Below are positions 1 to 64,000 of a stretch of 64,000 bases of DNA, piece after piece (within the stretch, counting starts at the first letter, position 1; every line of letters starts with the position of its first letter). This DNA comes from Pseudobutyrivibrio sp. Its GTDB lineage: Bacteria > Bacillota > Clostridia > Lachnospirales > Lachnospiraceae. The DNA is taken from the NCBI GenBank assembly GCA_024697025.1, contig JAILGH010000046.1:1-64000 (forward strand), written 5' to 3'. The notes under the pieces were generated by a model. That model was given only the letters and a program-made list of their open reading frames with translations, was not told the origin of the DNA and searched no databases. The position numbers and the translations under genes were made by a program.

Positions 1-119
1 GCAAGAACCTGATCAAAAGTAACCTTCTCACCAGCTTCTACACCAAGCTTTTCAATGGTAATGATATCGCCTTCAGAAACTTTGTACTGCTTACCACCTG
101 TTGCAATAATTGCGTACAT
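1..119 (-). CDS. rplU: 50S ribosomal protein L21 (5' part, runs off the window)
   Basis: Only the first 39 or so codons are present; the gene continues beyond base 1. The N-terminus reads [14 protein letters not shown] and is followed by an acidic GDIITIEKL stretch, which is the conserved start of bacterial L21, a large-subunit protein contacting 23S rRNA. The ATG at 119 is preceded by a strong GGAGGAG ribosome binding site. It has its own promoter and a structured leader. RNase G is the nearest recognisable upstream gene apart from three inserted genes, matching the rng-rplU order of many Firmicutes. Confidence 0.96.
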
Positions 120-121
120 GG

Positions 122-207
122 TTTGCTCCTCCTTTTTATCATTACTCGCCAGTTTCGGTGGTGTCTCGTTATGAAACACACTTAAAAAACCACACTGAGC
201 GGCATAC
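122..207 (-). ncRNA. Probable L21 leader (structured 5' UTR of rplU)
   Basis: Between the rplU promoter and start codon the transcript can fold. CGC(T)CAGT pairs with ACTGGCG near the start codon, and GTGGT pairs with ACCAC inside it, around a T-rich loop. Firmicute rplU mRNAs commonly carry such an L21 leader, thought to bind a ribosomal protein and give autoregulation. The pairing is seen in the sequence; assignment to the family is by position and shape only. Confidence 0.6.
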
Positions 208-213
208 TCAAGT

Positions 214-242
214 ATATTAACACAGGATTTTACCTTCGTCAA
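214..242 (-). promoter_or_regulatory. rplU promoter
   Basis: -35 TTGACG (242..237) and -10 TAATAT (219..214) are separated by exactly 17 bases. This sigma-A-type promoter places the transcript start just ahead of the L21 leader. Confidence 0.8.
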
Positions 243-302
243 CGAAAAATGTTAATATAATTCAAATATGAACAAATTAAATGTAAAATTAAAACAATTT
301 AA

Positions 303-671
303 TTAGTCTACCTGATGAATATCCCCTAAATGCCTTTTTAAATAGGCATCTAAAGAGCTAAGATTCTTGTTGGCACTCTGGCGAATCTTATTTGCTTCAT
401 CATCCAGACAATGGCGGCAAGCCTTTCGCAAATCAGACTCCTCGTTTGCTTCAAACCAGGAATTAAACTGTGCATCCGGCTCCTCTCCATCATGGAATTT
501 AAACTTGCTAAGCTGTAGAGTCAGCTGCGATAATGCTCGAACTCTGGTGGCCTCTTTGGCCTCATCAGTAAGTGTAATCTCAGGAAAATCCTTAATATAT
601 TTTAAAATTTCCTGATCCGCAATATCTTTAGCTTTATCTTCAACTATCTGAATCATTTCACTAAGTTCCAT
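303..671 (-). CDS. Hypothetical small acidic protein (122 aa)
   Basis: Function not recognised. The protein is soluble, with no signal peptide or membrane segment, mostly helical and charged in appearance, and has two cysteines in a CRHC group near residue 85. The longest frame would start at 695, but that ATG abuts the -10 box of a strong promoter and has no ribosome binding site. The ATG at 671 follows a GGGGGTGGAG stretch and gives a start of MELSEM, so that start is used. It sits alone between the SNase/PAS pair and rplU. No stem followed by a T-run was seen after it. Confidence 0.6.
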   Translation of the reverse strand: MELSEMIQIVEDKAKDIADQEILKYIKDFPEITLTDEAKEATRVRALSQLTLQLSKFKFHDGEEPDAQFNSWFEANEESDLRKACRHCLDDEANKIRQSANKNLSSLDAYLKRHLGDIHQVD

Positions 672-693
672 AGCTCCACCCCCGCTTACGGTC

Positions 694-722
694 ATTATAC
701 TTTATGGAAAATATACTGACAA
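694..722 (-). promoter_or_regulatory. Promoter of the small hypothetical gene
   Basis: -35 TTGTCA (722..717) and -10 TATAAT (699..694) with a 17-base spacer. The -10 box overlaps the in-frame ATG of the longest possible reading frame, which rules that codon out as a start. Confidence 0.75.
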
Positions 723-733
723 GCCAAGACACG

Positions 734-1366
734 TTAATTCCACAAATCTTTAAAACCTTGATATTGCCATAGGCCGGTGGAATTAGATCTAGCTTCTTCC
801 ATAAGCTCATGAAAGAAATCGTCATGAGCTACAGTTGGCTCATATTTCTTGGCGATTCCATATCCATTTTGAATAATCAAAGCATTGACCATCGATTTGC
901 GAATATTATCCTCGTCAAAGGTATCCTTGACATCTTCAAGCCAAACATAGGCTAATCTTCTGTCATATCTATCATCATCGTCAATGTCATATTCAAGATA
1001 AAGGGTATTAACGTTAGAAAGCAGCTCTTTGGTATATTCGGACGACATAACACCATATTCATTGTTGCGTTCCTCCTCATGGGCAACAGATTCTGGGGTG
1101 TCTATGCCAATCATTCGCACCCTTTTCTTGTTGCCAGAACCATCGTCTACTATAATTGTGTCGCCATCAACGCATCTAATAAATGTAACAGCATCCAATT
1201 TGCTTTCCTCGTTGTGAGACTCCTCACTTGGAGCAGAAGTATCTTGATTGTTATTGGAGTTTTGATTTAAATCATCTGAAACAGTGGGTGAATTAGTAAA
1301 AAATAAAATTGCAAGTGCAACTAGTCCCAAGATTCCAGATAAAATCTTTTTAATATTTTTGTCCAT
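734..1366 (-). CDS. Thermonuclease family protein (SNase-like), membrane-anchored or secreted
   Basis: Staphylococcal-nuclease fold enzyme, a Ca2+-dependent phosphodiesterase cutting DNA and RNA outside the cell. Residues 7-25 form one hydrophobic segment (signal anchor or signal peptide), followed by a low-complexity Asn/Ser/Glu linker to about residue 57. The catalytic domain starts at FIRCVDGDTI. The RMIGIDTPE motif supplies the equivalents of Arg35 and Glu43 (R84, E92), and DRRLAYVW supplies Arg87 (R136). D68 lies in the metal-binding DGDT. The domain looks complete and active. It starts 8 bases after the PAS-domain gene, so the two are likely co-transcribed. The role (nutrient scavenging or DNA turnover) is inference. 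Confidence 0.9.
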   Translation of the reverse strand: MDKNIKKILSGILGLVALAILFFTNSPTVSDDLNQNSNNNQDTSAPSEESHNEESKLDAVTFIRCVDGDTIIVDDGSGNKKRVRMIGIDTPESVAHEEERNNEYGVMSSEYTKELLSNVNTLYLEYDIDDDDRYDRRLAYVWLEDVKDTFDEDNIRKSMVNALIIQNGYGIAKKYEPTVAHDDFFHELMEEARSNSTGLWQYQGFKDLWN

Positions 1367-1374
1367 GCCGATAA

Positions 1375-1806
1375 TTAAATATTTCTGTTGAAAGAAATAA
1401 CAAGTAAATCTTGTGTCTTTGAATCTCTTACAAAGAAATCTACTATCTCAACCTTGCGAAGCTTTCCGTCATCACCATTTTGAAAAACACGAAGTTCGAC
1501 CTTGTCAGCCCCTTGGCCATACTCCTTCAAAAGGTTTTCCCTAGAAAAAGTCTTCCTAAATAATTCCTTATCCATGTCATGCATCGTAGATGCGCCCGAT
1601 TCAATTAAATCATCGAAGCTACCTGCCGCAGCACATTCTGTTGAAGTAAAATTTTGGTAGGTAAGCATGTAATAAGTGTTCCTTGTAAGATTGCCCACGA
1701 TAATTAGTGGGTAAAGTTGAAACATCGCATGATTCATAAGCTTTAATGCCATCTGTGAATCAAGCTCGGTTTCAGTTTGTGCTAGTTGTTTTTCTTCTGT
1801 AACCAT
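1375..1806 (-). CDS. Stand-alone PAS-like sensory domain protein (143 aa)
   Basis: The segment from about residue 35 to the end (YYMLTYQNF, a FDDLIE block, an ELF block and the final LLVISFNRN strand) resembles the PAS-like input domain that Butyrivibrio-type bacteria attach to GGDEF or histidine-kinase modules. Here no output domain follows. Of two in-frame ATGs, the one at 1806 has GGAGAG about 9 bases upstream, while the one at 1815 has no spaced site, so 1806 is used. It lies directly upstream of the SNase gene. It may act in trans on another signalling protein. The family assignment is from memory of related proteins, so it is moderate. Confidence 0.55.
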   Translation of the reverse strand: MVTEEKQLAQTETELDSQMALKLMNHAMFQLYPLIIVGNLTRNTYYMLTYQNFTSTECAAAGSFDDLIESGASTMHDMDKELFRKTFSRENLLKEYGQGADKVELRVFQNGDDGKLRKVEIVDFFVRDSKTQDLLVISFNRNI

Positions 1807-1914
1807 TTTCTCCATCTCTCCATCTATATTTTTAATTATTTATATCCCCATATTTTAAGTGCTACAGATGTTAATCATAAACGGAAATAAACATCTCTAT
1901 CACAAAAAATCTAA

Positions 1915-2793
1915 TTAAATTATACCAGAAAATGACCTGCTTCTGGTAATTTCTAGTAACCCTAAATGCGAAAAGCCGTGAACGGATATTGTTGAAATAT
2001 CATCTTTGCAAGCCTCTTTAAATAAAGCAATCAACTCCTGTTCATCTTCCTTTGTCACTTTGAGTAAATCAATGATAATCATTCCTGAAATATTACGAAG
2101 TCTAATTTGATGGGCGATTTCATTAACAGCCTGCTTGTTAGTCTCCATAAAGCTGCTCTTTCCAGAATTTTTACCGGAGTTAACATCAATAACAGTTAAG
2201 GCTTCGGTTGGCTCTATAACAATATTGCCTCCATTTTTTAAATGACATATCTTGGATATAGCCCTATCTAATATCTTGGTTAGATCATTAATTTGCCATA
2301 AACTAACGGAATCATCTACATAAGCTTTTACCGGCAAATCCTTTTCAATAATCTCTGGAATGTCAGAAATGATTTCGTAATCTGAATCAGCAAAGTTGTT
2401 AATGTAATAATCTATAAAATCAACCTGATGCTCAGGTTTAGAAGCTAAAAATCTGCAGGAACAAGGCTTAGTACTCTTTTTGTCCTGAGTAATTTGCACG
2501 AAAAACTCATCTGCTTGACATACTGTCTTTCTTTCAGAGTGCCTTGTGACATAAGCATCTGGATTAAGCTTTTTATTTTCGATAAAGCCTTTTTGACCGT
2601 TATCTAATTTTAATATAGAAGAATCAATGTCATTTAAGACTTTTTCTACAGATGCAAGGTAAATTTCTCCTACGTGGGTGTTATCTAAATTAATTATATC
2701 TAAAGGAATATCTCTTTCATCAAATGAAACAAGGAGCCTTAGCTCCTTCTCCAAAAATATCCCCTTGGTAATAACAATTCGCTTAATTCCCAT
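1915..2793 (-). CDS. rng: Ribonuclease E/G family protein, short form
   Basis: Endoribonuclease of the RNase E/G family (rRNA and mRNA processing). An S1-like strand region (VGEIYLASVEKVL to GQKGFI) lies near residues 41-71. The catalytic DNase I-like part carries TVIDVNSGK and MIIIDLL, whose Asp residues (about 203 and 242) match the Mg2+ ligands D303 and D346 of E. coli RNase E, followed by the conserved GLLEITRSR. The protein stops there at 292 aa, whereas RNase G is about 490 aa. The zinc-link CPxC motif and C-terminal domain are absent and the S1 and 5'-sensor parts are reduced. The ATG at 2793 is used because GGAG lies 6 bases upstream; the longer frame begins with TTG touching that site. 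Confidence 0.85.
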   Translation of the reverse strand: MGIKRIVITKGIFLEKELRLLVSFDERDIPLDIINLDNTHVGEIYLASVEKVLNDIDSSILKLDNGQKGFIENKKLNPDAYVTRHSERKTVCQADEFFVQITQDKKSTKPCSCRFLASKPEHQVDFIDYYINNFADSDYEIISDIPEIIEKDLPVKAYVDDSVSLWQINDLTKILDRAISKICHLKNGGNIVIEPTEALTVIDVNSGKNSGKSSFMETNKQAVNEIAHQIRLRNISGMIIIDLLKVTKEDEQELIALFKEACKDDISTISVHGFSHLGLLEITRSRSFSGII

Positions 2794-2813
2794 GCTCAAC
2801 TCCTCTATTTAAT

Positions 2814-2842
2814 ATTATGAATTAAGGCCCCTTTGGTGTCAA
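2814..2842 (-). promoter_or_regulatory. rng promoter
   Basis: -35 TTGACA (2842..2837) is a perfect consensus, with a 17-base spacer and -10 CATAAT (2819..2814). It is about 20 bases upstream of the rng start codon. Confidence 0.75.
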
Positions 2843-2951
2843 TCTGAACTAATAGTAGTATTAAAAATGATATTTAATAACAGAATATAAAATTTTTATT
2901 AAATTTTACCCCAAAAGATGTTTTTTGCTGATAATCTGTTATCATAGAGTC

Positions 2952-2990
2952 ATACATATGTATCACCTATTAATTATTTTACGCGTAAAA
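2952..2990. promoter_or_regulatory. Two perfect palindromes upstream of the lipoprotein gene
   Basis: ATACATATGTAT (2952..2963) and TTTTACGCGTAAAA (2977..2990) are both perfectly self-complementary, with centres 26 bases apart. They lie in the 226-base gap between rng and the plus-strand lipoprotein gene. They could be operator sites. No well-matched plus-strand promoter was found around them. Confidence 0.3.
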
Positions 2991-3019
2991 AATCAGCAAC
3001 TAGGGGAAAGGATAAAAAA

Positions 3020-3709
3020 ATGAAAAATAAAATTTTAATGTTTATGATGGTTTGCGCAATTGCTTTAAGCGGTTGTATTAATTTTGTAAATCCAATTGAG
3101 AAACAAAGTACAGAAATCTCAAACGATGTAAGACTCGCAAAACCTTTAATAGCTACTGCTGCGTATTACAATCCAGCTTCACAAGTAATTTCAGACTATG
3201 TAAATGGAGCAAACAGTTGCATCAAGTCAATTGACATAAGTGGTTGTAATTCATTTTCACAAATCGTAGATAAAAAATTATCTAAAGGTATGGCATATGC
3301 AAACGTTACAATTGGGGGTAATGAAGCTCTTTTAGTTACCGATAGTACTTGGAAAGAAGACGGTAAAAATTATTCCTACAGAGCAATCGTATACATGTAC
3401 AAAAATGGCAAGCCAGTCGAAATCGGAAAATTGTGCTCAGGTGGTACAGCAGATCCAATAGCAACAAAGGATGGCTACATTTTCTCAGCAGACCATCACA
3501 GGGTATGTAAGTTCACAATCCATGAGGGCAGACTTTTTGTAAAGGAGCTTGCTACTGATGTAACAAAAAATGGCTCAACTAATTATGGTTACTATTCAGA
3601 AGACCCAACTGTTAATACAAACATTGACAATAATGCAGCTGCTAAAAAGCAAAGAAGCTTATTTGATGAAATGTCAAATGGAAAAACTGTAAATTTCACA
3701 GTAAAATAA
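3020..3709 (+). CDS. Hypothetical lipoprotein (229 aa)
   Basis: The N-terminus MKNKILMFMMVCAIALSGC is a lipoprotein signal peptide with lipobox LSGC, giving a lipidated Cys19. The mature part is of unrecognised family, rich in Tyr, Asn and Ser, with further cysteines (about residues 67, 75, 140 and 158) that might form disulfides. GGGGAAAGG ahead of the ATG is the ribosome binding site. It is on the opposite strand to all surrounding genes and is closed by a bidirectional terminator. It interrupts the cluster (radical SAM, DUF2344, rng, rplU) that is contiguous in many Clostridia. Confidence 0.75.
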   Translation: MKNKILMFMMVCAIALSGCINFVNPIEKQSTEISNDVRLAKPLIATAAYYNPASQVISDYVNGANSCIKSIDISGCNSFSQIVDKKLSKGMAYANVTIGGNEALLVTDSTWKEDGKNYSYRAIVYMYKNGKPVEIGKLCSGGTADPIATKDGYIFSADHHRVCKFTIHEGRLFVKELATDVTKNGSTNYGYYSEDPTVNTNIDNNAAAKKQRSLFDEMSNGKTVNFTVK

Positions 3710-3726
3710 TTAAATAATAAATTAGG

Positions 3727-3763
3727 AAAAGCACCTTAGCTTAATTTAAGCCAAGGTGCTTTT
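3727..3763. terminator. Bidirectional intrinsic terminator
   Basis: An AAAAGCACCTT...AAGGTGCTTTT stem is flanked by A-run and T-run, so it can stop both the plus-strand lipoprotein gene and the minus-strand DUF2344 gene. Confidence 0.85.
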
Positions 3764-3766
3764 CTA

Positions 3767-4477
3767 TTACTGACCTATATCTCCAAGTGAAATAAAGGAA
3801 TCACTCTCACCTGTAAACATATCTGTTCTCTTAATATCCAATGACAATTCATCAAACTCTGGCAAGCCTAAGAATTCATGGAAAGCCTTCACAACCAGCT
3901 CCGGCTTAATATTATCCGTGCTTCCACTTGATAACAATAAATCGTAAACAGGCTTATTATCCACAACCCTAATATTAAAACGATAGATAAGAGGCTTTAA
4001 ATCAAGCACCCTCTCTCCTTTTTTAGTCTTTTTCACAATGTTGATAGAAGCTGTCTCGTCAAAGAACTTTTGCTTTAATTCCAAAATATTATCTACATAA
4101 CAAGCATCATCCTTAGAGTCCTTGTATGTCACAAGATAACTTGCTGCTGTAACTGCAGACATACACTTTTCAGCATTATCCGGCAGGTACTTGAAGCTTT
4201 TTATTTCAAGGCCCTCTACCATGTTTGCATTAAGAGTCTCAAGAGCGGCTTTGGAATCGACTTGCTCCTTGATATCGATGTCCATGTACTCACCTTCTGA
4301 AGTAAGGCCTACACCAAGAGGAGAAGCAAATGACATAATCTGATGAGGGTTGAAGCCCTCAGAATATCTTATAGGAAGTCCTGCTCTCTTAACTGCCTTT
4401 TGAAAGAAACGCATCAAGTCCAGGTGGCCGACATATCTCATTATTCCGGTTTTTTCAAATCTAATTCTAACGCGCAT
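3767..4477 (-). CDS. DUF2344 / TIGR03936 family protein
   Basis: The RIRFEKTGIMRYVGHLD opening and FNPHQIMSFASPLGVGLTSEGEY block are hallmarks of TIGR03936, a family found next to or fused to TIGR03960 radical-SAM proteins, near RNase G and L21. Biochemical function is unknown; a role in RNA or ribosome modification has been inferred from context. At 236 aa it is of usual size. Its start overlaps the end of the radical-SAM gene by 11 bases, indicating translational coupling. In several relatives the two are one polypeptide; here they are separate genes. Confidence 0.88.
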   Translation of the reverse strand: MRVRIRFEKTGIMRYVGHLDLMRFFQKAVKRAGLPIRYSEGFNPHQIMSFASPLGVGLTSEGEYMDIDIKEQVDSKAALETLNANMVEGLEIKSFKYLPDNAEKCMSAVTAASYLVTYKDSKDDACYVDNILELKQKFFDETASINIVKKTKKGERVLDLKPLIYRFNIRVVDNKPVYDLLLSSGSTDNIKPELVVKAFHEFLGLPEFDELSLDIKRTDMFTGESDSFISLGDIGQ

Positions 4478-6335
4478 TATGACATACCCCCGATCCTATT
4501 CTGGCAGCACCGCAGCCACTGCACATCATTTTACAGTTAGGAGTAACAGTTGCATTCATGGCGTTTTCCCATTCTTTCTTTAAAAATGCTTTGGTAACAT
4601 GACAATCAATGAAATCCCATGGCAATATTTCATCTAAATCACGCTGACGGTATGCATAAAAATCTACAGATATATTATTTTTTTCAAAGGCAGCAAGCCA
4701 TTTGTCAAAATCAAAATACTCGCCCCAAGCATCAAAGAAGCAACCACTTTTGTATGCGTCAAGAATTGCAGGGCAAAGTCTTCTGTCGCCTCTGGCAAAT
4801 ACACCCTCAAGAACAGTAACATCAGAGTGATGCCAGTTGTACTTAAGTGACTTTTGATTAAGCTGAGCCTTCATCTCGTCATTAACTATCTTTGCTCGGC
4901 GTAAATACTCTCCTGCTTCATACATAGGTGCCCACTGGAATGGCGTAAATGGCTTTGGTACAAAGAAGGATGTGGAAATAGTAATCTGACAACGCCCTTG
5001 TCTTTGCTCCTTTGGAACAGTATCGTAGTAAGCAGCAGCTACCTCATTGGCAAGACGAGGAATAGCCTTCATGTCCTCATCAGTCTCAGTAGGAAGTCCG
5101 AGCATAAAATAAAACTTAACCTTGTTCCATCCACCTTTAAATGCAAGTGTGGCACCACCGATAATGTCATCTACAGTAAGGCCCTTGTTAATAACGTTTC
5201 TCATTCGCTGAGAGCCAGCCTCAGGGGCAAAGGTAATACTAGACTTTCTGACATCCTGAACCTTGCTCATAACATCAAGTGAAAATGCATCAATTCGTAA
5301 AGACGGTAATGATACATTAACGCCCTCTGACAAGCAATCATTAATAAGAAAATCCATCAAATCGCCCAAGGCATGATAATCACTTGAAGAAAGTGAACTA
5401 AGAGAAATCTCCTCATGCCCAGTAGACGCCAATAATTCTTTGGCTTGCTTTTTAAGAATATCTACAGACTTTTCTCTGTTTGGTCTATAAATCATACCGG
5501 CTTGGCAGAATCGACATCCTCTAATACAGCCACGCTGAATCTCTAATACGACACGGTCTTGAATTGCACGAACAAAAGGAATCAGCATCTTGGTTGGATA
5601 AGTAGTGCTGTCCATATCAGCAACCACCTGTCTGACAATTGTAGCTGGCACATCATTAAACTTTGGCCTAAAGCTTTCAATTGTGCCGTCAGACTCCTTG
5701 TAGGTAACCTCATAAAGACTTGGAACATAAATACCAGGTATCTTGCTAGCCTCTCTAAGAAATGCCTGTCTGTCAAAGCCACTAGCCTTGTGCTTTTTGT
5801 ATAAATCGAGAAGGGCTGGATAGCTAGTCTCGCCCTCTCCCACATATACCAAATCAACAAAGTCAGCAATAGGCTCAGGATTGGTTGCACATGGTCCACC
5901 TACAATGATGATTGGATCATTGTTTTCTCTATCCTTTGTCTCAAGGGCAACTCCAGCCAAATCAAGAATCTGAAGTATATTGGTATAGCACATTTCGTAC
6001 TGTAGTGTCATACCAATAAAATCAAAGTTCTTGATTGCATCCTGAGATTCTAACGCAAAAAGAGGTATATTCCTCTCCTTCATCAGATTATGCAAATCTG
6101 GCCAAGGCGAATATACCCTTTCACAATATGTGTCCTCTCGACGATTAAGCATATCATAAAGAATAGCAATGCCAAGATGAGACATACCTACCTCGTAGAC
6201 ATCAGGAAAGCACATGGCAAATCTAATGTCTACATCAGCAGGATTCTTTTTAACGCTATTAAATTCATTGCCGATATATCGTGCAGGCTTATCAATCTGC
6301 ATCAAAATATCGTCAGGTAAAGCAAGTTTTTTCAT
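4467..6335 (-). CDS. TIGR03960-family B12-binding-like radical SAM protein
   Basis: An N-terminal B12-binding-like Rossmann region (about 35-190, with VGMSHLGI and IIVGGPCATNPEP) precedes a radical SAM core holding the 4Fe-4S cysteines in CIRGCRFC (C270, C274, C277). A C-terminal region ends with a cysteine cluster (CKMMCSGCG plus a last Cys near 618). At 622 aa it matches unfused family members. The reaction is unknown. It lies only 5 bases downstream of the HisIE fusion gene, so it is probably read as the distal part of the histidine transcript, and overlaps DUF2344 by 11 bases. Confidence 0.88.
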   Translation of the reverse strand: MKKLALPDDILMQIDKPARYIGNEFNSVKKNPADVDIRFAMCFPDVYEVGMSHLGIAILYDMLNRREDTYCERVYSPWPDLHNLMKERNIPLFALESQDAIKNFDFIGMTLQYEMCYTNILQILDLAGVALETKDRENNDPIIIVGGPCATNPEPIADFVDLVYVGEGETSYPALLDLYKKHKASGFDRQAFLREASKIPGIYVPSLYEVTYKESDGTIESFRPKFNDVPATIVRQVVADMDSTTYPTKMLIPFVRAIQDRVVLEIQRGCIRGCRFCQAGMIYRPNREKSVDILKKQAKELLASTGHEEISLSSLSSSDYHALGDLMDFLINDCLSEGVNVSLPSLRIDAFSLDVMSKVQDVRKSSITFAPEAGSQRMRNVINKGLTVDDIIGGATLAFKGGWNKVKFYFMLGLPTETDEDMKAIPRLANEVAAAYYDTVPKEQRQGRCQITISTSFFVPKPFTPFQWAPMYEAGEYLRRAKIVNDEMKAQLNQKSLKYNWHHSDVTVLEGVFARGDRRLCPAILDAYKSGCFFDAWGEYFDFDKWLAAFEKNNISVDFYAYRQRDLDEILPWDFIDCHVTKAFLKKEWENAMNATVTPNCKMMCSGCGAARIGSGVCHNAR

Positions 6336-6340
6336 ATGAT

Positions 6341-7621
6341 TTATCTTTGAGCGAGCTCAGAGGTAATATCGTCCCAAGTAACACCTTTTTCAACCATGAG
6401 AACCATCATGTGATACAAGAAATCAGAAATCTCGTACTTGGTCTCTTCTGAATCAGGATTCTTGGCTGCAATAACAATTTCAGTAGCCTCTTCGCCAACC
6501 TTTTTAAGGATTTTGTCTAAGCCCTTATCAAACAGATAGTTGGTATAAGAACCTTCCTTTGGATGTGCCTTGCGGTCTGAAATAACTGCATAAACATCCT
6601 CAAATACCTTAAGTGGATTGCGCTCAACATACTCCTTTTTAACAATCTCGTTGAAGAAGCAGCTAGGTGCGCCAGTGTGACATGCTACTCCAACCTGAGA
6701 AACTTTCGCCAAAATAGTATCAAAATCACAGTCAGCAGTCAATGACTTAACATACTGGAAATGTCCGCTTGTCTCGCCCTTTACCCAAAGAGACTGTCTA
6801 GAGCGTGAGAAATATGTCATCTTGCCTGTACGGATAGTATTGTTTAAAGATTCCTCATTCATGTAAGCAACCATGAGGACCTCGCCAGTCTGGAAATCCT
6901 GAACAACAGCTGGAACTAGTCCATCTGAGTTTGGCTTTAAATCTGCCCAGCTAAGCTTTGGCTCAAAGTTGTCCATCTTGATACCAGCATCAGATAAATC
7001 ACTCTTGATTCGCATGATGTCTGAATTAGTATCGTTAATAAATGCACCAGAGATACCTCTGATTTGATCAGATTCAAGAAGTGATTGAATGTCATCAAAA
7101 TTGAACTCATCAACTTGAACGATATAAGGAATAGTTGTAACATTCTCTAATCCCTCAAGAAGTGTTCTATTCATGATTAAAAGCTCATGTACGTTGTCTG
7201 CCAAAAATTCTTTGGTTTTGAAAAGGAAATCTATAGTTGCAAGGCTAACGAGAATCTTCTCAGCTCCAAATCTTGCGCTAGCTTCCTTAACAAGGTCAAT
7301 TGCCTCTGGCTTTGAGCCGTTTAAGATAACCTCGATACATCCAGCATAGAGAAGCTTTTTAACGTCCTCGAGACGCTTGATGTTACCGCCACCAGCTGTC
7401 TTAATCTGGATGTTTCTGTTAATCTCGCGAATAGCAAGAATGTTCTTTTCGTGCTCCTCGTCATCTGTCGAAAGATCATAACAAATAATCTTATCGATAC
7501 CGCTGTCATCATAAACTGATGCAAGTTCCAAAACGTCCTTTTTATCATCTAACTCTGTAGGACTTTTAACCGCCATACCATCCTTTAAATAGATAGTGGC
7601 AACAATATTTTTATGTTCCAT
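6341..7621 (-). CDS. hisIE: HisF-like domain fused to HisI-HisE (phosphoribosyl-AMP cyclohydrolase / phosphoribosyl-ATP pyrophosphatase)
   Basis: Three parts. Residues 1 to about 215 resemble a HisF/HisA TIM barrel ([37 protein letters not shown]). Residues about 225-330 are HisI, with the zinc and substrate residues of TADCDFD and the [10 protein letters not shown] block. Residues about 335-426 are HisE ([21 protein letters not shown]). HisE hydrolyses PR-ATP and HisI opens PR-AMP, steps 2 and 3 of histidine synthesis. Compared with HisF, the catalytic Asp11 position is Tyr11 and the Asp130 position falls in SLAT with no Asp, so the barrel is probably not a cyclase. Ordinary HisIE is about 210 aa. 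It lies downstream of hisB. Confidence 0.9.
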
Positions 7622-7641
7622 AATCTGAACTAATCCTCTCT

Positions 7642-8238
7642 TTAAATTGATCCCTTAGTAGTCATTGCGGAATCTTTTAGTCTTGAATCAATTGTGGTAG
7701 CCTCATCTAATGCCTTGGCAAAAGCTTTGAACATTGCCTCACACATGTGATGAGAATTACCTGGTGTAATAACCTTAATGTGTAAATTCATTGCCGCAGA
7801 ATAAGAAATCGCATAGAAAAACTCTTTAACCATCTCTGTATCCATATAACCGATTTTCTCGGTAGGAAACTCAGCCTCGAAGGAAAGATATGGTCTGTTA
7901 CACAAATCAACTGCAACAAGAACCAATGTCTCATCCATAGGAAGAATACAGCTACCATATCGCTTCATGCCAAGCTTAGCTCCGCAAGCCTTCTTGATGG
8001 CATTTCCAAGGACTATACCTGTATCCTCTATTGTGTGGTGACAGTCTACCTGCAAATCGCCTTTAATGTCTGCAGACAAATCAAACAATCCATGTCTGGT
8101 AAAAGCATCAATCATGTGGTCAAAGAAACCTATGCCTGAATCAACCTGACAAAGGCCGCTGCCATCAATGGAAAAATCGATTGTAATATCCGTCTCTTTA
8201 GTTTTTCTAGCTACTCGTGCTCTACGTTCTTCTGACAT
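7642..8238 (-). CDS. hisB: Imidazoleglycerol-phosphate dehydratase
   Basis: Mn2+-dependent dehydratase for step 7 of histidine synthesis. The 198 aa match the monofunctional enzyme. Metal-binding histidine motifs are present: [23 protein letters not shown] and the C-terminal [13 protein letters not shown]. It sits 20 bases upstream of the HisIE fusion gene. A 139-base AT-rich gap separates it from hisD, so it may have its own promoter. hisC, hisH, hisA and a true hisF are not in this operon and must lie elsewhere. Confidence 0.96.
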
Positions 8239-8377
8239 ATTTTTCCCCTAAATTGCTAAAATCACTCCAAGAATTATTATAACTAATAAATACACATTAT
8301 AAAAGAATTATAATCTTAAAGTTTTATTAACTCTATCGTCGCTTCGCTTATAATTTAAAATCGTATCAAGCTTGATT
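8239..8377 (-). promoter_or_regulatory. AT-rich hisD-hisB intergenic region, possible internal promoter
   Basis: This 139-base gap breaks an otherwise tightly packed operon. On the minus strand it has several TATAAT boxes but no clear -35 at 17 bases. The 12-base palindrome ATCAAGCTTGAT lies just after the hisD stop. An internal promoter or processing site is likely, but the exact element is not resolved. Confidence 0.35.
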
Positions 8378-9670
8378 TCAAATATCTTCGAATCTCACCT
8401 TAATTGAATTTGCGTGAGCTGTAAGCTGCTCGTTGTTTGCAAATTTAACAATATCTGGATAAACCTTTTTAAGTGCTTCCTTAGAGTAAGAAATAACGCT
8501 AGATTTCTTAATGAAATCATCAACTGAAAGTGGTGAGAAAAATCTAGCGGTTCCATTTGTAGGAAGTACGTGGTTAGGCCCAGCAAAGTAATCGCCAAGT
8601 GGCTCTGATGAATACTGGCCAAGGAACATCGCTCCTGCATTCTTAACATATGTCATTGTCTCAAATGGATTAGCAGTAACAATCTCTAAATGCTCTGATG
8701 CTATAGCGTTAACACAGTCAATTGCATCTTTCATATTGTCTGCTACAAGAAGGTATCCAAAGTTATCAAGTGACTTTTGGATGATGTCCTTTCTTGAGAG
8801 AATCTTAACAAATCTCTCAACTTCCTTTGCGACCTCATCAGCAAGCTTCTCTGATGTAGTAACAAGGATTGCTGATGCAAGCTCGTCGTGCTCTGCCTGA
8901 GAAAGTAAATCAGCTGCCACATAAGTAGGATTAGCTGTCTCATCTGCAAGTACTAAAATCTCTGAAGGGCCAGCGATGGAATCGATTGAAACATATCCAA
9001 ATACCGCCTTCTTTGCTAAAGCAACAAAAATGTTGCCCGGACCAACAATCTTATCTACCTTAGCGATTGACTCTGTTCCAAAAGCAAGAGCTGCTATGGC
9101 CTGAGCACCACCGCATTTGTATATAACATCTACACCAGCCTCGTTTGCAGCAACTAGAGTGCTAGGATTGACCTTGCCCTCCTTGTCGCATGGAGTACAC
9201 ATGTAAATACAGTCAACACCTGCAACCTTAGCAGGCATAACATTCATAAGAACTGAAGAAGGATATACTGCCTTACCACCTGGCACATAGACACCAACCT
9301 TTGCAAGTGGTGAAAACTTTTGACCAAGGATTATACCTTCCTCGGAAGTAAACCAGCTATTCTGCTTTTGTTTTGCGTGATAGCTTTCGATGTTGACAAG
9401 TGCCTTTCTAATAACCTCAACAAGCTCTGCCGGTACTACCTTGTAGGCTTCTTCTATCTCCTCTTTAGTAACGACTATGTTGTCGGCATTAATATCAGCA
9501 CCATCAAATTTTTTGGTGTATTCAAATACAGCTTTATCGCCGCCATCTCTAACGTTGCCAACGATTTCATTAACTGTTGCTTCGTACTCTGTATACTGAT
9601 TAGGGCTTCGCTTAAGCAAAGACTCTAATATGCCTTCAATTGTCTCACTTGTAAGTTTAAGCTTTCTCAT
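8378..9670 (-). CDS. hisD: Histidinol dehydrogenase
   Basis: Zn2+ and NAD+-dependent enzyme for the last two steps of histidine synthesis. The 430 aa show the complete fold, with GPGNIFVALAKK, AGPSEILVLAD, the zinc motif LLSQAEHDE, SEHLEI and the substrate loop FAGPNHVLPT. Its start overlaps the end of hisG by 14 bases, so the two are translationally coupled. No unusual residues were noticed. Confidence 0.97.
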   Translation of the reverse strand: MRKLKLTSETIEGILESLLKRSPNQYTEYEATVNEIVGNVRDGGDKAVFEYTKKFDGADINADNIVVTKEEIEEAYKVVPAELVEVIRKALVNIESYHAKQKQNSWFTSEEGIILGQKFSPLAKVGVYVPGGKAVYPSSVLMNVMPAKVAGVDCIYMCTPCDKEGKVNPSTLVAANEAGVDVIYKCGGAQAIAALAFGTESIAKVDKIVGPGNIFVALAKKAVFGYVSIDSIAGPSEILVLADETANPTYVAADLLSQAEHDELASAILVTTSEKLADEVAKEVERFVKILSRKDIIQKSLDNFGYLLVADNMKDAIDCVNAIASEHLEIVTANPFETMTYVKNAGAMFLGQYSSEPLGDYFAGPNHVLPTNGTARFFSPLSVDDFIKKSSVISYSKEALKKVYPDIVKFANNEQLTAHANSIKVRFEDI

Positions 9671-10313
9671 TTTCCAAAGCTCCCTTCAATTTTTCGATAA
9701 GGGCTGTAATTCTCTCGTGTTCCATCTTCATTGAAACCTGATTTACAACCATTCTTGCTGAAAGAGGACATACCTCCTCAAGAACAACAAGTCCATTTTC
9801 TCTAAGTGTAGATCCTGTCTCTACGATATCTACGATAACCTCTGAAAGACCAACGATAGGTGCAAGCTCAATTGAACCGTTAAGCTTGATAATCTCTACT
9901 GTCTGGTTCTTGGTATTGTAGAAATAATCCTTTGCAATGCGTGGATACTTACTAGCAACGCGGATAAGCTCGTGATGCTTAAGTAAATCCTCTGCCTCCT
10001 TTGGGCCGCACACGCACATACGGCACTTGCCAAATCCAAGGTCTAAAACCTCGTAAATGTTGCGGTTCTCCTCTAGGATTGTATCCTCACCAACTACGCC
10101 TATATCTGCAGCACCATACTCAACATATGTAGGTACGTCTGGACCCTTTGAAAGGAAAAATCTAAGCTTTAACTCTTCGTTGGTGAAAATGAGCTTTCTA
10201 GTGTCAGGATCCTTCATCTCCTCGCAGGTAATTCCAATGCTTTCAAATAAAGCAAGTGTCTGTTTTGCAAGACGCCCCTTACCAAGGGCGAAAGTTAAAT
10301 ATCTATCACTCAT
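9657..10313 (-). CDS. hisG: ATP phosphoribosyltransferase, short form catalytic subunit
   Basis: First committed step of histidine synthesis (ATP plus PRPP to PR-ATP). At 218 aa this is the short HisG-S form lacking the C-terminal regulatory domain, which needs HisZ for activity and feedback control. ALGKGRLAKQ begins the fold, GAADIGVVGEDTI is a substrate-binding segment, and DIVETGSTL is the PRPP loop. It lies 4 bases downstream of hisZ, as expected for partners of a hetero-octamer. Confidence 0.97.
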   Translation of the reverse strand: MSDRYLTFALGKGRLAKQTLALFESIGITCEEMKDPDTRKLIFTNEELKLRFFLSKGPDVPTYVEYGAADIGVVGEDTILEENRNIYEVLDLGFGKCRMCVCGPKEAEDLLKHHELIRVASKYPRIAKDYFYNTKNQTVEIIKLNGSIELAPIVGLSEVIVDIVETGSTLRENGLVVLEEVCPLSARMVVNQVSMKMEHERITALIEKLKGALENEKA

Positions 10314-10317
10314 ATTA

Positions 10318-11301
10318 TTATCTCTCCAATGCTAACATTAACTGGTCTACTGTAATCGCAAAGCCAATAGCTGGCTTATCCTTGCCAAAGTGGCTAAGAA
10401 GTGAATCATATCTACCACCCTTTACTAAAGGCTCGCCAATTCCATATGAATAGCCTGTAAAAATAATTCCTGTATAGTACTTGTACTCAGAAATCATACC
10501 AAGCTCAAATGAAACGTAATCCATAACGCCGTTCTTATCCAAAATCTCATATAACTGATTGAGATAAACAAGAGCATCATAAACCTTTGAGTATCCCTTA
10601 GCCTTTTCAAGATAAGACGCCCACTCATCTGGAGCATTTAAAATCTTGGCTGTAATATTAAAAAGTTCTAAAAGGTCTGAATCAACGCCGGCCTTCTCAA
10701 GAAGCTCCTTTGCTCCGTAAAAGTTCTTGTTGGAAATCAATGAGATAAGCTTTTCCTCATCTGACTCAGAAAGATTAGCTGCCTCAATAAGACCTCTAAC
10801 AACATCAATGTGGCCAACACCAATTTCAAATTCCTTAAGGCCTAACTCCTTAAGAGCATTTACAACTATAGTAAGAATCTCAGCATCCGCCTCTACAGAG
10901 CTTACGCCAATAAACTCGCAGCCAGCCTGAGTACTCTCCTTAAGACGGCCCTGAAGACTGTGATAATTGATGAATACATTGCCCTCATAAGAAAGCTTCA
11001 CTGGTGTATCAGTGTCAGAAAAATACATAGCTGCAGCTCTAGCTACAGATGGTGTAATATCTGGGCGAAGTACAAGTGTGTTGCCATCTCTATCAAAGAA
11101 CTTGAACATCTCGTTGGACTTGCATGAGCCTACCTCTTTTGAGAATGTATCAAAATACTCAAAAGTAGGTGTAGAAATTGGGCTATAACCAAAATCCTTG
11201 AAACACTTTCTAAGATTATATAAAGCATCTAAACGACGCTCATACTCGCTATTATAAATATCACGAACTCCCTCTGGAGTATGTAAAGTTAAGTTTTTCA
11301 T
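10318..11301 (-). CDS. hisZ: ATP phosphoribosyltransferase regulatory subunit
   Basis: Catalytically dead class II histidyl-tRNA synthetase paralogue that pairs with short HisG and gives histidine feedback inhibition. It shows TPEGVRDIY, the motif-2-like LRPDITPSVAR and the late GGRYDSLLSHFG. At 327 aa it lacks the anticodon-binding domain of true HisRS. First gene of the operon, with AAGGAG ahead of the ATG and a strong promoter 50 bases upstream. Confidence 0.95.
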   Translation of the reverse strand: MKNLTLHTPEGVRDIYNSEYERRLDALYNLRKCFKDFGYSPISTPTFEYFDTFSKEVGSCKSNEMFKFFDRDGNTLVLRPDITPSVARAAAMYFSDTDTPVKLSYEGNVFINYHSLQGRLKESTQAGCEFIGVSSVEADAEILTIVVNALKELGLKEFEIGVGHIDVVRGLIEAANLSESDEEKLISLISNKNFYGAKELLEKAGVDSDLLELFNITAKILNAPDEWASYLEKAKGYSKVYDALVYLNQLYEILDKNGVMDYVSFELGMISEYKYYTGIIFTGYSYGIGEPLVKGGRYDSLLSHFGKDKPAIGFAITVDQLMLALER

Positions 11302-11349
11302 ATTAACTCCTTTGCTTAGTTCACTTTAGTCTGCTAACGTAATAAAGTG

Positions 11350-11378
11350 ATTATAACCGAAGAAAGCCACGAAGTCAA
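11350..11378 (-). promoter_or_regulatory. Histidine operon promoter
   Basis: -35 TTGACT (11378..11373), 17-base spacer, -10 TATAAT (11355..11350). It begins 5 bases after the recU stop. The leader to hisZ is about 40 bases, too short for a T-box or a histidine attenuator. Confidence 0.88.
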
Positions 11379-11382
11379 CTTT

Positions 11383-11922
11383 CTAGGCTAAATCGCGGCT
11401 TTTTAAATCAATATTTATCATATCTAGATAAGGAACAAGTAAGTTTGGTTTGGTAGAAAAGAAATATTTTTCATCTAATTCCTCTATACGAAAACTCTTT
11501 CTACCTCCCTCTACCATCCTATCCCAAAAACTCTTTAACTGTTGATAGGTTAAATAATAATAGATATCTCTCTCACTAAAAAATATTAAAATAAACGCCA
11601 AACCGTCCTGTTTTTCCCATTGCCCCATAAAGTCAATCTGGTGAGGATGGATATTTTGTAAAGGAAAAGTATCCTTATTACATTCCTTAGCATCAAAACA
11701 AACAGGAATCCCCTGAATAGCCCCCACATAATCTACAGTAGACTTTTGGTCGAAATATGCAAGGGTTATGTGCCCCTTTTTGCTATCCATCTCGATAGGT
11801 GTAATTGGAGTTGGAATTTTTTGAATAAGGGCTAAACCATTTTCTTGGTAGACGTCGTTTGTTTTGTTTATAAATTCTTCGAATGTTGAACCTCGAAGAC
11901 CTCTGGATTTAAAAGTAGACAT
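11383..11922 (-). CDS. recU: Holliday junction resolvase RecU
   Basis: Structure-specific endonuclease resolving four-way DNA junctions, working with RuvAB. Family signatures are GSTFEEFINKTN, KIPTPITPI, the catalytic STVDYVG (Asp64), CFDAKE (Asp77, Lys79) and FPLQNIHPHQ. The position usually Glu in FEAKET is Asp here, a conservative change. The 179-aa start (MSTFKSRG) is chosen because AGAGGAG lies 5 bases upstream; the longer frame to 12006 would add 28 residues unlike RecU. It overlaps the pseudouridine synthase gene by 14 bases. RuvA and RuvB are encoded about 21 kb away. Confidence 0.93.
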   Translation of the reverse strand: MSTFKSRGLRGSTFEEFINKTNDVYQENGLALIQKIPTPITPIEMDSKKGHITLAYFDQKSTVDYVGAIQGIPVCFDAKECNKDTFPLQNIHPHQIDFMGQWEKQDGLAFILIFFSERDIYYYLTYQQLKSFWDRMVEGGRKSFRIEELDEKYFFSTKPNLLVPYLDMINIDLKSRDLA

Positions 11923-12844
11923 TAAACTCCTCTGGCTCCTTTGCTTCGTATATACGATTATCAGAAAACTCAATCGAGTATGCGTGTAAAAGTTGGCTCT
12001 TGGCATTTAGCCTTTTATTAGCTGATACATTGCCATATTTCATATCTCCTAAAATAGGATGTCCTATGCTTGACAAATGCGCACGTATCTGGTGCGTTCT
12101 TCCGGTAATTAGATGAATCTCAAGTAAAGTCAAATCATTATCTAAATGCTTAAGTGGATGATAGGCTGTCTTGATTGGCTTGGAATCTTTAACCTGTTTA
12201 TCTGTAATTGTAACTGTGTTAGTAGCCTCATCCTTTACAAGAAAGCCGTCAACCTGGCTTGCTTCATCAACGCTTCCAAGGACAATTGCATGATAAAGCT
12301 TGATGCAGCTTCTCTCCTTTAGAGCCTTACCAAGGCGTTGACTTGCCGGAAGATTTTTTGCAAATAAAACTATTCCAGATGTATTTCTATCAAGTCTGTT
12401 ACAAATACTAGGATGAAAATGCTTAAAATCCTCCTCAGAAAGCTGTCCCGATGAAATCATATAGGATAAAGCCATCTCATTGATTGAAACATCGCTGTCG
12501 CTATCCTTTTGAGACTTAATACCTGAGGGCTTGTTAATGATAATCATGTTTTCATCTTCATAGACTATATCAATATTTGAGTCTACTGACTTAAGCTTAT
12601 CATATAAAGGATCAGTAATATCTTTTCCTGACATTTTGTCAAAGGTTTCATCAGAAAACCATATCTTTACAATATCATCTGTATTAAGTTTCTCTGCGCC
12701 ATCAGCCTTCTTGTCATTTAAAGTGATGTTTTTCTTTCGAAGCATCTTGTAAATAAATGATGTGGATGCCTCGGAAAGAACTCGCTTCAAATATTTATCA
12801 AAGCGCTGATTGCTATCGTTTTCGTTTATTATTAGTTCTTTCAT
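11909..12844 (-). CDS. RluA-family pseudouridine synthase
   Basis: Isomerises uridine to pseudouridine in RNA. An S4-type RNA-binding domain occupies residues 1-70 ([10 protein letters not shown]). The catalytic domain has NKPSGIKSQ and [20 protein letters not shown], where Asp152 in RLDRxTSG is the catalytic residue, plus [20 protein letters not shown]. At 311 aa with an S4 domain it fits the RluC/RluD group, but the target (23S rRNA or tRNA) cannot be set from sequence. It overlaps the ygiQ-like gene by 32 bases and recU by 14. Confidence 0.93.
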
Positions 12845-14759
12845 TTTTTGTTTTAGTTTTCCCTGTATTTTTAGAAGAATTAGTCTTAATACTATTCTTG
12901 GATTGTTTATTTCTTACTTGCTTGGTATTCGATTTATTAGAATTTATAACTTTAGCATTTTTGATTTTTCTTGGAGGAATAAGACAATTCTCTCCAAATC
13001 CTATCAAATCCTCTCTACCAGCTTTGATTAAAGCCTCTTTTACAAGGTCATAATTTTCAGGACGCTTGTACTGAATCAACGCCCTTTGCATGGCCTTTTC
13101 ATGCGGATTCTTACAAACATAAACAGGCTTCATATCCCTTGGGTCAATTTCAGTATAATACATAGTTGTAGAAATTGTACTTGGAGTTGGATAAAAATCC
13201 TGCACCTGCTCAGGGGACAAATGATGGTCTCGCAAATATTCTGCCAAAGCTATTGCATCATCTAGGGTTGAGCCTGGATGAGAACTCATAAGATAAGGCA
13301 CTAAGTATTGCTTAAGATTAAGCTGCTTGTTAATCTTGGCATACTTTTCACAAAAACTGTTATACACGCTAATATCAGGCTTTCCAAGGTACGATAATAC
13401 ATTGTTAGAAATATGCTCAGGAGCTACCTTGAGCTGCCCGCTGATATGATATTTGCAAAGCTCCCTAAGGAAAGTATCATCCTTATCGTACATCACATAA
13501 TCAAATCTTACACCTGAACGAACAAATACCTTCTTTACCTTTGGAAGCTTTCTAAGCTTAGAAAGAAGCGATACATAATCCTTGTGGTCAACCTCAAGAT
13601 TAGGACACTTGGTAGGGAAAAGGCATTGACGATTGGTGCAAACTCCTTTAGTCATCTGCTTTTTGCAAGACGGATTCCTAAAGTTGGCAGTAGGACCACC
13701 TACATCATGAATGTATCCCTTAAATTCTGGGTCCTCAGTAATTAGCTTCGCCTCATTAATAATTGACTCATGACTGCGAGATTGTATGATGCGTCCCTGA
13801 TGAAAGGTTAATGCACAGAAGTTACATCCACCAAAACATCCCCTGTTACTAATCAAAGAAAACTTAACTTCCTTGATTGCAGGAATACCTCCGGCGGCCT
13901 CGTACATTGGATGGTATGTCCGCATATACTCTATCGCATATATATCATCCATCTCCTGTCTACTTAAAGGCTTTTGAGGTGGATTTTGTACAACAAACAT
14001 AGATCCATCATAGGTCGCCACAAGCTTTTGGGCTGTAAAAGCATCCGTATTTACGTATTGCACATAAAAGCTTTTAGCATAACTAGTCTTATCAGATTTA
14101 ATCTCCTCGTATGATGGAAGAATTAATCCATCCTCAGTAAAGGACTTATCTCGAGTTTTAAATACTGTGCCTGGAATATAAGTTATGTCCTTAACATCCA
14201 TTCCAGAAGCAAGACAATCAGCTATTTCTATTACAGAACGCTCTCCCATTCCATAAGAAATCAAATCTGCTCCAGATTCTAACAATATAGAACGACGAAC
14301 CTTATTTGACCAATAATCATAATGAGCAAGTCTTCTAAGGGATGCCTCTATCCCTCCGATTATGATAGGCTTCTTTTTGTATGTATGACGAATTAAATTG
14401 CAATAAACAACGGTGGCGTAATCAGGTCTAAGACCAATCTTGCCTCCTGGAGAATAATTGTCATAGTCTCTGCGACGTTTTGAAACGCTATAGTGGTTAA
14501 CCATAGAATCCATATTTCCTGCGCTAACCAAAAAGCCAAGACGTGGTTCTCCTAAAATATCAATAGAACTATCATCCTTCCAATCTGGCTGAGAAATTAT
14601 CCCTACAGAATAACCATGTAACTCTAAAATCCTGCATATAATAGCTGCACCAAAAGAAGGATGATCTACATAAGCATCACCACACACATAGACAAAATCT
14701 AATTGGTCTATGCCTCTTTCTTTTAAATCAGCTTTACACACTGGCAAAAACTTTTGCAT
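12813..14759 (-). CDS. ygiQ: YgiQ family radical SAM protein
   Basis: UPF0313/YgiQ family, reaction unknown. The N-terminal part has [16 protein letters not shown] and [17 protein letters not shown]. The radical SAM cluster motif is [11 protein letters not shown]. Conserved downstream blocks include KVAPEH, MSSHPG and [15 protein letters not shown]. The last 45 residues or so form a Lys/Asn/Ser/Thr-rich basic tail that looks disordered and may bind nucleic acid. Its end overlaps the pseudouridine synthase start by 32 bases. Confidence 0.92.
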
Positions 14760-14793
14760 AAATACCTCTAAACATATTAGTAAAAAAGAAAAA

Positions 14794-14848
14794 AGCCAAC
14801 CTTAAGCAGACAAGCATTACCTACGCTTATGAGCTAAACAAGTTGGCT
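14794..14848 (-). terminator. Terminator of the yicC-coaD operon
   Basis: AGCCAAC pairs with GTTGGCT around an inner AAGC...GCTT hairpin, followed on the minus strand by a long T-rich run. It sits between the coiled-coil gene and ygiQ. Confidence 0.8.
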
Positions 14849-14868
14849 AATAACTTTCTAAAATTAAT

Positions 14869-15561
14869 TTATTCTTTGTTGAAGAACTGCTCTGGAATAT
14901 CTAAAGCTGGGACTTCCTCCTCGGCAGCCTGTACAGCAGCACCTTGTGCCTCGGCAACTGGCTGCGCTGCGGTTGCTTCTAGTGAAGTCGCAGGGTCTGT
15001 AGCGCCATCATTAAGAGACTCTGGAACAAGTGATGCTCTGTTGGCATCAACAGTATCAAGATAAACCTGCATAGTGCTGAGGAATGTATCTGTACGAGTC
15101 TTGGTAGTCTCGATTGAATTAGCTAAAATAGATTGAATATTAGCAAGCAACTCATCCGTATATGCGATAGCGCCCATTCTAATATTGTTAGCATCTTCAG
15201 TAGCTCTATCAATCTTCTCCTGAGCATTCTTCTGCGCTATAAGAATAACTTCGTTAGCCTGAGCATAAGCTTGTTGCATAATCTGATGCTCTGAAACAAG
15301 CTCGTTGGTCTGAACCTGTGCCTGGCTAATTATATCGTCAGCTTTTGCTTTTGCGTCAGCTAAAATCTGCTCACGATTAGCAATCATACGCTGATATTTA
15401 CGTATTTCGTCTGGAGTCTTTGTTCTAAGCTCCTGTAATAAAGATTCAAGCTCATCCTTATTAACAATAATTTTGTTTGTGGAAAAAGCTGATGGCTTGC
15501 AATCATCAATATAAGCTTCAATCTCGTCAATAATGTCTTCAATTTTGCTTGTATTTGCCAT
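14869..15561 (-). CDS. Coiled-coil protein (DivIVA / ATPase subunit-like), 230 aa
   Basis: No enzyme motif. Residues 25-150 are Ala/Glu/Gln/Lys-rich with heptad-like spacing, reminiscent of DivIVA or of ATP-synthase subunit B/E coiled coils, for which such genes are often labelled. After about residue 180 comes an Ala/Glu-rich, probably disordered tail ending DIPEQFFNKE. There is no signal peptide or membrane helix. It is the last gene of the yicC operon, 5 bases after coaD, a neighbourhood seen in other Lachnospiraceae. A scaffold or cell-pole role is a guess. Confidence 0.7.
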   Translation of the reverse strand: MANTSKIEDIIDEIEAYIDDCKPSAFSTNKIIVNKDELESLLQELRTKTPDEIRKYQRMIANREQILADAKAKADDIISQAQVQTNELVSEHQIMQQAYAQANEVILIAQKNAQEKIDRATEDANNIRMGAIAYTDELLANIQSILANSIETTKTRTDTFLSTMQVYLDTVDANRASLVPESLNDGATDPATSLEATAAQPVAEAQGAAVQAAEEEVPALDIPEQFFNKE

Positions 15562-15566
15562 TATGT

Positions 15567-16055
15567 TTACTTCTCCTTGTTATTAAATTTGGCTTCTATA
15601 AGAGGTATAACCTGAGGTGGAACAAATAGGCTAATGTCTCCGCCATAAGACGCAAATTCCTTTGCGACAGTAGAACTCAAATATGAATACTTTAAAGATG
15701 TAGTCATAAACAAGGTCTCAAGCTCTGGATATTGAACCTTATTGGATTGAGCAAGCTGAATTTCATTTTCAAAATCTGTAACAGCTCTTAAGCCTCTAAT
15801 TATAACCTGTGCATCTTTTTTCTTAGCGAAATCAACCAATAACCCCTCAAAGCATTCAACTTTGACGTTATCTAAATTTTCAGTCAATTCACTTATCATA
15901 CTAACACGTTCATCAATGGAAAACAACGGATTTTTTTGCTTGTTATTGAGAACGCCGATGATTAACTCATCGCATAATTTACTCGCTCTTTTAATGATAT
16001 CCAAATGTCCAAAAGTAATGGGATCAAAACTACCAGGATAAATTGCTCTTTTCAT
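15567..16055 (-). CDS. coaD: Phosphopantetheine adenylyltransferase
   Basis: Penultimate step of coenzyme A synthesis (4'-phosphopantetheine plus ATP to dephospho-CoA). The nucleotidyltransferase motif [16 protein letters not shown] (TxGH as TFGH) is at the N-terminus, with the conserved [16 protein letters not shown] and [18 protein letters not shown] blocks. The 162 aa are standard. It starts 1 base after rsmD, a common pairing. Confidence 0.97.
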
Positions 16056-16056
16056 C

Positions 16057-16608
16057 TTACGCCTTCTTTAAAAATACATGTTTGTTAGTCTTATATAGCT
16101 TCTCCTTGATAATGCAAAAACCAATGGACGAAACATAATCAAGCTCTGTTTCAAGTGAAGCTTCAACAATAATAACAGTATTATCTGAAATGAAATCCGC
16201 TGACGATAAAGCTTCAAGTACTTGCTTTTCAATTGACTTGTTGTATGGTGGATCCATAAAAACTATGTCAAAAGCAGAATGCCCATTTAATTTGTGTAGT
16301 GCCCCAAAAACATCCTCTTTATATAACTTGCTAACATCAAGAAACTTTGCTTTATTGAGATTGTGCTCAATTGCTGCAATAGCTTTTTTGTCCTTTTCAA
16401 CAAAGATAGCTTCCCTTGCACCTCTACTAAGAGCCTCAATTCCCATTTGCCCACTTCCAGCAAACAAATCTAGGAAATAGCTGTCATAGATATCTGGTGC
16501 AATCATGTTAAACAACGTTTCTTTTATTCTATCTGAAGTAGGGCGAGTATCCAACCCCTCAGGGGTTTCAAGATTCATGCCTCTCTTACTTCCTGAAATA
16601 ACTCTCAA
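16057..16608 (-). CDS. rsmD: 16S rRNA (guanine966-N2)-methyltransferase
   Basis: SAM-dependent methyltransferase modifying 16S rRNA. The N-terminus [18 protein letters not shown] and [13 protein letters not shown] are family-specific; [18 protein letters not shown] is the SAM motif and FMDPPYN the catalytic NPPY-type motif. The 183 aa are typical. It lies 3 bases from cinA and 1 base from coaD. Confidence 0.97.
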
Positions 16609-16611
16609 TGT

Positions 16612-17091
16612 TTATTCCTCTAAACTTAGTAAACAATTAGTTAGAAGCTTGATAGCTTCTTTGGCAGCAGCCTGTCTGACCTGACTTCTATCACCTGATA
16701 AATTCAACTTAACAATTTGACATTTATCAGCGCCATATGCGCATGCTAAGTAAACTAGACCAACAGGCTTTGAAGGAGAACCACCACCTGGACCTGCAAT
16801 GCCTGTGGATGAAAGGCCAAAATCAGCTGAAGCAACTCTTCTAACTCCTTTTGCCATCTCTGCTGCGGTCTGCTCACTTACAGCGCCATAAGCCTCAAGA
16901 GTCTTAGCGGTAACGCCTAAATTCTTCATCTTGGCTTCGTTGGAATATGTAATATATCCTTCGTTGAAACAATCTGAAGCTCCAGCCACATCCACAATGG
17001 AACTTGCTATAAGTCCACCAGTACATGATTCTGCTGTTGCAACTGTTAAATTAGCCTGAGAAAGTTTGCTAATTAAAGTTGCTATATCCAT
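16612..17091 (-). CDS. pncC: Nicotinamide-nucleotide amidase (CinA C-terminal domain)
   Basis: PncC-type NMN deamidase, consisting only of the CinA C-terminal domain (159 aa), without the MoaB-like N-terminal half of full CinA. The TAESCTGGLIASSIVDVAG motif and STGIAGPGGGSPSKPVGLVY block are diagnostic. It recycles NMN in NAD metabolism. Its start codon shares one base with the pgsA stop (TAATG). Confidence 0.93.
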   Translation of the reverse strand: MDIATLISKLSQANLTVATAESCTGGLIASSIVDVAGASDCFNEGYITYSNEAKMKNLGVTAKTLEAYGAVSEQTAAEMAKGVRRVASADFGLSSTGIAGPGGGSPSKPVGLVYLACAYGADKCQIVKLNLSGDRSQVRQAAAKEAIKLLTNCLLSLEE

Positions 17092-17633
17092 TATTTCTGC
17101 TCCTTAAGTACATCGATATTTTGATAGATGTAAACAACAAGAGAAACAATAGTCATAATAAGTGAAGCCCAAATGGCTACCTGGCCAAGGAACTGTAACA
17201 ACTTCCATGGGAAGTTTGCTACAAGAATGATAACCATAACCATCTGACATACTGTCTTTATTTTGCCAAAAATGTTGGCTGCTATAACAATATTATTTTC
17301 AGCAGCAACAAGTCTAAAACCAGAGATAATGAACTCTCTAGCAACAATGATAATTACAAACCAAGCTGAAAGCTGGCCTGTTGCAATAAGGCAAATCATT
17401 GCTGAACATACTAAAAGTTTGTCTGCAAGAGGATCCATAAACTTTCCGAAGTTAGTTACAAGATTGTACTTGCGGGCAATCTTTCCATCAAATAAATCAG
17501 TAAGTGAAGCCACTGCAAAGATTAAATCAGCAATGATTCTAAACACCTGACTATCTGGCTTAATCAATAAGAAAAATACGAAAACAGGAATAAGAATAAT
17601 CCTGAAAAGTGTTAATTTGTTTGGTAAATTCAT
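17091..17633 (-). CDS. pgsA: CDP-diacylglycerol-glycerol-3-phosphate 3-phosphatidyltransferase
   Basis: Membrane enzyme making phosphatidylglycerol phosphate. The CDP-alcohol phosphotransferase signature runs from DLFDGKIARKY through GKFMDPLADK (DG-x2-AR-x8-G-x3-D-x3-D). Several hydrophobic segments indicate about 5-6 membrane helices. The 180 aa are typical. It overlaps rimO by 4 bases (ATGA). Confidence 0.95.
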   Translation of the reverse strand: MNLPNKLTLFRIILIPVFVFFLLIKPDSQVFRIIADLIFAVASLTDLFDGKIARKYNLVTNFGKFMDPLADKLLVCSAMICLIATGQLSAWFVIIIVAREFIISGFRLVAAENNIVIAANIFGKIKTVCQMVMVIILVANFPWKLLQFLGQVAIWASLIMTIVSLVVYIYQNIDVLKEQK

Positions 17634-18958
17634 AACTGAACATCTCCTATCAAATCATACTCGTCAAAGCTTGTAACTGTAACGTCAACAAACTGTCCGC
17701 TACAAAGCTCAGTGTCACTGTTAACAAAAATAAATCCATCAACTGATGGTGTATCTCTGTAGGTTCGACCAATGAAAACTCCATCCTCTGGAAGCTTTCC
17801 TTCGATGAATACAGGGATTGTCCGTCCAACATATGATTGATTGTTAGCTAAGCATATATCCTTCTGACAAAGCATGACTTCATCTTGCCATTTTTGCTTT
17901 AAATCATCATCCACCTGATTGTCCCAAGTGGCAGCAACTGTGCCATCCTCCTTGGAATATGCAAAAGCTCCAAGTCTATCAAACTTCATGTCCTTGATAA
18001 ACTGCAAAAGCTCTTCATGCATTTCCTGAGTCTCACCAGGGAATCCACAGATAAGAGTTGTACGAAGAGAAATATCCGGCATTGCTTTTCTAAGTCTTGA
18101 GGCAATATTCATAATATCCGCCTTATTAGTCTTACGCCCCATAAGCTTAAGTATTTCATCATTGCAATGCTGAATAGGCATATCTATGTAATGACATATC
18201 TTTGGCTCTGATGCCATGCACTCAATAAGCTCGTCTGTAATCTCTTCCGGATATGCATAGAGTATTCTAATCCATTGAATTCCAGAAATCTGACAAAGCT
18301 TGTGCAGAAGCTCGGGCAAAGCTTTATGTCCATAAATATCTGTTCCATAAACTGTTGTTTCCTGAGCAACAACTATAAGCTCTTTAACTCCATCAGCAGC
18401 CAACTGTTCAGCCTCAGCTAAAATCTGTTCCATTGGATAAGAACGATAGTTGCCGCGGATGTATGGAATAATGCAATAAGTGCAACGCTTGTTGCAACCT
18501 TCGGCTATTTTAAGATAAGCATAGTGTCCACCTGTTGTAAGGACTCTTCGCCCATCCCTTGGCAATCCAACCAAATCCTTTTTAATAACTGGCTTAACGC
18601 CCTTTTTAGCAAGAACATCATATATTGCCTTTATAAGTTCATCGTATGAATTGGTGCCAATAACAGCATCTACTTCAGGTAAATCCTTAAGGATATCATC
18701 AGTAAATCTCTGAGCAAGACAACCAGTGACAATTAAAGCCTTTAACTTGCCAGCCTCCTTATATGCACCTAAATCGATGATGTTTTGAATACTCTCCTCC
18801 ATAGCATCAGCTATGAAAGAGCATGTATTTACAACAATAATGTCTGCTTCTGATTCGTCGTCACAGATAGTATATCCATGATCAATCAAATCGCCCAACA
18901 TATGCTCAGAATCTACAAGATTCTTGTCGCAACCAAGGGAAACAAATAAAACATTCAT
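17630..18958 (-). CDS. rimO: Ribosomal protein S12 methylthiotransferase
   Basis: Radical SAM methylthiotransferase for an Asp of ribosomal protein S12. The N-terminal UPF0004 domain has SLGCDKNLVDSEHML, VVNTCSF and VTGCLAQRF supplying the auxiliary-cluster cysteines. The radical SAM motif is GCNKRCTYCIIPYIRG, and a C-terminal TRAM domain completes the 442 aa. CDKNLVDSE and the IRGNYRS stretch favour RimO over MiaB; a separate miaB lies at 34.2 kb. It follows rpoZ after 4 bases. Confidence 0.96.
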   Translation of the reverse strand: MNVLFVSLGCDKNLVDSEHMLGDLIDHGYTICDDESEADIIVVNTCSFIADAMEESIQNIIDLGAYKEAGKLKALIVTGCLAQRFTDDILKDLPEVDAVIGTNSYDELIKAIYDVLAKKGVKPVIKKDLVGLPRDGRRVLTTGGHYAYLKIAEGCNKRCTYCIIPYIRGNYRSYPMEQILAEAEQLAADGVKELIVVAQETTVYGTDIYGHKALPELLHKLCQISGIQWIRILYAYPEEITDELIECMASEPKICHYIDMPIQHCNDEILKLMGRKTNKADIMNIASRLRKAMPDISLRTTLICGFPGETQEMHEELLQFIKDMKFDRLGAFAYSKEDGTVAATWDNQVDDDLKQKWQDEVMLCQKDICLANNQSYVGRTIPVFIEGKLPEDGVFIGRTYRDTPSVDGFIFVNSDTELCSGQFVDVTVTSFDEYDLIGDVQL

Positions 18959-18962
18959 AATA

Positions 18963-19205
18963 TTAGTTATTTACTTCCTCATTTAAAATCTTGATAGCGC
19001 CATCGTTAAGCTCATTTACAGCGATTGAAAGTGGCTTCTCACCATTTGCGTATCCAATAAGTGGATTGGCGCCATCGATAATCTGACGAGCACGCTTTGC
19101 TGTGGCTGCAACGATTGTATAACGACTATTTACAACTGGCTCCTCACCAACCTCAACATTTTCATTAACCTTCTCCATAAGTTCTACATAAGATGGATGT
19201 ATCAT
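18963..19205 (-). CDS. rpoZ: DNA-directed RNA polymerase omega subunit
   Basis: An 80-aa protein with the omega-type helix RYTIVAATAKRARQI followed by KPLSIAVNEL. It assists RNA polymerase assembly by wrapping the beta-prime tail. It follows gmk after 2 bases, the standard gmk-rpoZ order. Confidence 0.93.
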   Translation of the reverse strand: MIHPSYVELMEKVNENVEVGEEPVVNSRYTIVAATAKRARQIIDGANPLIGYANGEKPLSIAVNELNDGAIKILNEEVNN

Positions 19206-19207
19206 AA

Positions 19208-19846
19208 TTAATTGCTCCTTTCAAATATCTTCAATTGTTCTTTCATTTCTTTGATGGCAGTGCTGTTTCTAGAAACTTTAAAGTGCTCTGCCTGAATTAT
19301 ATTATGAACCTGATCTACAGCCTTTTCTAATGTGTCATTGACAATCAGGTAATCATATTTCTCCATTATATCTGCTTCTTTGTTAGAAATAGCAAGACGT
19401 TGTGCAATAACCTCTTCTGTCTCAGTGCCTCGACCAACAAGTCGATTCTTAAGCTCAGCCGCACTTGGTGGCATTGTAAATAAGAGTAAGGCATCAGGGA
19501 ACATTTCCTTTACCTTTAAAGCACCATGTGTCTCAATTTCAAGAATAACATCCTTTTTATGTTCAATGAGCTGCTCTACATAAGCCTTTGGTGTGCCGTA
19601 AAAGTTGCCATTAAATGTGGCATACTCAAGCAACTCATCATTTTCAATCATTTTGTCAAACTCTTCTTTGGTTTTAAAAAAGTATTCTCTACCGTCCTTT
19701 TCACCAGCACGCATTTCTCTAGTAGTAGCTGAAATCGAAAGATTGTAATCGGTAGGATGCGCCTCAAGCAAATGCTTCATAATTGTGCCTTTGCCTGCAC
19801 CGGAAAAACCTGAAAGGACGATAACTAGGCCCTTATCATGCATCAT
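19208..19846 (-). CDS. gmk: Guanylate kinase
   Basis: Phosphorylates GMP to GDP. The P-loop GFSGAGKGTIMKHL, GMP-binding SATTREMRAGEKDGREYFF and lid IAQRLA blocks are present. Three in-frame ATGs occur at the start; the one at 19846 lies 8 bases after AAGGAGG, while the first (19852) is only 2 bases away, so 19846 is preferred. Part of the yicC-gmk-rpoZ operon. Confidence 0.96.
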   Translation of the reverse strand: MMHDKGLVIVLSGFSGAGKGTIMKHLLEAHPTDYNLSISATTREMRAGEKDGREYFFKTKEEFDKMIENDELLEYATFNGNFYGTPKAYVEQLIEHKKDVILEIETHGALKVKEMFPDALLLFTMPPSAAELKNRLVGRGTETEEVIAQRLAISNKEADIMEKYDYLIVNDTLEKAVDQVHNIIQAEHFKVSRNSTAIKEMKEQLKIFERSN

Positions 19847-19886
19847 TTTCATTTCCTCCTTTAGGGAATTACATCTAATCTAGTAA

Positions 19887-20765
19887 TTATTCTATGTTTT
19901 GTATTTGCTCTCGAACCTTTTCAATTAGGGTTTTGAGTGTAATTCCAATGTCAGCTATCTCAACATCAGTTGACTTGGAAAGAATAGTATTTGCCTCACG
20001 GTTAAGCTCCTGAGCAAGAAAGTCAAGCTTGCGGCCAACCTCTTTATCAAGTTTAAACACATCCTTGGTCTCACATACATGACTCTTAAGACGTACCATC
20101 TCTTCATCTATGCAAATCTTGTCAGCGTAAATAACAACCTCTTGAGCAATACGAGCCTCATCGATATGAGTATCCTCTAAAAGCTCTACTATCTTGGTCT
20201 TGAGGCGAGCTGTGTACTCCTGAATAATCTGTGGGCTGCGCTCCTCAAGCTTAGATACAAGAGAAAGCATTTCATCCATCTTGCCAAGCAAATCCTTTTC
20301 AAGGCGCTCTCCCTCTGCAATACGAGATTGAACAAATTGCTCTATACAACCCTCAAGAGCAGTAAAAACAATGGATTTAAGACCATCCTCATCAGCCTCA
20401 ATTTCCTCTAACTCAATAACATCTGGAAGTCGAGAAATATTGCTAGCCTTAAGGTCATTATCAACTCCAAGCTTTTCAGCCATAGCAGAAATTGAATCGT
20501 AATATTTCTGGGCAATTGCATCATTAATAGATACCTGATAACAGGCATCAGAATGCTCGTTTAATGTAATATAAACGTCTACCTTTCCCCTAAATACACT
20601 CTCGCTGATTTTATTACGAATTGCACTTTCTAAGAAGTTAAGCTTCTTTGGAAGCTTGATGTTTAAGTCTAGATACCTATGATTTACAGACTTCATCTCG
20701 ATAGTGACACGAGCGTCTGTATTTTCGGCAAAACCTTTGCCGTATCCTGTCATGCTACGAACCAT
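19887..20765 (-). CDS. yicC: YicC/YloC family endoribonuclease
   Basis: YicC-family protein (292 aa) with the fixed N-terminus MVRSMTGYGKG, SVNHRYLDLNIKLP and the C-terminal KLDFLAQELNREANTILSKS. Family members have been shown to be endoribonucleases acting on mRNA and sRNA. It is the first gene of a nine-gene operon, with AAGGAG before the ATG and a clear promoter upstream. The remA gene often found between yicC and gmk is absent. Confidence 0.92.
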   Translation of the reverse strand: MVRSMTGYGKGFAENTDARVTIEMKSVNHRYLDLNIKLPKKLNFLESAIRNKISESVFRGKVDVYITLNEHSDACYQVSINDAIAQKYYDSISAMAEKLGVDNDLKASNISRLPDVIELEEIEADEDGLKSIVFTALEGCIEQFVQSRIAEGERLEKDLLGKMDEMLSLVSKLEERSPQIIQEYTARLKTKIVELLEDTHIDEARIAQEVVIYADKICIDEEMVRLKSHVCETKDVFKLDKEVGRKLDFLAQELNREANTILSKSTDVEIADIGITLKTLIEKVREQIQNIE

Positions 20766-20816
20766 GTGAGTCTCCTTTAACCTATGTATTTCGCATAAAA
20801 ATCCACTTTTACATAG

Positions 20817-20845
20817 TTGTTTTTAATTATAATTAAAGATACAAT
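20817..20845 (+). promoter_or_regulatory. Candidate rqcH promoter
   Basis: -35 TTGTTT (20817..20822), 17-base spacer, -10 TACAAT (20840..20845). It lies almost exactly on top of the opposing yicC promoter. Confidence 0.5.
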
Positions 20846-20854
20846 AATAGTCAA
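20826..20854 (-). promoter_or_regulatory. yicC operon promoter
   Basis: -35 TTGACT (20854..20849), 17-base spacer, -10 TATAAT (20831..20826). It overlaps a plus-strand promoter candidate for rqcH, so the two divergent units may compete for polymerase. Confidence 0.88.
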
Positions 20855-20884
20855 TTATAAGTGAGGTAAATATACTAGAAAGGT

Positions 20885-20914
20885 ATTACTATTTTTAATA
20901 ATTTGTATAGTAAT
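20885..20914. repeat. Inverted repeat in the rqcH 5' UTR
   Basis: ATTACTAT (20885..20892) and ATAGTAAT (20907..20914) are perfect 8-base arms around a 14-base AT-rich loop, ending 14 bases before the rqcH start codon. It could be an operator or an RNA hairpin near a weak ribosome binding site. Confidence 0.4.
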
Positions 20915-20928
20915 AAACAGGTTTAAAA

Positions 20929-22680
20929 ATGGCTTTAGACGGAATTACCATTCATGCTCTCGTACATGAATTTAACAATAATCTATTAAATGGCAAAATC
21001 AACAAGATTTCCCAACCAGAGAAGGAAGAACTTTTAATTACAATAAATACTTCAGACGGCAATAAGCGCTTACTTATTTCTGCCAATGCTTCTCTTCCAT
21101 TTATGTATATCACAAAGGATAACAAAACAGCCCCTGCAGTTGCCCCAGGCTTTTGTATGCTTTTAAGAAAGCACATTGGCGCAGGCAGAATTATCGAGAT
21201 TTCTCAAATGGGCTTAGAGCGTGCTGTTCGCTTCAAGATTCAGCACTTGAATGAAATGGGTGATATTACCTTCAAATACCTTTATATCGAGATAATGGGT
21301 AAGCATTCTAATATTATTTTCTGTAATGAAGATAATATGATTTTAGATGCAATCAAGCATGTTCCATCTTCTGTAAGCTCTATTCGCGAAGTTCTTCCAG
21401 GTAGAGATTACTTTATACCGGCCCAAGAAGGGAAAATCAATCCTTTGGAATCTAACGAGGAACACTTTAAGGACACTGTATTAAAGCGAAGTGATTCTAT
21501 ATTTAGAGCTATTATGTCTTCTTATATTGGAATCAGCCCAACAATAGCAAACGAGATTTGCTATAGAGCAAACATTGATTCAGATGCAAGCTGCGCATCT
21601 CTTTTTGACGAGCACAAGCAAAAGCTCTGGGACGCCTTTAATGGCATGATGCAGGAAATTAATAACGATAAATATACTTACAATATCGTTATAGACCCAG
21701 CCAAAAATGCTCCAGTAGAGTACGCTCCTATTAAACTTCAGATGTATCAGGATATGGATTCAAAGGATTATGATTCCATGTCAGAAGTTTTGGTTGAGTA
21801 CTACGCTAAGAGAAATAAATATACAAATATCAGGCAGAAGTCGTCTGATTTGCGCAAGATTATAACCAATCACATTGAGCGATGCGCTAAGAAATTAGAC
21901 CTACAGCTAAAGCAGCTTAAAGACACTAATAAGCGTGACAAGTATAAGCTCTATGGCGAGTTGCTTCATACATATGGCTACGAGGCTAAACCAAATGATA
22001 AGTCAATTACAGTAATCAATTACTACGACAACAATGAGATTACTATCCCCCTTGACCCAGATTTATCAGCTTCTGACAACGCCAAGAAATACTTTGATAA
22101 ATATGCAAAGCTAAAGCGTACTGCAGAGGCGTTAGATACATATATTGACCAGTCAAAGCAAGAATTAGAGCTACTAAAGTCTATTGAAGCTTCACTTAAT
22201 ATTGCAGAAACAGAAACTGATTTATCGGATATACGTAGAGAGCTTTCAGACCACGGCTTTATTAAAAAGCATAGCTCTAACAAAAAAGAGAAATCTAAAA
22301 AAAGCAAGCCGCTTCACTTTGTTGACGATAATGGTTTTGATATTTACGTTGGCAAAAACAACTACCAAAACGATGAGCTTACATTTAAATTTGCCACAGG
22401 AAATGACTGGTGGTTCCACACTAAAAAGATTCATGGAAGCCATGTAATTATCAAGACATATGGCAAAGAATTACCTGATTCTTCCTACGAATATGCGGCA
22501 GAGCTTGCGGCCTACTACTCTTCTGGTCGAGATACTGACAAAGTAGAAATAGATTATCTCCAAAAGAAGAACGTAAAAAAGCCTGCCGGTGCTGCAGCAG
22601 GCTTTGTAGTCTATTATACAAATTATTCTATAATGGTTTCACCAACACTAGAGCACGTAAAACTGGTTGGTGAGGAATGA
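20929..22680 (+). CDS. rqcH: RqcH (NFACT protein, fibronectin-binding-protein homologue)
   Basis: Ribosome quality-control factor that binds stalled 50S-peptidyl-tRNA complexes and adds C-terminal Ala tails. NFACT-N occupies about 1-200 (MALDGITIHALVHEFNNNLL, INKISQPEKEELL, APGFCMLLRKH). A helical coiled-coil middle spans about 290-430. NFACT-R is near 460-560, with NDWWFHTKKIHGSHVII. The 583 aa are full length. The last 33 bases overlap the 3' end of convergent recG, with no terminator between. The only upstream Shine-Dalgarno is a weak AGG. Confidence 0.95.
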   Translation: MALDGITIHALVHEFNNNLLNGKINKISQPEKEELLITINTSDGNKRLLISANASLPFMYITKDNKTAPAVAPGFCMLLRKHIGAGRIIEISQMGLERAVRFKIQHLNEMGDITFKYLYIEIMGKHSNIIFCNEDNMILDAIKHVPSSVSSIREVLPGRDYFIPAQEGKINPLESNEEHFKDTVLKRSDSIFRAIMSSYIGISPTIANEICYRANIDSDASCASLFDEHKQKLWDAFNGMMQEINNDKYTYNIVIDPAKNAPVEYAPIKLQMYQDMDSKDYDSMSEVLVEYYAKRNKYTNIRQKSSDLRKIITNHIERCAKKLDLQLKQLKDTNKRDKYKLYGELLHTYGYEAKPNDKSITVINYYDNNEITIPLDPDLSASDNAKKYFDKYAKLKRTAEALDTYIDQSKQELELLKSIEASLNIAETETDLSDIRRELSDHGFIKKHSSNKKEKSKKSKPLHFVDDNGFDIYVGKNNYQNDELTFKFATGNDWWFHTKKIHGSHVIIKTYGKELPDSSYEYAAELAAYYSSGRDTDKVEIDYLQKKNVKKPAGAAAGFVVYYTNYSIMVSPTLEHVKLVGEE

Positions 22681-24696
22681 GTTTAAGGTGGACTTTAACT
22701 GAGGATGATTTTCCAAGGTTGGGTCCGCCTTTATTAATTCATCAACATCCTTGGAAGCTAGCTCTAACTCATCCGCGTCCTGATAAATATCAGCAACCTT
22801 AAAGCTAAACTCTCCACTTTGTCTGACACCAAACATATCGCCAGGGCCTCTAAGCTTCAAATCCTCTCTGGCGATAAAAAATCCATCATTAGATTTAAGC
22901 ATGATATTTAGCCTATCAGAATCCTTATCATCCTTTCCAGAATTCATAAGAACGCAATAACTTTGAGCGCTACCACGACCTACACGGCCTCTCAACTGAT
23001 GAAGAGCGGCCAGACCAAATCTATTGGCATTTTCTATCATCATAACCGTAGAATTAGGCACGTTTACTCCTACCTCTACTACAGTTGTAGATACAAGTAT
23101 CTGAATGTTTTGATTGGCAAAATCATCCATGACTTTGTTCTTTTCAGCTGGCTTCATCTTGCCATGCAATACTCCAATTGCATACTTACCATCAAAATAT
23201 TTCTCAAGCTTTTTGCTATAATCCATAACGTTTTGTGCTTCGGTTGTCTCTGATGCTTCTACAAGAGGACAAATTATATAGACCTGATGCCCTTTTTCTA
23301 TCTCATCTGAAACAAATTTGTATGCGCTATTTCTCATACCTTCTTTAATAACACAAGTCTTAATTGGCAATCGATTAGCAGGAAGCTCCTTAATCATAGA
23401 AACATGCATATTGCCATATAAAATCATGGCAAGCGTCCTTGGAATCGGAGTTGCGGACATAACAATTATGTGTGGATGCTCCCCCTTGGACGAAAGCTTG
23501 TCTCTTTGCTGAACACCAAACCTGTGTTGCTCATCGGTAATAACTAGAGCAAGATTATCAAAATTCCTTCCATCAGAAATCAAAGCGTGGGTGCCAATGA
23601 TAAAACATGACTTATTTTCATCAACAGTCTTTTGTGCAGCCTTCTTTTCTGAAGCTTTCATGGAGCCTGTAAACAATACAACAGGAATATCAAGACCAGC
23701 ATCCTTAACCCATTTTTGAAAGCCCTCAAAGTGTTGCTTGGCAAGTACCTCTGTTGGCGCCATAATGGCAGCTTGATATCCTGAAAGAACCACATCTAGC
23801 ATTGCTAAAAACGCAACTATCGTCTTGCCGGAACCAACATCACCCTGAATCAATCTTTGAGTAACAAACTTGCCTGATAAATCGCTTATAACATCTGCTA
23901 AGACTTTATCCTGATCCTTGGTTAAATCAAATTGAAGATGTTTTCTAAATTCATCAGTCTCACTATGATGAGTTATTTTAAAAATATTTTCATAGGATAC
24001 GCTTTCTTTTTCCTGCAACCTAGAATTTAAAATAAAAAAAAACATTTCCTCGTAAGCCAATCGCTTTCTGGCTTTTAACAAAGCATCGTAATTTTCCGGA
24101 AAATGATAAGTGTAGACAGCATCTCTATAGGACATGAAATCATTTTTATTTTCAATGTCTTCAGGCAGCCGATACTCAGGCAACTTGCAATTTTCAAAAG
24201 CAGCCTTTACTGACTTAAGCACCAGATTGTTGCTAAGCCCCTTTGTAAGGTGATATATAGGCTGAATCTGCTTACGTACCTCCTGATATTTGTCAGGAGT
24301 AAAAATAACAGGCTGAGACATCTTGTATCTGCCGTTATCAAAGGTTAAACGACCATAAAAAATATAGATCTTGCCTGGCTCTAAAGATGCTCGAATATAA
24401 TTGGAGTTAAACCAAACTAAATCAACTGCAACATCTTCCGCATAGGCTGTAGCTGAAAGAACATCCATCCTACTCCTAGACTTAAATGCCTTTGGTGAAG
24501 TCTTGATTCTTGCAGTAATGCTAACTAGCGAATCAACACTATCCCTATCTGGTAACTGTGGTTTGGGATAAACTAAATAAGTACGCGGAAAAAAAAGGAG
24601 TATATCCTCAATGGTATATACTCCTAATTTGTTAAGTAATTTAGTTGTCTTTTCTCCAATACCTTTAATTGAGTCTACTGATGACAACAATTCCAT
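22648..24696 (-). CDS. recG: ATP-dependent DNA helicase RecG
   Basis: Branch-migration helicase that reverses stalled forks and resolves R-loops. An OB 'wedge' domain is in the N-terminal third, followed by Walker A GDVGSGKT, the Walker B/DEQH box ITDEQHRFG and motif VI with LRGRVGRG. The start at 24696 (MELLSSVDSIKGIGEKT, 682 aa) is chosen because GGAG lies 7 bases upstream and the longer frame would run back through fakA. It lies 4 bases after fakA. The final 11 codons are antisense to the end of rqcH. Confidence 0.96.
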   Translation of the reverse strand: MELLSSVDSIKGIGEKTTKLLNKLGVYTIEDILLFFPRTYLVYPKPQLPDRDSVDSLVSITARIKTSPKAFKSRSRMDVLSATAYAEDVAVDLVWFNSNYIRASLEPGKIYIFYGRLTFDNGRYKMSQPVIFTPDKYQEVRKQIQPIYHLTKGLSNNLVLKSVKAAFENCKLPEYRLPEDIENKNDFMSYRDAVYTYHFPENYDALLKARKRLAYEEMFFFILNSRLQEKESVSYENIFKITHHSETDEFRKHLQFDLTKDQDKVLADVISDLSGKFVTQRLIQGDVGSGKTIVAFLAMLDVVLSGYQAAIMAPTEVLAKQHFEGFQKWVKDAGLDIPVVLFTGSMKASEKKAAQKTVDENKSCFIIGTHALISDGRNFDNLALVITDEQHRFGVQQRDKLSSKGEHPHIIVMSATPIPRTLAMILYGNMHVSMIKELPANRLPIKTCVIKEGMRNSAYKFVSDEIEKGHQVYIICPLVEASETTEAQNVMDYSKKLEKYFDGKYAIGVLHGKMKPAEKNKVMDDFANQNIQILVSTTVVEVGVNVPNSTVMMIENANRFGLAALHQLRGRVGRGSAQSYCVLMNSGKDDKDSDRLNIMLKSNDGFFIAREDLKLRGPGDMFGVRQSGEFSFKVADIYQDADELELASKDVDELIKADPTLENHPQLKSTLNSFLTNQFYVL

Positions 24697-24700
24697 AATA

Positions 24701-26212
24701 TTACTCCACTGAAACAATGTAGGCATATACTGCCTGACCACCCTCTGAAATCTCAACTTCGAGATCAGGATACTTCTCCTCAACTGCAGCACCAAGTGCC
24801 TCGGCCTTTTCCTGATCTGAGCCTTCGCCCCAGTAGATAGAAACTACTGAAGAATCCGCAGAAACCATCTGGTCAATCATCTCTTTAAATGCTACATCTA
24901 TATCTGCATTAACTGAAAGGAGGCCTGAATCACCCATGCCCATCCAGTCGTTCTTAGTGATTTCCTTCTCGTCAATCATAGTATCACGAACAGCATATGT
25001 AACCTGTCCTGTCTTAACATTGGCGATTTCCTCCGTCATTGCAGCCTGATTGTCCTCAACAGATGCATCAGCAGCAAATGTAATAAGAGCTGTGATACCC
25101 TGAGGTATTGTCTTGGTAGGAATAACGATAATCTTCTTGTCCTGACAGATTGCTGCAGCCTGGTTTGCTGCAAGAATGATGTTCTTGTTGTTTGGCAATA
25201 CAAATACTGTCTTTGCATTAACCTTTTCAACGGCGATTAGAATATCATCTGTACTAGGATTCATTGTCTGGCCACCTGGAATCATGTAATCACATCCAAG
25301 CTCAGTAAAGATTGATGTAAGTCCCTCACCAGTTGCGATGGAAACAAAACCCATATCCTTTGCTGGCTCAGCAGGAGCTGCTTTTGCCTCCGCCTTAGGT
25401 GCCTCAACAACCTCGTCACCAATCTTAAGATCAAGAATATCTCCTAAGCCAATTGCCTCAAGCTTAGCCTTTAACTCTTTAACCTGATATGAAGCAAGAG
25501 CCTTGTCTGACTCTATAACAAACTCAACTGTAGTCTTAACCTTTGAAGGAGCCTTAGCTGCCTCTTCGCCAGCAAAAGCAGCATAATCAACCTCTTTGCC
25601 AACAAGAGCATCATAAGCACCCTGAAGTACACATACAAGACCCTGTCCGCCGGAATCAACAACACCAGCCTGCTTTAATACTGGAAGCATATCTGGAGTC
25701 TTGGCAAGTACTGCCTCAGCCTCAGCAATAACTGCCTCTGCAAACTCTACGACATTATCAGTCTTCTTAGCCATCTCTGCGGCCTTGTCAGCTGCTCCCT
25801 TAGCAACTGTAAGGATTGTACCTTCCTTTGGTTGCATAACAGCCTTGTAAGCAGTTTGAACAGCCTTATCAAACGCTTCTGCTAAAATAGAAACTGATAC
25901 TTCGTCATAGTTGCCCATGACCTTGGTAAGTCCACGGAAAAGCTGTGAAAGGATAACACCTGAGTTACCTCTAGCACCTCTAAGTGAACCAGAAGAAATA
26001 GCTTTAGCTACTGTCTTCATGTCTGCATTGTTAAGCTCTGCAACTGCATTTGCAGCAGACATGATAGTCATTGTCATATTAGTACCTGTATCGCCATCTG
26101 GCACAGGAAATACGTTTAATTCATTAATCCATTCTTTCTTAGCTTCAAGATTTTTTGCTCCCGAAAGAAACATCTTTGCTAACAAAGACGCGTCAATAGT
26201 TTGGATTTCCAC
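24701..26212 (-). CDS. fakA: FakA-like DAK2 domain protein (fatty acid kinase family)
   Basis: FakA-type kinase that phosphorylates FakB-bound fatty acids. The N-terminal DAK2 (DhaL) kinase domain, residues 1 to about 205, has VFPVPDGDTGTNM, RGARGNSGVILSQLFRGL and VVDSGGQGLV. The C-terminal domain (about 287-503) follows. Between them the family's middle domain carries a zinc site (Cys and HVH); here it is cut to about 65 residues, lacks the KVHVHT motif and is replaced by an Ala/Pro/Glu linker. At 503 aa it is shorter than the usual 550 or so. It follows asp23 after 14 bases. Confidence 0.88.
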   Translation of the reverse strand: MEIQTIDASLLAKMFLSGAKNLEAKKEWINELNVFPVPDGDTGTNMTMTIMSAANAVAELNNADMKTVAKAISSGSLRGARGNSGVILSQLFRGLTKVMGNYDEVSVSILAEAFDKAVQTAYKAVMQPKEGTILTVAKGAADKAAEMAKKTDNVVEFAEAVIAEAEAVLAKTPDMLPVLKQAGVVDSGGQGLVCVLQGAYDALVGKEVDYAAFAGEEAAKAPSKVKTTVEFVIESDKALASYQVKELKAKLEAIGLGDILDLKIGDEVVEAPKAEAKAAPAEPAKDMGFVSIATGEGLTSIFTELGCDYMIPGGQTMNPSTDDILIAVEKVNAKTVFVLPNNKNIILAANQAAAICQDKKIIVIPTKTIPQGITALITFAADASVEDNQAAMTEEIANVKTGQVTYAVRDTMIDEKEITKNDWMGMGDSGLLSVNADIDVAFKEMIDQMVSADSSVVSIYWGEGSDQEKAEALGAAVEEKYPDLEVEISEGGQAVYAYIVSVE

Positions 26213-26226
26213 TATAAATTGCCTCC

Positions 26227-26586
26227 TTAGTCAATAACTCTTACGCCTTCAACGAAGATATTGATTGTATCAACAGTTAACCCAGTAAAAGACGATACCT
26301 TATATTTTACTGTTTCAATAAGGTTCTCTGCCACTGCTTCAATGCTGACACCGTATGAAACAATAACATGGAAGTCTAGGGAAATAGAATTGTTCTCACC
26401 AATTACAACACTGATTCCATGATTTAAATAATCTTTTTTAAGAAGCTTAACCAAGCCATCTTTCATGTTAACAGCAGCCATACCTACAATACCGAAGCAT
26501 TCTACTGCTACTGAACCCGCATAGGTCGCTATTACGTCTGTGTCTATAACAATCTTACCAAGCTCTGTCTCCATTTGACCTTGCAT
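26227..26586 (-). CDS. Asp23/Gls24 family envelope stress protein
   Basis: A 119-aa Asp23-domain protein: ETELGKIVIDTDVIATYAGSVAVECFGIVGMA is the typical opening and VNIFVEGVRV-like DTINIFVEGVRVID the typical end. The family is linked to envelope homeostasis and is almost always encoded next to fakA (yloU-yloV order), as here. GGAGG lies 9 bases before the ATG. No membrane helix. Confidence 0.92.
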   Translation of the reverse strand: MQGQMETELGKIVIDTDVIATYAGSVAVECFGIVGMAAVNMKDGLVKLLKKDYLNHGISVVIGENNSISLDFHVIVSYGVSIEAVAENLIETVKYKVSSFTGLTVDTINIFVEGVRVID

Positions 26587-26639
26587 AAAGTATAACCTCC
26601 AAATTCATTTACGTTGCACGTATATTGTTAATCTAACTC

Positions 26640-26645
26640 ATTATA
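26640..26645 (-). promoter_or_regulatory. Possible -10 box of the asp23-fakA-recG operon
   Basis: A perfect TATAAT stands 54 bases before the asp23 start. No good -35 is visible at 16-18 bases, so only the -10 is reported. Confidence 0.35.
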
Positions 26646-26663
26646 TACTAAAGCAAAAAGAAA

Positions 26664-26683
26664 AGCCACCCTCGCGAGTGACT
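26664..26683 (-). terminator. rpmB terminator
   Basis: AGTCACTC pairs with GAGGGTGGCT through a GC-rich stem containing CTCGCGAG, followed on the minus strand by TTTTCTTTTT. Confidence 0.8.
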
Positions 26684-26706
26684 TTCACCATATGTGTCAT
26701 GTAAGA

Positions 26707-26892
26707 TTAAGCTCGCTCAACCTTGCCAGAACGTAAACAAGAAGTACATACATATAACTTCTTAGGTGTTCCATTCACATTACATTTAACGGACTTCACA
26801 TTAGACTTCCACATACGATTGGATCTTCTATGAGAATGGCTCACATTGTTGCCGAAATGAGCGCCTTTTCCACAAATTGCACATTTTGCCAT
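26707..26892 (-). CDS. rpmB: 50S ribosomal protein L28
   Basis: A 61-aa L28 starting MAKCAICGKGAHFGN, with SHRRSNRMWKSNVKSV in the middle. The four cysteines (CAIC near residues 4-7, and C-x-x-C-type residues near 52-55) mark the zinc-binding form. GGAGG is 7 bases before the ATG. It is a single-gene unit with its own promoter and terminator. Confidence 0.96.
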   Translation of the reverse strand: MAKCAICGKGAHFGNNVSHSHRRSNRMWKSNVKSVKCNVNGTPKKLYVCTSCLRSGKVERA

Positions 26893-26952
26893 GATTGCAC
26901 CTCCTTGTAATATTATTTCAAAACCAAGTGCGTGTAATTACGCAACAAATGG

Positions 26953-26981
26953 ATTATAGCAAAGCAACTCTGAAATTGCAA
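26953..26981 (-). promoter_or_regulatory. rpmB promoter
   Basis: -35 TTGCAA (26981..26976), 17-base spacer, -10 TATAAT (26958..26953). Confidence 0.8.
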
Positions 26982-27019
26982 TCATTTTTTGCTCTAAATA
27001 AGTAAAATTCAAGAAAACA

Positions 27020-28447
27020 TTACTCAAAATAAGCTTTAAATACCTTGGCTGCTAAAGGTGCAGCGTATTTACTACCATAACCAGCTCTTTCCATTATAAC
27101 TGCTACAGCAAGCTTTTTACCGCTGTTATCAACTGCGTAGCCTACAAACCATGAATGAGTTTGGTTCTTGTTGTTGGTAAACTCGGCTGTACCTGTCTTT
27201 CCGTATACCTTCAAATCTCCAAAATCAACCTTGTCAGCTGTACCGTCCATAACTACAGCCTCCATATAGCTTTGAAGCTTTGATGCCTCATCCTTGGAAA
27301 TAATATCTCCATAGCTTTTAGGCTTAGTCTGCTGTACTGTCTCACCCTTTGCTGTAATAATCTTATCCGCTAAATAAGGCTCCATAAGATTTCCATCATT
27401 AGCTATTGCAGAAACCAGCATGCACATATGAAGCGGTGAAGCGGAAGTCTCTCCCTGACCTATAGCCGACTGAGCAATTATAGACTTAGCTGTAGAGGAA
27501 TTGACCTTGAAGGAAGAAGCCTTGGTATGCTCAAGCATAGTAGGAAGTTCCTGATTAAATAATAATGATTCTGCAGTGCCTCTAAAGTCTACTGGGTCAA
27601 TATTAAGCCCTATATCAGCAAATGCACTATTGCAGGAATTAGAAAAAGCCTTGAGCAAATCTTCCTTGCCGTGTGACTTGTGCCCACTACAGTGAATCTT
27701 GTAATCATCTACCTTTAATGAGCCCTTACAATTGAAGCTATAGTCCTCGTTGCCGCCATTAGCCCTTAAATAGGCAATTGTAGTAACAATCTTAAAGGTT
27801 GAACCTGGTGGATAGGCACCTAAAGTAGCTCTATTTACAAGAGAAGACTTTTTATTCTTTTCATCTGTCAAATCATCCCAGTTGGCAGCAATGGTGTTTG
27901 GGTCAAAATCAGGCTTAGAAACCATGGCTACAATCTTTCCTGTATCAGGCTCCATAGCAATAACTGCCCCATCAAAAATATCTAAGCCATCATAGGCAGC
28001 CTTTTGAGTATCGTAATCCAAGGTTGTAAACAAATCATCACCTGGACTTTTCTTTCCTGTAAGAGAATTATTAATCTGCTCTTCTAAAGGAATATTAGAT
28101 TTAAGCAAATCAAATGAATAACTTGCCTCCAAACCTGTCATTCCCTTATCTACATAACCGACAGAATGGCAGAATAGCTTCTTGTCAGGATACACCCTAA
28201 CCTCTTTTCTATCTTCGCCTAAGCTTGTCTGAGCTATGGCATGGCCGTCTGCGGTATAAATATTTCCTCTGGTAACGTCATCTGCAAAGACAGAGAACCT
28301 TGAATTATACGGATTATAAACAAATTCCTTTGCACCATTTGTAACAAAATTTATCAAATAGGCAATCATGCCCACAAATATAATTACAAAAAAGCAAGCA
28401 ACAACATATATTTCTTTTCGTTTTGATTTTTTTATAGGTCTATTCAT
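27020..28447 (-). CDS. Penicillin-binding protein (class B transpeptidase, FtsI/PbpA type)
   Basis: D,D-transpeptidase cross-linking peptidoglycan. A single N-terminal membrane anchor lies at about 12-35, then a short pedestal domain, then the transpeptidase domain with SxxK as GSTFK (Ser216, Lys219), SxN as SCN (about 271-273) and KTGTAEF near residue 415. At 475 aa it resembles the small PbpA-like group. It overlaps the FtsW/RodA gene by 8 bases, pairing a class B PBP with a SEDS glycosyltransferase, the usual polymerase pair. Whether it serves division, elongation or sporulation cannot be settled here. Confidence 0.93.
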   Translation of the reverse strand: MNRPIKKSKRKEIYVVACFFVIIFVGMIAYLINFVTNGAKEFVYNPYNSRFSVFADDVTRGNIYTADGHAIAQTSLGEDRKEVRVYPDKKLFCHSVGYVDKGMTGLEASYSFDLLKSNIPLEEQINNSLTGKKSPGDDLFTTLDYDTQKAAYDGLDIFDGAVIAMEPDTGKIVAMVSKPDFDPNTIAANWDDLTDEKNKKSSLVNRATLGAYPPGSTFKIVTTIAYLRANGGNEDYSFNCKGSLKVDDYKIHCSGHKSHGKEDLLKAFSNSCNSAFADIGLNIDPVDFRGTAESLLFNQELPTMLEHTKASSFKVNSSTAKSIIAQSAIGQGETSASPLHMCMLVSAIANDGNLMEPYLADKIITAKGETVQQTKPKSYGDIISKDEASKLQSYMEAVVMDGTADKVDFGDLKVYGKTGTAEFTNNKNQTHSWFVGYAVDNSGKKLAVAVIMERAGYGSKYAAPLAAKVFKAYFE

Positions 28448-29771
28448 AAATGCCTCTTACATCACTACAATATCCAAGTTCATCGGCTGAATCTATAATA
28501 AAGAACGTTATCATCAACGAAAGTAACGAGCTACCACCGCTACTGATAAATGGTAAAGTAACTCCCGTGGAAGGTATAAACTTAATTACTCCGCCAATAT
28601 TTAAAATTGACTGTATTGCAAAAATAATACCTAAGCCGCTTACAACAAGCATGTAAAATTTATTGGAACAAGAAAATGCAATGTTAAAAATTGCGAAAAC
28701 TGAGCACATAAACATCAGGATTAAACAAATAGCAACAATGGTTCCCATCTCCTCTGCTATGGCTGCAAAGATAAAATCGTTGGTGACAACTGGAATCTTA
28801 CCTGGAACACCATTGTTTAATCCAGAACCAAACCAACCAGGTGTACCAATGGCAAACAAGGATTGAGAAATCTGATACCCCTTGTCATCAATAACTGAAA
28901 GTGGGTCTGACCAAGCTATAAATCTAGTCTGAATGTGCGGAAACATCTTGTAGGCAAGTATTCCTCCAAAAAGCCCCACTGCAAATTCGATGCTTAAAAG
29001 AATATAATTCTTGTAAGCTATAAATGTAATAAAAACATATGCTCCAAGGAAAATAAGTGCAGAGCCTAAATCCTTGGACAATACCAATACAAGTACATGT
29101 AAAGCAGAACCAATTGTAGAAATTAAAAAACCTCTATAATCCTTGTAAGTAACAATAGCTGCCGCTATAAAAAATACAAAGGAAAGCTTTACAAACTCAC
29201 TAGGTTGAACCCTCACTCCCAAAAGAGTAAAGGACATTCTTGCTCCGTATTCCACGTTTCCTATGAATATAACAGAAAGCAAGGAAATGATGCCTATAGC
29301 TCCATAAAAATATATATGCTGGGAAACTCTATGAATGCTTTTAATAAGGATAATAACAAGATAAGCAACAACCAATGCACTAACACCAAAAGCTAATTGC
29401 TTTATGCCATTTTGCACCTTTATTCTTTCAAGCATCAAAAAACTAAAGTCCAAAAACATTAGTATATTATTTAAAAGCGTCCTGGACATAGGGACAGCCA
29501 TCTTATGAACTGCTACGTAAATGCCCCAGTAAAACACCAGCTCCACAAGCATCAAAACAAGTATTGTTATATCATTATCCTTGGCCATATAAAGCACAAT
29601 AGAGCCATTAATCAAAAACAGCACTATCATAACCGCTTGAACTGTTGCAAGAATACTGCTTAATGTATCTGAAAGCTTAAACTCAAAAATCTGAATCAAA
29701 TCAATGATTGTAAAAGCCAGAACAAAGGATAAAATTGTAATTCTAGAAAATGAAGTAATAACACTAACCAA
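28440..29771 (-). CDS. FtsW/RodA/SpoVE family SEDS glycosyltransferase
   Basis: Polytopic membrane protein (443 aa, about 10-12 hydrophobic segments) that polymerises lipid II into glycan strands. Conserved SEDS features are VQPSEFVKLSFVFF, the cytosolic loop with SDPL and GYQISQSLFAIG, and the late IPSTGVTLPFISSGGSSLL. It is longer at the N-terminus than many RodA proteins, with extra membrane segments. It lies 2 bases downstream of the U32 gene and overlaps its PBP partner. Confidence 0.93.
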   Translation of the reverse strand: MVSVITSFSRITILSFVLAFTIIDLIQIFEFKLSDTLSSILATVQAVMIVLFLINGSIVLYMAKDNDITILVLMLVELVFYWGIYVAVHKMAVPMSRTLLNNILMFLDFSFLMLERIKVQNGIKQLAFGVSALVVAYLVIILIKSIHRVSQHIYFYGAIGIISLLSVIFIGNVEYGARMSFTLLGVRVQPSEFVKLSFVFFIAAAIVTYKDYRGFLISTIGSALHVLVLVLSKDLGSALIFLGAYVFITFIAYKNYILLSIEFAVGLFGGILAYKMFPHIQTRFIAWSDPLSVIDDKGYQISQSLFAIGTPGWFGSGLNNGVPGKIPVVTNDFIFAAIAEEMGTIVAICLILMFMCSVFAIFNIAFSCSNKFYMLVVSGLGIIFAIQSILNIGGVIKFIPSTGVTLPFISSGGSSLLSLMITFFIIDSADELGYCSDVRGIYE

Positions 29772-29773
29772 TT

Positions 29774-31885
29774 TTATTCAACTCCTCTTTTTAAGTGACC
29801 TCTAGTATAATCTTCCGTGTATCTAAATGACTTATTGTCGTTAAACACTTTATGGAACTCATTAAGAATATCTACAGTTTCCTGATATGATTCTATTGTA
29901 AAATCAAGTCTAAGCTCAGCAAATCCAAGCTCCATAATAGAATCCTTCATGTCAAAGGCAATGTATTTTTTGCTGTTATAAATGGTGTTATAACAATAAT
30001 CGCAATTACATGCAACAGTCATGTTTTCATTCTTACGGTCTACAATTGTAATTAAATCATTAGACTTTCTACAGCCCAAAGTATTTTTAACTGTACAGTT
30101 TGCAGTAATCATCATTGGAATTCTGCTGTAAATAATAAACTGAGAATTGCGATTATCCCTGTGCTTAAGCTCTTTTAAAGAAAGCTCGTAAGGAGCACAA
30201 TTACGTTTAAATCCTGCGGCATTAAACCCATTAATACTTCTGTTGTTAAAGGTATAGAGCCTATGATCCAAAATAATTTTACTCTTGTCATAATCCATAT
30301 CAGCCAAAAGTCCAAGTTCATCAAAGGATGCAGCAATAACTCCTGCCGCTCTGTCATCTATCTGCAAGTCCTTAGCGTATTCATTTCTTAAGATAGGTGG
30401 CAGATAAATATATACTTCACCCTTAAAGCTTTGGAATGCTTTGTTAAATAAGGCAGGTGGAACTCCAATAGCCTTAATATTGTCTCGTTCTATTACAGCC
30501 TTAAGATGCTCCTTGGAAGATACTGTTACAAAGCAATCACTAGATGTATTGAAGTTCGAAACATTATTTAACTCCTTAAACGCCTTAACCGTCTTAGGCA
30601 GTTCTTTAACCTTTGCAAACTCACTAAGCTTCTCTAAGGCCTCTCTTCGTGCTCCTTTAATGGTAGATACAGGAATAAAAATTCCATCATCGTAATCAAT
30701 ATCAAGTCTATTTAATTCAAATATAGTATTCCCCAAACCGGATGCTGCCTTGATTATATCTTCCTTGGTTGTAGGCTTGCTTTTGGCAGCGTCTACAAGA
30801 CCAAGCTCAGTACTTGCAACATTTCCCTTTGAATCTGTAAATGAAATTACAAAAGGCTTGCCTAGAAGTGCCTTTATAGAACAATCAACCTTTGATTTCT
30901 TTTCACTAATATCTACAGACTCGCCCTCAGATTTGGTATGGCCTGGAGCCTCAAAAGTAATCATCTCAGGGCCATTATGCTTGTGCAAATATAAATCAGT
31001 AAATCCTGAACGATTGCCATAGTCTAAAAGCTTTTGAATATCCTCTTGTGAAACAGAATAATTCCTGGCCCCTCTATATAGATATTCATCAATATAATGA
31101 CGATAAACGTTGACTACGCCAGTGGCATAGCTAAGCTGCTTCATACGACCTTCAATTTTAAAGGACATTACACCGGCATCTATCATCTCAGGAAGATAAT
31201 TGATGGTACAAAAGTCCTTTGGACTAAGGATATATGAGCCCTTTTTATTGAGCTTATTGCCTTGAGAATCGAAGGCATCATAGGGAAGCCTGCATGGTTG
31301 TGCACAACGTCCTCTATTGCCAGAACGCCCACCAATAATAGATGACATAAGGCACTGTCCAGAATAGCAAACACAAAGGGCACCATGAATAAAGCTTTCG
31401 ATTTCTAAGTCAGGGCACTTGCTATGTATAGCCTTAATCTCATCGATACCAATTTCTCTTGCAGTAACAATTCGAGATGCACCAAGATCTTGGAAAAACT
31501 TAGCACCAAACTCTGTACATAGACTTGCCTGAGTACTGACATGAATATGCGTGTCCGGGAAAAACTCACGTATAAATTTAAACACTCCAAAATCCTGAAC
31601 GATAAAGGCATCTATCCCTGCCTCAACGTATTGTTTAAGGTATGAGTAAAGATTGCGCTCTATTTCAAGATTCTTAAGGAGAGTATTTACCGTAAGATAA
31701 GCCCTGCTATCATGTAGATGAGCATAATTTATGGCAGTCTCAGCCTCTTCAATTGTAAAATTCTTAGCGTAGGCTCTTGCACCAAACAAATCGCCGCCAA
31801 AATATACTGCGTCTGCGCCTGCATTTACCACGGCTTTGAAAATATCAATATCACCTGCAGGTGAAAGTAATTCTAACTGATTCAT
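29774..31885 (-). CDS. Peptidase U32 family protein
   Basis: Member of the U32 family once called collagenase-like; relatives act in 23S rRNA or tRNA hydroxylation rather than proteolysis. ELLSPAGDIDIFKAVVNAGADAVYFGG is the TIM-barrel opening. The U32 signature around residues 163-200 holds ESFIHGALCVCYSGQCLMSS and GRCAQPCRLPY. Further cysteines in the C-terminal part (CRKS region and CNCDYC) suggest an Fe-S or metal site. At 703 aa it is the long form with a C-terminal extension. It heads the operon with the FtsW/RodA and PBP genes. Confidence 0.9.
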   Translation of the reverse strand: MNQLELLSPAGDIDIFKAVVNAGADAVYFGGDLFGARAYAKNFTIEEAETAINYAHLHDSRAYLTVNTLLKNLEIERNLYSYLKQYVEAGIDAFIVQDFGVFKFIREFFPDTHIHVSTQASLCTEFGAKFFQDLGASRIVTAREIGIDEIKAIHSKCPDLEIESFIHGALCVCYSGQCLMSSIIGGRSGNRGRCAQPCRLPYDAFDSQGNKLNKKGSYILSPKDFCTINYLPEMIDAGVMSFKIEGRMKQLSYATGVVNVYRHYIDEYLYRGARNYSVSQEDIQKLLDYGNRSGFTDLYLHKHNGPEMITFEAPGHTKSEGESVDISEKKSKVDCSIKALLGKPFVISFTDSKGNVASTELGLVDAAKSKPTTKEDIIKAASGLGNTIFELNRLDIDYDDGIFIPVSTIKGARREALEKLSEFAKVKELPKTVKAFKELNNVSNFNTSSDCFVTVSSKEHLKAVIERDNIKAIGVPPALFNKAFQSFKGEVYIYLPPILRNEYAKDLQIDDRAAGVIAASFDELGLLADMDYDKSKIILDHRLYTFNNRSINGFNAAGFKRNCAPYELSLKELKHRDNRNSQFIIYSRIPMMITANCTVKNTLGCRKSNDLITIVDRKNENMTVACNCDYCYNTIYNSKKYIAFDMKDSIMELGFAELRLDFTIESYQETVDILNEFHKVFNDNKSFRYTEDYTRGHLKRGVE

Positions 31886-31952
31886 AAAATATCCTAATCA
31901 AACACTGCTTTCATTTAAAATTAAATATTAAGATTACCCATAATAAAAATAT

Positions 31953-31974
31953 AGAGCCCCGCCTCCGGGACTCT
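31953..31974 (-). terminator. Terminator of the proB-zapA operon
   Basis: A nine-base stem AGAGTCCCG / CGGGGCTCT with a GAGG tetraloop lies just after the zapA stop, followed by a T-rich but interrupted run on the minus strand. Confidence 0.75.
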
Positions 31975-31976
31975 TA

Positions 31977-32402
31977 TTAATCATCTGATAATGAACCTAG
32001 AAGTGCATCCTCTAGAGAAGCCTCTAGCTTAGTCTTGTGAAGGAGAAGTTCCTTGTTCTCTCTTTCAAGCTTCGTTATCGTTTCTTCTAAGGTCTCTGTC
32101 TTTAATTGAGCTGAGATTAAATCGTGCTTAAGATTATAAATCTCCTTGTCTCGTATATCCAAATCTGACTCGAGAGATTCAACCTGGGTCTTAGCTTTGA
32201 AATAATCGTCTGCAATATTAAGCTCAAGTAATGTCGCTTTTAGGTCAGCCGAAATACGCTTGTAATCATCAATGGAATTAAACTCTTCAAGCTTTGCATT
32301 GATGTAATTGGCTACTTTCTGGAGGTACTCCTCCTCCTCGTAACCCGATAGCGTATATACTTTTCCGCCTATAAGTACTTTAGCACTTTTCTCGGAAACC
32401 AT
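31977..32402 (-). CDS. zapA: Cell division protein ZapA-like
   Basis: ZapA promotes FtsZ bundling. The 141-aa product starts MVSEKSAKVLIGGKVYTLSG, then EEEYLQKVANYINAKLEEF, typical of the ZapA head. From about residue 60 on it is a long coiled coil (LKATLLELNIADDYF to the end). The start at 32402 has GGAGG 6 bases upstream; the longer frame to 32462 adds 20 hydrophobic residues with no ribosome binding site. Last gene of its operon. Confidence 0.88.
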   Translation of the reverse strand: MVSEKSAKVLIGGKVYTLSGYEEEEYLQKVANYINAKLEEFNSIDDYKRISADLKATLLELNIADDYFKAKTQVESLESDLDIRDKEIYNLKHDLISAQLKTETLEETITKLERENKELLLHKTKLEASLEDALLGSLSDD

Positions 32403-32486
32403 TCCCATCCTCCCGTCAGAAAATTCAAGTATAATTATAACTTTTATCGACCGCAAAAACAAGTATTAGGACCGAGTATTATCTAA

Positions 32487-33497
32487 TTAAATACTTTCTG
32501 GAATTGGAAAATTAAAGTGTTCGTAAGCCACCTTTGTAGCCACGCGGCCCTTTGGTGTACGAATAATTAGTCCATGCTGCAAAAGATATGGCTCATATAC
32601 ATCCTCTATGGTACCAGAATCCTCTCCTACTGTAGCTGCAAGGTTATCCAAGCCTACAGGACCACCGCCAAATCTTTCGATTATAGCAAGAAGAATATTT
32701 CTATCGTTGCTATCAAGACCTAGAGTGTCTACCTCTAAGGAATCTAAGGTCGCAGCCGCAACCTCTTTTGTAATCTCTCCCTCGTATCTAACCTCTGCAT
32801 AGTCTCTTACGCGCTTTAAATAACGATTGGCAAGACGAGGTGTACCTCTAGACCTAAGTGCGATTTGATAAGCACCCTCATAGTCTATTGGAGCATTTAG
32901 CTTGGCGGCTGATGCTGTAACAATTGTAGAAAGCTCCTCTGGGGTATAATAATCCATGTGACCAATAATACCAAAACGATCTCTAAGAGGTGCAGATAAC
33001 AAACCTGGACGTGTTGTTGCACCAATAAGGGTAAATCTAGGAAGCTTGGTATGAATAGACCTAGCTGTTGTATCTTTGCCCATAACAATATCAACTGCAA
33101 AATCTTCCATTGCAGAATAAAGAGTCTCTTCAACAGGCTTTGAAAGACGATGAATCTCATCGATAAAGAGAATGTCTCCATCCTTAAGAGTCATAAGTAC
33201 AGCCACAATCTCACCTGGAATTGTGATAGCAGGACCTGATGTAACCTTAATATTGGAGCCCATCTCTCCTGCAACAATACCTGCAAGAGTAGTCTTACCA
33301 AGACCAGGAGGGCCATATAAAAGCACATGATCCAAAGCCTCCCCACGATTCTTGGCTGCCTCAATATAGATTTTCATATTCTCTTTGACTTTGCTTTGGC
33401 CGATGTAGCCATCAAAAGTCTTAGGTCTAAGAGCATTGTCATTGACAAGATCTTCATGACTTGCAATAGTTGAAGTGATTTGTTTGTTACCTAACAT
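32487..33497 (-). CDS. ruvB: Holliday junction branch migration helicase RuvB
   Basis: AAA+ motor that drives branch migration with Ruv[13 protein letters not shown] opens the core, with Walker [10 protein letters not shown], Walker [10 protein letters not shown], sensor/arginine-finger [18 protein letters not shown] and a winged-helix C-terminus. The ATG at 33497 (MLGNKQ, 336 aa) is used since GGAG lies 6 bases upstream; the longer frame begins with GTG inside that site. It is 15 bases after ruvA. The resolvase partner here is RecU. Confidence 0.97.
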
Positions 33498-33512
33498 ATA
33501 ATTCTCCACATT

Positions 33513-34127
33513 TTATAAGAACGACATTTGCTTCAAAGTATCTGAAAGCAGTTGTTCTGTAGTAGTCGATTCCGTAATGGTCATCTTATCTAATGCTCTA
33601 GCAGCATTGCTTGCTGAATAGCCTAAAGCAACAAGAGCCTCTAAAACCTCTTCCTTAACAGATGTAGATATAGCAGTCTTTGAAGATGATAAATCCGATG
33701 TTATCTTTGCCTCGAAAGCACCGATAATATCAACCTTATCCTTAAGGTCAACAATAGCTCGCTCTGCTGTTTTCTTACCAACGCCTGGAACAGCAGCAAA
33801 TGCCTTAGAATCCCCTCCTGCAACCGCGAATTGAATATCGCTAACTGTCATTGAGCTAAGAATAGCAAGGGCTCCCTTGGGGCCAATGCCACTAACAGAA
33901 AGAAGAAGCTCAAACATCTTAAGCTCCTCCTTTTCATAAAATCCATATAAAGTAAGAGAATCTTCTTTTGGAATTAGCTTGGTGTTTAACTTGATCTCAG
34001 AACCAATTGCAGGCAACTGCCTGATTGTGTTCATGGATGAGCTAATACCATAACCAATGCCATTATTCTCTAGAAATACAATATTTTCATCAATATCTGC
34101 AAGTGTGCCGCGAATATAAGCTAACAT
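33513..34127 (-). CDS. ruvA: Holliday junction branch migration protein RuvA
   Basis: Binds four-way junctions and loads RuvB. It shows MLAYIRGTLADI, LTLYGFYEKEELKMFELLLSVSGIGPKGALAIL and the HhH motif VPGVGKKTAERAIVDLKDK; the flexible linker and C-terminal RuvB-binding helices complete 204 aa. The ATG at 34127 has GGGAGG 5 bases upstream; the longer frame starts with TTG. Confidence 0.97.
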   Translation of the reverse strand: MLAYIRGTLADIDENIVFLENNGIGYGISSSMNTIRQLPAIGSEIKLNTKLIPKEDSLTLYGFYEKEELKMFELLLSVSGIGPKGALAILSSMTVSDIQFAVAGGDSKAFAAVPGVGKKTAERAIVDLKDKVDIIGAFEAKITSDLSSSKTAISTSVKEEVLEALVALGYSASNAARALDKMTITESTTTEQLLSDTLKQMSFL

Positions 34128-34187
34128 AATAACCTCCCACAAATTAAGGCAAGAAATCTAGGTAAAAGAAATCTACCTTAAAGGTTC

Positions 34188-35618
34188 TTAACACATTTCT
34201 CCTATATAGTAGAACCCTTTACAACAGTTTAACCTAACATCTACTATTTTTCCAATCAAAGATTTATCTCCTGGAAAATGAACTGTAACATTGTTTTCAA
34301 GCTTACCAGAAACAAGACTTGAATCCTGTTCATTAACGTCTTCAACAAGAACTTTTTGAACAGTACCTTCAAGCGCCTTAACCTTATCATGACCATGTTT
34401 TTGTACAAGTGCAAGAAGTCTGTCAAAACGATCCTTTACAACATCTGCTGGCACCTGATTGTCCATAGTAGCCGCAGGTGTACCTGTTCGTTTAGAATAA
34501 ATAAATGTAAAAGCGCTGTCGTAATGAACCTTGTCAACTACATCCATTGTATCAAGGAAATCTTCCTCCGTTTCCCCAGGGAAGCCAACAATAATATCTG
34601 TTGTAATAGCAACATCGGGAACCTTTGCTCTAAGTTTTTCTACAAGGTTTAAATAATGCTCCTTGGTATATCTACGATTCATCTTTTTAAGAATCTCTGA
34701 GCTACCAGATTGAAGTGGTAAATGCATGTGATGACATACCTTTGGGAGTGTTGCCATTGCCTCAATCAAGTCATCTGATAAATCCTTTGGATGAGGTGTC
34801 ATAAATCGAATTCTCTCAAGGCCCTCGATGTCATTTACCATGCGAAGTAAATCAGCAAAAGTAACCTTCTCTTCAAGACCAACACCATACGAGTTAACGT
34901 TTTGACCTAAAAGCATAATTTCTACAACGCCATCAGCCACAAGACCTTTGATTTCTTCAACGATATCCTCTGGCTTTCTAGAGCGCTCTCTACCTCTAAC
35001 ATAAGGAACGATACAATAAGTGCAGAAATTATTGCAGCCGAAGCTGATATTAACTCCCGACTTGAATGGATACTTACGAGAAATTGGAAGATTCTCAACA
35101 ATCTTGTCAGTGTCCTTCCAGATATCAATAATCATGCCCTTTTTATTAAGAAGAGCTGTTGTAAATAACTCTGCAAACTTGTAGAGATTGTGAGTACCAA
35201 AGATTAAATCAACAAATTTGTAGTTGTTCTGCAAATGCTCGATAACAGTTGGTTCCTGCATCATACAGCCGCAGAGAGCAATCATCATATTTTTATTCTT
35301 TTTCTTGTAACCATGTAAAATGCCTAGGTGACCGTAAACCTTATTGTTGGCATTTTCACGTACAGTACAAGTGTTGTAAATAACAAAATCAGAATTCTCA
35401 TCTTCTGTCTCAACGTAACCAATTTCTTTTAAAATTCCAAGAAGTTTTTCAGAGTCTCTGGCATTCATCTGGCAACCAAAGGTAGTAACGCAACAGGTAA
35501 GCTTTCTACCAAGCTCCTGCTCTTTTTTTTCTACTAGCTTTTTAGCCTGCTCAATAAAATAATACTGACGCTCTGGCTCCTCAACTGGTGCATTATTTAG
35601 TAAATCTGTAATACTCAT
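34188..35618 (-). CDS. miaB: tRNA-2-methylthio-N6-dimethylallyladenosine synthase
   Basis: Radical SAM methylthiotransferase modifying A37 of tRNAs. The UPF0004 domain cysteines are in TTFGCQMNARDSEKL, NTCTVRENA and CGCMMQEP; the radical SAM cluster is GCNNFCTYCIVPYVRGRERSR; a TRAM domain ends the protein (476 aa). The MNARDSE and RGRERSR signatures distinguish it from RimO. The ATG at 35618 is preceded by AGGAA. It lies 13 bases downstream of proA. Confidence 0.97.
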   Translation of the reverse strand: MSITDLLNNAPVEEPERQYYFIEQAKKLVEKKEQELGRKLTCCVTTFGCQMNARDSEKLLGILKEIGYVETEDENSDFVIYNTCTVRENANNKVYGHLGILHGYKKKNKNMMIALCGCMMQEPTVIEHLQNNYKFVDLIFGTHNLYKFAELFTTALLNKKGMIIDIWKDTDKIVENLPISRKYPFKSGVNISFGCNNFCTYCIVPYVRGRERSRKPEDIVEEIKGLVADGVVEIMLLGQNVNSYGVGLEEKVTFADLLRMVNDIEGLERIRFMTPHPKDLSDDLIEAMATLPKVCHHMHLPLQSGSSEILKKMNRRYTKEHYLNLVEKLRAKVPDVAITTDIIVGFPGETEEDFLDTMDVVDKVHYDSAFTFIYSKRTGTPAATMDNQVPADVVKDRFDRLLALVQKHGHDKVKALEGTVQKVLVEDVNEQDSSLVSGKLENNVTVHFPGDKSLIGKIVDVRLNCCKGFYYIGEMC

Positions 35619-35631
35619 CAATAATTCCTAT

Positions 35632-36876
35632 CTACTTTCTAATCTGACCATTTCCCTGAATGGTATATTTATAACTTGTGAGGGCAAGTAATCCCATAGG
35701 TCCTCTTGCGTGAAGCTTTTGAGTACTGATACCAATCTCAGCACCAAATCCAAACTCGAATCCATCTGTAAATCTTGTTGATGCATTAACATAAACGCAA
35801 GCAGCATCAATTCCATTTAAGAACTTCTCTGCATTGGCTTCATCATTTGTGATGATAGACTCAGAATGACCTGTATTGTTCTTGTTGATATGAGCAATTG
35901 CCTCATCCACATTTGAAACTGTCTTAACAGAAATGATGTAGTCTAAGTACTCTGTTGCAAAATCCTCCTCAGTAGCAGGCTCTGCCCCTTCCATGAGTGA
36001 AATAGACTTAGCGTCAGCCTTTACAAGCACACCGTGTTTCTTAAGTCTCTCATTTAATTTTGGAAGAAGAGCTGCAGCTATATCCTCATGAATAACAAGA
36101 GACTCTGCCGCATTACATACGCCAACACGCTGTGTCTTAGCATTTTCAATAATGTCTACAGCCATATCAACGTCACCATTGTAATCAACATAAATATGGC
36201 AGTTACCAGAACCTGTTTCAATAACTGGAATAGAGGCATTTTCAACCACTGATTTAATAAGACCAGCACCACCTCTTGGGATAAGTACGTCAATGTAGCC
36301 ATTGAGTCGCATCATCTCTTTAGTTGACTCTCTAGATGTTTCCTCAATAAGAGTGATGGCATCAACTGGAAGTCCAAACACATCAAGAGCAGACTTAATA
36401 ACCTTTACGATAGCTTTGTTAGACTCTAAAGCGTCACTACCGCCCTTTAAAATAACTGCATTACCTGTCATAAAGCAAAGTCCAAATACATCAACTGTAA
36501 CATTTGGACGAGCCTCATAGATAACTCCAACAACACCGATTGGAATAAGTCTCTTTGAAATAACAAGGCCGTTTGGGCGAGTCCAAGTCTCAGTAACCTT
36601 GCCAATTGGATCCTCAAGGCTAACCACCTGACGAAGTCCATCAGAAATACCCTTAATTCTTGCTTCATCAAGCTTAAGTCTATCCAAAAGACCAACAGAA
36701 AGTCCCTTCTTTTTACCATTTTCCATATCAATGGCATTGGCGCTTATAATATCAGCAGCGTTTTTTTCAAGAGCATCAGCTACAGCAGAAATCCCCTGTA
36801 CCTTTTGCTCAGTAGAAAGTGCAGCGACTGTATATTTTGCTTCTTTTGCCTTTGTTGCTAATTCTTTTAATGTCAT
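35632..36876 (-). CDS. proA: Gamma-glutamyl phosphate reductase
   Basis: Second step of proline synthesis: NADPH reduction of glutamyl-5-phosphate to the semialdehyde. [30 protein letters not shown] and the catalytic-Cys region [15 protein letters not shown] are present; 414 aa is standard. It overlaps the formyl-THF cyclo-ligase gene by 4 bases. proB is two genes upstream, so proline genes are interleaved with one-carbon and unknown genes. Confidence 0.97.
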
Positions 36877-37469
36877 AGTTTTGCCCCTTTCAAAATGCAG
36901 TTGTTAGTAATTATATAATCCATCGGTACATCCAATGAAGTAACTTCTAATTCATCAGTAACCTGAAAATCAAATCCCACACCAACCTTAATGGTAGTTT
37001 TGCTGCAGGAAGCAAAAAATCTATCATAATATCCTGCTCCATAGCCAATCCTATTTAAGGCTTTGTCAAAAATAAGTCCCGGTGTAATCACCACTATTTT
37101 ATCTAAAATATCTACGGATAAGTCATTAAGGTTATCTTTGGGCTCCATAATACCATAAGCTCCTGCTTTGAAGTCTACATTCATATCCTTAACCTGTCTA
37201 AAGGTAAGCTTGTGATTAGAGACGTTAGAAACTGGAAAATAAAGGTCTTTTCCTAGCTTAAGTAAGTGCTCATAAAGAGCGGTCAAATCTACCTCAGAGC
37301 CAAAGGGATAAAAGCATAAAAAAATATTAGCCCCTTTAAAATCAGATTCTAAAAGAGCCAAAAACTTATCCTTGATAGCTTGAGATTTTGAAAACCTCTC
37401 CTCTGGTGAAAGAGAATCTCTAAGCCTTTTATATTCTTGTCTAAGTGAATTATTTTGAGACTTTTCCAT
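36873..37469 (-). CDS. 5-formyltetrahydrofolate cyclo-ligase
   Basis: Converts 5-formyl-THF to 5,10-methenyl-THF using [24 protein letters not shown] is the typical opening, and [24 protein letters not shown] carries the ATP/substrate-binding motif. The start at 37469 ([13 protein letters not shown], 198 aa) agrees with the family; a longer frame to 37505 would add 12 residues. Neither start has a strong ribosome binding site. The chosen start overlaps the UPF0291 gene by 20 bases. Confidence 0.9.
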
Positions 37470-37671
37470 ACTTTTCGCCAAGATTTTCAACGTTACCGTT
37501 TTCATCTACAATATCAATGTTGTTAAGCTGTGCACGCACATTACCCTTTATAGCATCTATATATGCTCTTCTAAGCTTTGCTTGTTCCTGCTTCTCGGGC
37601 TCTGTAAGTCCCTCGGATTTACTTTTGTGATAAAGCTCATTAATTCTTGCAATATCTTTTTCTGTAATCAT
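37450..37671 (-). CDS. UPF0291 (DUF896) family protein
   Basis: A 73-aa protein with the family pattern EKDIARINELYHKSKSEGLTEPEKQEQAKLR, then RRAYIDAIKGNVRAQL. These small helical-hairpin proteins (B. subtilis YnzC type) have no known biochemical function. The ATG at 37671 has AGAGGA 6 bases upstream and lies just after the proB stop; the longer frame begins with TTG. Confidence 0.9.
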   Translation of the reverse strand: MITEKDIARINELYHKSKSEGLTEPEKQEQAKLRRAYIDAIKGNVRAQLNNIDIVDENGNVENLGEKYGKVSK

Positions 37672-37673
37672 AA

Positions 37674-38507
37674 TCAATCCTCTAATAAATCTAAAACTCT
37701 AACATCATCTCTTTTGTTGGAAACAAAGAGTGTGCCTTTATCCTTGTTCTCAAAAATACGGTGAATATTTCCAATGTGAGCACCATTAGTAATAACCATA
37801 TCTGCGCCAGAAAATGTAGCAATCTGAGCCGCTCTAAGCTTTGCAGTCATGCCTCCAGTGCCAACATCTGAAGTAGTGTCCGATGATGCCATGCTCATAA
37901 CCTTGTCGATGTCATCAACAACATCAACAAACTCAGCATCTGGATTAGTATTAGGATTGGCTGTGTATAAGCCATCTATATCTGAAAGTAAAATAAGAGC
38001 ATCTGCCTTCACAAGAGCAGCAACTATAGCTGATAAAGAATCATTATCACCAAACTGAATCTCGTGTGTTGCAACAGTATCATTCTCGTTTACAACTGGA
38101 ATAACACCAAGCTCAAATAAACGTTCAAATGTGTTTCGAGCATTGGCTCTAGACTCTGGGTCGGTCATAGTCTTTTTAGTCATAAGAATCTGACTAGCCT
38201 TCTGATTGTATTCTGAGAAAAGCTTTTGATATATTGACATAAGATAGGCCTGACCAATTGATGCACAAGCCTGCTTAGTTGCCAAATCAGATGGACGCTC
38301 CTTCAAACCTATAGCATAACGACCAACAGCAACAGCACCTGAAGATACAAGGCATACATCCTTGCCCTGAGCTCTCAAATCGCAAAGCTGTCTAACTAGT
38401 CGCTCAAGCTTAGTATAGTCTATATTTCCAGTGGCCTCATGTGTAATTGTAGATGAACCAACCTTAACAACCACTCTTTTCTTTTCTTTGAAATCGTGTC
38501 CGTACAT
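37674..38507 (-). CDS. proB: Glutamate 5-kinase, PUA-less form
   Basis: First step of proline synthesis (glutamate to glutamyl-5-phosphate). The amino-acid-kinase fold is complete: RVVVKVGSSTITHE, VSSGAVAVGRYAIGL, PVVNENDTVATHEIQFGDND and GTGGMTAKLRAAQIA. At 277 aa it lacks the C-terminal PUA domain of longer (about 370 aa) ProB enzymes, as in some other bacteria. First gene of a long operon down to zapA, with AGGAG before the ATG. Confidence 0.96.
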   Translation of the reverse strand: MYGHDFKEKKRVVVKVGSSTITHEATGNIDYTKLERLVRQLCDLRAQGKDVCLVSSGAVAVGRYAIGLKERPSDLATKQACASIGQAYLMSIYQKLFSEYNQKASQILMTKKTMTDPESRANARNTFERLFELGVIPVVNENDTVATHEIQFGDNDSLSAIVAALVKADALILLSDIDGLYTANPNTNPDAEFVDVVDDIDKVMSMASSDTTSDVGTGGMTAKLRAAQIATFSGADMVITNGAHIGNIHRIFENKDKGTLFVSNKRDDVRVLDLLED

Positions 38508-38533
38508 AGCGTTCTCCTATTTATATTCGCTTT

Positions 38534-38563
38534 ATCATACCACTAAAAATAGTTTAATGGCAA
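38534..38563 (-). promoter_or_regulatory. proB operon promoter
   Basis: -35 TTGCCA (38563..38558), 18-base spacer, -10 TATGAT (38539..38534). It starts directly after the T-run of the rnf terminator. Confidence 0.7.
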
Positions 38564-38578
38564 GAAGAAAAACAGTAA

Positions 38579-38629
38579 ACGCCTTGTTATGCTACCAAGC
38601 CATTAAAAAGCCAGGTAGCTACAAGGCGT
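38579..38629 (-). terminator. rnf operon terminator (large hairpin)
   Basis: ACGCCTTGT pairs perfectly with ACAAGGCGT, extended inward by AGCTACC with GGTAGC, followed on the minus strand by TTACTGTTTTT. It separates rnfB from the proB promoter. Confidence 0.8.
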
Positions 38630-38652
38630 AAATGATTTATTAAAAGATTATT

Positions 38653-39444
38653 CTAAAGAATAATATGACGTGGACAAGCCTCTGCACACTTTCCACAGCT
38701 TGTACACTTCTCTTGGTCAATATGAGCAAAGAATCCGTCAACGTGGATTGCATCAAACTCACAAACCTTCTCGCACTTGTGACAGCCGATACATCCAACC
38801 TTACATACACTCATAACATCTTTGCCCTTGTCGTTGTTGTGGCAACGAACAGCATGACCAAAGTCGTAAGGAATAAGCTCTATAAGGTGATTTGGACATG
38901 TATCTACACACTTTCCACATGCTTTACATGCCTCCTTATCAACAAGAGCTACACCATCAACGATGTGAATAGCATCGAAAGGACAGGCCTTTACGCAGGA
39001 ACCAAATCCCATACAGCCATAAGAGCAAGCCTTAGGACCACCTCCTGGAACAAAAGCCATGGCCTTACAATCCTCAACACCGTTGTAATCATACAACTGA
39101 GTAGCATTCTCGCAAGTTCCGTTACACATTACAAATGCAACCTTGCGAACGCCTTCCTCTGCAGCCACACCCATAATCTCAGAAATCTGAGCTGCAACAG
39201 GTGCTCCGCCTACAGGGCACTGATTAACCGGTGCTTCGCCCTTGGCAATTGCTGCAGCAAGACCAGAACAACCTGCGTATCCACAACCACCACAGTTATT
39301 GCCTGGTAAAACTCCAAGTACAGCCTCTTCTCGAGGATCTACTTCTACCTTAAACTTCTCAGACGAGAAGCAAAGGAAGAATCCAATAATACAACCAGTA
39401 GCGCCAACGATAACAGCTGCCAGTAAAATACCTGTTATACTCAT
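38653..39444 (-). CDS. rnfB: Rnf electron transport complex subunit B
   Basis: Iron-sulfur subunit that takes electrons from ferredoxin. An N-terminal membrane helix (about 5-27) is followed by the cysteine motif NNCGGCGYAGC, then ferredoxin-type clusters near CSYGCMGFGSCVKACP, CKACGKCVDTCP, CIGCHKCEKVCE and CTSCGKCAEACP. The 263 aa form a full-length clostridial RnfB. Last gene of the rnfCDGEAB operon, 13 bases after rnfA. Confidence 0.97.
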   Translation of the reverse strand: MSITGILLAAVIVGATGCIIGFFLCFSSEKFKVEVDPREEAVLGVLPGNNCGGCGYAGCSGLAAAIAKGEAPVNQCPVGGAPVAAQISEIMGVAAEEGVRKVAFVMCNGTCENATQLYDYNGVEDCKAMAFVPGGGPKACSYGCMGFGSCVKACPFDAIHIVDGVALVDKEACKACGKCVDTCPNHLIELIPYDFGHAVRCHNNDKGKDVMSVCKVGCIGCHKCEKVCEFDAIHVDGFFAHIDQEKCTSCGKCAEACPRHIIL

Positions 39445-39457
39445 AAGTCAGCCCTCC

Positions 39458-40042
39458 TTATATTACGCCAGAGAATCCAAGGAAAGCCATGGCCATAAGA
39501 CCTGCAGTAATAAGTACAATAGCTGAGCCCTTGAATGTTTCCGGAATATCGTTGTATTCGATTTTCTCTCTGATACCAGCCATGATAACGATGGCGATTG
39601 TAAAACCAACTGCAACACCGAAACCATTGATGACACTTTCAAGAATATCGTAGTTGTTAGTAACATTATTGATTGCTGTACCAAGCACAGCACAGTTCGT
39701 TGTGATAAGTGGAAGGTACACGCCAAGTGATTCATATAAAGCAGGGACACTCTTTTTAAGGAACATCTCCACAAACTGAACCAAGGCAGCAATAACCAAA
39801 ATAAATACGATTGTCTGCATGTACTCAAATCCTGTAGGAGCAAGTACATATTTGTAAATAAGACTGGCAACAAAGGAAGCTATCGTAATTACGAATATAA
39901 CAGCTCCGCCCATGCCGGCTGCAGTCTCAACCTTTTTAGATACACCAAGGAAAGGACAAAGGCCAAGGAACTGAGAAAGTACAACGTTATTTACAATTGC
40001 AGATGCAACTAAAAGTAAAATTAAACCTGTAAAATAACTCAT
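39458..40042 (-). CDS. rnfA: Rnf electron transport complex subunit A
   Basis: Integral membrane subunit (194 aa, about six helices) homologous to RnfE and NqrE, with NNVVLSQFLGLCPFLGVSKK and LPLITTNCAVLGTA supplying the conserved cysteines that hold a membrane iron-sulfur centre shared with RnfE. It shares one base with the rnfE stop (TAATG). Confidence 0.97.
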   Translation of the reverse strand: MSYFTGLILLLVASAIVNNVVLSQFLGLCPFLGVSKKVETAAGMGGAVIFVITIASFVASLIYKYVLAPTGFEYMQTIVFILVIAALVQFVEMFLKKSVPALYESLGVYLPLITTNCAVLGTAINNVTNNYDILESVINGFGVAVGFTIAIVIMAGIREKIEYNDIPETFKGSAIVLITAGLMAMAFLGFSGVI

Positions 40043-40908
40043 TATTCATCCTCCCCCTTTCCTTCTAACATTTCATCGGCATATGAAGAAGCGCGCCCTG
40101 CCTCCTCAACGTCCTCTGTATTATGCTGATTATCAGCATGCTTAACTTCGACATTAGTGTTTGGAACTGGCTTAGCCACATCCTTAGGATTAACAGGAAT
40201 CTCTTCTGGCTTAACATGTACCATTGACTTGCCAGTACATGCTGTAGAAAGTGTACAAGTAGTACAATCTCCTGCCAAGCAGCCCTGAACCTCAGGAAGA
40301 GGTCTTCCCTTTGCTTCCATCTTGCGACGAACAACGTTCATAACGGCCACAAGGAAGCCAAGAACTATAAATGCACCAGGCGCCAAACCAAACAATGTGA
40401 TGTGGTAATCGTTTAAAGGCTTGATTGCAATATCAAATACTGAACCATTGCCAAGAACCTCTCTAACTATACCAATAAATGTAAGACCAACTGTAAAACC
40501 AAGACCCATACCAACTCCATCGAAAAGTGATGGAATAACTGGATTCTTGGAAGCATAACTTTCTGCACGTCCTAAGATGATACAGTTAACAACAATAAGT
40601 GGAATGTAAATTCCAAGTGATGCATAAAGTGAAGGTGTAAAGCCCTGCATCAAGAACTGTACTATCGTAACGAAGGATGCCACTACTACAATGAACGCTG
40701 GCATTCTAACTCTGTCAGGAATAAGATTTCTAAGGGCAGAAATCATAATGTTGGAAAGAACAAGTACAACTGTTGTTGAAAGTCCCATACCTATACCGTT
40801 GATAGCCGATGTGGTAACAGCAAGTGTTGGACACATACCAAGCATCAATACAAAAGTAGGATTTTCTTTCCAAAGACCATTTACTAATCGTTCTATATTC
40901 TTATTCAT
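40042..40908 (-). CDS. rnfE: Rnf electron transport complex subunit E with cysteine-bearing C-terminal extension
   Basis: Residues 1-200 are a normal RnfE: six membrane helices, FVLMLGMCPTLAVTTSAINGIGMG and IPLIVVNCIILGRAE with the membrane Fe-S cysteines. After RRKMEAKGRPLPEVQG comes an extra soluble tail of about 80 residues with C210, C215, C218 and C224 (C-x4-C-x2-C-x5-C), then an acidic low-complexity end. RnfE is usually about 200-235 aa. The tail would be cytosolic if topology follows the family. It overlaps rnfG by 8 bases. Confidence 0.96.
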   Translation of the reverse strand: MNKNIERLVNGLWKENPTFVLMLGMCPTLAVTTSAINGIGMGLSTTVVLVLSNIMISALRNLIPDRVRMPAFIVVVASFVTIVQFLMQGFTPSLYASLGIYIPLIVVNCIILGRAESYASKNPVIPSLFDGVGMGLGFTVGLTFIGIVREVLGNGSVFDIAIKPLNDYHITLFGLAPGAFIVLGFLVAVMNVVRRKMEAKGRPLPEVQGCLAGDCTTCTLSTACTGKSMVHVKPEEIPVNPKDVAKPVPNTNVEVKHADNQHNTEDVEEAGRASSYADEMLEGKGEDE

Positions 40909-41524
40909 CTACAGCACCTCCTACTAATGAATTAAAGTAGGTAACGCCAGCATTGACACCATTTGTAACTGCACGAGATGTAATTGTAGCAGCCGAAATA
41001 GCATCAATCTCAGAAGAATTAGACGCACCAGTCTTTGTTACTGTAAAAATCTCAGCCTTTCTGTTTTCGAACTGATATGAGAATGTACCAGCTCCTGTAT
41101 CTCTGGCCTTCATACCAAGACCAGCTGTCTCAGAAATGCTTGTGATTGAATAACCATTTAAAACACCATCGTTGGTAACACCAAGAGAGAATGTAATATC
41201 TCCGCCGTAACCAGCCTTACTAGTAACTGTAATTACGTATCCAATTGGATTGCCATCGGCATCAAGCGCCTGAACACAATTGTCAATTGTATCATCTGTA
41301 AAACCTGCTTTTACAACGATGTCTGTAGCCTTTGCTGAATCAAAACCGTCCATATCAGCAAAGGACTTAGCATCTGAAAAAACAGTCTGATAAGCCTTTT
41401 GTAAAGCGTCTTCCTCAGCCTTTGCAATAGGCCCCTTAGTAATCTCATATACTAAACCAAGAGCGAATCCAGCAATAACTGTGATACAAGTAAGAACCAA
41501 AGCATCTTTAACTAATTTATTCAT
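40901..41524 (-). CDS. rnfG: Rnf electron transport complex subunit G
   Basis: FMN-carrying subunit facing outside. One N-terminal membrane helix (about 8-28), then the FMN-binding domain with GYGGDITFSLGV, ETAGLGMKA and DAISAATITSRAV, where a Thr of the S-x-T-x-[ST]-x-AV motif carries FMN by phosphoester bond. The 207 aa are typical. It overlaps rnfD and rnfE by 8 bases each. Confidence 0.96.
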   Translation of the reverse strand: MNKLVKDALVLTCITVIAGFALGLVYEITKGPIAKAEEDALQKAYQTVFSDAKSFADMDGFDSAKATDIVVKAGFTDDTIDNCVQALDADGNPIGYVITVTSKAGYGGDITFSLGVTNDGVLNGYSITSISETAGLGMKARDTGAGTFSYQFENRKAEIFTVTKTGASNSSEIDAISAATITSRAVTNGVNAGVTYFNSLVGGAVDE

Positions 41525-42473
41525 TAGCCTTCACCTCCTTTGGTTTTTTGACTCTTGTAACGCCAAAAGCACGAGGTACTGTAACCTTTTCAATTAAAGG
41601 TACAAGTAAATTACTGAAAATAATAGCAAAGCTAACACCCTCTGCACTATTTCCAAATATTCTAAATATACCTGTAAGAACACCTAGACAAATACCAAAT
41701 AGTACCTTGCCCATAGGTGTAATTGGTGAGGTAACGTAATCTGTTGCCATAAAGAAGGCACCAAGCATAAGACCACCACCACAAAGATGAGCAACAATAA
41801 ATGTTGAATCAAGTCCATGTCCACCAAAGAGAACAAGGAAAACTACAAAAGAACAGATATATACACCAGGAATTGTAAGATCGATAACTCCAAGTAAAAT
41901 CAGAATGATTGCTCCAATCAAAATACAGATTGTACTAGTCTCACCGATTGTACCTCCTGTACGTCCAATTAACATATCAATAGTATTAACAGCCTCACCG
42001 CTCTTTAAAAGTGCAAGAGGTGTTGCACCAGCAACTCCATCAAACTCAAAATGAGTCATTGTTGCAGCAAATGATATTACAAGAAATACTCTACCGCCTA
42101 ATGCTGGGTTCATGAAGTTCTGACCAAGTCCGCCAAAGAGCATCTTAACAACTACAATGGCAAAAACACTACCGATAACAGCTTGCCAAATTGGAAGTGT
42201 ATGTGGCAGGTTGAGGGCAAGTAATAAACCAGTAACTGCAGCACTTAAATCTCCTACAGTACTCTTCTTGCCGATGGCCTTTTCAAATAAATACTCTGAT
42301 AAAACACATGTCGCCATACAGACAACAACTAAAGCCAAAGCTCTTAAACCAAAATTGAAAATTCCAAAAATTGTAGTTGGCATAAGTGCAAGAATCACAT
42401 AGAGCATGATTCTAGTGGTGTCGTCCTTTGCTCGCACATGTGGTGAAGAAGAAACCTTTAATAAATCGCTCAT
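41517..42473 (-). CDS. rnfD: Rnf electron transport complex subunit D
   Basis: Polytopic membrane subunit (318 aa, about nine helices) with covalent FMN on the Thr of GATPLA. Other family features are SSPHVRAKDDTTRIM, GGLGQNFMNPALGGRVFL and ATDYVTSPITPMGK. It lies 17 bases downstream of rnfC. Confidence 0.97.
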   Translation of the reverse strand: MSDLLKVSSSPHVRAKDDTTRIMLYVILALMPTTIFGIFNFGLRALALVVVCMATCVLSEYLFEKAIGKKSTVGDLSAAVTGLLLALNLPHTLPIWQAVIGSVFAIVVVKMLFGGLGQNFMNPALGGRVFLVISFAATMTHFEFDGVAGATPLALLKSGEAVNTIDMLIGRTGGTIGETSTICILIGAIILILLGVIDLTIPGVYICSFVVFLVLFGGHGLDSTFIVAHLCGGGLMLGAFFMATDYVTSPITPMGKVLFGICLGVLTGIFRIFGNSAEGVSFAIIFSNLLVPLIEKVTVPRAFGVTRVKKPKEVKANE

Positions 42474-42490
42474 TTCTCACCTTATCCTTT

Positions 42491-43810
42491 CTACTTTTTT
42501 CTCTTGTCTGCAAGAACCATCTTTTTCATGGTCTTGATTGCTTGAGCAAGTGGCTTTCTTGCAGGGCAAGCAAAGCTACAGCTACCGCACTCTATACACT
42601 CAAGTCCATACCACTTTTCAAACTCTGCCTTGTCGCCTTGGTCTGAGAACTTTGAAAGTCGTGATGGAATAAGATTTTCAGGACAAGCGCTAACACATCG
42701 GCCGCAATTAATGCAAGCAGTTGTCTCAAAGGAAGAAACCTCATCCTGTGACAAACAAAGAAGCGCACCGGATGTCTTAGTTGTAGGAACATCCACATCC
42801 ATAAGTGCAAATCCCATCATAGGACCACCAGAAATAAGCTTCTTAGGTGGACGAACATAGCCGCCAGCAGCCTCAAGAATCTCTTTGCAGCTGGTACCAA
42901 TGCATATTCTAAAGTTGCGAGGCTCCATAACAGAATCGCCAGTAACAGTAAAGATTCTGTCCATAACAGGCTTGCCCTCAACAACTGCCGTATAAACAGC
43001 ATTGATTGTGGCAACATTATCAACGATACAACCAGCATCTGCAGGAAGCATCTTGGAGTTGATTTCTCGACCTGTACAAGCCTTGATAAGTTGACGCTCA
43101 CCACCCTGAGGGTACTTTGTCATAAGAGGTACTACTTCAATACGGCTCTCGTTTTGAGTGAGCTTTTGCAAAGATGCAATAACATCAGCCTTGTTATCCT
43201 CGATACCAAGAAGCCCCTTAGCTTTAGGGAATAGCTGAAGAATAATCTTCATTCCTGTAATAAGCTTCTCAGGCTCCTCTACCATTGAGCGATAATCAGA
43301 TGTAAGATATGGCTCACACTCTGCGCAATTGGCAATGATGTACTCAATCTTTTCCGGGTTGTTTGGAGAAAGCTTAACATGTGTTGGGAAACCTGCGCCT
43401 CCCATACCAACTACTCCGGCATCTTGAATCTTTTTGATGATGTCCTCGTTTGAAAGATCTGTGTAATCCTCACATCCTTCAAAACCAGTTTCAATAAACT
43501 TTCCATCACTTTCGATGATGATGGAATTAACCAAGTCGCCAGTGGCTACACGTCTAGGTTCGATGGCTTTAACTGAACCGGAAACAGAAGAAAAAATCGG
43601 TGCAGAAACGAATCCGCCTGCTTCTGCTATCTTCTGGCCCCTAAGCACAGTATCACCAACCGAAACACACGCTGTCGCTGGTGCACCAATGTGTTGCGAT
43701 AATGGATAGACCATTTCGCCCTGTGGCTTCAATTCCTTAGTAGGCTTTTCTTTAGAAAGCTCTTTTCCGTCGTAAGGATGAACGCCGCCCTTAAAAGTCC
43801 TAAGACCCAT
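42491..43810 (-). CDS. rnfC: Rnf electron transport complex subunit C
   Basis: Peripheral NAD+-reducing subunit with FMN and iron-sulfur clusters. GGVHPYDGKELSKEKP opens it; GMGGAGFPTHVKL is the nucleotide/FMN glycine-rich loop; SLBB-type and biotin-like parts follow; two clusters lie in CINCGRCVSACP and CIECGSCSFACP near the end. The 439 aa are standard. First gene of the operon. Confidence 0.97.
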   Translation of the reverse strand: MGLRTFKGGVHPYDGKELSKEKPTKELKPQGEMVYPLSQHIGAPATACVSVGDTVLRGQKIAEAGGFVSAPIFSSVSGSVKAIEPRRVATGDLVNSIIIESDGKFIETGFEGCEDYTDLSNEDIIKKIQDAGVVGMGGAGFPTHVKLSPNNPEKIEYIIANCAECEPYLTSDYRSMVEEPEKLITGMKIILQLFPKAKGLLGIEDNKADVIASLQKLTQNESRIEVVPLMTKYPQGGERQLIKACTGREINSKMLPADAGCIVDNVATINAVYTAVVEGKPVMDRIFTVTGDSVMEPRNFRICIGTSCKEILEAAGGYVRPPKKLISGGPMMGFALMDVDVPTTKTSGALLCLSQDEVSSFETTACINCGRCVSACPENLIPSRLSKFSDQGDKAEFEKWYGLECIECGSCSFACPARKPLAQAIKTMKKMVLADKRKK

Positions 43811-43892
43811 CAGCTTTACCCCTCTTTCTTTTAAAAGTAAACTAATTTAGAATTAATGTTATATAGAACTCCTAATTAACTCTCATATGAAA

Positions 43893-43901
43893 ATTATATC
43901 A
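43893..43901 (-). promoter_or_regulatory. Possible rnf promoter (extended -10)
   Basis: TGATATAAT on the minus strand is an extended -10 box about 83 bases before rnfC. No convincing -35 was seen. The rest of the 207-base gap to the plus-strand gene is AT-rich, with no riboswitch-like structure noticed. Confidence 0.4.
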
Positions 43902-44017
43902 TTTTAAAGATGAATAAAAGAGAATAATTATCACTTATATTGTACATTTTTAAGTACCAAACCAATAGATATAGTGTAATATAATGGAGTGACTTCAAAA
44001 TACCAGAGGATTAATTT

Positions 44018-45079
44018 ATGGAAATCATAAGCAACAATTACGAAATTGATAATATAAGCTATTCATTAAAAAAATATTTCACTGCCAACACAATATTTTT
44101 TGATATAGAGTGCACCGGACTTTCACCAAGAAAGTCATTTATATACATGATTGGCTATGCCACAAGACTAGGCAACAAAATCACAATCACTCAGCTTCTT
44201 GCAAATAATGAATCTGAGGAACTAGAAATTCTACAGGAATTTGAAAAAGTTCTCAACCAATACGATTGCCTCTTAGGATTTAATTCCACTCGATTTGACG
44301 AGTCATTTATCGTTGAAAGATGTCGCAAATATCGTTTCAATACCTCAATCAAATCAAAGCGTCATATAGATATGTACCTTACAACAACCAAGGCAAAATG
44401 CCTTCTTGATTTGCCAAATTACAAGCAAAAAACAATCGAAGAATTCCTAGGATTGCATCGAGATGATAAATATAATGGCGGCGAATTAATCCCAGTCTAT
44501 CAGCACTATTCTTTAGTTGGCGACGAGGAATCTAAGAACCTTATCCTCCTACACAACTTCGAGGATGTAAAAGGTATGATTTATATTGCTGACATACTAT
44601 CCTATTCAGATTTACTTACTGATGAAATAACCTTTGTTAAAAAAGAAATGGACGATTCAAAATTAAGATTTGAAGTGGCATGTAATGTATCCTTGCCATG
44701 TCCAATTAATAAAATTCGTGATTACGGAATATATATGATTAAAGATAATCGTATATACGTTACTTTAAATCTTTTCAAAGGAAGCTTATATACCTTCTTA
44801 CCAGATTTCAGAAACTATTATTATTTAATCGAAGAAGATATCATTATTCCAAAATCTATTGGAGAAAGTATGGATAAAGCCAACAGAAGACCTGCCTCTA
44901 AAAGAGATTGCAAGGTATCACTAGAAGCCTCTTTTGTATCTCTTCCAGACAAGCTTGACGTGGGTTCAAATACAAGAATATTTAAACCTGAATACGATTC
45001 TAAAGAAGCATTCGTAAATGCAGATGATATATCAGACTTACTTCTTGTTAAAATAGCAAAATATATGCTTAAACATTAA
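44018..45079 (+). CDS. YprB-like ribonuclease H-fold exonuclease
   Basis: RNase H-like 3'-5' exonuclease domain of the YprB family. Acidic DEDD-type residues are visible: FFDIECTGLSP (Asp29, Glu31), LLGFNSTRFDESF and HNFEDVKGM. The remaining 140 residues resemble no known domain and lack the TPR-like part of B. subtilis YprB. The 353 aa are preceded by AGAGGA. One of only three plus-strand genes; divergent from rnf and convergent with cheR, with a shared terminator. Natural substrate unknown. Confidence 0.82.
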   Translation: MEIISNNYEIDNISYSLKKYFTANTIFFDIECTGLSPRKSFIYMIGYATRLGNKITITQLLANNESEELEILQEFEKVLNQYDCLLGFNSTRFDESFIVERCRKYRFNTSIKSKRHIDMYLTTTKAKCLLDLPNYKQKTIEEFLGLHRDDKYNGGELIPVYQHYSLVGDEESKNLILLHNFEDVKGMIYIADILSYSDLLTDEITFVKKEMDDSKLRFEVACNVSLPCPINKIRDYGIYMIKDNRIYVTLNLFKGSLYTFLPDFRNYYYLIEEDIIIPKSIGESMDKANRRPASKRDCKVSLEASFVSLPDKLDVGSNTRIFKPEYDSKEAFVNADDISDLLLVKIAKYMLKH

Positions 45080-45083
45080 AAAA

Positions 45084-45105
45084 GCTTCAGCTTTTAAGCT
45101 GAAGC
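45084..45105. terminator. Bidirectional terminator between the YprB-like gene and cheR
   Basis: GCTTCAGCTT / AAGCTGAAGC is a perfect stem with a TT loop, flanked by an A-run on the left and a T-run on the right, so it serves both converging genes. Confidence 0.9.
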
Positions 45106-45115
45106 AATTTTTTAC

Positions 45116-45889
45116 TTAAACTTTTTCATAGTAGAATGAATATCTACGCTTATATCCAAGCTCTTTATAGTCGATAACCTGCTCTGTTGAACCTATGAAA
45201 AGTATGCCGCCCTGCTTAAGAGACTTGCAGAACTTATCATAGACTACTGCCTTGGCCTCATCGGTAAAGTAAATCAATACATTTCTACAAACAATCATAT
45301 CGTAATTAGATGGGTATGGATCTCTAAGGAGATTGTGCTCCTTAAACTCAACACATCTCTTGATTTCATCACTAATCTGGTATGAACCACCAACAGGTGT
45401 AAAATACTTTTTCTTTAAATCAGCAGGAACGTTTGCAATACTCTTAGCACTATATAGTCCAACCTTTGCAGTTGCAATAACCTGCTTGTCCAAATCAGTA
45501 GCAAAAATCTTAATTTTACTAAGTGGAACAAGAGTAGAAAGAGCCATTACAAGTGAATATGGCTCATCACCTGTAGAGCATGCAGCGCTCCAAATCTTTA
45601 ACTGCTCCCCAGACTTCTTAATAAGCTCTGGCATAAATTCCTTTACCATAAGCTCCCATTGATCTGGATTTCTATAAAATTCTGATACATTTATGGTAAG
45701 GAAATTGATAAACTCATCAAAAACTTGCTTGTCAGCCTTTAACAAAGCTACGTATTCCTCGTAGGTCTTGCATTTATTTTTAACAACTAAAGAATCTATG
45801 CGACGGCGCATTTGCTTTTCTTTATATGCGTCCAAATCTATTTTAGTTAAGGAGTATATACTTTTCTTGAATCCTTCGTAATTCTCCAT
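45116..45889 (-). CDS. cheR: CheR-type protein-glutamate O-methyltransferase
   Basis: Methylates glutamates of chemoreceptors. An N-terminal CheR helical domain (to about residue 75) precedes the SAM-binding domain with IWSAACSTGDEPYSLVMAL, IFATDLDKQVIATAK, YDMIVCRNVLIYF and GGILFIGSTEQV. The start at 45889 (MENYEGF, 257 aa) has AGGAGA 7 bases upstream; the longer frame starts with TTG. No other chemotaxis gene is adjacent, so the partner receptor is elsewhere. Confidence 0.94.
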   Translation of the reverse strand: MENYEGFKKSIYSLTKIDLDAYKEKQMRRRIDSLVVKNKCKTYEEYVALLKADKQVFDEFINFLTINVSEFYRNPDQWELMVKEFMPELIKKSGEQLKIWSAACSTGDEPYSLVMALSTLVPLSKIKIFATDLDKQVIATAKVGLYSAKSIANVPADLKKKYFTPVGGSYQISDEIKRCVEFKEHNLLRDPYPSNYDMIVCRNVLIYFTDEAKAVVYDKFCKSLKQGGILFIGSTEQVIDYKELGYKRRYSFYYEKV

Positions 45890-46022
45890 GCTAAATTCTC
45901 CTATCAATTTATTTATACGAATCTAAAATACATTTTACCTAATATTTGTGTAAAAAATGTTACTTATTCCCCTAACACAAAGAATATAAAAACTATAAAT
46001 CATATTCCTCTCCAAGTAAAAA

Positions 46023-46047
46023 CAGACCTAGGTAAAACCTAGGCCTG
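46023..46047 (-). terminator. rpsA terminator
   Basis: CAGGCCTAGGT pairs with ACCTAGGTCTG around a short T loop, followed on the minus strand by TTTTTAC. Confidence 0.85.
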
Positions 46048-46061
46048 TAGAAAATCTAGAA

Positions 46062-47186
46062 TTATTCTTCAGAAGCAGCTACTTCCTCGATGTTTACATC
46101 AGCAACCTCTTCGTCAGACTCTTCTGCCTGCTCTGGCTCAAGGAGTGCCTTAATTGAAAGGCTGATCTTCTTGTCTTCGTCGTTAAACTCAACAACCTTA
46201 GCCTCAATCTCCTGTCCGATTGAAAGAACATCAGAAGGCTTCTCGATACGTTCCTTAGAAATCTGTGATACGTGAAGTAAAGCATCGATTCCAGGAGCAA
46301 GCTCTACGAAAGCACCAAAGTCTTTCATGCGAACAACTTTACCCTTTACTACAGAACCAACTGCATACTTCTCAGCAGCGCCGTTCCATGGATTCTCGTC
46401 ATCGAACTTGCAAGAAAGTGCAATCTTGCCATCCTTAATCTCTTTAACGAATACCTTGATTGTATCGCCAACATTAAGAGTCTTTGTAGGATTCTCAACA
46501 CGTCCCCAGCTCATCTCTGAGATGTGAAGAAGACCATCAGCACCACCTAAATCGATGAATGCACCGAAATCCTTAACATTCTTAACTGTACCTTCGAATT
46601 CCTGACCTACAGCAATCTTTGCCATAAGCTCTTCCTGTGCCTTTGCTCTGTCAGCAACAAGAAGTGTCTTTCTGTTACCGATTATACGACGACGCTTTGG
46701 ATCGAACTCTGTAATAACAAAGCTGATTTCCTGACCCTGGTACTTACCAAGATCCTTCTCGTATACATCTGATACAAATGAAGCAGGGATAAATACTCTA
46801 GCTTCGTCAACAACAACTGTAAGACCGCCCTTAAGAACTTTATCAACTGTAGCTGTGAGAACCTCGCCACTCTCGAAAGCTTCTGCAAGTCTCTCATTGC
46901 CCTTTTCCTGAGCAAGTCTCTTGTATGAAAGGAGAACCTGACCTTCGCCATCATTTACCTTTACAACAATAGCAGAAAGTGGGTCGCCAACTTTAACAAC
47001 TGTAGTAAGATCAACATTTGACTCGTTTGTGTACTCTGAACGTGTAATTATACCATCTGATTTATAACCAATGTTTAAGACAATCTCATCTGGCTTAACA
47101 CTGATAACAGTACCATCTACTACCTCTCCATTGTGTATAGTTTTAAATGATTCCTCCAACATTTGTTCAAAACTCATTTCTGACAT
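46062..47186 (-). CDS. rpsA: S1 RNA-binding protein (30S ribosomal protein S1-like)
   Basis: 374 aa with four S1 domains starting near residues 18, 103, 188 and 272. The third and fourth have the canonical G-x-V-x4-DFGAFIDLG-x-DGLLHISE pattern (KNVKDFGAFIDLGGADGLLHISEMSW, split as two blocks). An acidic tail follows. Firmicute S1-like proteins are shorter than the six-domain E. coli S1. It overlaps ispH by 13 bases, the frequent ispH-rpsA arrangement (fused in some Clostridia). Confidence 0.93.
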   Translation of the reverse strand: MSEMSFEQMLEESFKTIHNGEVVDGTVISVKPDEIVLNIGYKSDGIITRSEYTNESNVDLTTVVKVGDPLSAIVVKVNDGEGQVLLSYKRLAQEKGNERLAEAFESGEVLTATVDKVLKGGLTVVVDEARVFIPASFVSDVYEKDLGKYQGQEISFVITEFDPKRRRIIGNRKTLLVADRAKAQEELMAKIAVGQEFEGTVKNVKDFGAFIDLGGADGLLHISEMSWGRVENPTKTLNVGDTIKVFVKEIKDGKIALSCKFDDENPWNGAAEKYAVGSVVKGKVVRMKDFGAFVELAPGIDALLHVSQISKERIEKPSDVLSIGQEIEAKVVEFNDEDKKISLSIKALLEPEQAEESDEEVADVNIEEVAASEE

Positions 47187-48019
47187 TTCTTTTGAACCTC
47201 CTCGATAATATTGTTTGGGGTGGAAGCCCCTGCGGTAATACCTACACTTTCAATGGAACTAAGGCCAGATGGCTGAAAATCGTCAGCCGTCTGTATATAG
47301 TAAGTATCGTTGCATCGTGTTTTGCATATCTCGAACAACTTTTGGGTGTTAGAGGAATTTTTACTTCCAATAACAACCATGGCATCAACTTTTGAAGCTA
47401 TCTCAGCAGCCTCAACTTGCCTTTTGTTAGTCGCATCGCATATTGTATTCAAAACAATAATATCATAACCTTTTTGCTTTATAATTTCAACTAATTCTTG
47501 AAATTTGTTGTGGTTGAAGGTGGTTTGAGACACAATACAAATGGGCACATCAGAATTAACTGAAAAGTTAAAAGCAGATTCAGTATCTGGTATAACAGAA
47601 TACGCATTTCCGTTAATCCAACCAACGATTCCACGTACTTCAGGATGCTCTGGATTGCCGATAATTACTATGTGCTCTCCTGACTTGGAATGCTCATCTA
47701 CAGCACGGTGAATCTTCTTTACAAAAGGACAGGTAGCGTCGATAATTGTATGTCCCTTTGCTGTAAGAGCTTCTTCGACTGCTCTTGTTACACCGTGAGA
47801 GCGAATAATAACAGTTCCAGAAGGATAATCATCTATATGATCCTCCTCCATCACCTGGACTCCGTTTTCCTCGAACTCGCGAACAACCTCTTCATTGTGA
47901 ATGATTGGACCGTATGTGTACAAAGGCTTTGAGCCTTCTTTTATTTGCTTTTTTACAACATCAACAGCTCTTTGAACTCCAAAACAAAAGCCTGCTGATT
48001 CCGCTAGTATTACTTTCAA
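47174..48019 (-). CDS. ispH: 4-hydroxy-3-methylbut-2-enyl diphosphate reductase
   Basis: Last enzyme of the MEP isoprenoid pathway, using a 4Fe-4S cluster held by three cysteines seen in AESAGFCFGVQRAVD, DATCPFVKKIH and NTICDATNKRQ. SHGV and GASTPNNIIEEV are further conserved blocks. The 281 aa are typical. It lies 12 bases after cmk and overlaps rpsA. Confidence 0.97.
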   Translation of the reverse strand: MKVILAESAGFCFGVQRAVDVVKKQIKEGSKPLYTYGPIIHNEEVVREFEENGVQVMEEDHIDDYPSGTVIIRSHGVTRAVEEALTAKGHTIIDATCPFVKKIHRAVDEHSKSGEHIVIIGNPEHPEVRGIVGWINGNAYSVIPDTESAFNFSVNSDVPICIVSQTTFNHNKFQELVEIIKQKGYDIIVLNTICDATNKRQVEAAEIASKVDAMVVIGSKNSSNTQKLFEICKTRCNDTYYIQTADDFQPSGLSSIESVGITAGASTPNNIIEEVQKKCQK

Positions 48020-48031
48020 AAATCACCTCAA

Positions 48032-48688
48032 TTATTTACATAAATCAATAATTTTATTAACCACTTCATCGATTGTCATATCAGAGCTGTCTACTAGAAC
48101 AGCATCCTCAGCCTGCTTTAATGGGCTGATTTCACGGTGAGAATCTCTGTAATCTCTCTCCTCAATATCCTTTGCAATCTTGTCAAAATCAGGCTTTTCA
48201 CCCTTTGCTACAAGCTCATCATAACGGCGCTTTGCACGACACTCAACAGATGCAGTAAGGAACACCTTTACATCAGCATTTGGAAGCACCACTGTACCGA
48301 TATCTCTTCCATCCATAATAACATCAGTAGTCTTTGCAAGTTCTTGCTGAAGAGCTACTAACTTAGAGCGAACTGGTCCATACACACTTGATGCGGAAGC
48401 CATATTTCCAACCTCTTCTGTACGAATAAGACCTGTGACATCCTCTCCATTTAAGATAACGTGCTGCATACCATCCTCATACTTGATAGAAACATTTATA
48501 TCGTCAACTACAGACGCTATTTTTTCTTCATCTGTAGAAGCTATATTGGAACGCAAAAAATATAGTCCCATAGCTCTGTACATAGCACCTGTATCTACAT
48601 ATACATATCCCATTTTCTTTGCAACAGCCTTTGCTATTGTAGATTTGCCTGCTCCAGCAGGACCGTCGATTGCAACATTAAATGCCAT
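48032..48688 (-). CDS. cmk: Cytidylate kinase
   Basis: Phosphorylates CMP and dCMP. P-loop DGPAGAGKSTIAKAVAKK, YVDTGAMYRA, MDGRDIGTVVLPNA and the lid RRYDEL are present. The start MAFNVAIDGPAG at 48688 (218 aa) has GGAGG 8 bases upstream; the longer frame to 48742 runs into the preceding gene and lacks a site. Middle gene of the rpiR-baiN-cmk-ispH-rpsA operon. Confidence 0.97.
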   Translation of the reverse strand: MAFNVAIDGPAGAGKSTIAKAVAKKMGYVYVDTGAMYRAMGLYFLRSNIASTDEEKIASVVDDINVSIKYEDGMQHVILNGEDVTGLIRTEEVGNMASASSVYGPVRSKLVALQQELAKTTDVIMDGRDIGTVVLPNADVKVFLTASVECRAKRRYDELVAKGEKPDFDKIAKDIEERDYRDSHREISPLKQAEDAVLVDSSDMTIDEVVNKIIDLCK

Positions 48689-48702
48689 AATAAAATCCTC
48701 CA

Positions 48703-49935
48703 TTAATCTAAAGATAAACCAGCAAGATAGCCGGTTGACCATGCTATTTGTAAATTGAAGCCTCCTGTGAAGGCGTCCAAATCCAAAACCTCTCCCGCAA
48801 AAGAAAGACCTTGTATATTTTTACACCTCATTGTAGATGGGTCAATCTCTTTAACTGACACACCACCTTGGGTGATAATTGCCTCTTTGAAATCTCTAAG
48901 ACCAACAATCGTAAACGGAAGAGCCTTGAGTAAAGAAATAAGAATACCTCTCTCTTCTTTGGTGATGGAATTAATCTGTCTAGAATCATCAAACTCCATG
49001 AGCTGAATAAACACTGGAACCATCGACGCTGGAAGCAATCCCCTAAGAACAGAGCTGAGATGTTTGTTCATATTTTCATTGAAATCTCTAAGAACTCTTG
49101 CGTCTAATTCTTCTTTAGAAAGAGCTGGTTTTAAATCTATAAACGCCTTAAGGGATTTTGTTTCTTGAAGCGTTTTTCCTATGACAGAGCTTGCTGATAA
49201 AACAAGAGGTCCTGAAACACCAAAATGTGTAAACAACATCTCCCCAAAGCTATCATAAAGCTTTTTAGAGCCGTTAAAAATGTTGAGCTTAACATTCTTT
49301 AGGGACAGCCCTTGCATTTCCATGATATAGCTTTCTTTACAATTAAGTGGAACAAGTGCAGGCCTAACATCTGTAACAGTAAGGCCAGATTTCTTGGCCC
49401 ACTTCAAGCCATCTCCAGTAGAGCCCGTAGTTTGATAAGATAATCCGCCAGTACATACTATGGCGTAATCGCAAGCTATAGAAGTCCCATCAGATAACCT
49501 TACACCGCTAACGATATTATCCTTAATCACAACATCCTTTACTGTTGTATTTAAAAGGATTTTAACTCCGTATTCTTTAAGCCCCTTTTCTAGTGCTTTT
49601 GTAACATCAGACGCATGGTCAGATTCAGGAAAAGCCCTGCTTCCTCTCTCTACCTTGGTTCTAATTCCATGATTTTCAATAAAATCAATCATAGCATCCG
49701 GCGAAAAGGTATACAACGCACTATACAAAAACTTTGGATTACTAACTACATTTTTAAAGAAATCTTCAACATCGCAGGCATTTGTAAAATTACATCTGCC
49801 TTTACCAGTAATATATATTTTCTTTCCAAGCTTCTCATTTTTTTCTATAAGTGTGACAGTATGACCACTCATGCCCGCAGAATAAGCCGCCATCATTCCA
49901 GCAGCGCCACCACCTATTACAACAACATTGCTCAT
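48703..49935 (-). CDS. NAD(P)/FAD-dependent oxidoreductase (HI0933/BaiN family)
   Basis: Flavoprotein of the HI0933/YhiN/BaiN family. The FAD-binding GxGxxG motif is VVIGGGAAGMMAAYSAG, followed by EKNEKLGKKIYITGKGRCNFTNAC, CTGGLSYQTTGSTGDG and the C-terminal GEVLDLDAFTGGFNLQIAWSTG. The 410 aa are typical. The family is widespread; one member takes part in bile-acid conversion, but most have no known substrate. It overlaps the rpiR-type gene by 4 bases. Confidence 0.93.
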   Translation of the reverse strand: MSNVVVIGGGAAGMMAAYSAGMSGHTVTLIEKNEKLGKKIYITGKGRCNFTNACDVEDFFKNVVSNPKFLYSALYTFSPDAMIDFIENHGIRTKVERGSRAFPESDHASDVTKALEKGLKEYGVKILLNTTVKDVVIKDNIVSGVRLSDGTSIACDYAIVCTGGLSYQTTGSTGDGLKWAKKSGLTVTDVRPALVPLNCKESYIMEMQGLSLKNVKLNIFNGSKKLYDSFGEMLFTHFGVSGPLVLSASSVIGKTLQETKSLKAFIDLKPALSKEELDARVLRDFNENMNKHLSSVLRGLLPASMVPVFIQLMEFDDSRQINSITKEERGILISLLKALPFTIVGLRDFKEAIITQGGVSVKEIDPSTMRCKNIQGLSFAGEVLDLDAFTGGFNLQIAWSTGYLAGLSLD

Positions 49936-50849
49936 TGATTTTCTCCAGGGTAGCTCATTTTGATTGAATCATCTACCAAGTCTATTTCATCATTTTCGTA
50001 GAACTGATAGTCATTCCAAACATTTTCTATCATCTCTAGAGTTTGAGCTACATCACTTTGCTTTCTATTGCAAAGCTCTACGATTAAAGCATTGATGACA
50101 GAAAGTGGAGCCACCAAAGAATCCACTATTGAATGCATTTCGCTATCTGCAATCAAATTGCAAGAACTGTACAGATTCATCGGTGAATGAATAGAATCTG
50201 TAATAGTAATTACGTTAGCCAAACGATTATTTGCAAATTCAAGCGCCTTTAATGTACGCATAGAATATCTAGGGAAAGATATTCCGATAATGCAATCCTC
50301 TTGACTTATATGAATCATCTGCTCAAACAACTCAGATGTGGAGCTAGTCTGCAGATTAATAACATTATCGAATATCATATTCAGATAAAAAGCTAAAAAT
50401 GAAGCAAGCGGTGCGCATGAACGCAAGCCTACTACGTATATGCGTTTTGCTTTTAAAAGCGCATCAATAGCATTTTCGAAAGCTGCTTCATCGATATTTT
50501 CCATTGTATTTTTAATCTTTAAAGCATCCGATGATAATACAGAACGAAGAACTCCGTTCTGCTCTATTCCTCCATTTGTAATCTCGATACGATCAGAGGT
50601 ATTAAGCTTGACGCGAACAAGCTCTTCAAGAGATTGCTGGAATTCTGGGTATCCCTTGTAGCCTATAAAAGAAGCAAATCTCACCACCGTGGATTCAGAT
50701 ACACCAATGATATCTCCCAGCTTTGCCGCAGTTAAAAACACTGCCTTATCGTAGTTGTCAATAATGTAGTTCGCCAAAAGCTTTTGACCTTTTGACATTT
50801 TTCCATAGTTCTCATTAATCTTTGTAATTAAATCTGTTGTAGTTGCCAT
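49932..50849 (-). CDS. MurR/RpiR family transcriptional regulator
   Basis: N-terminal HTH_6 domain (about 1-80) with LANYIIDNYDKAVFLTAAKLGDIIGVSESTVVRFA-type residues, and a C-terminal SIS sugar-phosphate-binding domain (about 125-265). Such proteins sense phosphosugars and control sugar or cell-wall-sugar genes. The ligand cannot be told. Unusually, it heads an operon of a flavoprotein, cmk, ispH and rpsA, with no sugar gene nearby. The 305 aa are a little longer than typical. Confidence 0.92.
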   Translation of the reverse strand: MATTTDLITKINENYGKMSKGQKLLANYIIDNYDKAVFLTAAKLGDIIGVSESTVVRFASFIGYKGYPEFQQSLEELVRVKLNTSDRIEITNGGIEQNGVLRSVLSSDALKIKNTMENIDEAAFENAIDALLKAKRIYVVGLRSCAPLASFLAFYLNMIFDNVINLQTSSTSELFEQMIHISQEDCIIGISFPRYSMRTLKALEFANNRLANVITITDSIHSPMNLYSSCNLIADSEMHSIVDSLVAPLSVINALIVELCNRKQSDVAQTLEMIENVWNDYQFYENDEIDLVDDSIKMSYPGENQ

Positions 50850-50945
50850 CCATTATCCTCTTAAAACAATTAATAGTAGCATCCCCGAATAACATTAAAA
50901 ACAGATTTCTCATAACTTTCACTCTTGAGTATAGATGAAAAAAAA
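50850..50945. other. Upstream region of the rpiR-type gene
   Basis: An AT-rich region upstream of the rpiR-baiN-cmk-ispH-rpsA operon. An AAGAGGA ribosome-binding stretch is visible just before the start codon, but no -35/-10 pair with good spacing was found. Confidence 0.3.
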
Positions 50946-50973
50946 GAGTAATGCAAGAAATCTTGCATTACTC
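50946..50973 (-). terminator. Terminator of the decarboxylase operon
   Basis: GAGTAATGCAAG / CTTGCATTACTC is a perfect 12-base stem with an ATTT loop, followed on the minus strand by eight T residues. Confidence 0.93.
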
Positions 50974-51025
50974 AAAGTTGATTGAATTAAGCAATAATAA
51001 ACAAACAATGTCTAGCTTAGACCAA

Positions 51026-52444
51026 TTATACTGGATAAGCTTTGTTTTCTTTATCTGCCTGTGCAGGATCTACCTTTGTCTGCTGAGCTTCACGATACTC
51101 GAAGAACTCTGTAGCAACCTTTGGGAACAATGCATATGAAAGTACATCTTCATCCTGCTGCTTCCACTGCTTGCATTCCTCTTCAAACTTAGCAAGACCT
51201 GGCTCGATAAGATCTGCTGGACGACAAGTAATAGCTTTGTCTTTGTCAGCGCCAAGTACCTTATCAACAACATCTGGGTTGAAAGGCTTAACAGTCTGTC
51301 CGTACTTACCAAGAAGGATATCCTTTGTCTGCTCTGTAGCGACTTTGTATCTTTCACCCATAAGTACATTGAATACAGCCTGTGTACCAACGATTTGTGA
51401 TGATGGTGTAACAAGTGGTGGCTCACCAAGGTCTTTACGTACACGAGGAACTTCCTCGAGAACCTCACGAAGCTTGTCTTCCTTACCCTGCTCCTTTAAC
51501 TGGCTGATAAGGTTTGAAAGCATACCGCCTGGTACCTGATAACGAAGTGTGTTGATATTAACACCAAGTACCTTTGTTGAAAGAAGTCCACTTTCGATGC
51601 ACTCCTCTCTGTATGGTCTAAAGTAATCAGCAATCTCTGAAAGAAGTTCCTGATCAAAGCCTGTGTCATAAGGTGTGCCCTCGAATGCTGCAGCCATAAC
51701 CTCTGTAGCTGGCTGTGATGTACCAAGAGCAAATGGTGACATTGCGCAGTCGATGATATCTGCTCCAGCCTCTACAGCCTTGAGATATGTCATACTAGCA
51801 ACACCTGATGTGTAGTGTGTATGCATCTCGATTGGAAGCTTTGTAGATTCCTTTAATGCAGTAACAAGCTCGAAAGCCTTTGCTGGAACTAAAAGACCAG
51901 CCATATCCTTGATACAGATTGAATCTGCACCCATATCCTCGATACGTTTTGCAATATCTTTCCAATAATCAAGTGTATACGCCTCACCAAGAGTGTAAGA
52001 AAGAGCAACCTGCGCGTGACCCTTTTCTTTGTTTGTAGCCTTAACAGCTGTCTCAAGGTTGCGGATATCGTTGAGACAGTCAAAAATACGAATGATATCG
52101 ATACCATTTGCAATTGACTTCTGAACAAAGTATTCAACAACATCATCTGGATACTGACTGTATCCTAAAATATTTTGACCTCTGAAAAGCATCTGAAGCT
52201 TTGTGTTTTTAAAGCCATCACGAAGCTTTCTAAGTCTTTCCCAAGGATCTTCCTTAAGGAAACGAAGTGATGCATCAAAAGTAGCACCGCCCCAACACTC
52301 TACTGCATTGAATCCAACCTTATCCATCTTATCTACGATTGGAAGCATCATAGAGGTAGGCATACGAGTTGCAATAAGTGACTGATGAGCATCTCTAAGT
52401 ATTGTCTCAGTAATTTTAACTGGCTTTGGACTAATATCTGCCAT
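51026..52444 (-). CDS. oadA: Oxaloacetate decarboxylase / pyruvate carboxylase-type carboxyltransferase subunit (5S-like)
   Basis: Biotin-dependent carboxyltransferase that moves CO2 between oxaloacetate and biotin. The TIM-barrel domain has ETILRDAHQSLIATRM, the CWGGATFDASLRFL-type block, CIKDMAGLL with the carboxylated-Lys region, and metal-binding HTHYTSG. The conserved PYC_OADA domain follows. At 472 aa it lacks the C-terminal biotinyl domain, which is a separate gene here, as in the 5S subunit of transcarboxylase. Last gene of a five-gene operon. Confidence 0.94.
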   Translation of the reverse strand: MADISPKPVKITETILRDAHQSLIATRMPTSMMLPIVDKMDKVGFNAVECWGGATFDASLRFLKEDPWERLRKLRDGFKNTKLQMLFRGQNILGYSQYPDDVVEYFVQKSIANGIDIIRIFDCLNDIRNLETAVKATNKEKGHAQVALSYTLGEAYTLDYWKDIAKRIEDMGADSICIKDMAGLLVPAKAFELVTALKESTKLPIEMHTHYTSGVASMTYLKAVEAGADIIDCAMSPFALGTSQPATEVMAAAFEGTPYDTGFDQELLSEIADYFRPYREECIESGLLSTKVLGVNINTLRYQVPGGMLSNLISQLKEQGKEDKLREVLEEVPRVRKDLGEPPLVTPSSQIVGTQAVFNVLMGERYKVATEQTKDILLGKYGQTVKPFNPDVVDKVLGADKDKAITCRPADLIEPGLAKFEEECKQWKQQDEDVLSYALFPKVATEFFEYREAQQTKVDPAQADKENKAYPV

Positions 52445-52477
52445 TACATTTTCCTCCTAGATTAATTTAAACTCGGA

Positions 52478-53626
52478 CTAAACCCCGAAAATCGCCATGA
52501 ATACACCGGCAGCAACCGCTGTACCGATAACACCAGCAACGTTTGGTCCCATAGCGTGCATGAGAAGGAAGTTTGTAGGATCCTCTTCTGCACCAACCTT
52601 TTGAGAAACACGTGCTGCCATAGGAACAGCAGAAACTCCAGCTGAGCCAATAAGTGGATTAATCTTTCCGCCAGTAACATGACAGAGAATCTTTCCAAAT
52701 AATACACCAGCTGCTGTACCAAATACGAAAGCAATAAGACCAAGGATTACAATTTTGATTGTAGCCCAGTTCAAGAACGCTTCTGCAGATGTTGAAGCAC
52801 CAACAGATGTACCGAGTAAGATAACTACGATGTACATAAGCGCGTTTGAAGCAGTCTCTGTAAGCTGATTAACAACGCCTGACTCTTTGAATAAGTTACC
52901 TAACATAAGCATACCAACAAGTGGAGCTGTTGTAGGTAAGATTAAACAAACGATAATAGTAACAACGATTGGGAAGAGAATCTTCTCAAGCTTTGATACT
53001 GGACGAAGCTGCGCCATTTTGATAGAACGCTCTTCTTTTGATGTAAGAAGTTTCATGATAGGTGGCTGAATAATAGGAACTAATGACATATATGAATATG
53101 CCGCCACCGCAATAGGTCCCATTAAAGCTGACTGACCAAGTTTACCAGCCAAGAAAATTGATGTAGGTCCATCTGCACCACCAATAATTGATACCGCAGC
53201 AGCTGCCTGATCTGAGAATCCAAGAAGGATTGCAAGAAGGTAAGCTGTGAAGATACCAATCTGAGCAGCAGCACCAAGCCAGAAGCTGATTGGATTTGCA
53301 ATAAGTGGACCGAAGTCTGTCATCGCACCAACACCCATGAAAATAAGTGATGGCAAGATTGAAAATTCATCTAAAATATAAAAGTAATGAAGCAAGCCGC
53401 CTACTCCATTGGAGGTTTCCTCCGGAGATGCAATAATATCAGGATAAATATTTACCAAGAGCATACCGAATGCAATAGGTAATAATAAGAGTGGTTCATA
53501 TCCCTTTTTGATTGCAAGGAAAAGGAAGAAACAAGCAACCGCTATCATGACATAGTTCCCCACTGTCAGATTGAAAAATGCAGTCTGATGTAAGAGGTTT
53601 GACAATGTCTCTCCAACGTAATTCAT
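52478..53626 (-). CDS. oadB: Na+-translocating decarboxylase subunit beta
   Basis: Integral membrane subunit (382 aa, about nine or more helices) that decarboxylates carboxybiotin and pumps Na+. Family blocks are FMGVGAMTDFGPLIANP, SIIGGADGPTSIF (Asp equivalent to the Na+-binding D203 of Klebsiella OadB) and NPLIGSAGVSAVPMAARV. It lies between the biotin carrier gene and oadA. Confidence 0.96.
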   Translation of the reverse strand: MNYVGETLSNLLHQTAFFNLTVGNYVMIAVACFFLFLAIKKGYEPLLLLPIAFGMLLVNIYPDIIASPEETSNGVGGLLHYFYILDEFSILPSLIFMGVGAMTDFGPLIANPISFWLGAAAQIGIFTAYLLAILLGFSDQAAAAVSIIGGADGPTSIFLAGKLGQSALMGPIAVAAYSYMSLVPIIQPPIMKLLTSKEERSIKMAQLRPVSKLEKILFPIVVTIIVCLILPTTAPLVGMLMLGNLFKESGVVNQLTETASNALMYIVVILLGTSVGASTSAEAFLNWATIKIVILGLIAFVFGTAAGVLFGKILCHVTGGKINPLIGSAGVSAVPMAARVSQKVGAEEDPTNFLLMHAMGPNVAGVIGTAVAAGVFMAIFGV

Positions 53627-53642
53627 GTGTAATCCTCCTAAA

Positions 53643-53996
53643 TTAGTTCATAGTAGCAAGAAGTGCGCCAGCTTCAACTGTCTGTCCTTCGTTGCAGTTG
53701 ATAGATGCAACTGTTCCATCCTGAGGTGCAACAACAGGTGTCTCCATCTTCATAACTTCAAGAACAACAACTGGATCACCCTTCTTTACAGCTGTACCTG
53801 CACTAGCTGCAATCTTAACAACCTTACCAGCAGCACCAGCTTCGATTTTAACACCGCCTGCAGAACCAGTAGCAACTGGAGCTGGAGCAGCCTTTGGAGC
53901 AGCTGCAGGTGTAACAGGTGATACGCCCGAACCTCCCTTGTCTTCTACAGTAACGTCATAAACTGTTCCATTAACAGTAATAGTATAATTCTTCAT
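53643..53996 (-). CDS. Biotin carrier protein of the Na+ decarboxylase
   Basis: A 117-aa biotinyl carrier. An N-terminal strand region (MKNYTITVNGTVYDVTVE) leads through a Pro/Ala linker (about 25-48) into the biotinyl domain with EVMKMETP, Lys83 being the biotinylation site. It resembles MmdC/GcdC and the 1.3S subunit of transcarboxylase. It would shuttle carboxyl groups between the carboxyltransferases and OadB. Confidence 0.95.
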   Translation of the reverse strand: MKNYTITVNGTVYDVTVEDKGGSGVSPVTPAAAPKAAPAPVATGSAGGVKIEAGAAGKVVKIAASAGTAVKKGDPVVVLEVMKMETPVVAPQDGTVASINCNEGQTVEAGALLATMN

Positions 53997-54014
53997 GGAA
54001 TAATCCTCCTAAAT

Positions 54015-54797
54015 TTATCTTTTCTTGATGGAACGAACTACAAACGAATCTGTAGAAGCTCCTGTACTAGCAGCAATTGCTGCAGCAATGACAGCAACGA
54101 GCTGTAAATCATCTGTTGGATTAGAAACTGTAGCAGCAACTGGTGTAGCAACTACATCTTCTTTTTCTTTAAGCTCTTTTTTAGCTTTTGATCTCTTTTC
54201 GAGAGCTGGAATAATTTCAAAGAGCTTGATAACACCAGACATAACAACAAGCATACAGAATACAATTGCAATACCCATAACTGTATTCAAGCCTGCCTTT
54301 GACATTGTCTCACCAAGTGAATAAACTGGTTCGACATTGATAGCAGTTGGCTGTTCCATATCATTTATGTTGAATACGTAAGTGACTTTTAAATCTCTTT
54401 TGGAATAATCAGCAACGATGGAAGCTGTGACTGTCTTACCAGATTTTTCAACTGAAAAAGCCTTGGTTCCACCAATGTTGAATTTGCCAATATTTATACC
54501 ACCGATGGTATAATCATTATCATAAAACTTTTTGAATTTGCCCTTTAATGGTAAGCACTCTTTGACATTTTCAAAGAACTCAGTCCATGTGGCATTCTTC
54601 ATTTCTTTTGCCTGAGAGATATAGTAATCTACCATAGTCCCGTCCATGGATTCGATATCATTAACGGTGCCCTTGAGTTTTTCTTCGAAACTAGAAATAC
54701 TGTAACCACCAATGTCCTCTTGCTTATCATTTCCACACGCTGTGAAGCCGAGCATTAAGGCTAAGGTGCAAATTCCTATTAAGAATTTTTTCTTCAT
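54015..54797 (-). CDS. Lipoprotein-fused OadG-type gamma/delta subunit
   Basis: The N-terminus is a lipoprotein signal ending in FTAC (Cys21), then an extracytoplasmic domain of about 140 residues with unknown fold (perhaps DUF3887-like). One membrane helix lies at about 168-195, then a charged cytosolic segment and the OadG/MmdD-type C-terminus LVAVIAAAIAAS...SFVVRSIKKR. The normal subunit is about 80-120 aa and has only the helix and tail, anchoring the complex. So this is a fusion of a surface lipoprotein to the anchor subunit. It sits between the carboxyltransferase and biotin genes. Confidence 0.88.
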   Translation of the reverse strand: MKKKFLIGICTLALMLGFTACGNDKQEDIGGYSISSFEEKLKGTVNDIESMDGTMVDYYISQAKEMKNATWTEFFENVKECLPLKGKFKKFYDNDYTIGGINIGKFNIGGTKAFSVEKSGKTVTASIVADYSKRDLKVTYVFNINDMEQPTAINVEPVYSLGETMSKAGLNTVMGIAIVFCMLVVMSGVIKLFEIIPALEKRSKAKKELKEKEDVVATPVAATVSNPTDDLQLVAVIAAAIAASTGASTDSFVVRSIKKR

Positions 54798-54815
54798 AAA
54801 TTCACCTTTCCACGC

Positions 54816-56150
54816 CTAGAAAAACATTTCAAAACCAGCGATAATATATTTTCTTGCATCTGCCATAGAAACGATTCTATCGATATGACCATGAGCAGCT
54901 GCTGTAAGTGCGCTATCCTGAAGTGAAGCGTAATCCTTTTGGATTGCGTCAAGATCAGTGCCATCATCGCTGAGAATCTTGGCTGCCTTAGAAGCCTCCA
55001 TAGCTCCTACTGCTGCTGAATCAAAAGCGTAAACTAAATCAGCACCAAGTGACTTAGAATTCATAAGAACATAAGCACTGCCATAGGCCTGCTTCATAAT
55101 AAGGTTGAGCTTTGGAATGCTAGAATCTACGAATCTCTGTGTCATCTGAGCAAGGGCTCTTGGAAGACGCTTTTCTTGACATGTGCAAGCCTTGAATGCA
55201 GCAACATTAGTAAGTGAAAGAACTGGGATTTCGTACATATCGCAAAGATCAACAAAATCTGCTGCCTTTTCACAACCGGCTGCTGAAAGGAATGCCTCGC
55301 CGTCGATTTCTCTGTTACCAACAACACCGATAGTAACACCATCAAGCTTCATAAGTCCTGTAACAATTTCTTTGGCGAAACCAGCCTTAAGCTCGATGAA
55401 TTGTCTATTGTCAGCAAGTTCTGTTGCAACTGCAGCAGCATCGCCAACCTTTGACTCGAGACCTTCAGATGCTCTATTTAAATCATCTGTAGCCTCAACA
55501 ATATCATTTGGAATTAATGAGATGACTTGTTTGATAGAAGCAACGACTTCATCAAGTGAGCCGTGCATATCTACTGTACCAGCCTCTTCGAACTGGAATG
55601 CAGCTGAAGAAGTATCGCACTCATCTGAACGATTGCCAGTGATTGTGTCAGGTGAGTTAATAAATAGAGATGCTCCATCTAACATGAATGTAAAATCAGC
55701 AAGAGCTGGAAGAACTGAAAGTCCACCGCCACATTTGCCAGCTACACACATGAGTTGTGGAATAACTCCTTTTACATCTGCAGCTTTTTCAATCACAGCA
55801 CCAAGTGCTTCAAGTGCATCAAATGACTCCTGAAGACGAACTCCGCCGCAATCAATAAAACCAATTACTGGAGCGCCTACCTTGAGAGCCATGTCATATA
55901 CTGAAAGGATCTTCTTTGCATGCATTTCACCAATTGTGCCCCCTAATACTTCGGCATTCTGGCTGAAGACAAACACTAAAGTTCCGTCAACTAGACCATG
56001 ACCAATAATTACTCCGTCTGATGGTTCTTTCTTTGCATCAAGGTTAAAATCTGTATTACGCGAAACAACTAAAGATTGAAGTTCAACAAAGCTGTTGTCG
56101 TCAAGTAATGCGTTGATTCTAGCCTGAGCTTGATTTGAATCACTACCCAT
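54816..56150 (-). CDS. Acyl-CoA carboxyltransferase subunit (MmdA/12S-like), divergent
   Basis: Crotonase-fold carboxyltransferase related to methylmalonyl-CoA decarboxylase alpha. The N-half has ARINALLDDNSFVEL, DGVIIGHGLVDG and VLGGTIGEMHAKKI; the C-half has KQAYGSAYVLMNSKSLGADLVYA. At 444 aa it is shorter than the usual 510 or so. The GGA-x-YSPAL block reads GGGLSVLPAL and the PGFLPG motif is replaced by NVAAFKAC. The start at 56150 (MGSDSNQ) has GGAGG 6 bases upstream; the longer frame to 56180 is not supported. First gene of the operon. Substrate (methylmalonyl-, malonyl- or glutaconyl-CoA) unknown. Confidence 0.88.
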   Translation of the reverse strand: MGSDSNQAQARINALLDDNSFVELQSLVVSRNTDFNLDAKKEPSDGVIIGHGLVDGTLVFVFSQNAEVLGGTIGEMHAKKILSVYDMALKVGAPVIGFIDCGGVRLQESFDALEALGAVIEKAADVKGVIPQLMCVAGKCGGGLSVLPALADFTFMLDGASLFINSPDTITGNRSDECDTSSAAFQFEEAGTVDMHGSLDEVVASIKQVISLIPNDIVEATDDLNRASEGLESKVGDAAAVATELADNRQFIELKAGFAKEIVTGLMKLDGVTIGVVGNREIDGEAFLSAAGCEKAADFVDLCDMYEIPVLSLTNVAAFKACTCQEKRLPRALAQMTQRFVDSSIPKLNLIMKQAYGSAYVLMNSKSLGADLVYAFDSAAVGAMEASKAAKILSDDGTDLDAIQKDYASLQDSALTAAAHGHIDRIVSMADARKYIIAGFEMFF

Positions 56151-56293
56151 CTTGTACCTCCATTTATATAAATATTTCAAATTTCTCGCAAGTTTAATGA
56201 TATCGTTTTTTCAACATCAAATCAATGAAGTTTCGTTAAAAAATTATCACAACTTTAGAGCCCAAAGATTGTCTAGTTTTTCGTAAAAAAAAT

Positions 56294-56316
56294 AGAGTTT
56301 TGCCTTGCAAAACTCT
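56294..56316 (-). terminator. scpAB terminator
   Basis: AGAGTTTTGC / GCAAAACTCT is a stem with a short AAG loop, followed on the minus strand by ATTTTTTTT. Confidence 0.92.
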
Positions 56317-56324
56317 AATAAATT

Positions 56325-56897
56325 TTAAATTGTAACTTCGACGTTATTTGCTTCGTTTTCAGCTTCCATTTTAAACTCCTCAATTTGAGTTTGAGAAAGC
56401 TCTGGAAGCTCGTCGATTGAACTCACTCCAAACGAACGAAGAAACTCTTCTGTAGTACCAAAAAGCATTGGTCTACCAGGCGCATCCAAACGACCAAGCT
56501 CTGTACATAATCCGTACTCCACAAGCTTGGATACTGCAAAATCACAAGACACACCACGAATCTTTTCTATTTCTGATTTTGTGATTGGTTGCTTGTAAGC
56601 AATAATAGAAAGCGTTTCAAGTAGCACATCCGTAAGTACGTATTTTTTAGGTTGCTTTGCTATTCTAATGAGGTACTCATAGATTTCTGGGCTAGTGCAC
56701 ATCTGATAAGCACCGTCCAACTCTGTAATTGTAATACCTCTATTTTGTTTTTCGTATGAAGCCTTAAGATTGTTTATTGCTTCAACAATTTGTTTATCAT
56801 CTACCTCGAGAGCCTTTGCAATCTTAGATGGTTCAACCGTACCACCCATAGCAAATAAGATGCCTTCGACAATGTTTTCTATTTCAGATATATTCAT
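56325..56897 (-). CDS. scpB: Segregation and condensation protein B
   Basis: Subunit of the SMC-ScpAB condensin. Winged-helix repeats show IVEGILFAMGGTVEPSKIAKAL, GITITELDGAYQMCTSPE, VLTDVLLETLSIIAYKQPITKSEIEKIRG and LGRLDAPGRPMLFGTTEEFL. The 190 aa are typical. It follows scpA after a 69-base gap with no terminator seen. Confidence 0.96.
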   Translation of the reverse strand: MNISEIENIVEGILFAMGGTVEPSKIAKALEVDDKQIVEAINNLKASYEKQNRGITITELDGAYQMCTSPEIYEYLIRIAKQPKKYVLTDVLLETLSIIAYKQPITKSEIEKIRGVSCDFAVSKLVEYGLCTELGRLDAPGRPMLFGTTEEFLRSFGVSSIDELPELSQTQIEEFKMEAENEANNVEVTI

Positions 56898-56966
56898 TAA
56901 TCATAACCTCCAACAAGGAACAAATGCCAAGAAAATTCATCGATGACACTTGTTTAGCATATGCTT

Positions 56967-57722
56967 TTAAGCAGCTATCTTAGATTCAATCACAATGTCA
57001 GTAAATGTGTCTTCCTGAGTGATATAAATCTGTCCAGCCTTCATCATCTCAAGAATGCAAAGGAAGGTAACTATAACCTCTGTCTTAGAATGAGCTGCTT
57101 CCAAAAGATTCCTAAAACTAAACGTATTATGTGCCTTCGCAAATGCGATAGTCCATTCCATTTTTTGTTCCAAAGAAACCTCTTCTTTTTTGATTTTGCC
57201 AAAGGTAGAACGAATTGGATCCCTTCTGTTGTCCTGACGTCTAAGCACCTGTTGGAATATGTCATTGAGCTTGTTAAGGGTAAGCTCAGACATGAGTTCT
57301 TCTAAATCAACTGGCTGCTCGTACTTTAAAACCTCTTCCGGAATAGTTGGCTCTTTGTAGAATACTAAGCTTGCATCCATCTGTCTATCTCTAAGCTGAT
57401 AAGAGATAGTCTTGTACATCTTGTATTCGAGAAGCTGCTGGACAAGCTCCGCACGTGGATCTTCATTTTCTTCGCCGTCTTCTGATTTGTCTTCCTGAGG
57501 AAGAAGCATACGACTTTTGATATCCAAAAGCGTAGTTGCCATAAGCAAAAACTCAGACATGATATCCAAATCACTTTGATCCATAGCACGGACGTAGTCC
57601 ATATATTGATCAGTGATTTCTACAATTGGAATATCGTAAATATCAACTTTATTCTTGTCAATCAGATGCAATAATAAATCCAACGGACCTTCAAACACCT
57701 GAAGCTTAACGTTCATTTCCAC
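56967..57722 (-). CDS. scpA: Segregation and condensation protein A
   Basis: Kleisin subunit of the SMC-ScpAB condensin. VFEGPLDLLLHLIDKNKVDIYDIPI is diagnostic, with LLMATTLLDIKSRMLLP in the N-terminal domain and a C-terminal winged helix ending near TEVIVTFLCILEMMKAGQI. 251 aa. The GTG at 57722 has GGAG 8 bases upstream; an ATG two codons later is the alternative start. Confidence 0.96.
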   Translation of the reverse strand: MEMNVKLQVFEGPLDLLLHLIDKNKVDIYDIPIVEITDQYMDYVRAMDQSDLDIMSEFLLMATTLLDIKSRMLLPQEDKSEDGEENEDPRAELVQQLLEYKMYKTISYQLRDRQMDASLVFYKEPTIPEEVLKYEQPVDLEELMSELTLNKLNDIFQQVLRRQDNRRDPIRSTFGKIKKEEVSLEQKMEWTIAFAKAHNTFSFRNLLEAAHSKTEVIVTFLCILEMMKAGQIYITQEDTFTDIVIESKIAA

Positions 57723-57760
57723 TATATTTTCTCCAAACTGTTATCGTATATAAGTAAAAA

Positions 57761-57787
57761 AGCCCTGTACCTTTATGGTACAGGACT
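57761..57787 (-). terminator. icd terminator
   Basis: AGTCCTGTACC / GGTACAGGGCT stem with an ATAAA loop, followed by TTTTTT on the minus strand. Confidence 0.92.
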
Positions 57788-57853
57788 ATTATAGTTGACT
57801 ATATTGTGTTGTGTCAATATGCAAACCACAAGATTTAGTGTTTTCAGACGATT

Positions 57854-59059
57854 CTATAAAGATTCGAGAGTTTTACGAATTTCGATGATGAAATCACGAG
57901 AATTAAGGACTGTTGGATTTTCAATTGATGTAATTAAAGCCAAATCCTTTGTCATCTTGCCATCCTCGATTGTCTTCACACAAGCCTTTTCAAGCTTGTC
58001 AGCAAAAGCTGAAAGCTCTGGAATATTATCAAGCTCTCCACGCTTTCTAAGAGCTCCTGTCCAAGCAAAGATTGTTGCTACAGAATTTGTAGATGTCTCC
58101 TCGCCCTTAAGGTGCTTGTAGTAATGACGCTGAACAGTACCGTGAGCAGCTTCGTACTCGTAGTAACCAGCAGGGCTAACAAGTACAGAAGTCATCATTG
58201 CAAGTGAACCAAATGCTGATGAAATCATATCTGACATAACATCACCATCATAATTCTTACATGCCCAGATGAATCCACCTTCTGATTTCATTACACGTGC
58301 AACTGCATCATCAATAAGAGTATAGAAATACTCGATGCCAGCAGCATCAAATGCGCTCTTGTATTCCTTGTCAAAGATTTCCTGGAAGATATCCTTAAAT
58401 GTATGATCGTACTTCTTAGAAATTGTGTCCTTTGTTGCAAACCATAAATCCTGCTTTGTATCTAAAGCGTATTTAAAACAGCTATGAGCAAAGCTCTCAA
58501 TTGAGTTGTCAAGATTGTGCTGTCCTTGGACAACACCAGGACCATTAAATGTATGAACTAAAGAACGCTCTTCTGTTCCATCCTCAGCTGTATAAACAAG
58601 CTCAACCTTGCCTGCAGCAGGGATAACCATTTCTGTGTTCTTATAAACATCGCCGTAAGCGTGACGTGCAATTGTTATAGGCTTCTTCCAAGACTTAACA
58701 TTTGGCTCGATTCCCTTAACAACGATTGGAGCTCTAAATACTGTTCCATCAAGGATTGCTCTGATAGTACCATTAGGACTCTTCCACATCTCTTTAAGCT
58801 TGTACTCTGTCATACGAGCAGCATTAGGCGTGATTGTTGCACACTTAACAGCAACTCCGTATTTTTTGGTAGCTTCTGCTGATTCAACTGTTACTTTGTC
58901 ATCTGTTTCATTTCTGTGCTCAAGACCAAGATCATAATACTCTGTCTTTAAATCGATGTAAGGAAGCAAAAGTTCATCCTTAATCATCTGCCAAAGTATT
59001 CTGGTCATTTCATCTCCATCCATCTCAACCAATGGAGTTGTCATCTGAATTTTACTCAT
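57854..59059 (-). CDS. icd: NADP-dependent isocitrate dehydrogenase (eukaryote-like type)
   Basis: Oxidatively decarboxylates isocitrate to 2-oxoglutarate. [51 protein letters not shown] and [13 protein letters not shown] mark the homodimeric class shared with mitochondrial and cytosolic IDH. The start at 59059 (MSKIQM, 401 aa) has AAGGAG 7 bases upstream; the frame to 59095 is unsupported. A long inverted repeat stands just upstream of the ribosome binding site. No other Krebs-cycle gene is nearby; a role in glutamate and NADPH supply is likely. Confidence 0.96.
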
Positions 59060-59083
59060 AGTTATTCTCCTTAAATATAGTCC

Positions 59084-59173
59084 ATAAAATCTCAAGTTAA
59101 CAATCTATTGTATTTCTTCCCTCGACTAACACGTCTCGTACAGAAATCAATAAGATTGTTAACTAGATTTTAT
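59084..59173. repeat. Long imperfect inverted repeat between leuS and icd
   Basis: Arms at 59084..59117 and 59142..59173 pair at 31 positions with three small bulges, around a 24-base loop. Longest uninterrupted paired block: AGTTAACAATCT. It starts 20 bases after the leuS stop and ends about 15 bases before the icd ribosome binding site. There is no T-run after it, so it is not an ordinary terminator. It could be a processing or stability hairpin, a regulator of icd translation, or a small mobile repeat. Confidence 0.75.
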
Positions 59174-59193
59174 TCATTTATTACCCTTTAATA

Positions 59194-61599
59194 TTATTTA
59201 GCAACAAGATTAACTATCTTGTTAGGGACGTAGATTTCTTTAACAAGGTTCTTGCCTTCGATTGCTGCAGCTACGGCCTCATTTGCTTTTGCAAGAGCAA
59301 GTGCCTGATCCTTTTCACATCCATTAGGGATTGTGATAGTAGCCTTAAGCTTACCGTTGATTTGAACTGCGATTTCGATATTTGCTTCAACAATCTTCTT
59401 TGGATCAAATGCTGGCCAAGCAGAAAGTGAAACATAACCTTCTCCGCCAAGCTCAGAGTACATCTCCTCGCAAAGATGTGGAGCAAATGGAGCCAAAATC
59501 TTAACAAGTAAGATAAGGTTGTCCTTAGTAATATGTCCCTCTGAAACTATATCGTTAAGAAGTCCCATCATAGCTGCGATAGCTGTATTAAACTTCATAG
59601 CCTCGATATCTTCAGAAACCTTCTTGATTGTCTTGTGAATTCCTGTCTCGATTGAATCTGAGTTTGCTTCATCAGTAACAATATCAGTAAGACCTGCAAA
59701 TCTCTCAAGGAATCTCTTACATCCGCGAACTGATGCATCAGACCAAGGAGCAGCTGCGCCGTAATCACCCATGAATAATACATAAGTACGAAGTGTATCT
59801 GCGCCATAAGCATCAACGATATCAAGTGGGTCAATAACGTTGCCACGAGATTTAGACATCTTCTGTCCATCCTCGCCAAGAATCATACCCTGTGCACTTC
59901 TCTTCTTGTATGGCTCTGGAGTATTAACTACACCAATGTCATATAGGAAGTGATGCCAGAAACGTGAATATATTAAGTGGCGAGTAACATGCTCCATACC
60001 ACCGTTGTACCAATCTACAGGCATCCAGTAGTTGAGCTTGTCCATTGCGGCAAACTCCTTATCGTTGTGTGGATCGATATAACGAAGGAAATACCAAGAA
60101 GAACCAGCCCATTGAGGCATAGTATCTGTCTCGCGTTTTGCATCTTTGCCACACTTAGGACACTTGCAATTTACAAAGCTTTCTACTTTGGCGAGTGGCG
60201 ACTCACCGTCAGTACCTGGCTCAAAGTTTTCAAGAACAGGTAACTTGAGTGGAAGCTGATCAAATGGAACAGCCACATCTCCACATGTTGGACAGTGAAC
60301 AATTGGGATAGGCTCACCCCAGTAGCGCTGTCTGTTGAATGCCCAATCCTTCATCTTGAACTGAACACCTGCTTTTCCGCATCCAAGCTTTTCTAATTCT
60401 TGAATCATTCTATCTATAGAGTCCTTTTTGTTATTAAGACCGTTTAAGAACTCTGAGTTAATCATGTTGCCTTCGCCTGTGTATGCTTCTTTTGTAACAT
60501 CACCACCCTCAATTACAGGGATGATGTCAATGCCAAACTTAGTAGCAAAGTCCCAGTCACGCTGATCGTGAGCAGGCACAGCCATGATTGCGCCAGTACC
60601 ATATCCCATCATTACATAGTCAGAGATAAATACAGGAATCTTCTTGCCAGTGATAGGGTTAATTGCATCAAAGCCCTCTACTCTAACACCAGTCTTGTCC
60701 TTTGAGACAAGCTGTGTACGCTCGAACTCAGACTTCTTCTGGCACTCTTCACGATATGCCATAATCGCATCCATGTTAGAAATCTTGTCGGCATATTTGT
60801 CGATATAAGGATGCTCTGGAGCAATAACCATAAATGTAACACCGCAAAGTGTATCTGGACGAGTTGTATAAATTTCAAGCTTATCTTCAATGCCATCGAG
60901 AGTAAAGTTTACAAAAGCACCTTTAGACTTTCCAATCCAGTTAACCTGCTGCTGCTTGATGTTCTCTGGGAAGTCCACCTCTTCTAATCCTTGAAGAAGC
61001 TTATCAGCATATTCTGTGATTCGAAGGTACCAAACGTCCTTTTCTTTTTGAATGACATCACTGTGACAGATATCACATTTGCCACCTTGAGAATCCTCAT
61101 TAGAAAGAACAACTTTACAGTGAGGACAATAGTTAACTAAAGTCTTATCTCTAAATACAAGGCCCTTTTCAAACATCTTTAGGAAAATCCACTGAGTCCA
61201 CTTGTAGTAATCCTCTTGAGTTGTATCAATAGTACGGCTGTAATCAAAAGAAAAACCTACGCTCTTAAGCTGCATAGTGAACTTTTTGATGTTGTCATCT
61301 GTGATTTTTCTAGGATGTGTATTTGTCTTTACAGCATAGTTTTCTGTAGGAAGACCAAATGCATCAAATCCGATTGGGAAAAGTACATTATATCCTTCCA
61401 TTCTGCGCTTTCTAGAAACTACTTCTACAGAAGAATAAGCCTTAATATGACCAACATGCATACCCGCTCCTGATGGGTATGGGAACTCTACAAGGCCATA
61501 GAATTTAGGCTTATCTGAGCCATCAACAGCCTTGAAGATATCATCCTTCTCCCAAGCTGCTTGCCATTTTTTTTCAATTGCTTTGAAATTGTGCTTCAT
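59194..61599 (-). CDS. leuS: Leucyl-tRNA synthetase
   Basis: Charges tRNA-Leu. HIGH motif as FPYPSGAGMHVGHIKAY, a zinc-type cysteine set (CPHC, CDIC) near residue 160-180, the CP1 editing domain with TTRPDTLCGVTFMVI and MAVPAHDQRDWDF, and KMSKS in EDGQKMSKSRGN. The 801 aa are full length. No T-box is seen in the short leader, unlike many Firmicute leuS genes. Its promoter overlaps the terminator of the upstream lipoprotein gene. Confidence 0.98.
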   Translation of the reverse strand: MKHNFKAIEKKWQAAWEKDDIFKAVDGSDKPKFYGLVEFPYPSGAGMHVGHIKAYSSVEVVSRKRRMEGYNVLFPIGFDAFGLPTENYAVKTNTHPRKITDDNIKKFTMQLKSVGFSFDYSRTIDTTQEDYYKWTQWIFLKMFEKGLVFRDKTLVNYCPHCKVVLSNEDSQGGKCDICHSDVIQKEKDVWYLRITEYADKLLQGLEEVDFPENIKQQQVNWIGKSKGAFVNFTLDGIEDKLEIYTTRPDTLCGVTFMVIAPEHPYIDKYADKISNMDAIMAYREECQKKSEFERTQLVSKDKTGVRVEGFDAINPITGKKIPVFISDYVMMGYGTGAIMAVPAHDQRDWDFATKFGIDIIPVIEGGDVTKEAYTGEGNMINSEFLNGLNNKKDSIDRMIQELEKLGCGKAGVQFKMKDWAFNRQRYWGEPIPIVHCPTCGDVAVPFDQLPLKLPVLENFEPGTDGESPLAKVESFVNCKCPKCGKDAKRETDTMPQWAGSSWYFLRYIDPHNDKEFAAMDKLNYWMPVDWYNGGMEHVTRHLIYSRFWHHFLYDIGVVNTPEPYKKRSAQGMILGEDGQKMSKSRGNVIDPLDIVDAYGADTLRTYVLFMGDYGAAAPWSDASVRGCKRFLERFAGLTDIVTDEANSDSIETGIHKTIKKVSEDIEAMKFNTAIAAMMGLLNDIVSEGHITKDNLILLVKILAPFAPHLCEEMYSELGGEGYVSLSAWPAFDPKKIVEANIEIAVQINGKLKATITIPNGCEKDQALALAKANEAVAAAIEGKNLVKEIYVPNKIVNLVAK

Positions 61600-61634
61600 T
61601 TATATCACCTCGTATATACCTAAACTAATCAAAA

Positions 61635-61663
61635 ATTATAATAAAAGCTGTGAAGTTTTGCAA
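61635..61663 (-). promoter_or_regulatory. leuS promoter
   Basis: -35 TTGCAA (61663..61658), 17-base spacer, -10 TATAAT (61640..61635). The -35 lies in the apex and the spacer in one arm of the terminator hairpin of the gene upstream. Confidence 0.8.
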
Positions 61664-61679
61664 TCAAAACTCCACAGCT
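61646..61679 (-). terminator. Terminator of the DUF4854-like lipoprotein gene
   Basis: AGCTGTG and AGTTTTG pair with CAAAACT and CACAGCT in a long stem with small bulges, followed on the minus strand by TTTATTATAATTTTTG. Confidence 0.75.
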
Positions 61680-61691
61680 AGTCATAGATTT

Positions 61692-61713
61692 TTGTTTTTC
61701 TGAAGAAAAACAA
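61692..61713. repeat. Perfect short hairpin in the leuS upstream region
   Basis: TTGTTTTTC (61692..61700) and GAAAAACAA (61705..61713) flank a TGAA loop. It lies between the upstream lipoprotein gene and its terminator. On the minus strand it is followed by AAAATC rather than T, so it is not itself a terminator. Confidence 0.5.
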
Positions 61714-61802
61714 GAGCGGAACATTATCCGATATTTTCACTCTTTATTATTACTTTTATTGAAAACATGTGTTAGTTAATACAAAAAGTCACTAAGACTG
61801 AA

Positions 61803-62333
61803 TTAAAACTCATGACTTAAGATTTCAGTACCCTTATCATCTGTGTAGACAACTTTCATAGTAATATCTTCGACATTAACACCAATAGATGGAGCCATGA
61901 GCTTCTTTGCTGATTCCATTTGTGTTGCCATCTTTTCCCACTCATCATCTGTCATTGCTTCTTTTGCCTTTGCTATTTGATCATCAGTTAGGCTACCTAA
62001 ATTATAGTAATAAATCATTGTATTGCCTTCACACTTGATATCAATATCCATATTAGCTGCTGAAGAAGATGAATCAATTGCTGCCTTTAACTCGTCTGGA
62101 TGCTCATTAAAATAATCCTCTAAAGTTTTAGCTTCTTCTGTAGCTGACTCTTCTTCTGTCTTCTCTTCTACTTTTTCCTCAGTCTCAGTTGTTTTTTCAG
62201 CTTCTTCTACTTTCTTATCGTCTTGTGCCTCAACAGCCTTAGTATCTTCAACTGCTTCATCTTTTCCACCACATCCCATAAAAAGAGCAGATGCAAGCAT
62301 TGTTCCCACCAATATTTTTGCCAGATTCTTCAT
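61803..62333 (-). CDS. Lipoprotein with DUF4854-like domain
   Basis: The signal MKNLAKILVGTMLASALFMGC ends in lipobox FMGC (Cys21). A strongly acidic Glu/Lys/Thr spacer (about 25-70) leads to a C-terminal domain (LEDYFNEHPDELKAAIDS through YTDDKGTEILSHEF) resembling DUF4854, common in Gram-positive gut bacteria and of unknown function. No enzyme motif. Good AAGGAGG before the ATG. It has its own promoter and terminator. Confidence 0.8.
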   Translation of the reverse strand: MKNLAKILVGTMLASALFMGCGGKDEAVEDTKAVEAQDDKKVEEAEKTTETEEKVEEKTEEESATEEAKTLEDYFNEHPDELKAAIDSSSSAANMDIDIKCEGNTMIYYYNLGSLTDDQIAKAKEAMTDDEWEKMATQMESAKKLMAPSIGVNVEDITMKVVYTDDKGTEILSHEF

Positions 62334-62375
62334 TCTAAATTATTCCTCCTTAATAATAATTAATTGTTCTTTTGA

Positions 62376-62404
62376 ATCGTACTAAATTACCACTAATTAG
62401 TCAA
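62376..62404 (-). promoter_or_regulatory. Promoter of the DUF4854-like lipoprotein gene
   Basis: -35 TTGACT (62404..62399), 17-base spacer, -10 TACGAT (62381..62376). It lies within a larger inverted repeat (62382..62416). Confidence 0.65.
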
Positions 62405-62416
62405 GCGGTAATTTAG
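62382..62416. repeat. Inverted repeat around the lipoprotein promoter
   Basis: CTAAATTACC (62382..62391) and GGTAATTTAG (62407..62416) are perfect 10-base arms 15 bases apart, bracketing the -35 box and overlapping the stop codon of the upstream gene. Candidate operator. Confidence 0.5.
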
Positions 62417-63204
62417 TTATCTTCGGTATTGCTTTCTTTTTTCTTTTTTATCTTCATGACTATAGAATATGCTCCGCCAATCATCGCGCCCATAACAGCT
62501 CCACCACATGCTTTTCTAAAAACCCTATTCAAGTCAATCCCACTTGAAGGACTTTTGATTGAATCATCATAGTTAAACTTTACACCGTCAACCAAAGTCT
62601 TAGTATCTTCAAAAAGATTATCTAGATTTGCATCCGGGTTATATGATTTAGTGTAAAAATAATAATAATCATTATTTACAATTGTACATAGACAAGCATT
62701 TTTAAAATCACCTGTAGCATCTTTTCCAATCATTGATAATTGAATATAAATATCATCCTGTTTTGACTTATATGTGCCTTTGTTTTCAAAATCAAAACCT
62801 TCTCCAGCTGCTTGTTTTGCGGCTTTTGCTATCTCGTCTGATAAGTCATCTATTTTCTTTTGAGAACAATCTTTAAGATGACCCATTTTAATATCGCCTT
62901 TTTGATAATAATCATACGAATTTATAAAGTAATAATCATCTGTATAAAGAGCCTGAAAATGTGAACCTGTTCCTTTCATTGAATTAATTAATTCATCTTC
63001 ATGTACGCCATATTCTTCGATGTTATCACCATATGATTTCTCACCATCAAATACAAAATTATACTTTTCTGGAATAGTAATTTCGTAATCTACACCCGAA
63101 GGTTTGAGAACCACGCTAGAACTATCTGCCGCCTTTGCAATTGGGGCCGTAAAAAAAGAAATGCCCATTGCAAAAACCAGAGCTTTTAAAAATGTTTTTT
63201 TCAT
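62413..63204 (-). CDS. Hypothetical exported protein with C-terminal membrane anchor
   Basis: Family not recognised. An N-terminal signal peptide (MKKTFLKALVFAMGISFFTAPIAKAA, cleavage likely near residue 26) is followed by a Tyr/Asp-rich extracellular domain of about 190 residues and one membrane helix near 231-250 (GGAVMGAMIGGAYSIVM), then a basic tail, KIKKKK. The layout implies a type I surface protein. AAGGAGG precedes the ATG. It has its own promoter with a palindrome over the -10, suggesting regulated expression. Confidence 0.75.
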   Translation of the reverse strand: MKKTFLKALVFAMGISFFTAPIAKAADSSSVVLKPSGVDYEITIPEKYNFVFDGEKSYGDNIEEYGVHEDELINSMKGTGSHFQALYTDDYYFINSYDYYQKGDIKMGHLKDCSQKKIDDLSDEIAKAAKQAAGEGFDFENKGTYKSKQDDIYIQLSMIGKDATGDFKNACLCTIVNNDYYYFYTKSYNPDANLDNLFEDTKTLVDGVKFNYDDSIKSPSSGIDLNRVFRKACGGAVMGAMIGGAYSIVMKIKKKKESNTEDN

Positions 63205-63244
63205 TAAATTATTCCCTCCTTGAAAAACACTGCGCTTTGTTATG

Positions 63245-63259
63245 GTAGTATAATACTAC
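63245..63259. promoter_or_regulatory. Palindromic operator candidate over a -10 box
   Basis: GTAGTAT-A-ATACTAC is a perfect 7-base inverted repeat with one central base covering the -10 element of the promoter of the exported-protein gene, a typical place for a repressor. Confidence 0.55.
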
Positions 63260-63278
63260 TTTATGAATTTGCTGTCAA
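63250..63278 (-). promoter_or_regulatory. Promoter of the exported-protein gene
   Basis: -35 TTGACA (63278..63273, perfect consensus), 17-base spacer, -10 TATTAT (63255..63250). Confidence 0.82.
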
Positions 63279-63325
63279 CACTTTTTTTCAAAATTTATTG
63301 CAAAGGATTTTCTTAAAGCAAAAAA

Positions 63326-63349
63326 AGAGGAAGGTAAAAACCTCCCTCT
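63326..63349 (-). terminator. Terminator of the EF-G-like gene
   Basis: AGAGGGAGG / CCTTCCTCT stem around a T/A-rich loop, followed by TTTTTTT on the minus strand. Confidence 0.88.
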
Positions 63350-63371
63350 AATAAGAACGTTGATTTTGAAA

Positions 63372-64000
63372 TTATTCTTCGTCTACATCCTTCAGCTTAT
63401 TAGCTCTGCGTTCAACTTCTTTCGCCTGAACATCAGATGGCACTTGCTCGTAGCGAGCCAATTCATATGAGAATGTACCATAGCCACCTGTCATAGAACG
63501 AAGTTGTGTATCGTAACCGTAAAGCTCTGCCATCGGTACCTCTGCCAACACTTCGGTCTTACCAGTTACATCTGTAGGATTCATTCCAAGGACGCGACCG
63601 CGACGTTTATTAAGATCGCCCATTACATCACCTGTATATGAATCAGGAACTTGCACCTTAAGTGTCTCTATTGGCTCAAGTAATATTGGATTAGCTTTCA
63701 TAATTCCATCTTTAAAAGCGCCCTTTGCAGCAACCTTAAATGCCATCTCAGAAGAGTCAACTGGGTGATAGCTACCATCATAAAGATTTGCATGGATTCC
63801 TACAACTGGATAGGCTGCAAGAGGGCCCGAAAGAACTGCTTCCTGTAAGCCTTTTTCAACTGCCGGGAAGTAGTTCTTAGGAACTGCACCTCCTACTACA
63901 GACTCTGTAAAGTTGTAGTGTTCTTCCATATTTCCCGATGGCTCAAAGGTCATCTTTACATGTCCATACTGACCGTGACCACCAGTCTGTTTTTTGTACT
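63372..64000 (-). CDS. Elongation factor G-like protein (C-terminal part; start beyond the window)
   Basis: About 209 C-terminal residues of a translational GTPase; the N-terminal GTPase domain is off the right edge. KKQTGGHGQYGHVKM begins domain IV, followed by VVGGAVPKNYFPAVEKGLQEA, LYDGSYHPVDSSEMAFKVAAKGAF, and domain V with LLEPIETLKVQVPDSY and GDVMGDLNKRRGRVLGM. The sequence TFEPSGNMEEHYNFTESVVGG differs from canonical FusA, so it is probably an EF-G paralogue (EF-G2 type) rather than the essential FusA. The reading frame stays open to base 64000. Confidence 0.92.
   Translation of the reverse strand, partial: YKKQTGGHGQYGHVKMTFEPSGNMEEHYNFTESVVGGAVPKNYFPAVEKGLQEAVLSGPLAAYPVVGIHANLYDGSYHPVDSSEMAFKVAAKGAFKDGIMKANPILLEPIETLKVQVPDSYTGDVMGDLNKRRGRVLGMNPTDVTGKTEVLAEVPMAELYGYDTQLRSMTGGYGTFSYELARYEQVPSDVQAKEVERRANKLKDVDEE

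Follow-up and report, generated by a model that had tools for sequence, protein, structure and literature searches.

A HisF-like barrel without its catalytic residues precedes HisI-HisE in Lachnospiraceae and co-occurs with HisE

In a histidine gene cluster of Pseudobutyrivibrio, the HisI-HisE enzyme carries at its N-terminus a HisF-like barrel that, judged by its sequence, is a catalytically dead cyclase whose active site has been lost. Dead domains of this kind precede HisI in most Lachnospiraceae genera that we read, have a new conserved face on one of their helices, and their presence as well as that of the face follows HisE, a relation that was absent from an earlier, sequence-only reading of this DNA. 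We propose that a former HisF has been retained without catalytic function, as a structural or docking module whose likeliest partner is HisE, a reading whose truth we consider evenly balanced.

Results

The window, by which we mean the whole analysed stretch of DNA, is the first 64 kb of contig C26 in an assembly of 110 contigs, and the nearest relatives of the locus belong to Pseudobutyrivibrio. Positions 6341-7621 of its minus strand hold an open reading frame with an ATG start that encodes 426 amino acids plus stop. The sequence-only reading had described this gene, with no strand given, as a HisF-like domain fused to HisI-HisE, and profile matches confirmed that layout. All features given below by window position lie on the minus strand. 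The dead HisF-like (beta/alpha)8 barrel was assigned to residues 1-218 (6968-7621) from Pfam His_biosynth (7.3e-20 on this stretch), AlphaFold2 and Foldseek. A linker placed by alignment (residues 219-230; 6932-6967) leads to the HisI (phosphoribosyl-AMP cyclohydrolase) domain at residues 231-330 (6632-6931; PF01502, 3.1e-34; motifs present), which is followed by the HisE (phosphoribosyl-ATP diphosphatase) domain at residues 337-426 (6344-6613; TIGR03188, 3.5e-31; GEEATE motif). The HisIE part (residues 231-426) is intact, with the usual motifs and an NF002747 score of 264.7 bits against a cut-off of 187. In the whole protein, residues 6-130 matched Pfam His_biosynth far beyond chance (E 3.3e-19) and also HisF structures by sequence. 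The NCBIfam matches to WbuZ (7e-18), hisF (5e-15; 55.5 bits against a cut-off of 294.55) and HisA (2.7e-11) all stayed far under their own cut-offs.

The fusion gene is the last in a cluster ordered hisZ (10318-11301), hisG (9657-10313, 218 amino acids), hisD (8378-9670), hisB (7642-8238) and fusion. It is the sole Pfam His_biosynth match in the 64-kb window (E up to 10), and no hisH occurs among the open reading frames read in positions 1-16000, which bears out the earlier description of an operon without hisA, hisF or hisH. A search for a separate true hisF in the genome was successful: it lies side by side with hisH on contig C3, so that the pathway need not rely on the fused barrel for cyclisation. 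The fusion gene holds the only PRA-CH match above cut-off in the genome. The hisA gene is of the eukaryotic type (TIGR02129), as in 95 of 140 genomes of the family, and lies on a contig other than that of the his cluster (C31; L003, 1438-2229, minus strand). Contig C32 encodes an AglZ/HisF2-type protein (L002, 1432-2202, minus strand), next to an open reading frame that looks glycosyltransferase-like by eye. An Rfam search over window positions 1-64000 gave no family at gathering score and no T-box ahead of the his cluster.

AlphaFold2 predicted a complete eight-stranded barrel in the full-length protein (pLDDT 88, pTM only 0.67), and residues 1-224 modelled alone reached a pLDDT of 92.2 and a pTM of 0.89. 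Foldseek ranked HisF of Thermotoga maritima (1thf) and HisF-LUCA first for the barrel domain, and in this comparison of the predicted structure with HisF the barrel fold was kept (TM 0.81 to 1thf, by query length). Sequence similarity to HisF fades past residue 130, but in the prediction the HisF-like (beta/alpha)8 barrel runs on to completion, spanning residues 1-212. The alignment of some 215 residues with HisF claimed previously therefore held by sequence for approximately residues 1-130, the remainder of the barrel coming solely from the predicted structure. The domain is shortened in several genera, which means that a full barrel is not required. At loci L207, L208 and L216 (the last from another family) it has been cut to about the first half of the barrel, and HisI and HisE remain.

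The active site was assessed in an alignment of 103 dead domains, one per genus, with 34 close true HisF controls (29 from Lachnospiraceae loci, the window genome's own HisF, and four of family f41). Both catalytic aspartates were present in all 34 HisF proteins; among the 103 dead domains, Asp11 was kept in 3, Asp130 in 25 and both in 2 (G763 and G733). The window protein has Y11 (codon 7589-7591) in the Asp11 column and A128 (7238-7240) in the Asp130 column. This alignment, together with the predicted fold, supports what had been read from the sequence, namely that Asp11 is Tyr, that the strand of Asp130 lacks an Asp, and that a barrel is kept with both catalytic residues gone. Alignments of close relatives comprised the window protein with 65 of 80 loci (A1) or with 37 (A2), and D131 (7229-7231) was the only invariant Asp near strand 5 among 66 close relatives. 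We rejected D131 as a shifted catalytic Asp, since it aligns with the helix-5 Asp of HisF (D in 33 of 34 HisF and 36 of 103 dead domains) and begins helix 5 in both AlphaFold2 models; no catalytic aspartate was found at a shifted position.

The phosphate-binding loops are mostly lost as well. G203, G177 and G82 are phosphate-site residues of HisF. G203 is conserved in 2 of the 103 dead domains and G82 in 6, gaps fill the D176 column in 77 and the G177 column in 95, and K19 is kept in 21, the window protein included. At the G203, G177 and G82 columns, then, the two sites differ from those of an active HisF, and almost every domain has the second one removed or substituted. Better kept are the columns of HisF D51 (D in 76 of 103) and N103 (N in 55 of 103). 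The sequence-only reading had suggested, as alternatives, a scaffold-type role, docking of HisH and sensing of a phosphoribosyl metabolite. D98, the HisH docking residue of HisF, survives in 5 of the 103 dead domains, and the true hisF adjoins hisH in 31 of 31 loci inspected (the genome's own and the 30 best), so docking of HisH is not supported. Nor is sensing of a phosphoribosyl metabolite by way of the sites known from HisF, because the second phosphate site has been lost in nearly all domains and N stands in place of G82 in 53 of 103.

A new set of conserved residues was found on helix 3 (residues 85-92; 7346-7369). In the 103 dead domains, E85 is present in 97%, K88 in 99%, K89 in 97% and Y92 in 98%, and the commonest residues in the same columns of the HisF controls are D (53%), R (50%), A (35%) and R (88%). 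All four residues together are found in 98 of the 103 dead domains but in none of the 34 true HisF; the six shortened domains have them too. Its spacing within the helix (i, i+3, i+4, i+7) places the four residues on one face, which should point outward given the hydrophobic residues in between. A weaker new conserved set (D54, H57, E58) lies on helix 2, and a D-x-S...H-E stretch after strand 2 is conserved. The mean frequency of the commonest residue in the 103 domains was 0.36 in the top loops, which are the working face of HisF and here the least conserved class, against 0.53 in the bottom loops. In a separate calculation, the domain as a whole averaged 0.65 on this measure, HisI 0.85 and HisE 0.82. 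In 190 pairs from 20 Pseudobutyrivibrio genes, the domain had a pN/pS of 0.12 (0.08 over residues 1-125 and 0.18 over residues 126-222), compared with 0.09 in HisI and 0.06 in HisE, values that are rough since synonymous sites were saturated. In the alignments, conservation has shifted onto one face of helix 3.

The distribution of the domain was surveyed in 140 genomes of the family, each from another genus. HisI was present in 126 and had no match in 14; 125 of the 126 were read, G659 with its partial HisI being left out. The dead barrel precedes HisI in 103 of these 125 genera, HisA is fused to HisI in 3, and HisI has neither in 19. These counts cover the family, and long frames outside it (e.g. 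in G514, G439, G392, G583, G551 and G467) were left out. Five of the 19 genera (G742, G663, G709, G665 and G642) have a hisB-H-A-F-I cluster, form a group apart in the trees, and were set aside as probably foreign; bare HisI without the domain occurs in 14 genera, one of which (G722) is aberrant. True hisF scored above cut-off in at least 123 of the 140 genomes. In 8 of 20 chosen loci (L205-L209, L215, L216 and L219) the order is hisB, hisA, dead HisF-HisI, and the fusion there stands where hisF stands in the five hisB-H-A-F-I clusters.

In the HisIE tree, built from 44 rows, the family's fusion arose once (100/98, rough bootstrap). In the HisF/HisA tree, 16 dead-domain rows formed one clade on the HisF side (100/96), apart from the family's own hisF, and descent from HisA was rejected on the same tree (98/97). 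WbuZ, which gave the best NCBIfam E-value for the window domain, is a single long row inside the HisF side, so that the dead domain might still derive from WbuZ. A common origin with the intact HisF-HisIE fusion of f41 was rejected, as the two group apart in both the HisIE and the HisF tree. Some loci depart from the common pattern: HisA is fused directly to HisI at L202, L203 and L204 (G645, G654 and G688) and to HisI-HisE at L217 (G047), in each case with no dead HisF domain. L218 (G746), with damaged HisI and HisE motifs and no hisF above cut-off among the matches listed, is probably decaying.

Presence of the barrel was closely tied to that of HisE. HisE is part of the chain in 105 of 125 genes, and 102 of these also have the dead barrel; the other three are the probably foreign G709, G665 and G642. 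G678 encodes the barrel and HisI with no HisE, and its face, reading EDNK, is lost. The 19 genes with neither barrel nor fused HisE comprise 14 bare HisI, 3 HisA-HisI, and G742 and G663, where hisE is a separate gene. No HisE above the cut-off was found in 17 genera (13 bare HisI, 3 HisA-HisI and G678); 16 of them lack the barrel, and the 17th, G678, has the decayed face. TIGR03188 detected HisE in 0 of 18 genera without fused HisE and in 8 of 8 controls. The HisE Pfam search found it above cut-off in 0 of 17 genera, with a weak sub-threshold match in G647, and in 18 of 18 controls; G722, with its aberrant HisI and no hisF found, was left out of this search and of that for MazG. HisI lies between barrel and HisE, so that no single deletion could take away the two, and joint loss requires two events. 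The face followed the state of HisE also among the fused genes: all 98 genes with an intact HisE E-E-x-x-E motif also have an intact face (97 EKKY and one DKKY), and of the 4 with a damaged motif, 2 have lost the face (G746 and G725) and 2 keep it, G761 (EKKY) and G771 (DKKY). The HisI motifs are intact in G725 and damaged in G746.

The genera without HisE (G751, G662, G676, G696, G720, G712, G736, G705, G647, G745, G693, G639, G651, G645, G654, G688 and G678) have HisI in all 17 cases and hisF in at least 16. Another enzyme may carry out the HisE (PRA-PH) step in them. MazG was rejected as a general replacement, being above cut-off in 6 of the 17 (five strong matches and one weak) and in none of the other 11. 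The neighbours of the HisI genes were compared with a small set of his and flanking proteins, and an adjacent gene outside that set may replace HisE.

How often barrel and HisE were lost together was estimated on a HisI+HisB+HisD tree, covering 105 of the 125 genera, and on a tree of HisF+HisH, a separate locus, covering 90. The HisF+HisH tree requires 12 changes for 12 bare-HisI rows, at least 5 of them forced by supported branches, and the HisI+HisB+HisD tree 9 changes for 11 bare rows, at least 3 of them supported. Independent-pair tests on supported branches gave a median p of 0.25 and, on the HisF+HisH tree, 0.0625. These results make repeated coupled loss likely, short of proof, and leave the number of independent events unsettled. 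The tie might instead be historical, both parts having been lost once or a few times and the result having spread as bare hisI with no functional link, an account that we find rather unlikely. Nine bare-HisI rows do fall into one weakly supported cluster of 15 rows (83) in the HisI-only tree, as would fit a possible spread of bare hisI by transfer, and a single clade of all dead-domain rows was not rejected on HisI+HisB+HisD (p-AU 0.209). However, bare G736 is the supported sister of fused G724 (SH-aLRT 97 and 95), G705 is likewise paired with G661 (95, HisF+HisH tree), and G678 represents a separate loss of HisE with a decayed face.

Discussion

A sequence of events that would produce this pattern begins in a Lachnospiraceae ancestor, with the fusion of HisF to HisIE at the operon position normal for hisF. 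With a separate hisH-hisF pair doing the cyclase work, the fused copy would have lost its catalytic site, afterwards or meanwhile. The barrel fold would have been kept, with the helix-3 face (E85, K88, K89, Y92) and, more weakly, helix 2 (D54, H57, E58) binding a partner of importance only as long as a functioning HisE half is there. HisE would be the likeliest such partner, whether within one chain or across a dimer, and the barrel would then position or stabilise HisE beside HisI. Physical contact between barrel and HisE, and with it a scaffold role, is what we infer from the new face and the co-occurrence. Against this reading count the shortened domains, the two genera (G761 and G771) that keep the face beside a damaged HisE motif, the unsettled number of joint losses, the low full-length pTM and the closeness of the HisF controls. 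The scaffold-type role suggested by the sequence-only reading gains support as a kind of role, and its HisH-docking and sensing alternatives do not.

The alternatives to this reading overlap in part. One that shares ground with the historical account is that the dead HisF stays simply because it is fused and must fold harmlessly for HisI, being jobless and slowly eroding. The shortened domains, the absence of the barrel in the 14 bare-HisI genera, its replacement by HisA in three and its lower conservation relative to HisI and HisE all agree with such a relic, but the near-invariant face that HisF controls lack, the low pN/pS, the spread over 103 of 125 genera and the tie with HisE make it unlikely in our judgement. 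The barrel could also be a dock in trans for another pathway protein such as HisD, HisB or HisG-HisZ, the last of which makes the substrate of HisE; with HisE replaced, such a dock would no longer be of use. The HisE link would also fit a partner acting upstream of HisE, and the fusion shares its cluster with hisZ, hisG, hisD and hisB; such a dock is putative, and we give it little credence. A domain that senses a ligand or retains residual catalysis through what remains of the first half of the barrel is most unlikely, for although the D51 and N103 columns, the D-x-S...H-E stretch and K19 in the window protein might serve it, the top loops are the least conserved class, both phosphate sites are mostly lost and K19 is kept in few domains.

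Our preferred reading, a dead HisF retained as a structural or docking module, can be set beside several known proteins. The domain resembles active HisF in its predicted (beta/alpha)8 fold, in its similarity over about the first 130 residues and in its descent in the tree; it differs in lacking the catalytic aspartates, the second phosphate site and the HisH docking residue, in its score, far below that of the family, and in its genomic place, active HisF lying beside hisH and the fusion gene having no hisH among the open reading frames read around it. Compared with the bifunctional HisIE enzyme (NF002747 / PRK02759), the window protein has complete HisI and HisE, scoring above the cut-off, and some 220 extra residues in front. 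The f41 fusion, from the same phylum (L106, L112, L113 and L115), has the same domain order in one frame of 461-466 amino acids, but it keeps D11 and D130 and has a separate origin in the HisIE tree. It is an independent fusion with its catalytic residues intact, and as such a natural active counterpart. HisA/F-HisIE fusions occur in four archaeal assemblies (PMC11237513); these likewise combine a barrel of HisA/HisF type with HisIE, in other organisms, and the accessible part of that report does not describe them as dead. In Roseburia, a related genus, the accessible text of PMC7478625 gives the same operon, with hisG, hisZ, hisD, hisB and 'hisEI', and hisF-hisH separate, and does not mention an N-terminal domain of 'hisEI'. 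A literature search, with subscription journals mostly outside its reach, found no description of a dead HisF domain.

Fungal HIS4 also carries an extra domain of similar length before HisI-HisE. According to the part of PMC1963479 that is accessible, this N-terminal domain of 160-220 residues is without known conserved domains or relatives, and its authors thought it structural. The HIS4 chain differs in that it also carries HisD, which in the window is a separate gene. A profile of the window family did not match two approximate fungal HIS4 sequences. With a wider profile of dead domains, the approximate S. cerevisiae HIS4 sequence scored above 40 of 40 shuffles, but with a probability of 9%, and the match to the approximate K. 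phaffii HIS4 sequence was 7 columns long. A relation of the fungal domain to the dead barrel is, on these comparisons, a lead. The bolder combination, in which the dead enzyme would be an obligatory docking subunit of HisE and the HIS4 domain a further-decayed barrel of the same kind doing the same job, we regard as very doubtful.

For this pseudoenzyme, the live parent, a live fused analogue, half-sized forms, replacement and absence are all found in genomes, so that the path by which a catalyst became a structural part can be followed stepwise across them. The face of E85, K88, K89 and Y92 offers a concrete surface for testing, an idea is suggested for the N-terminal domain of fungal HIS4, and 17 genera are exposed that have HisI without detectable HisE. 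A histidine enzyme of these gut and rumen bacteria thus carries a dead version of a second enzyme from the pathway, which probably now serves to hold or dock rather than to catalyse.
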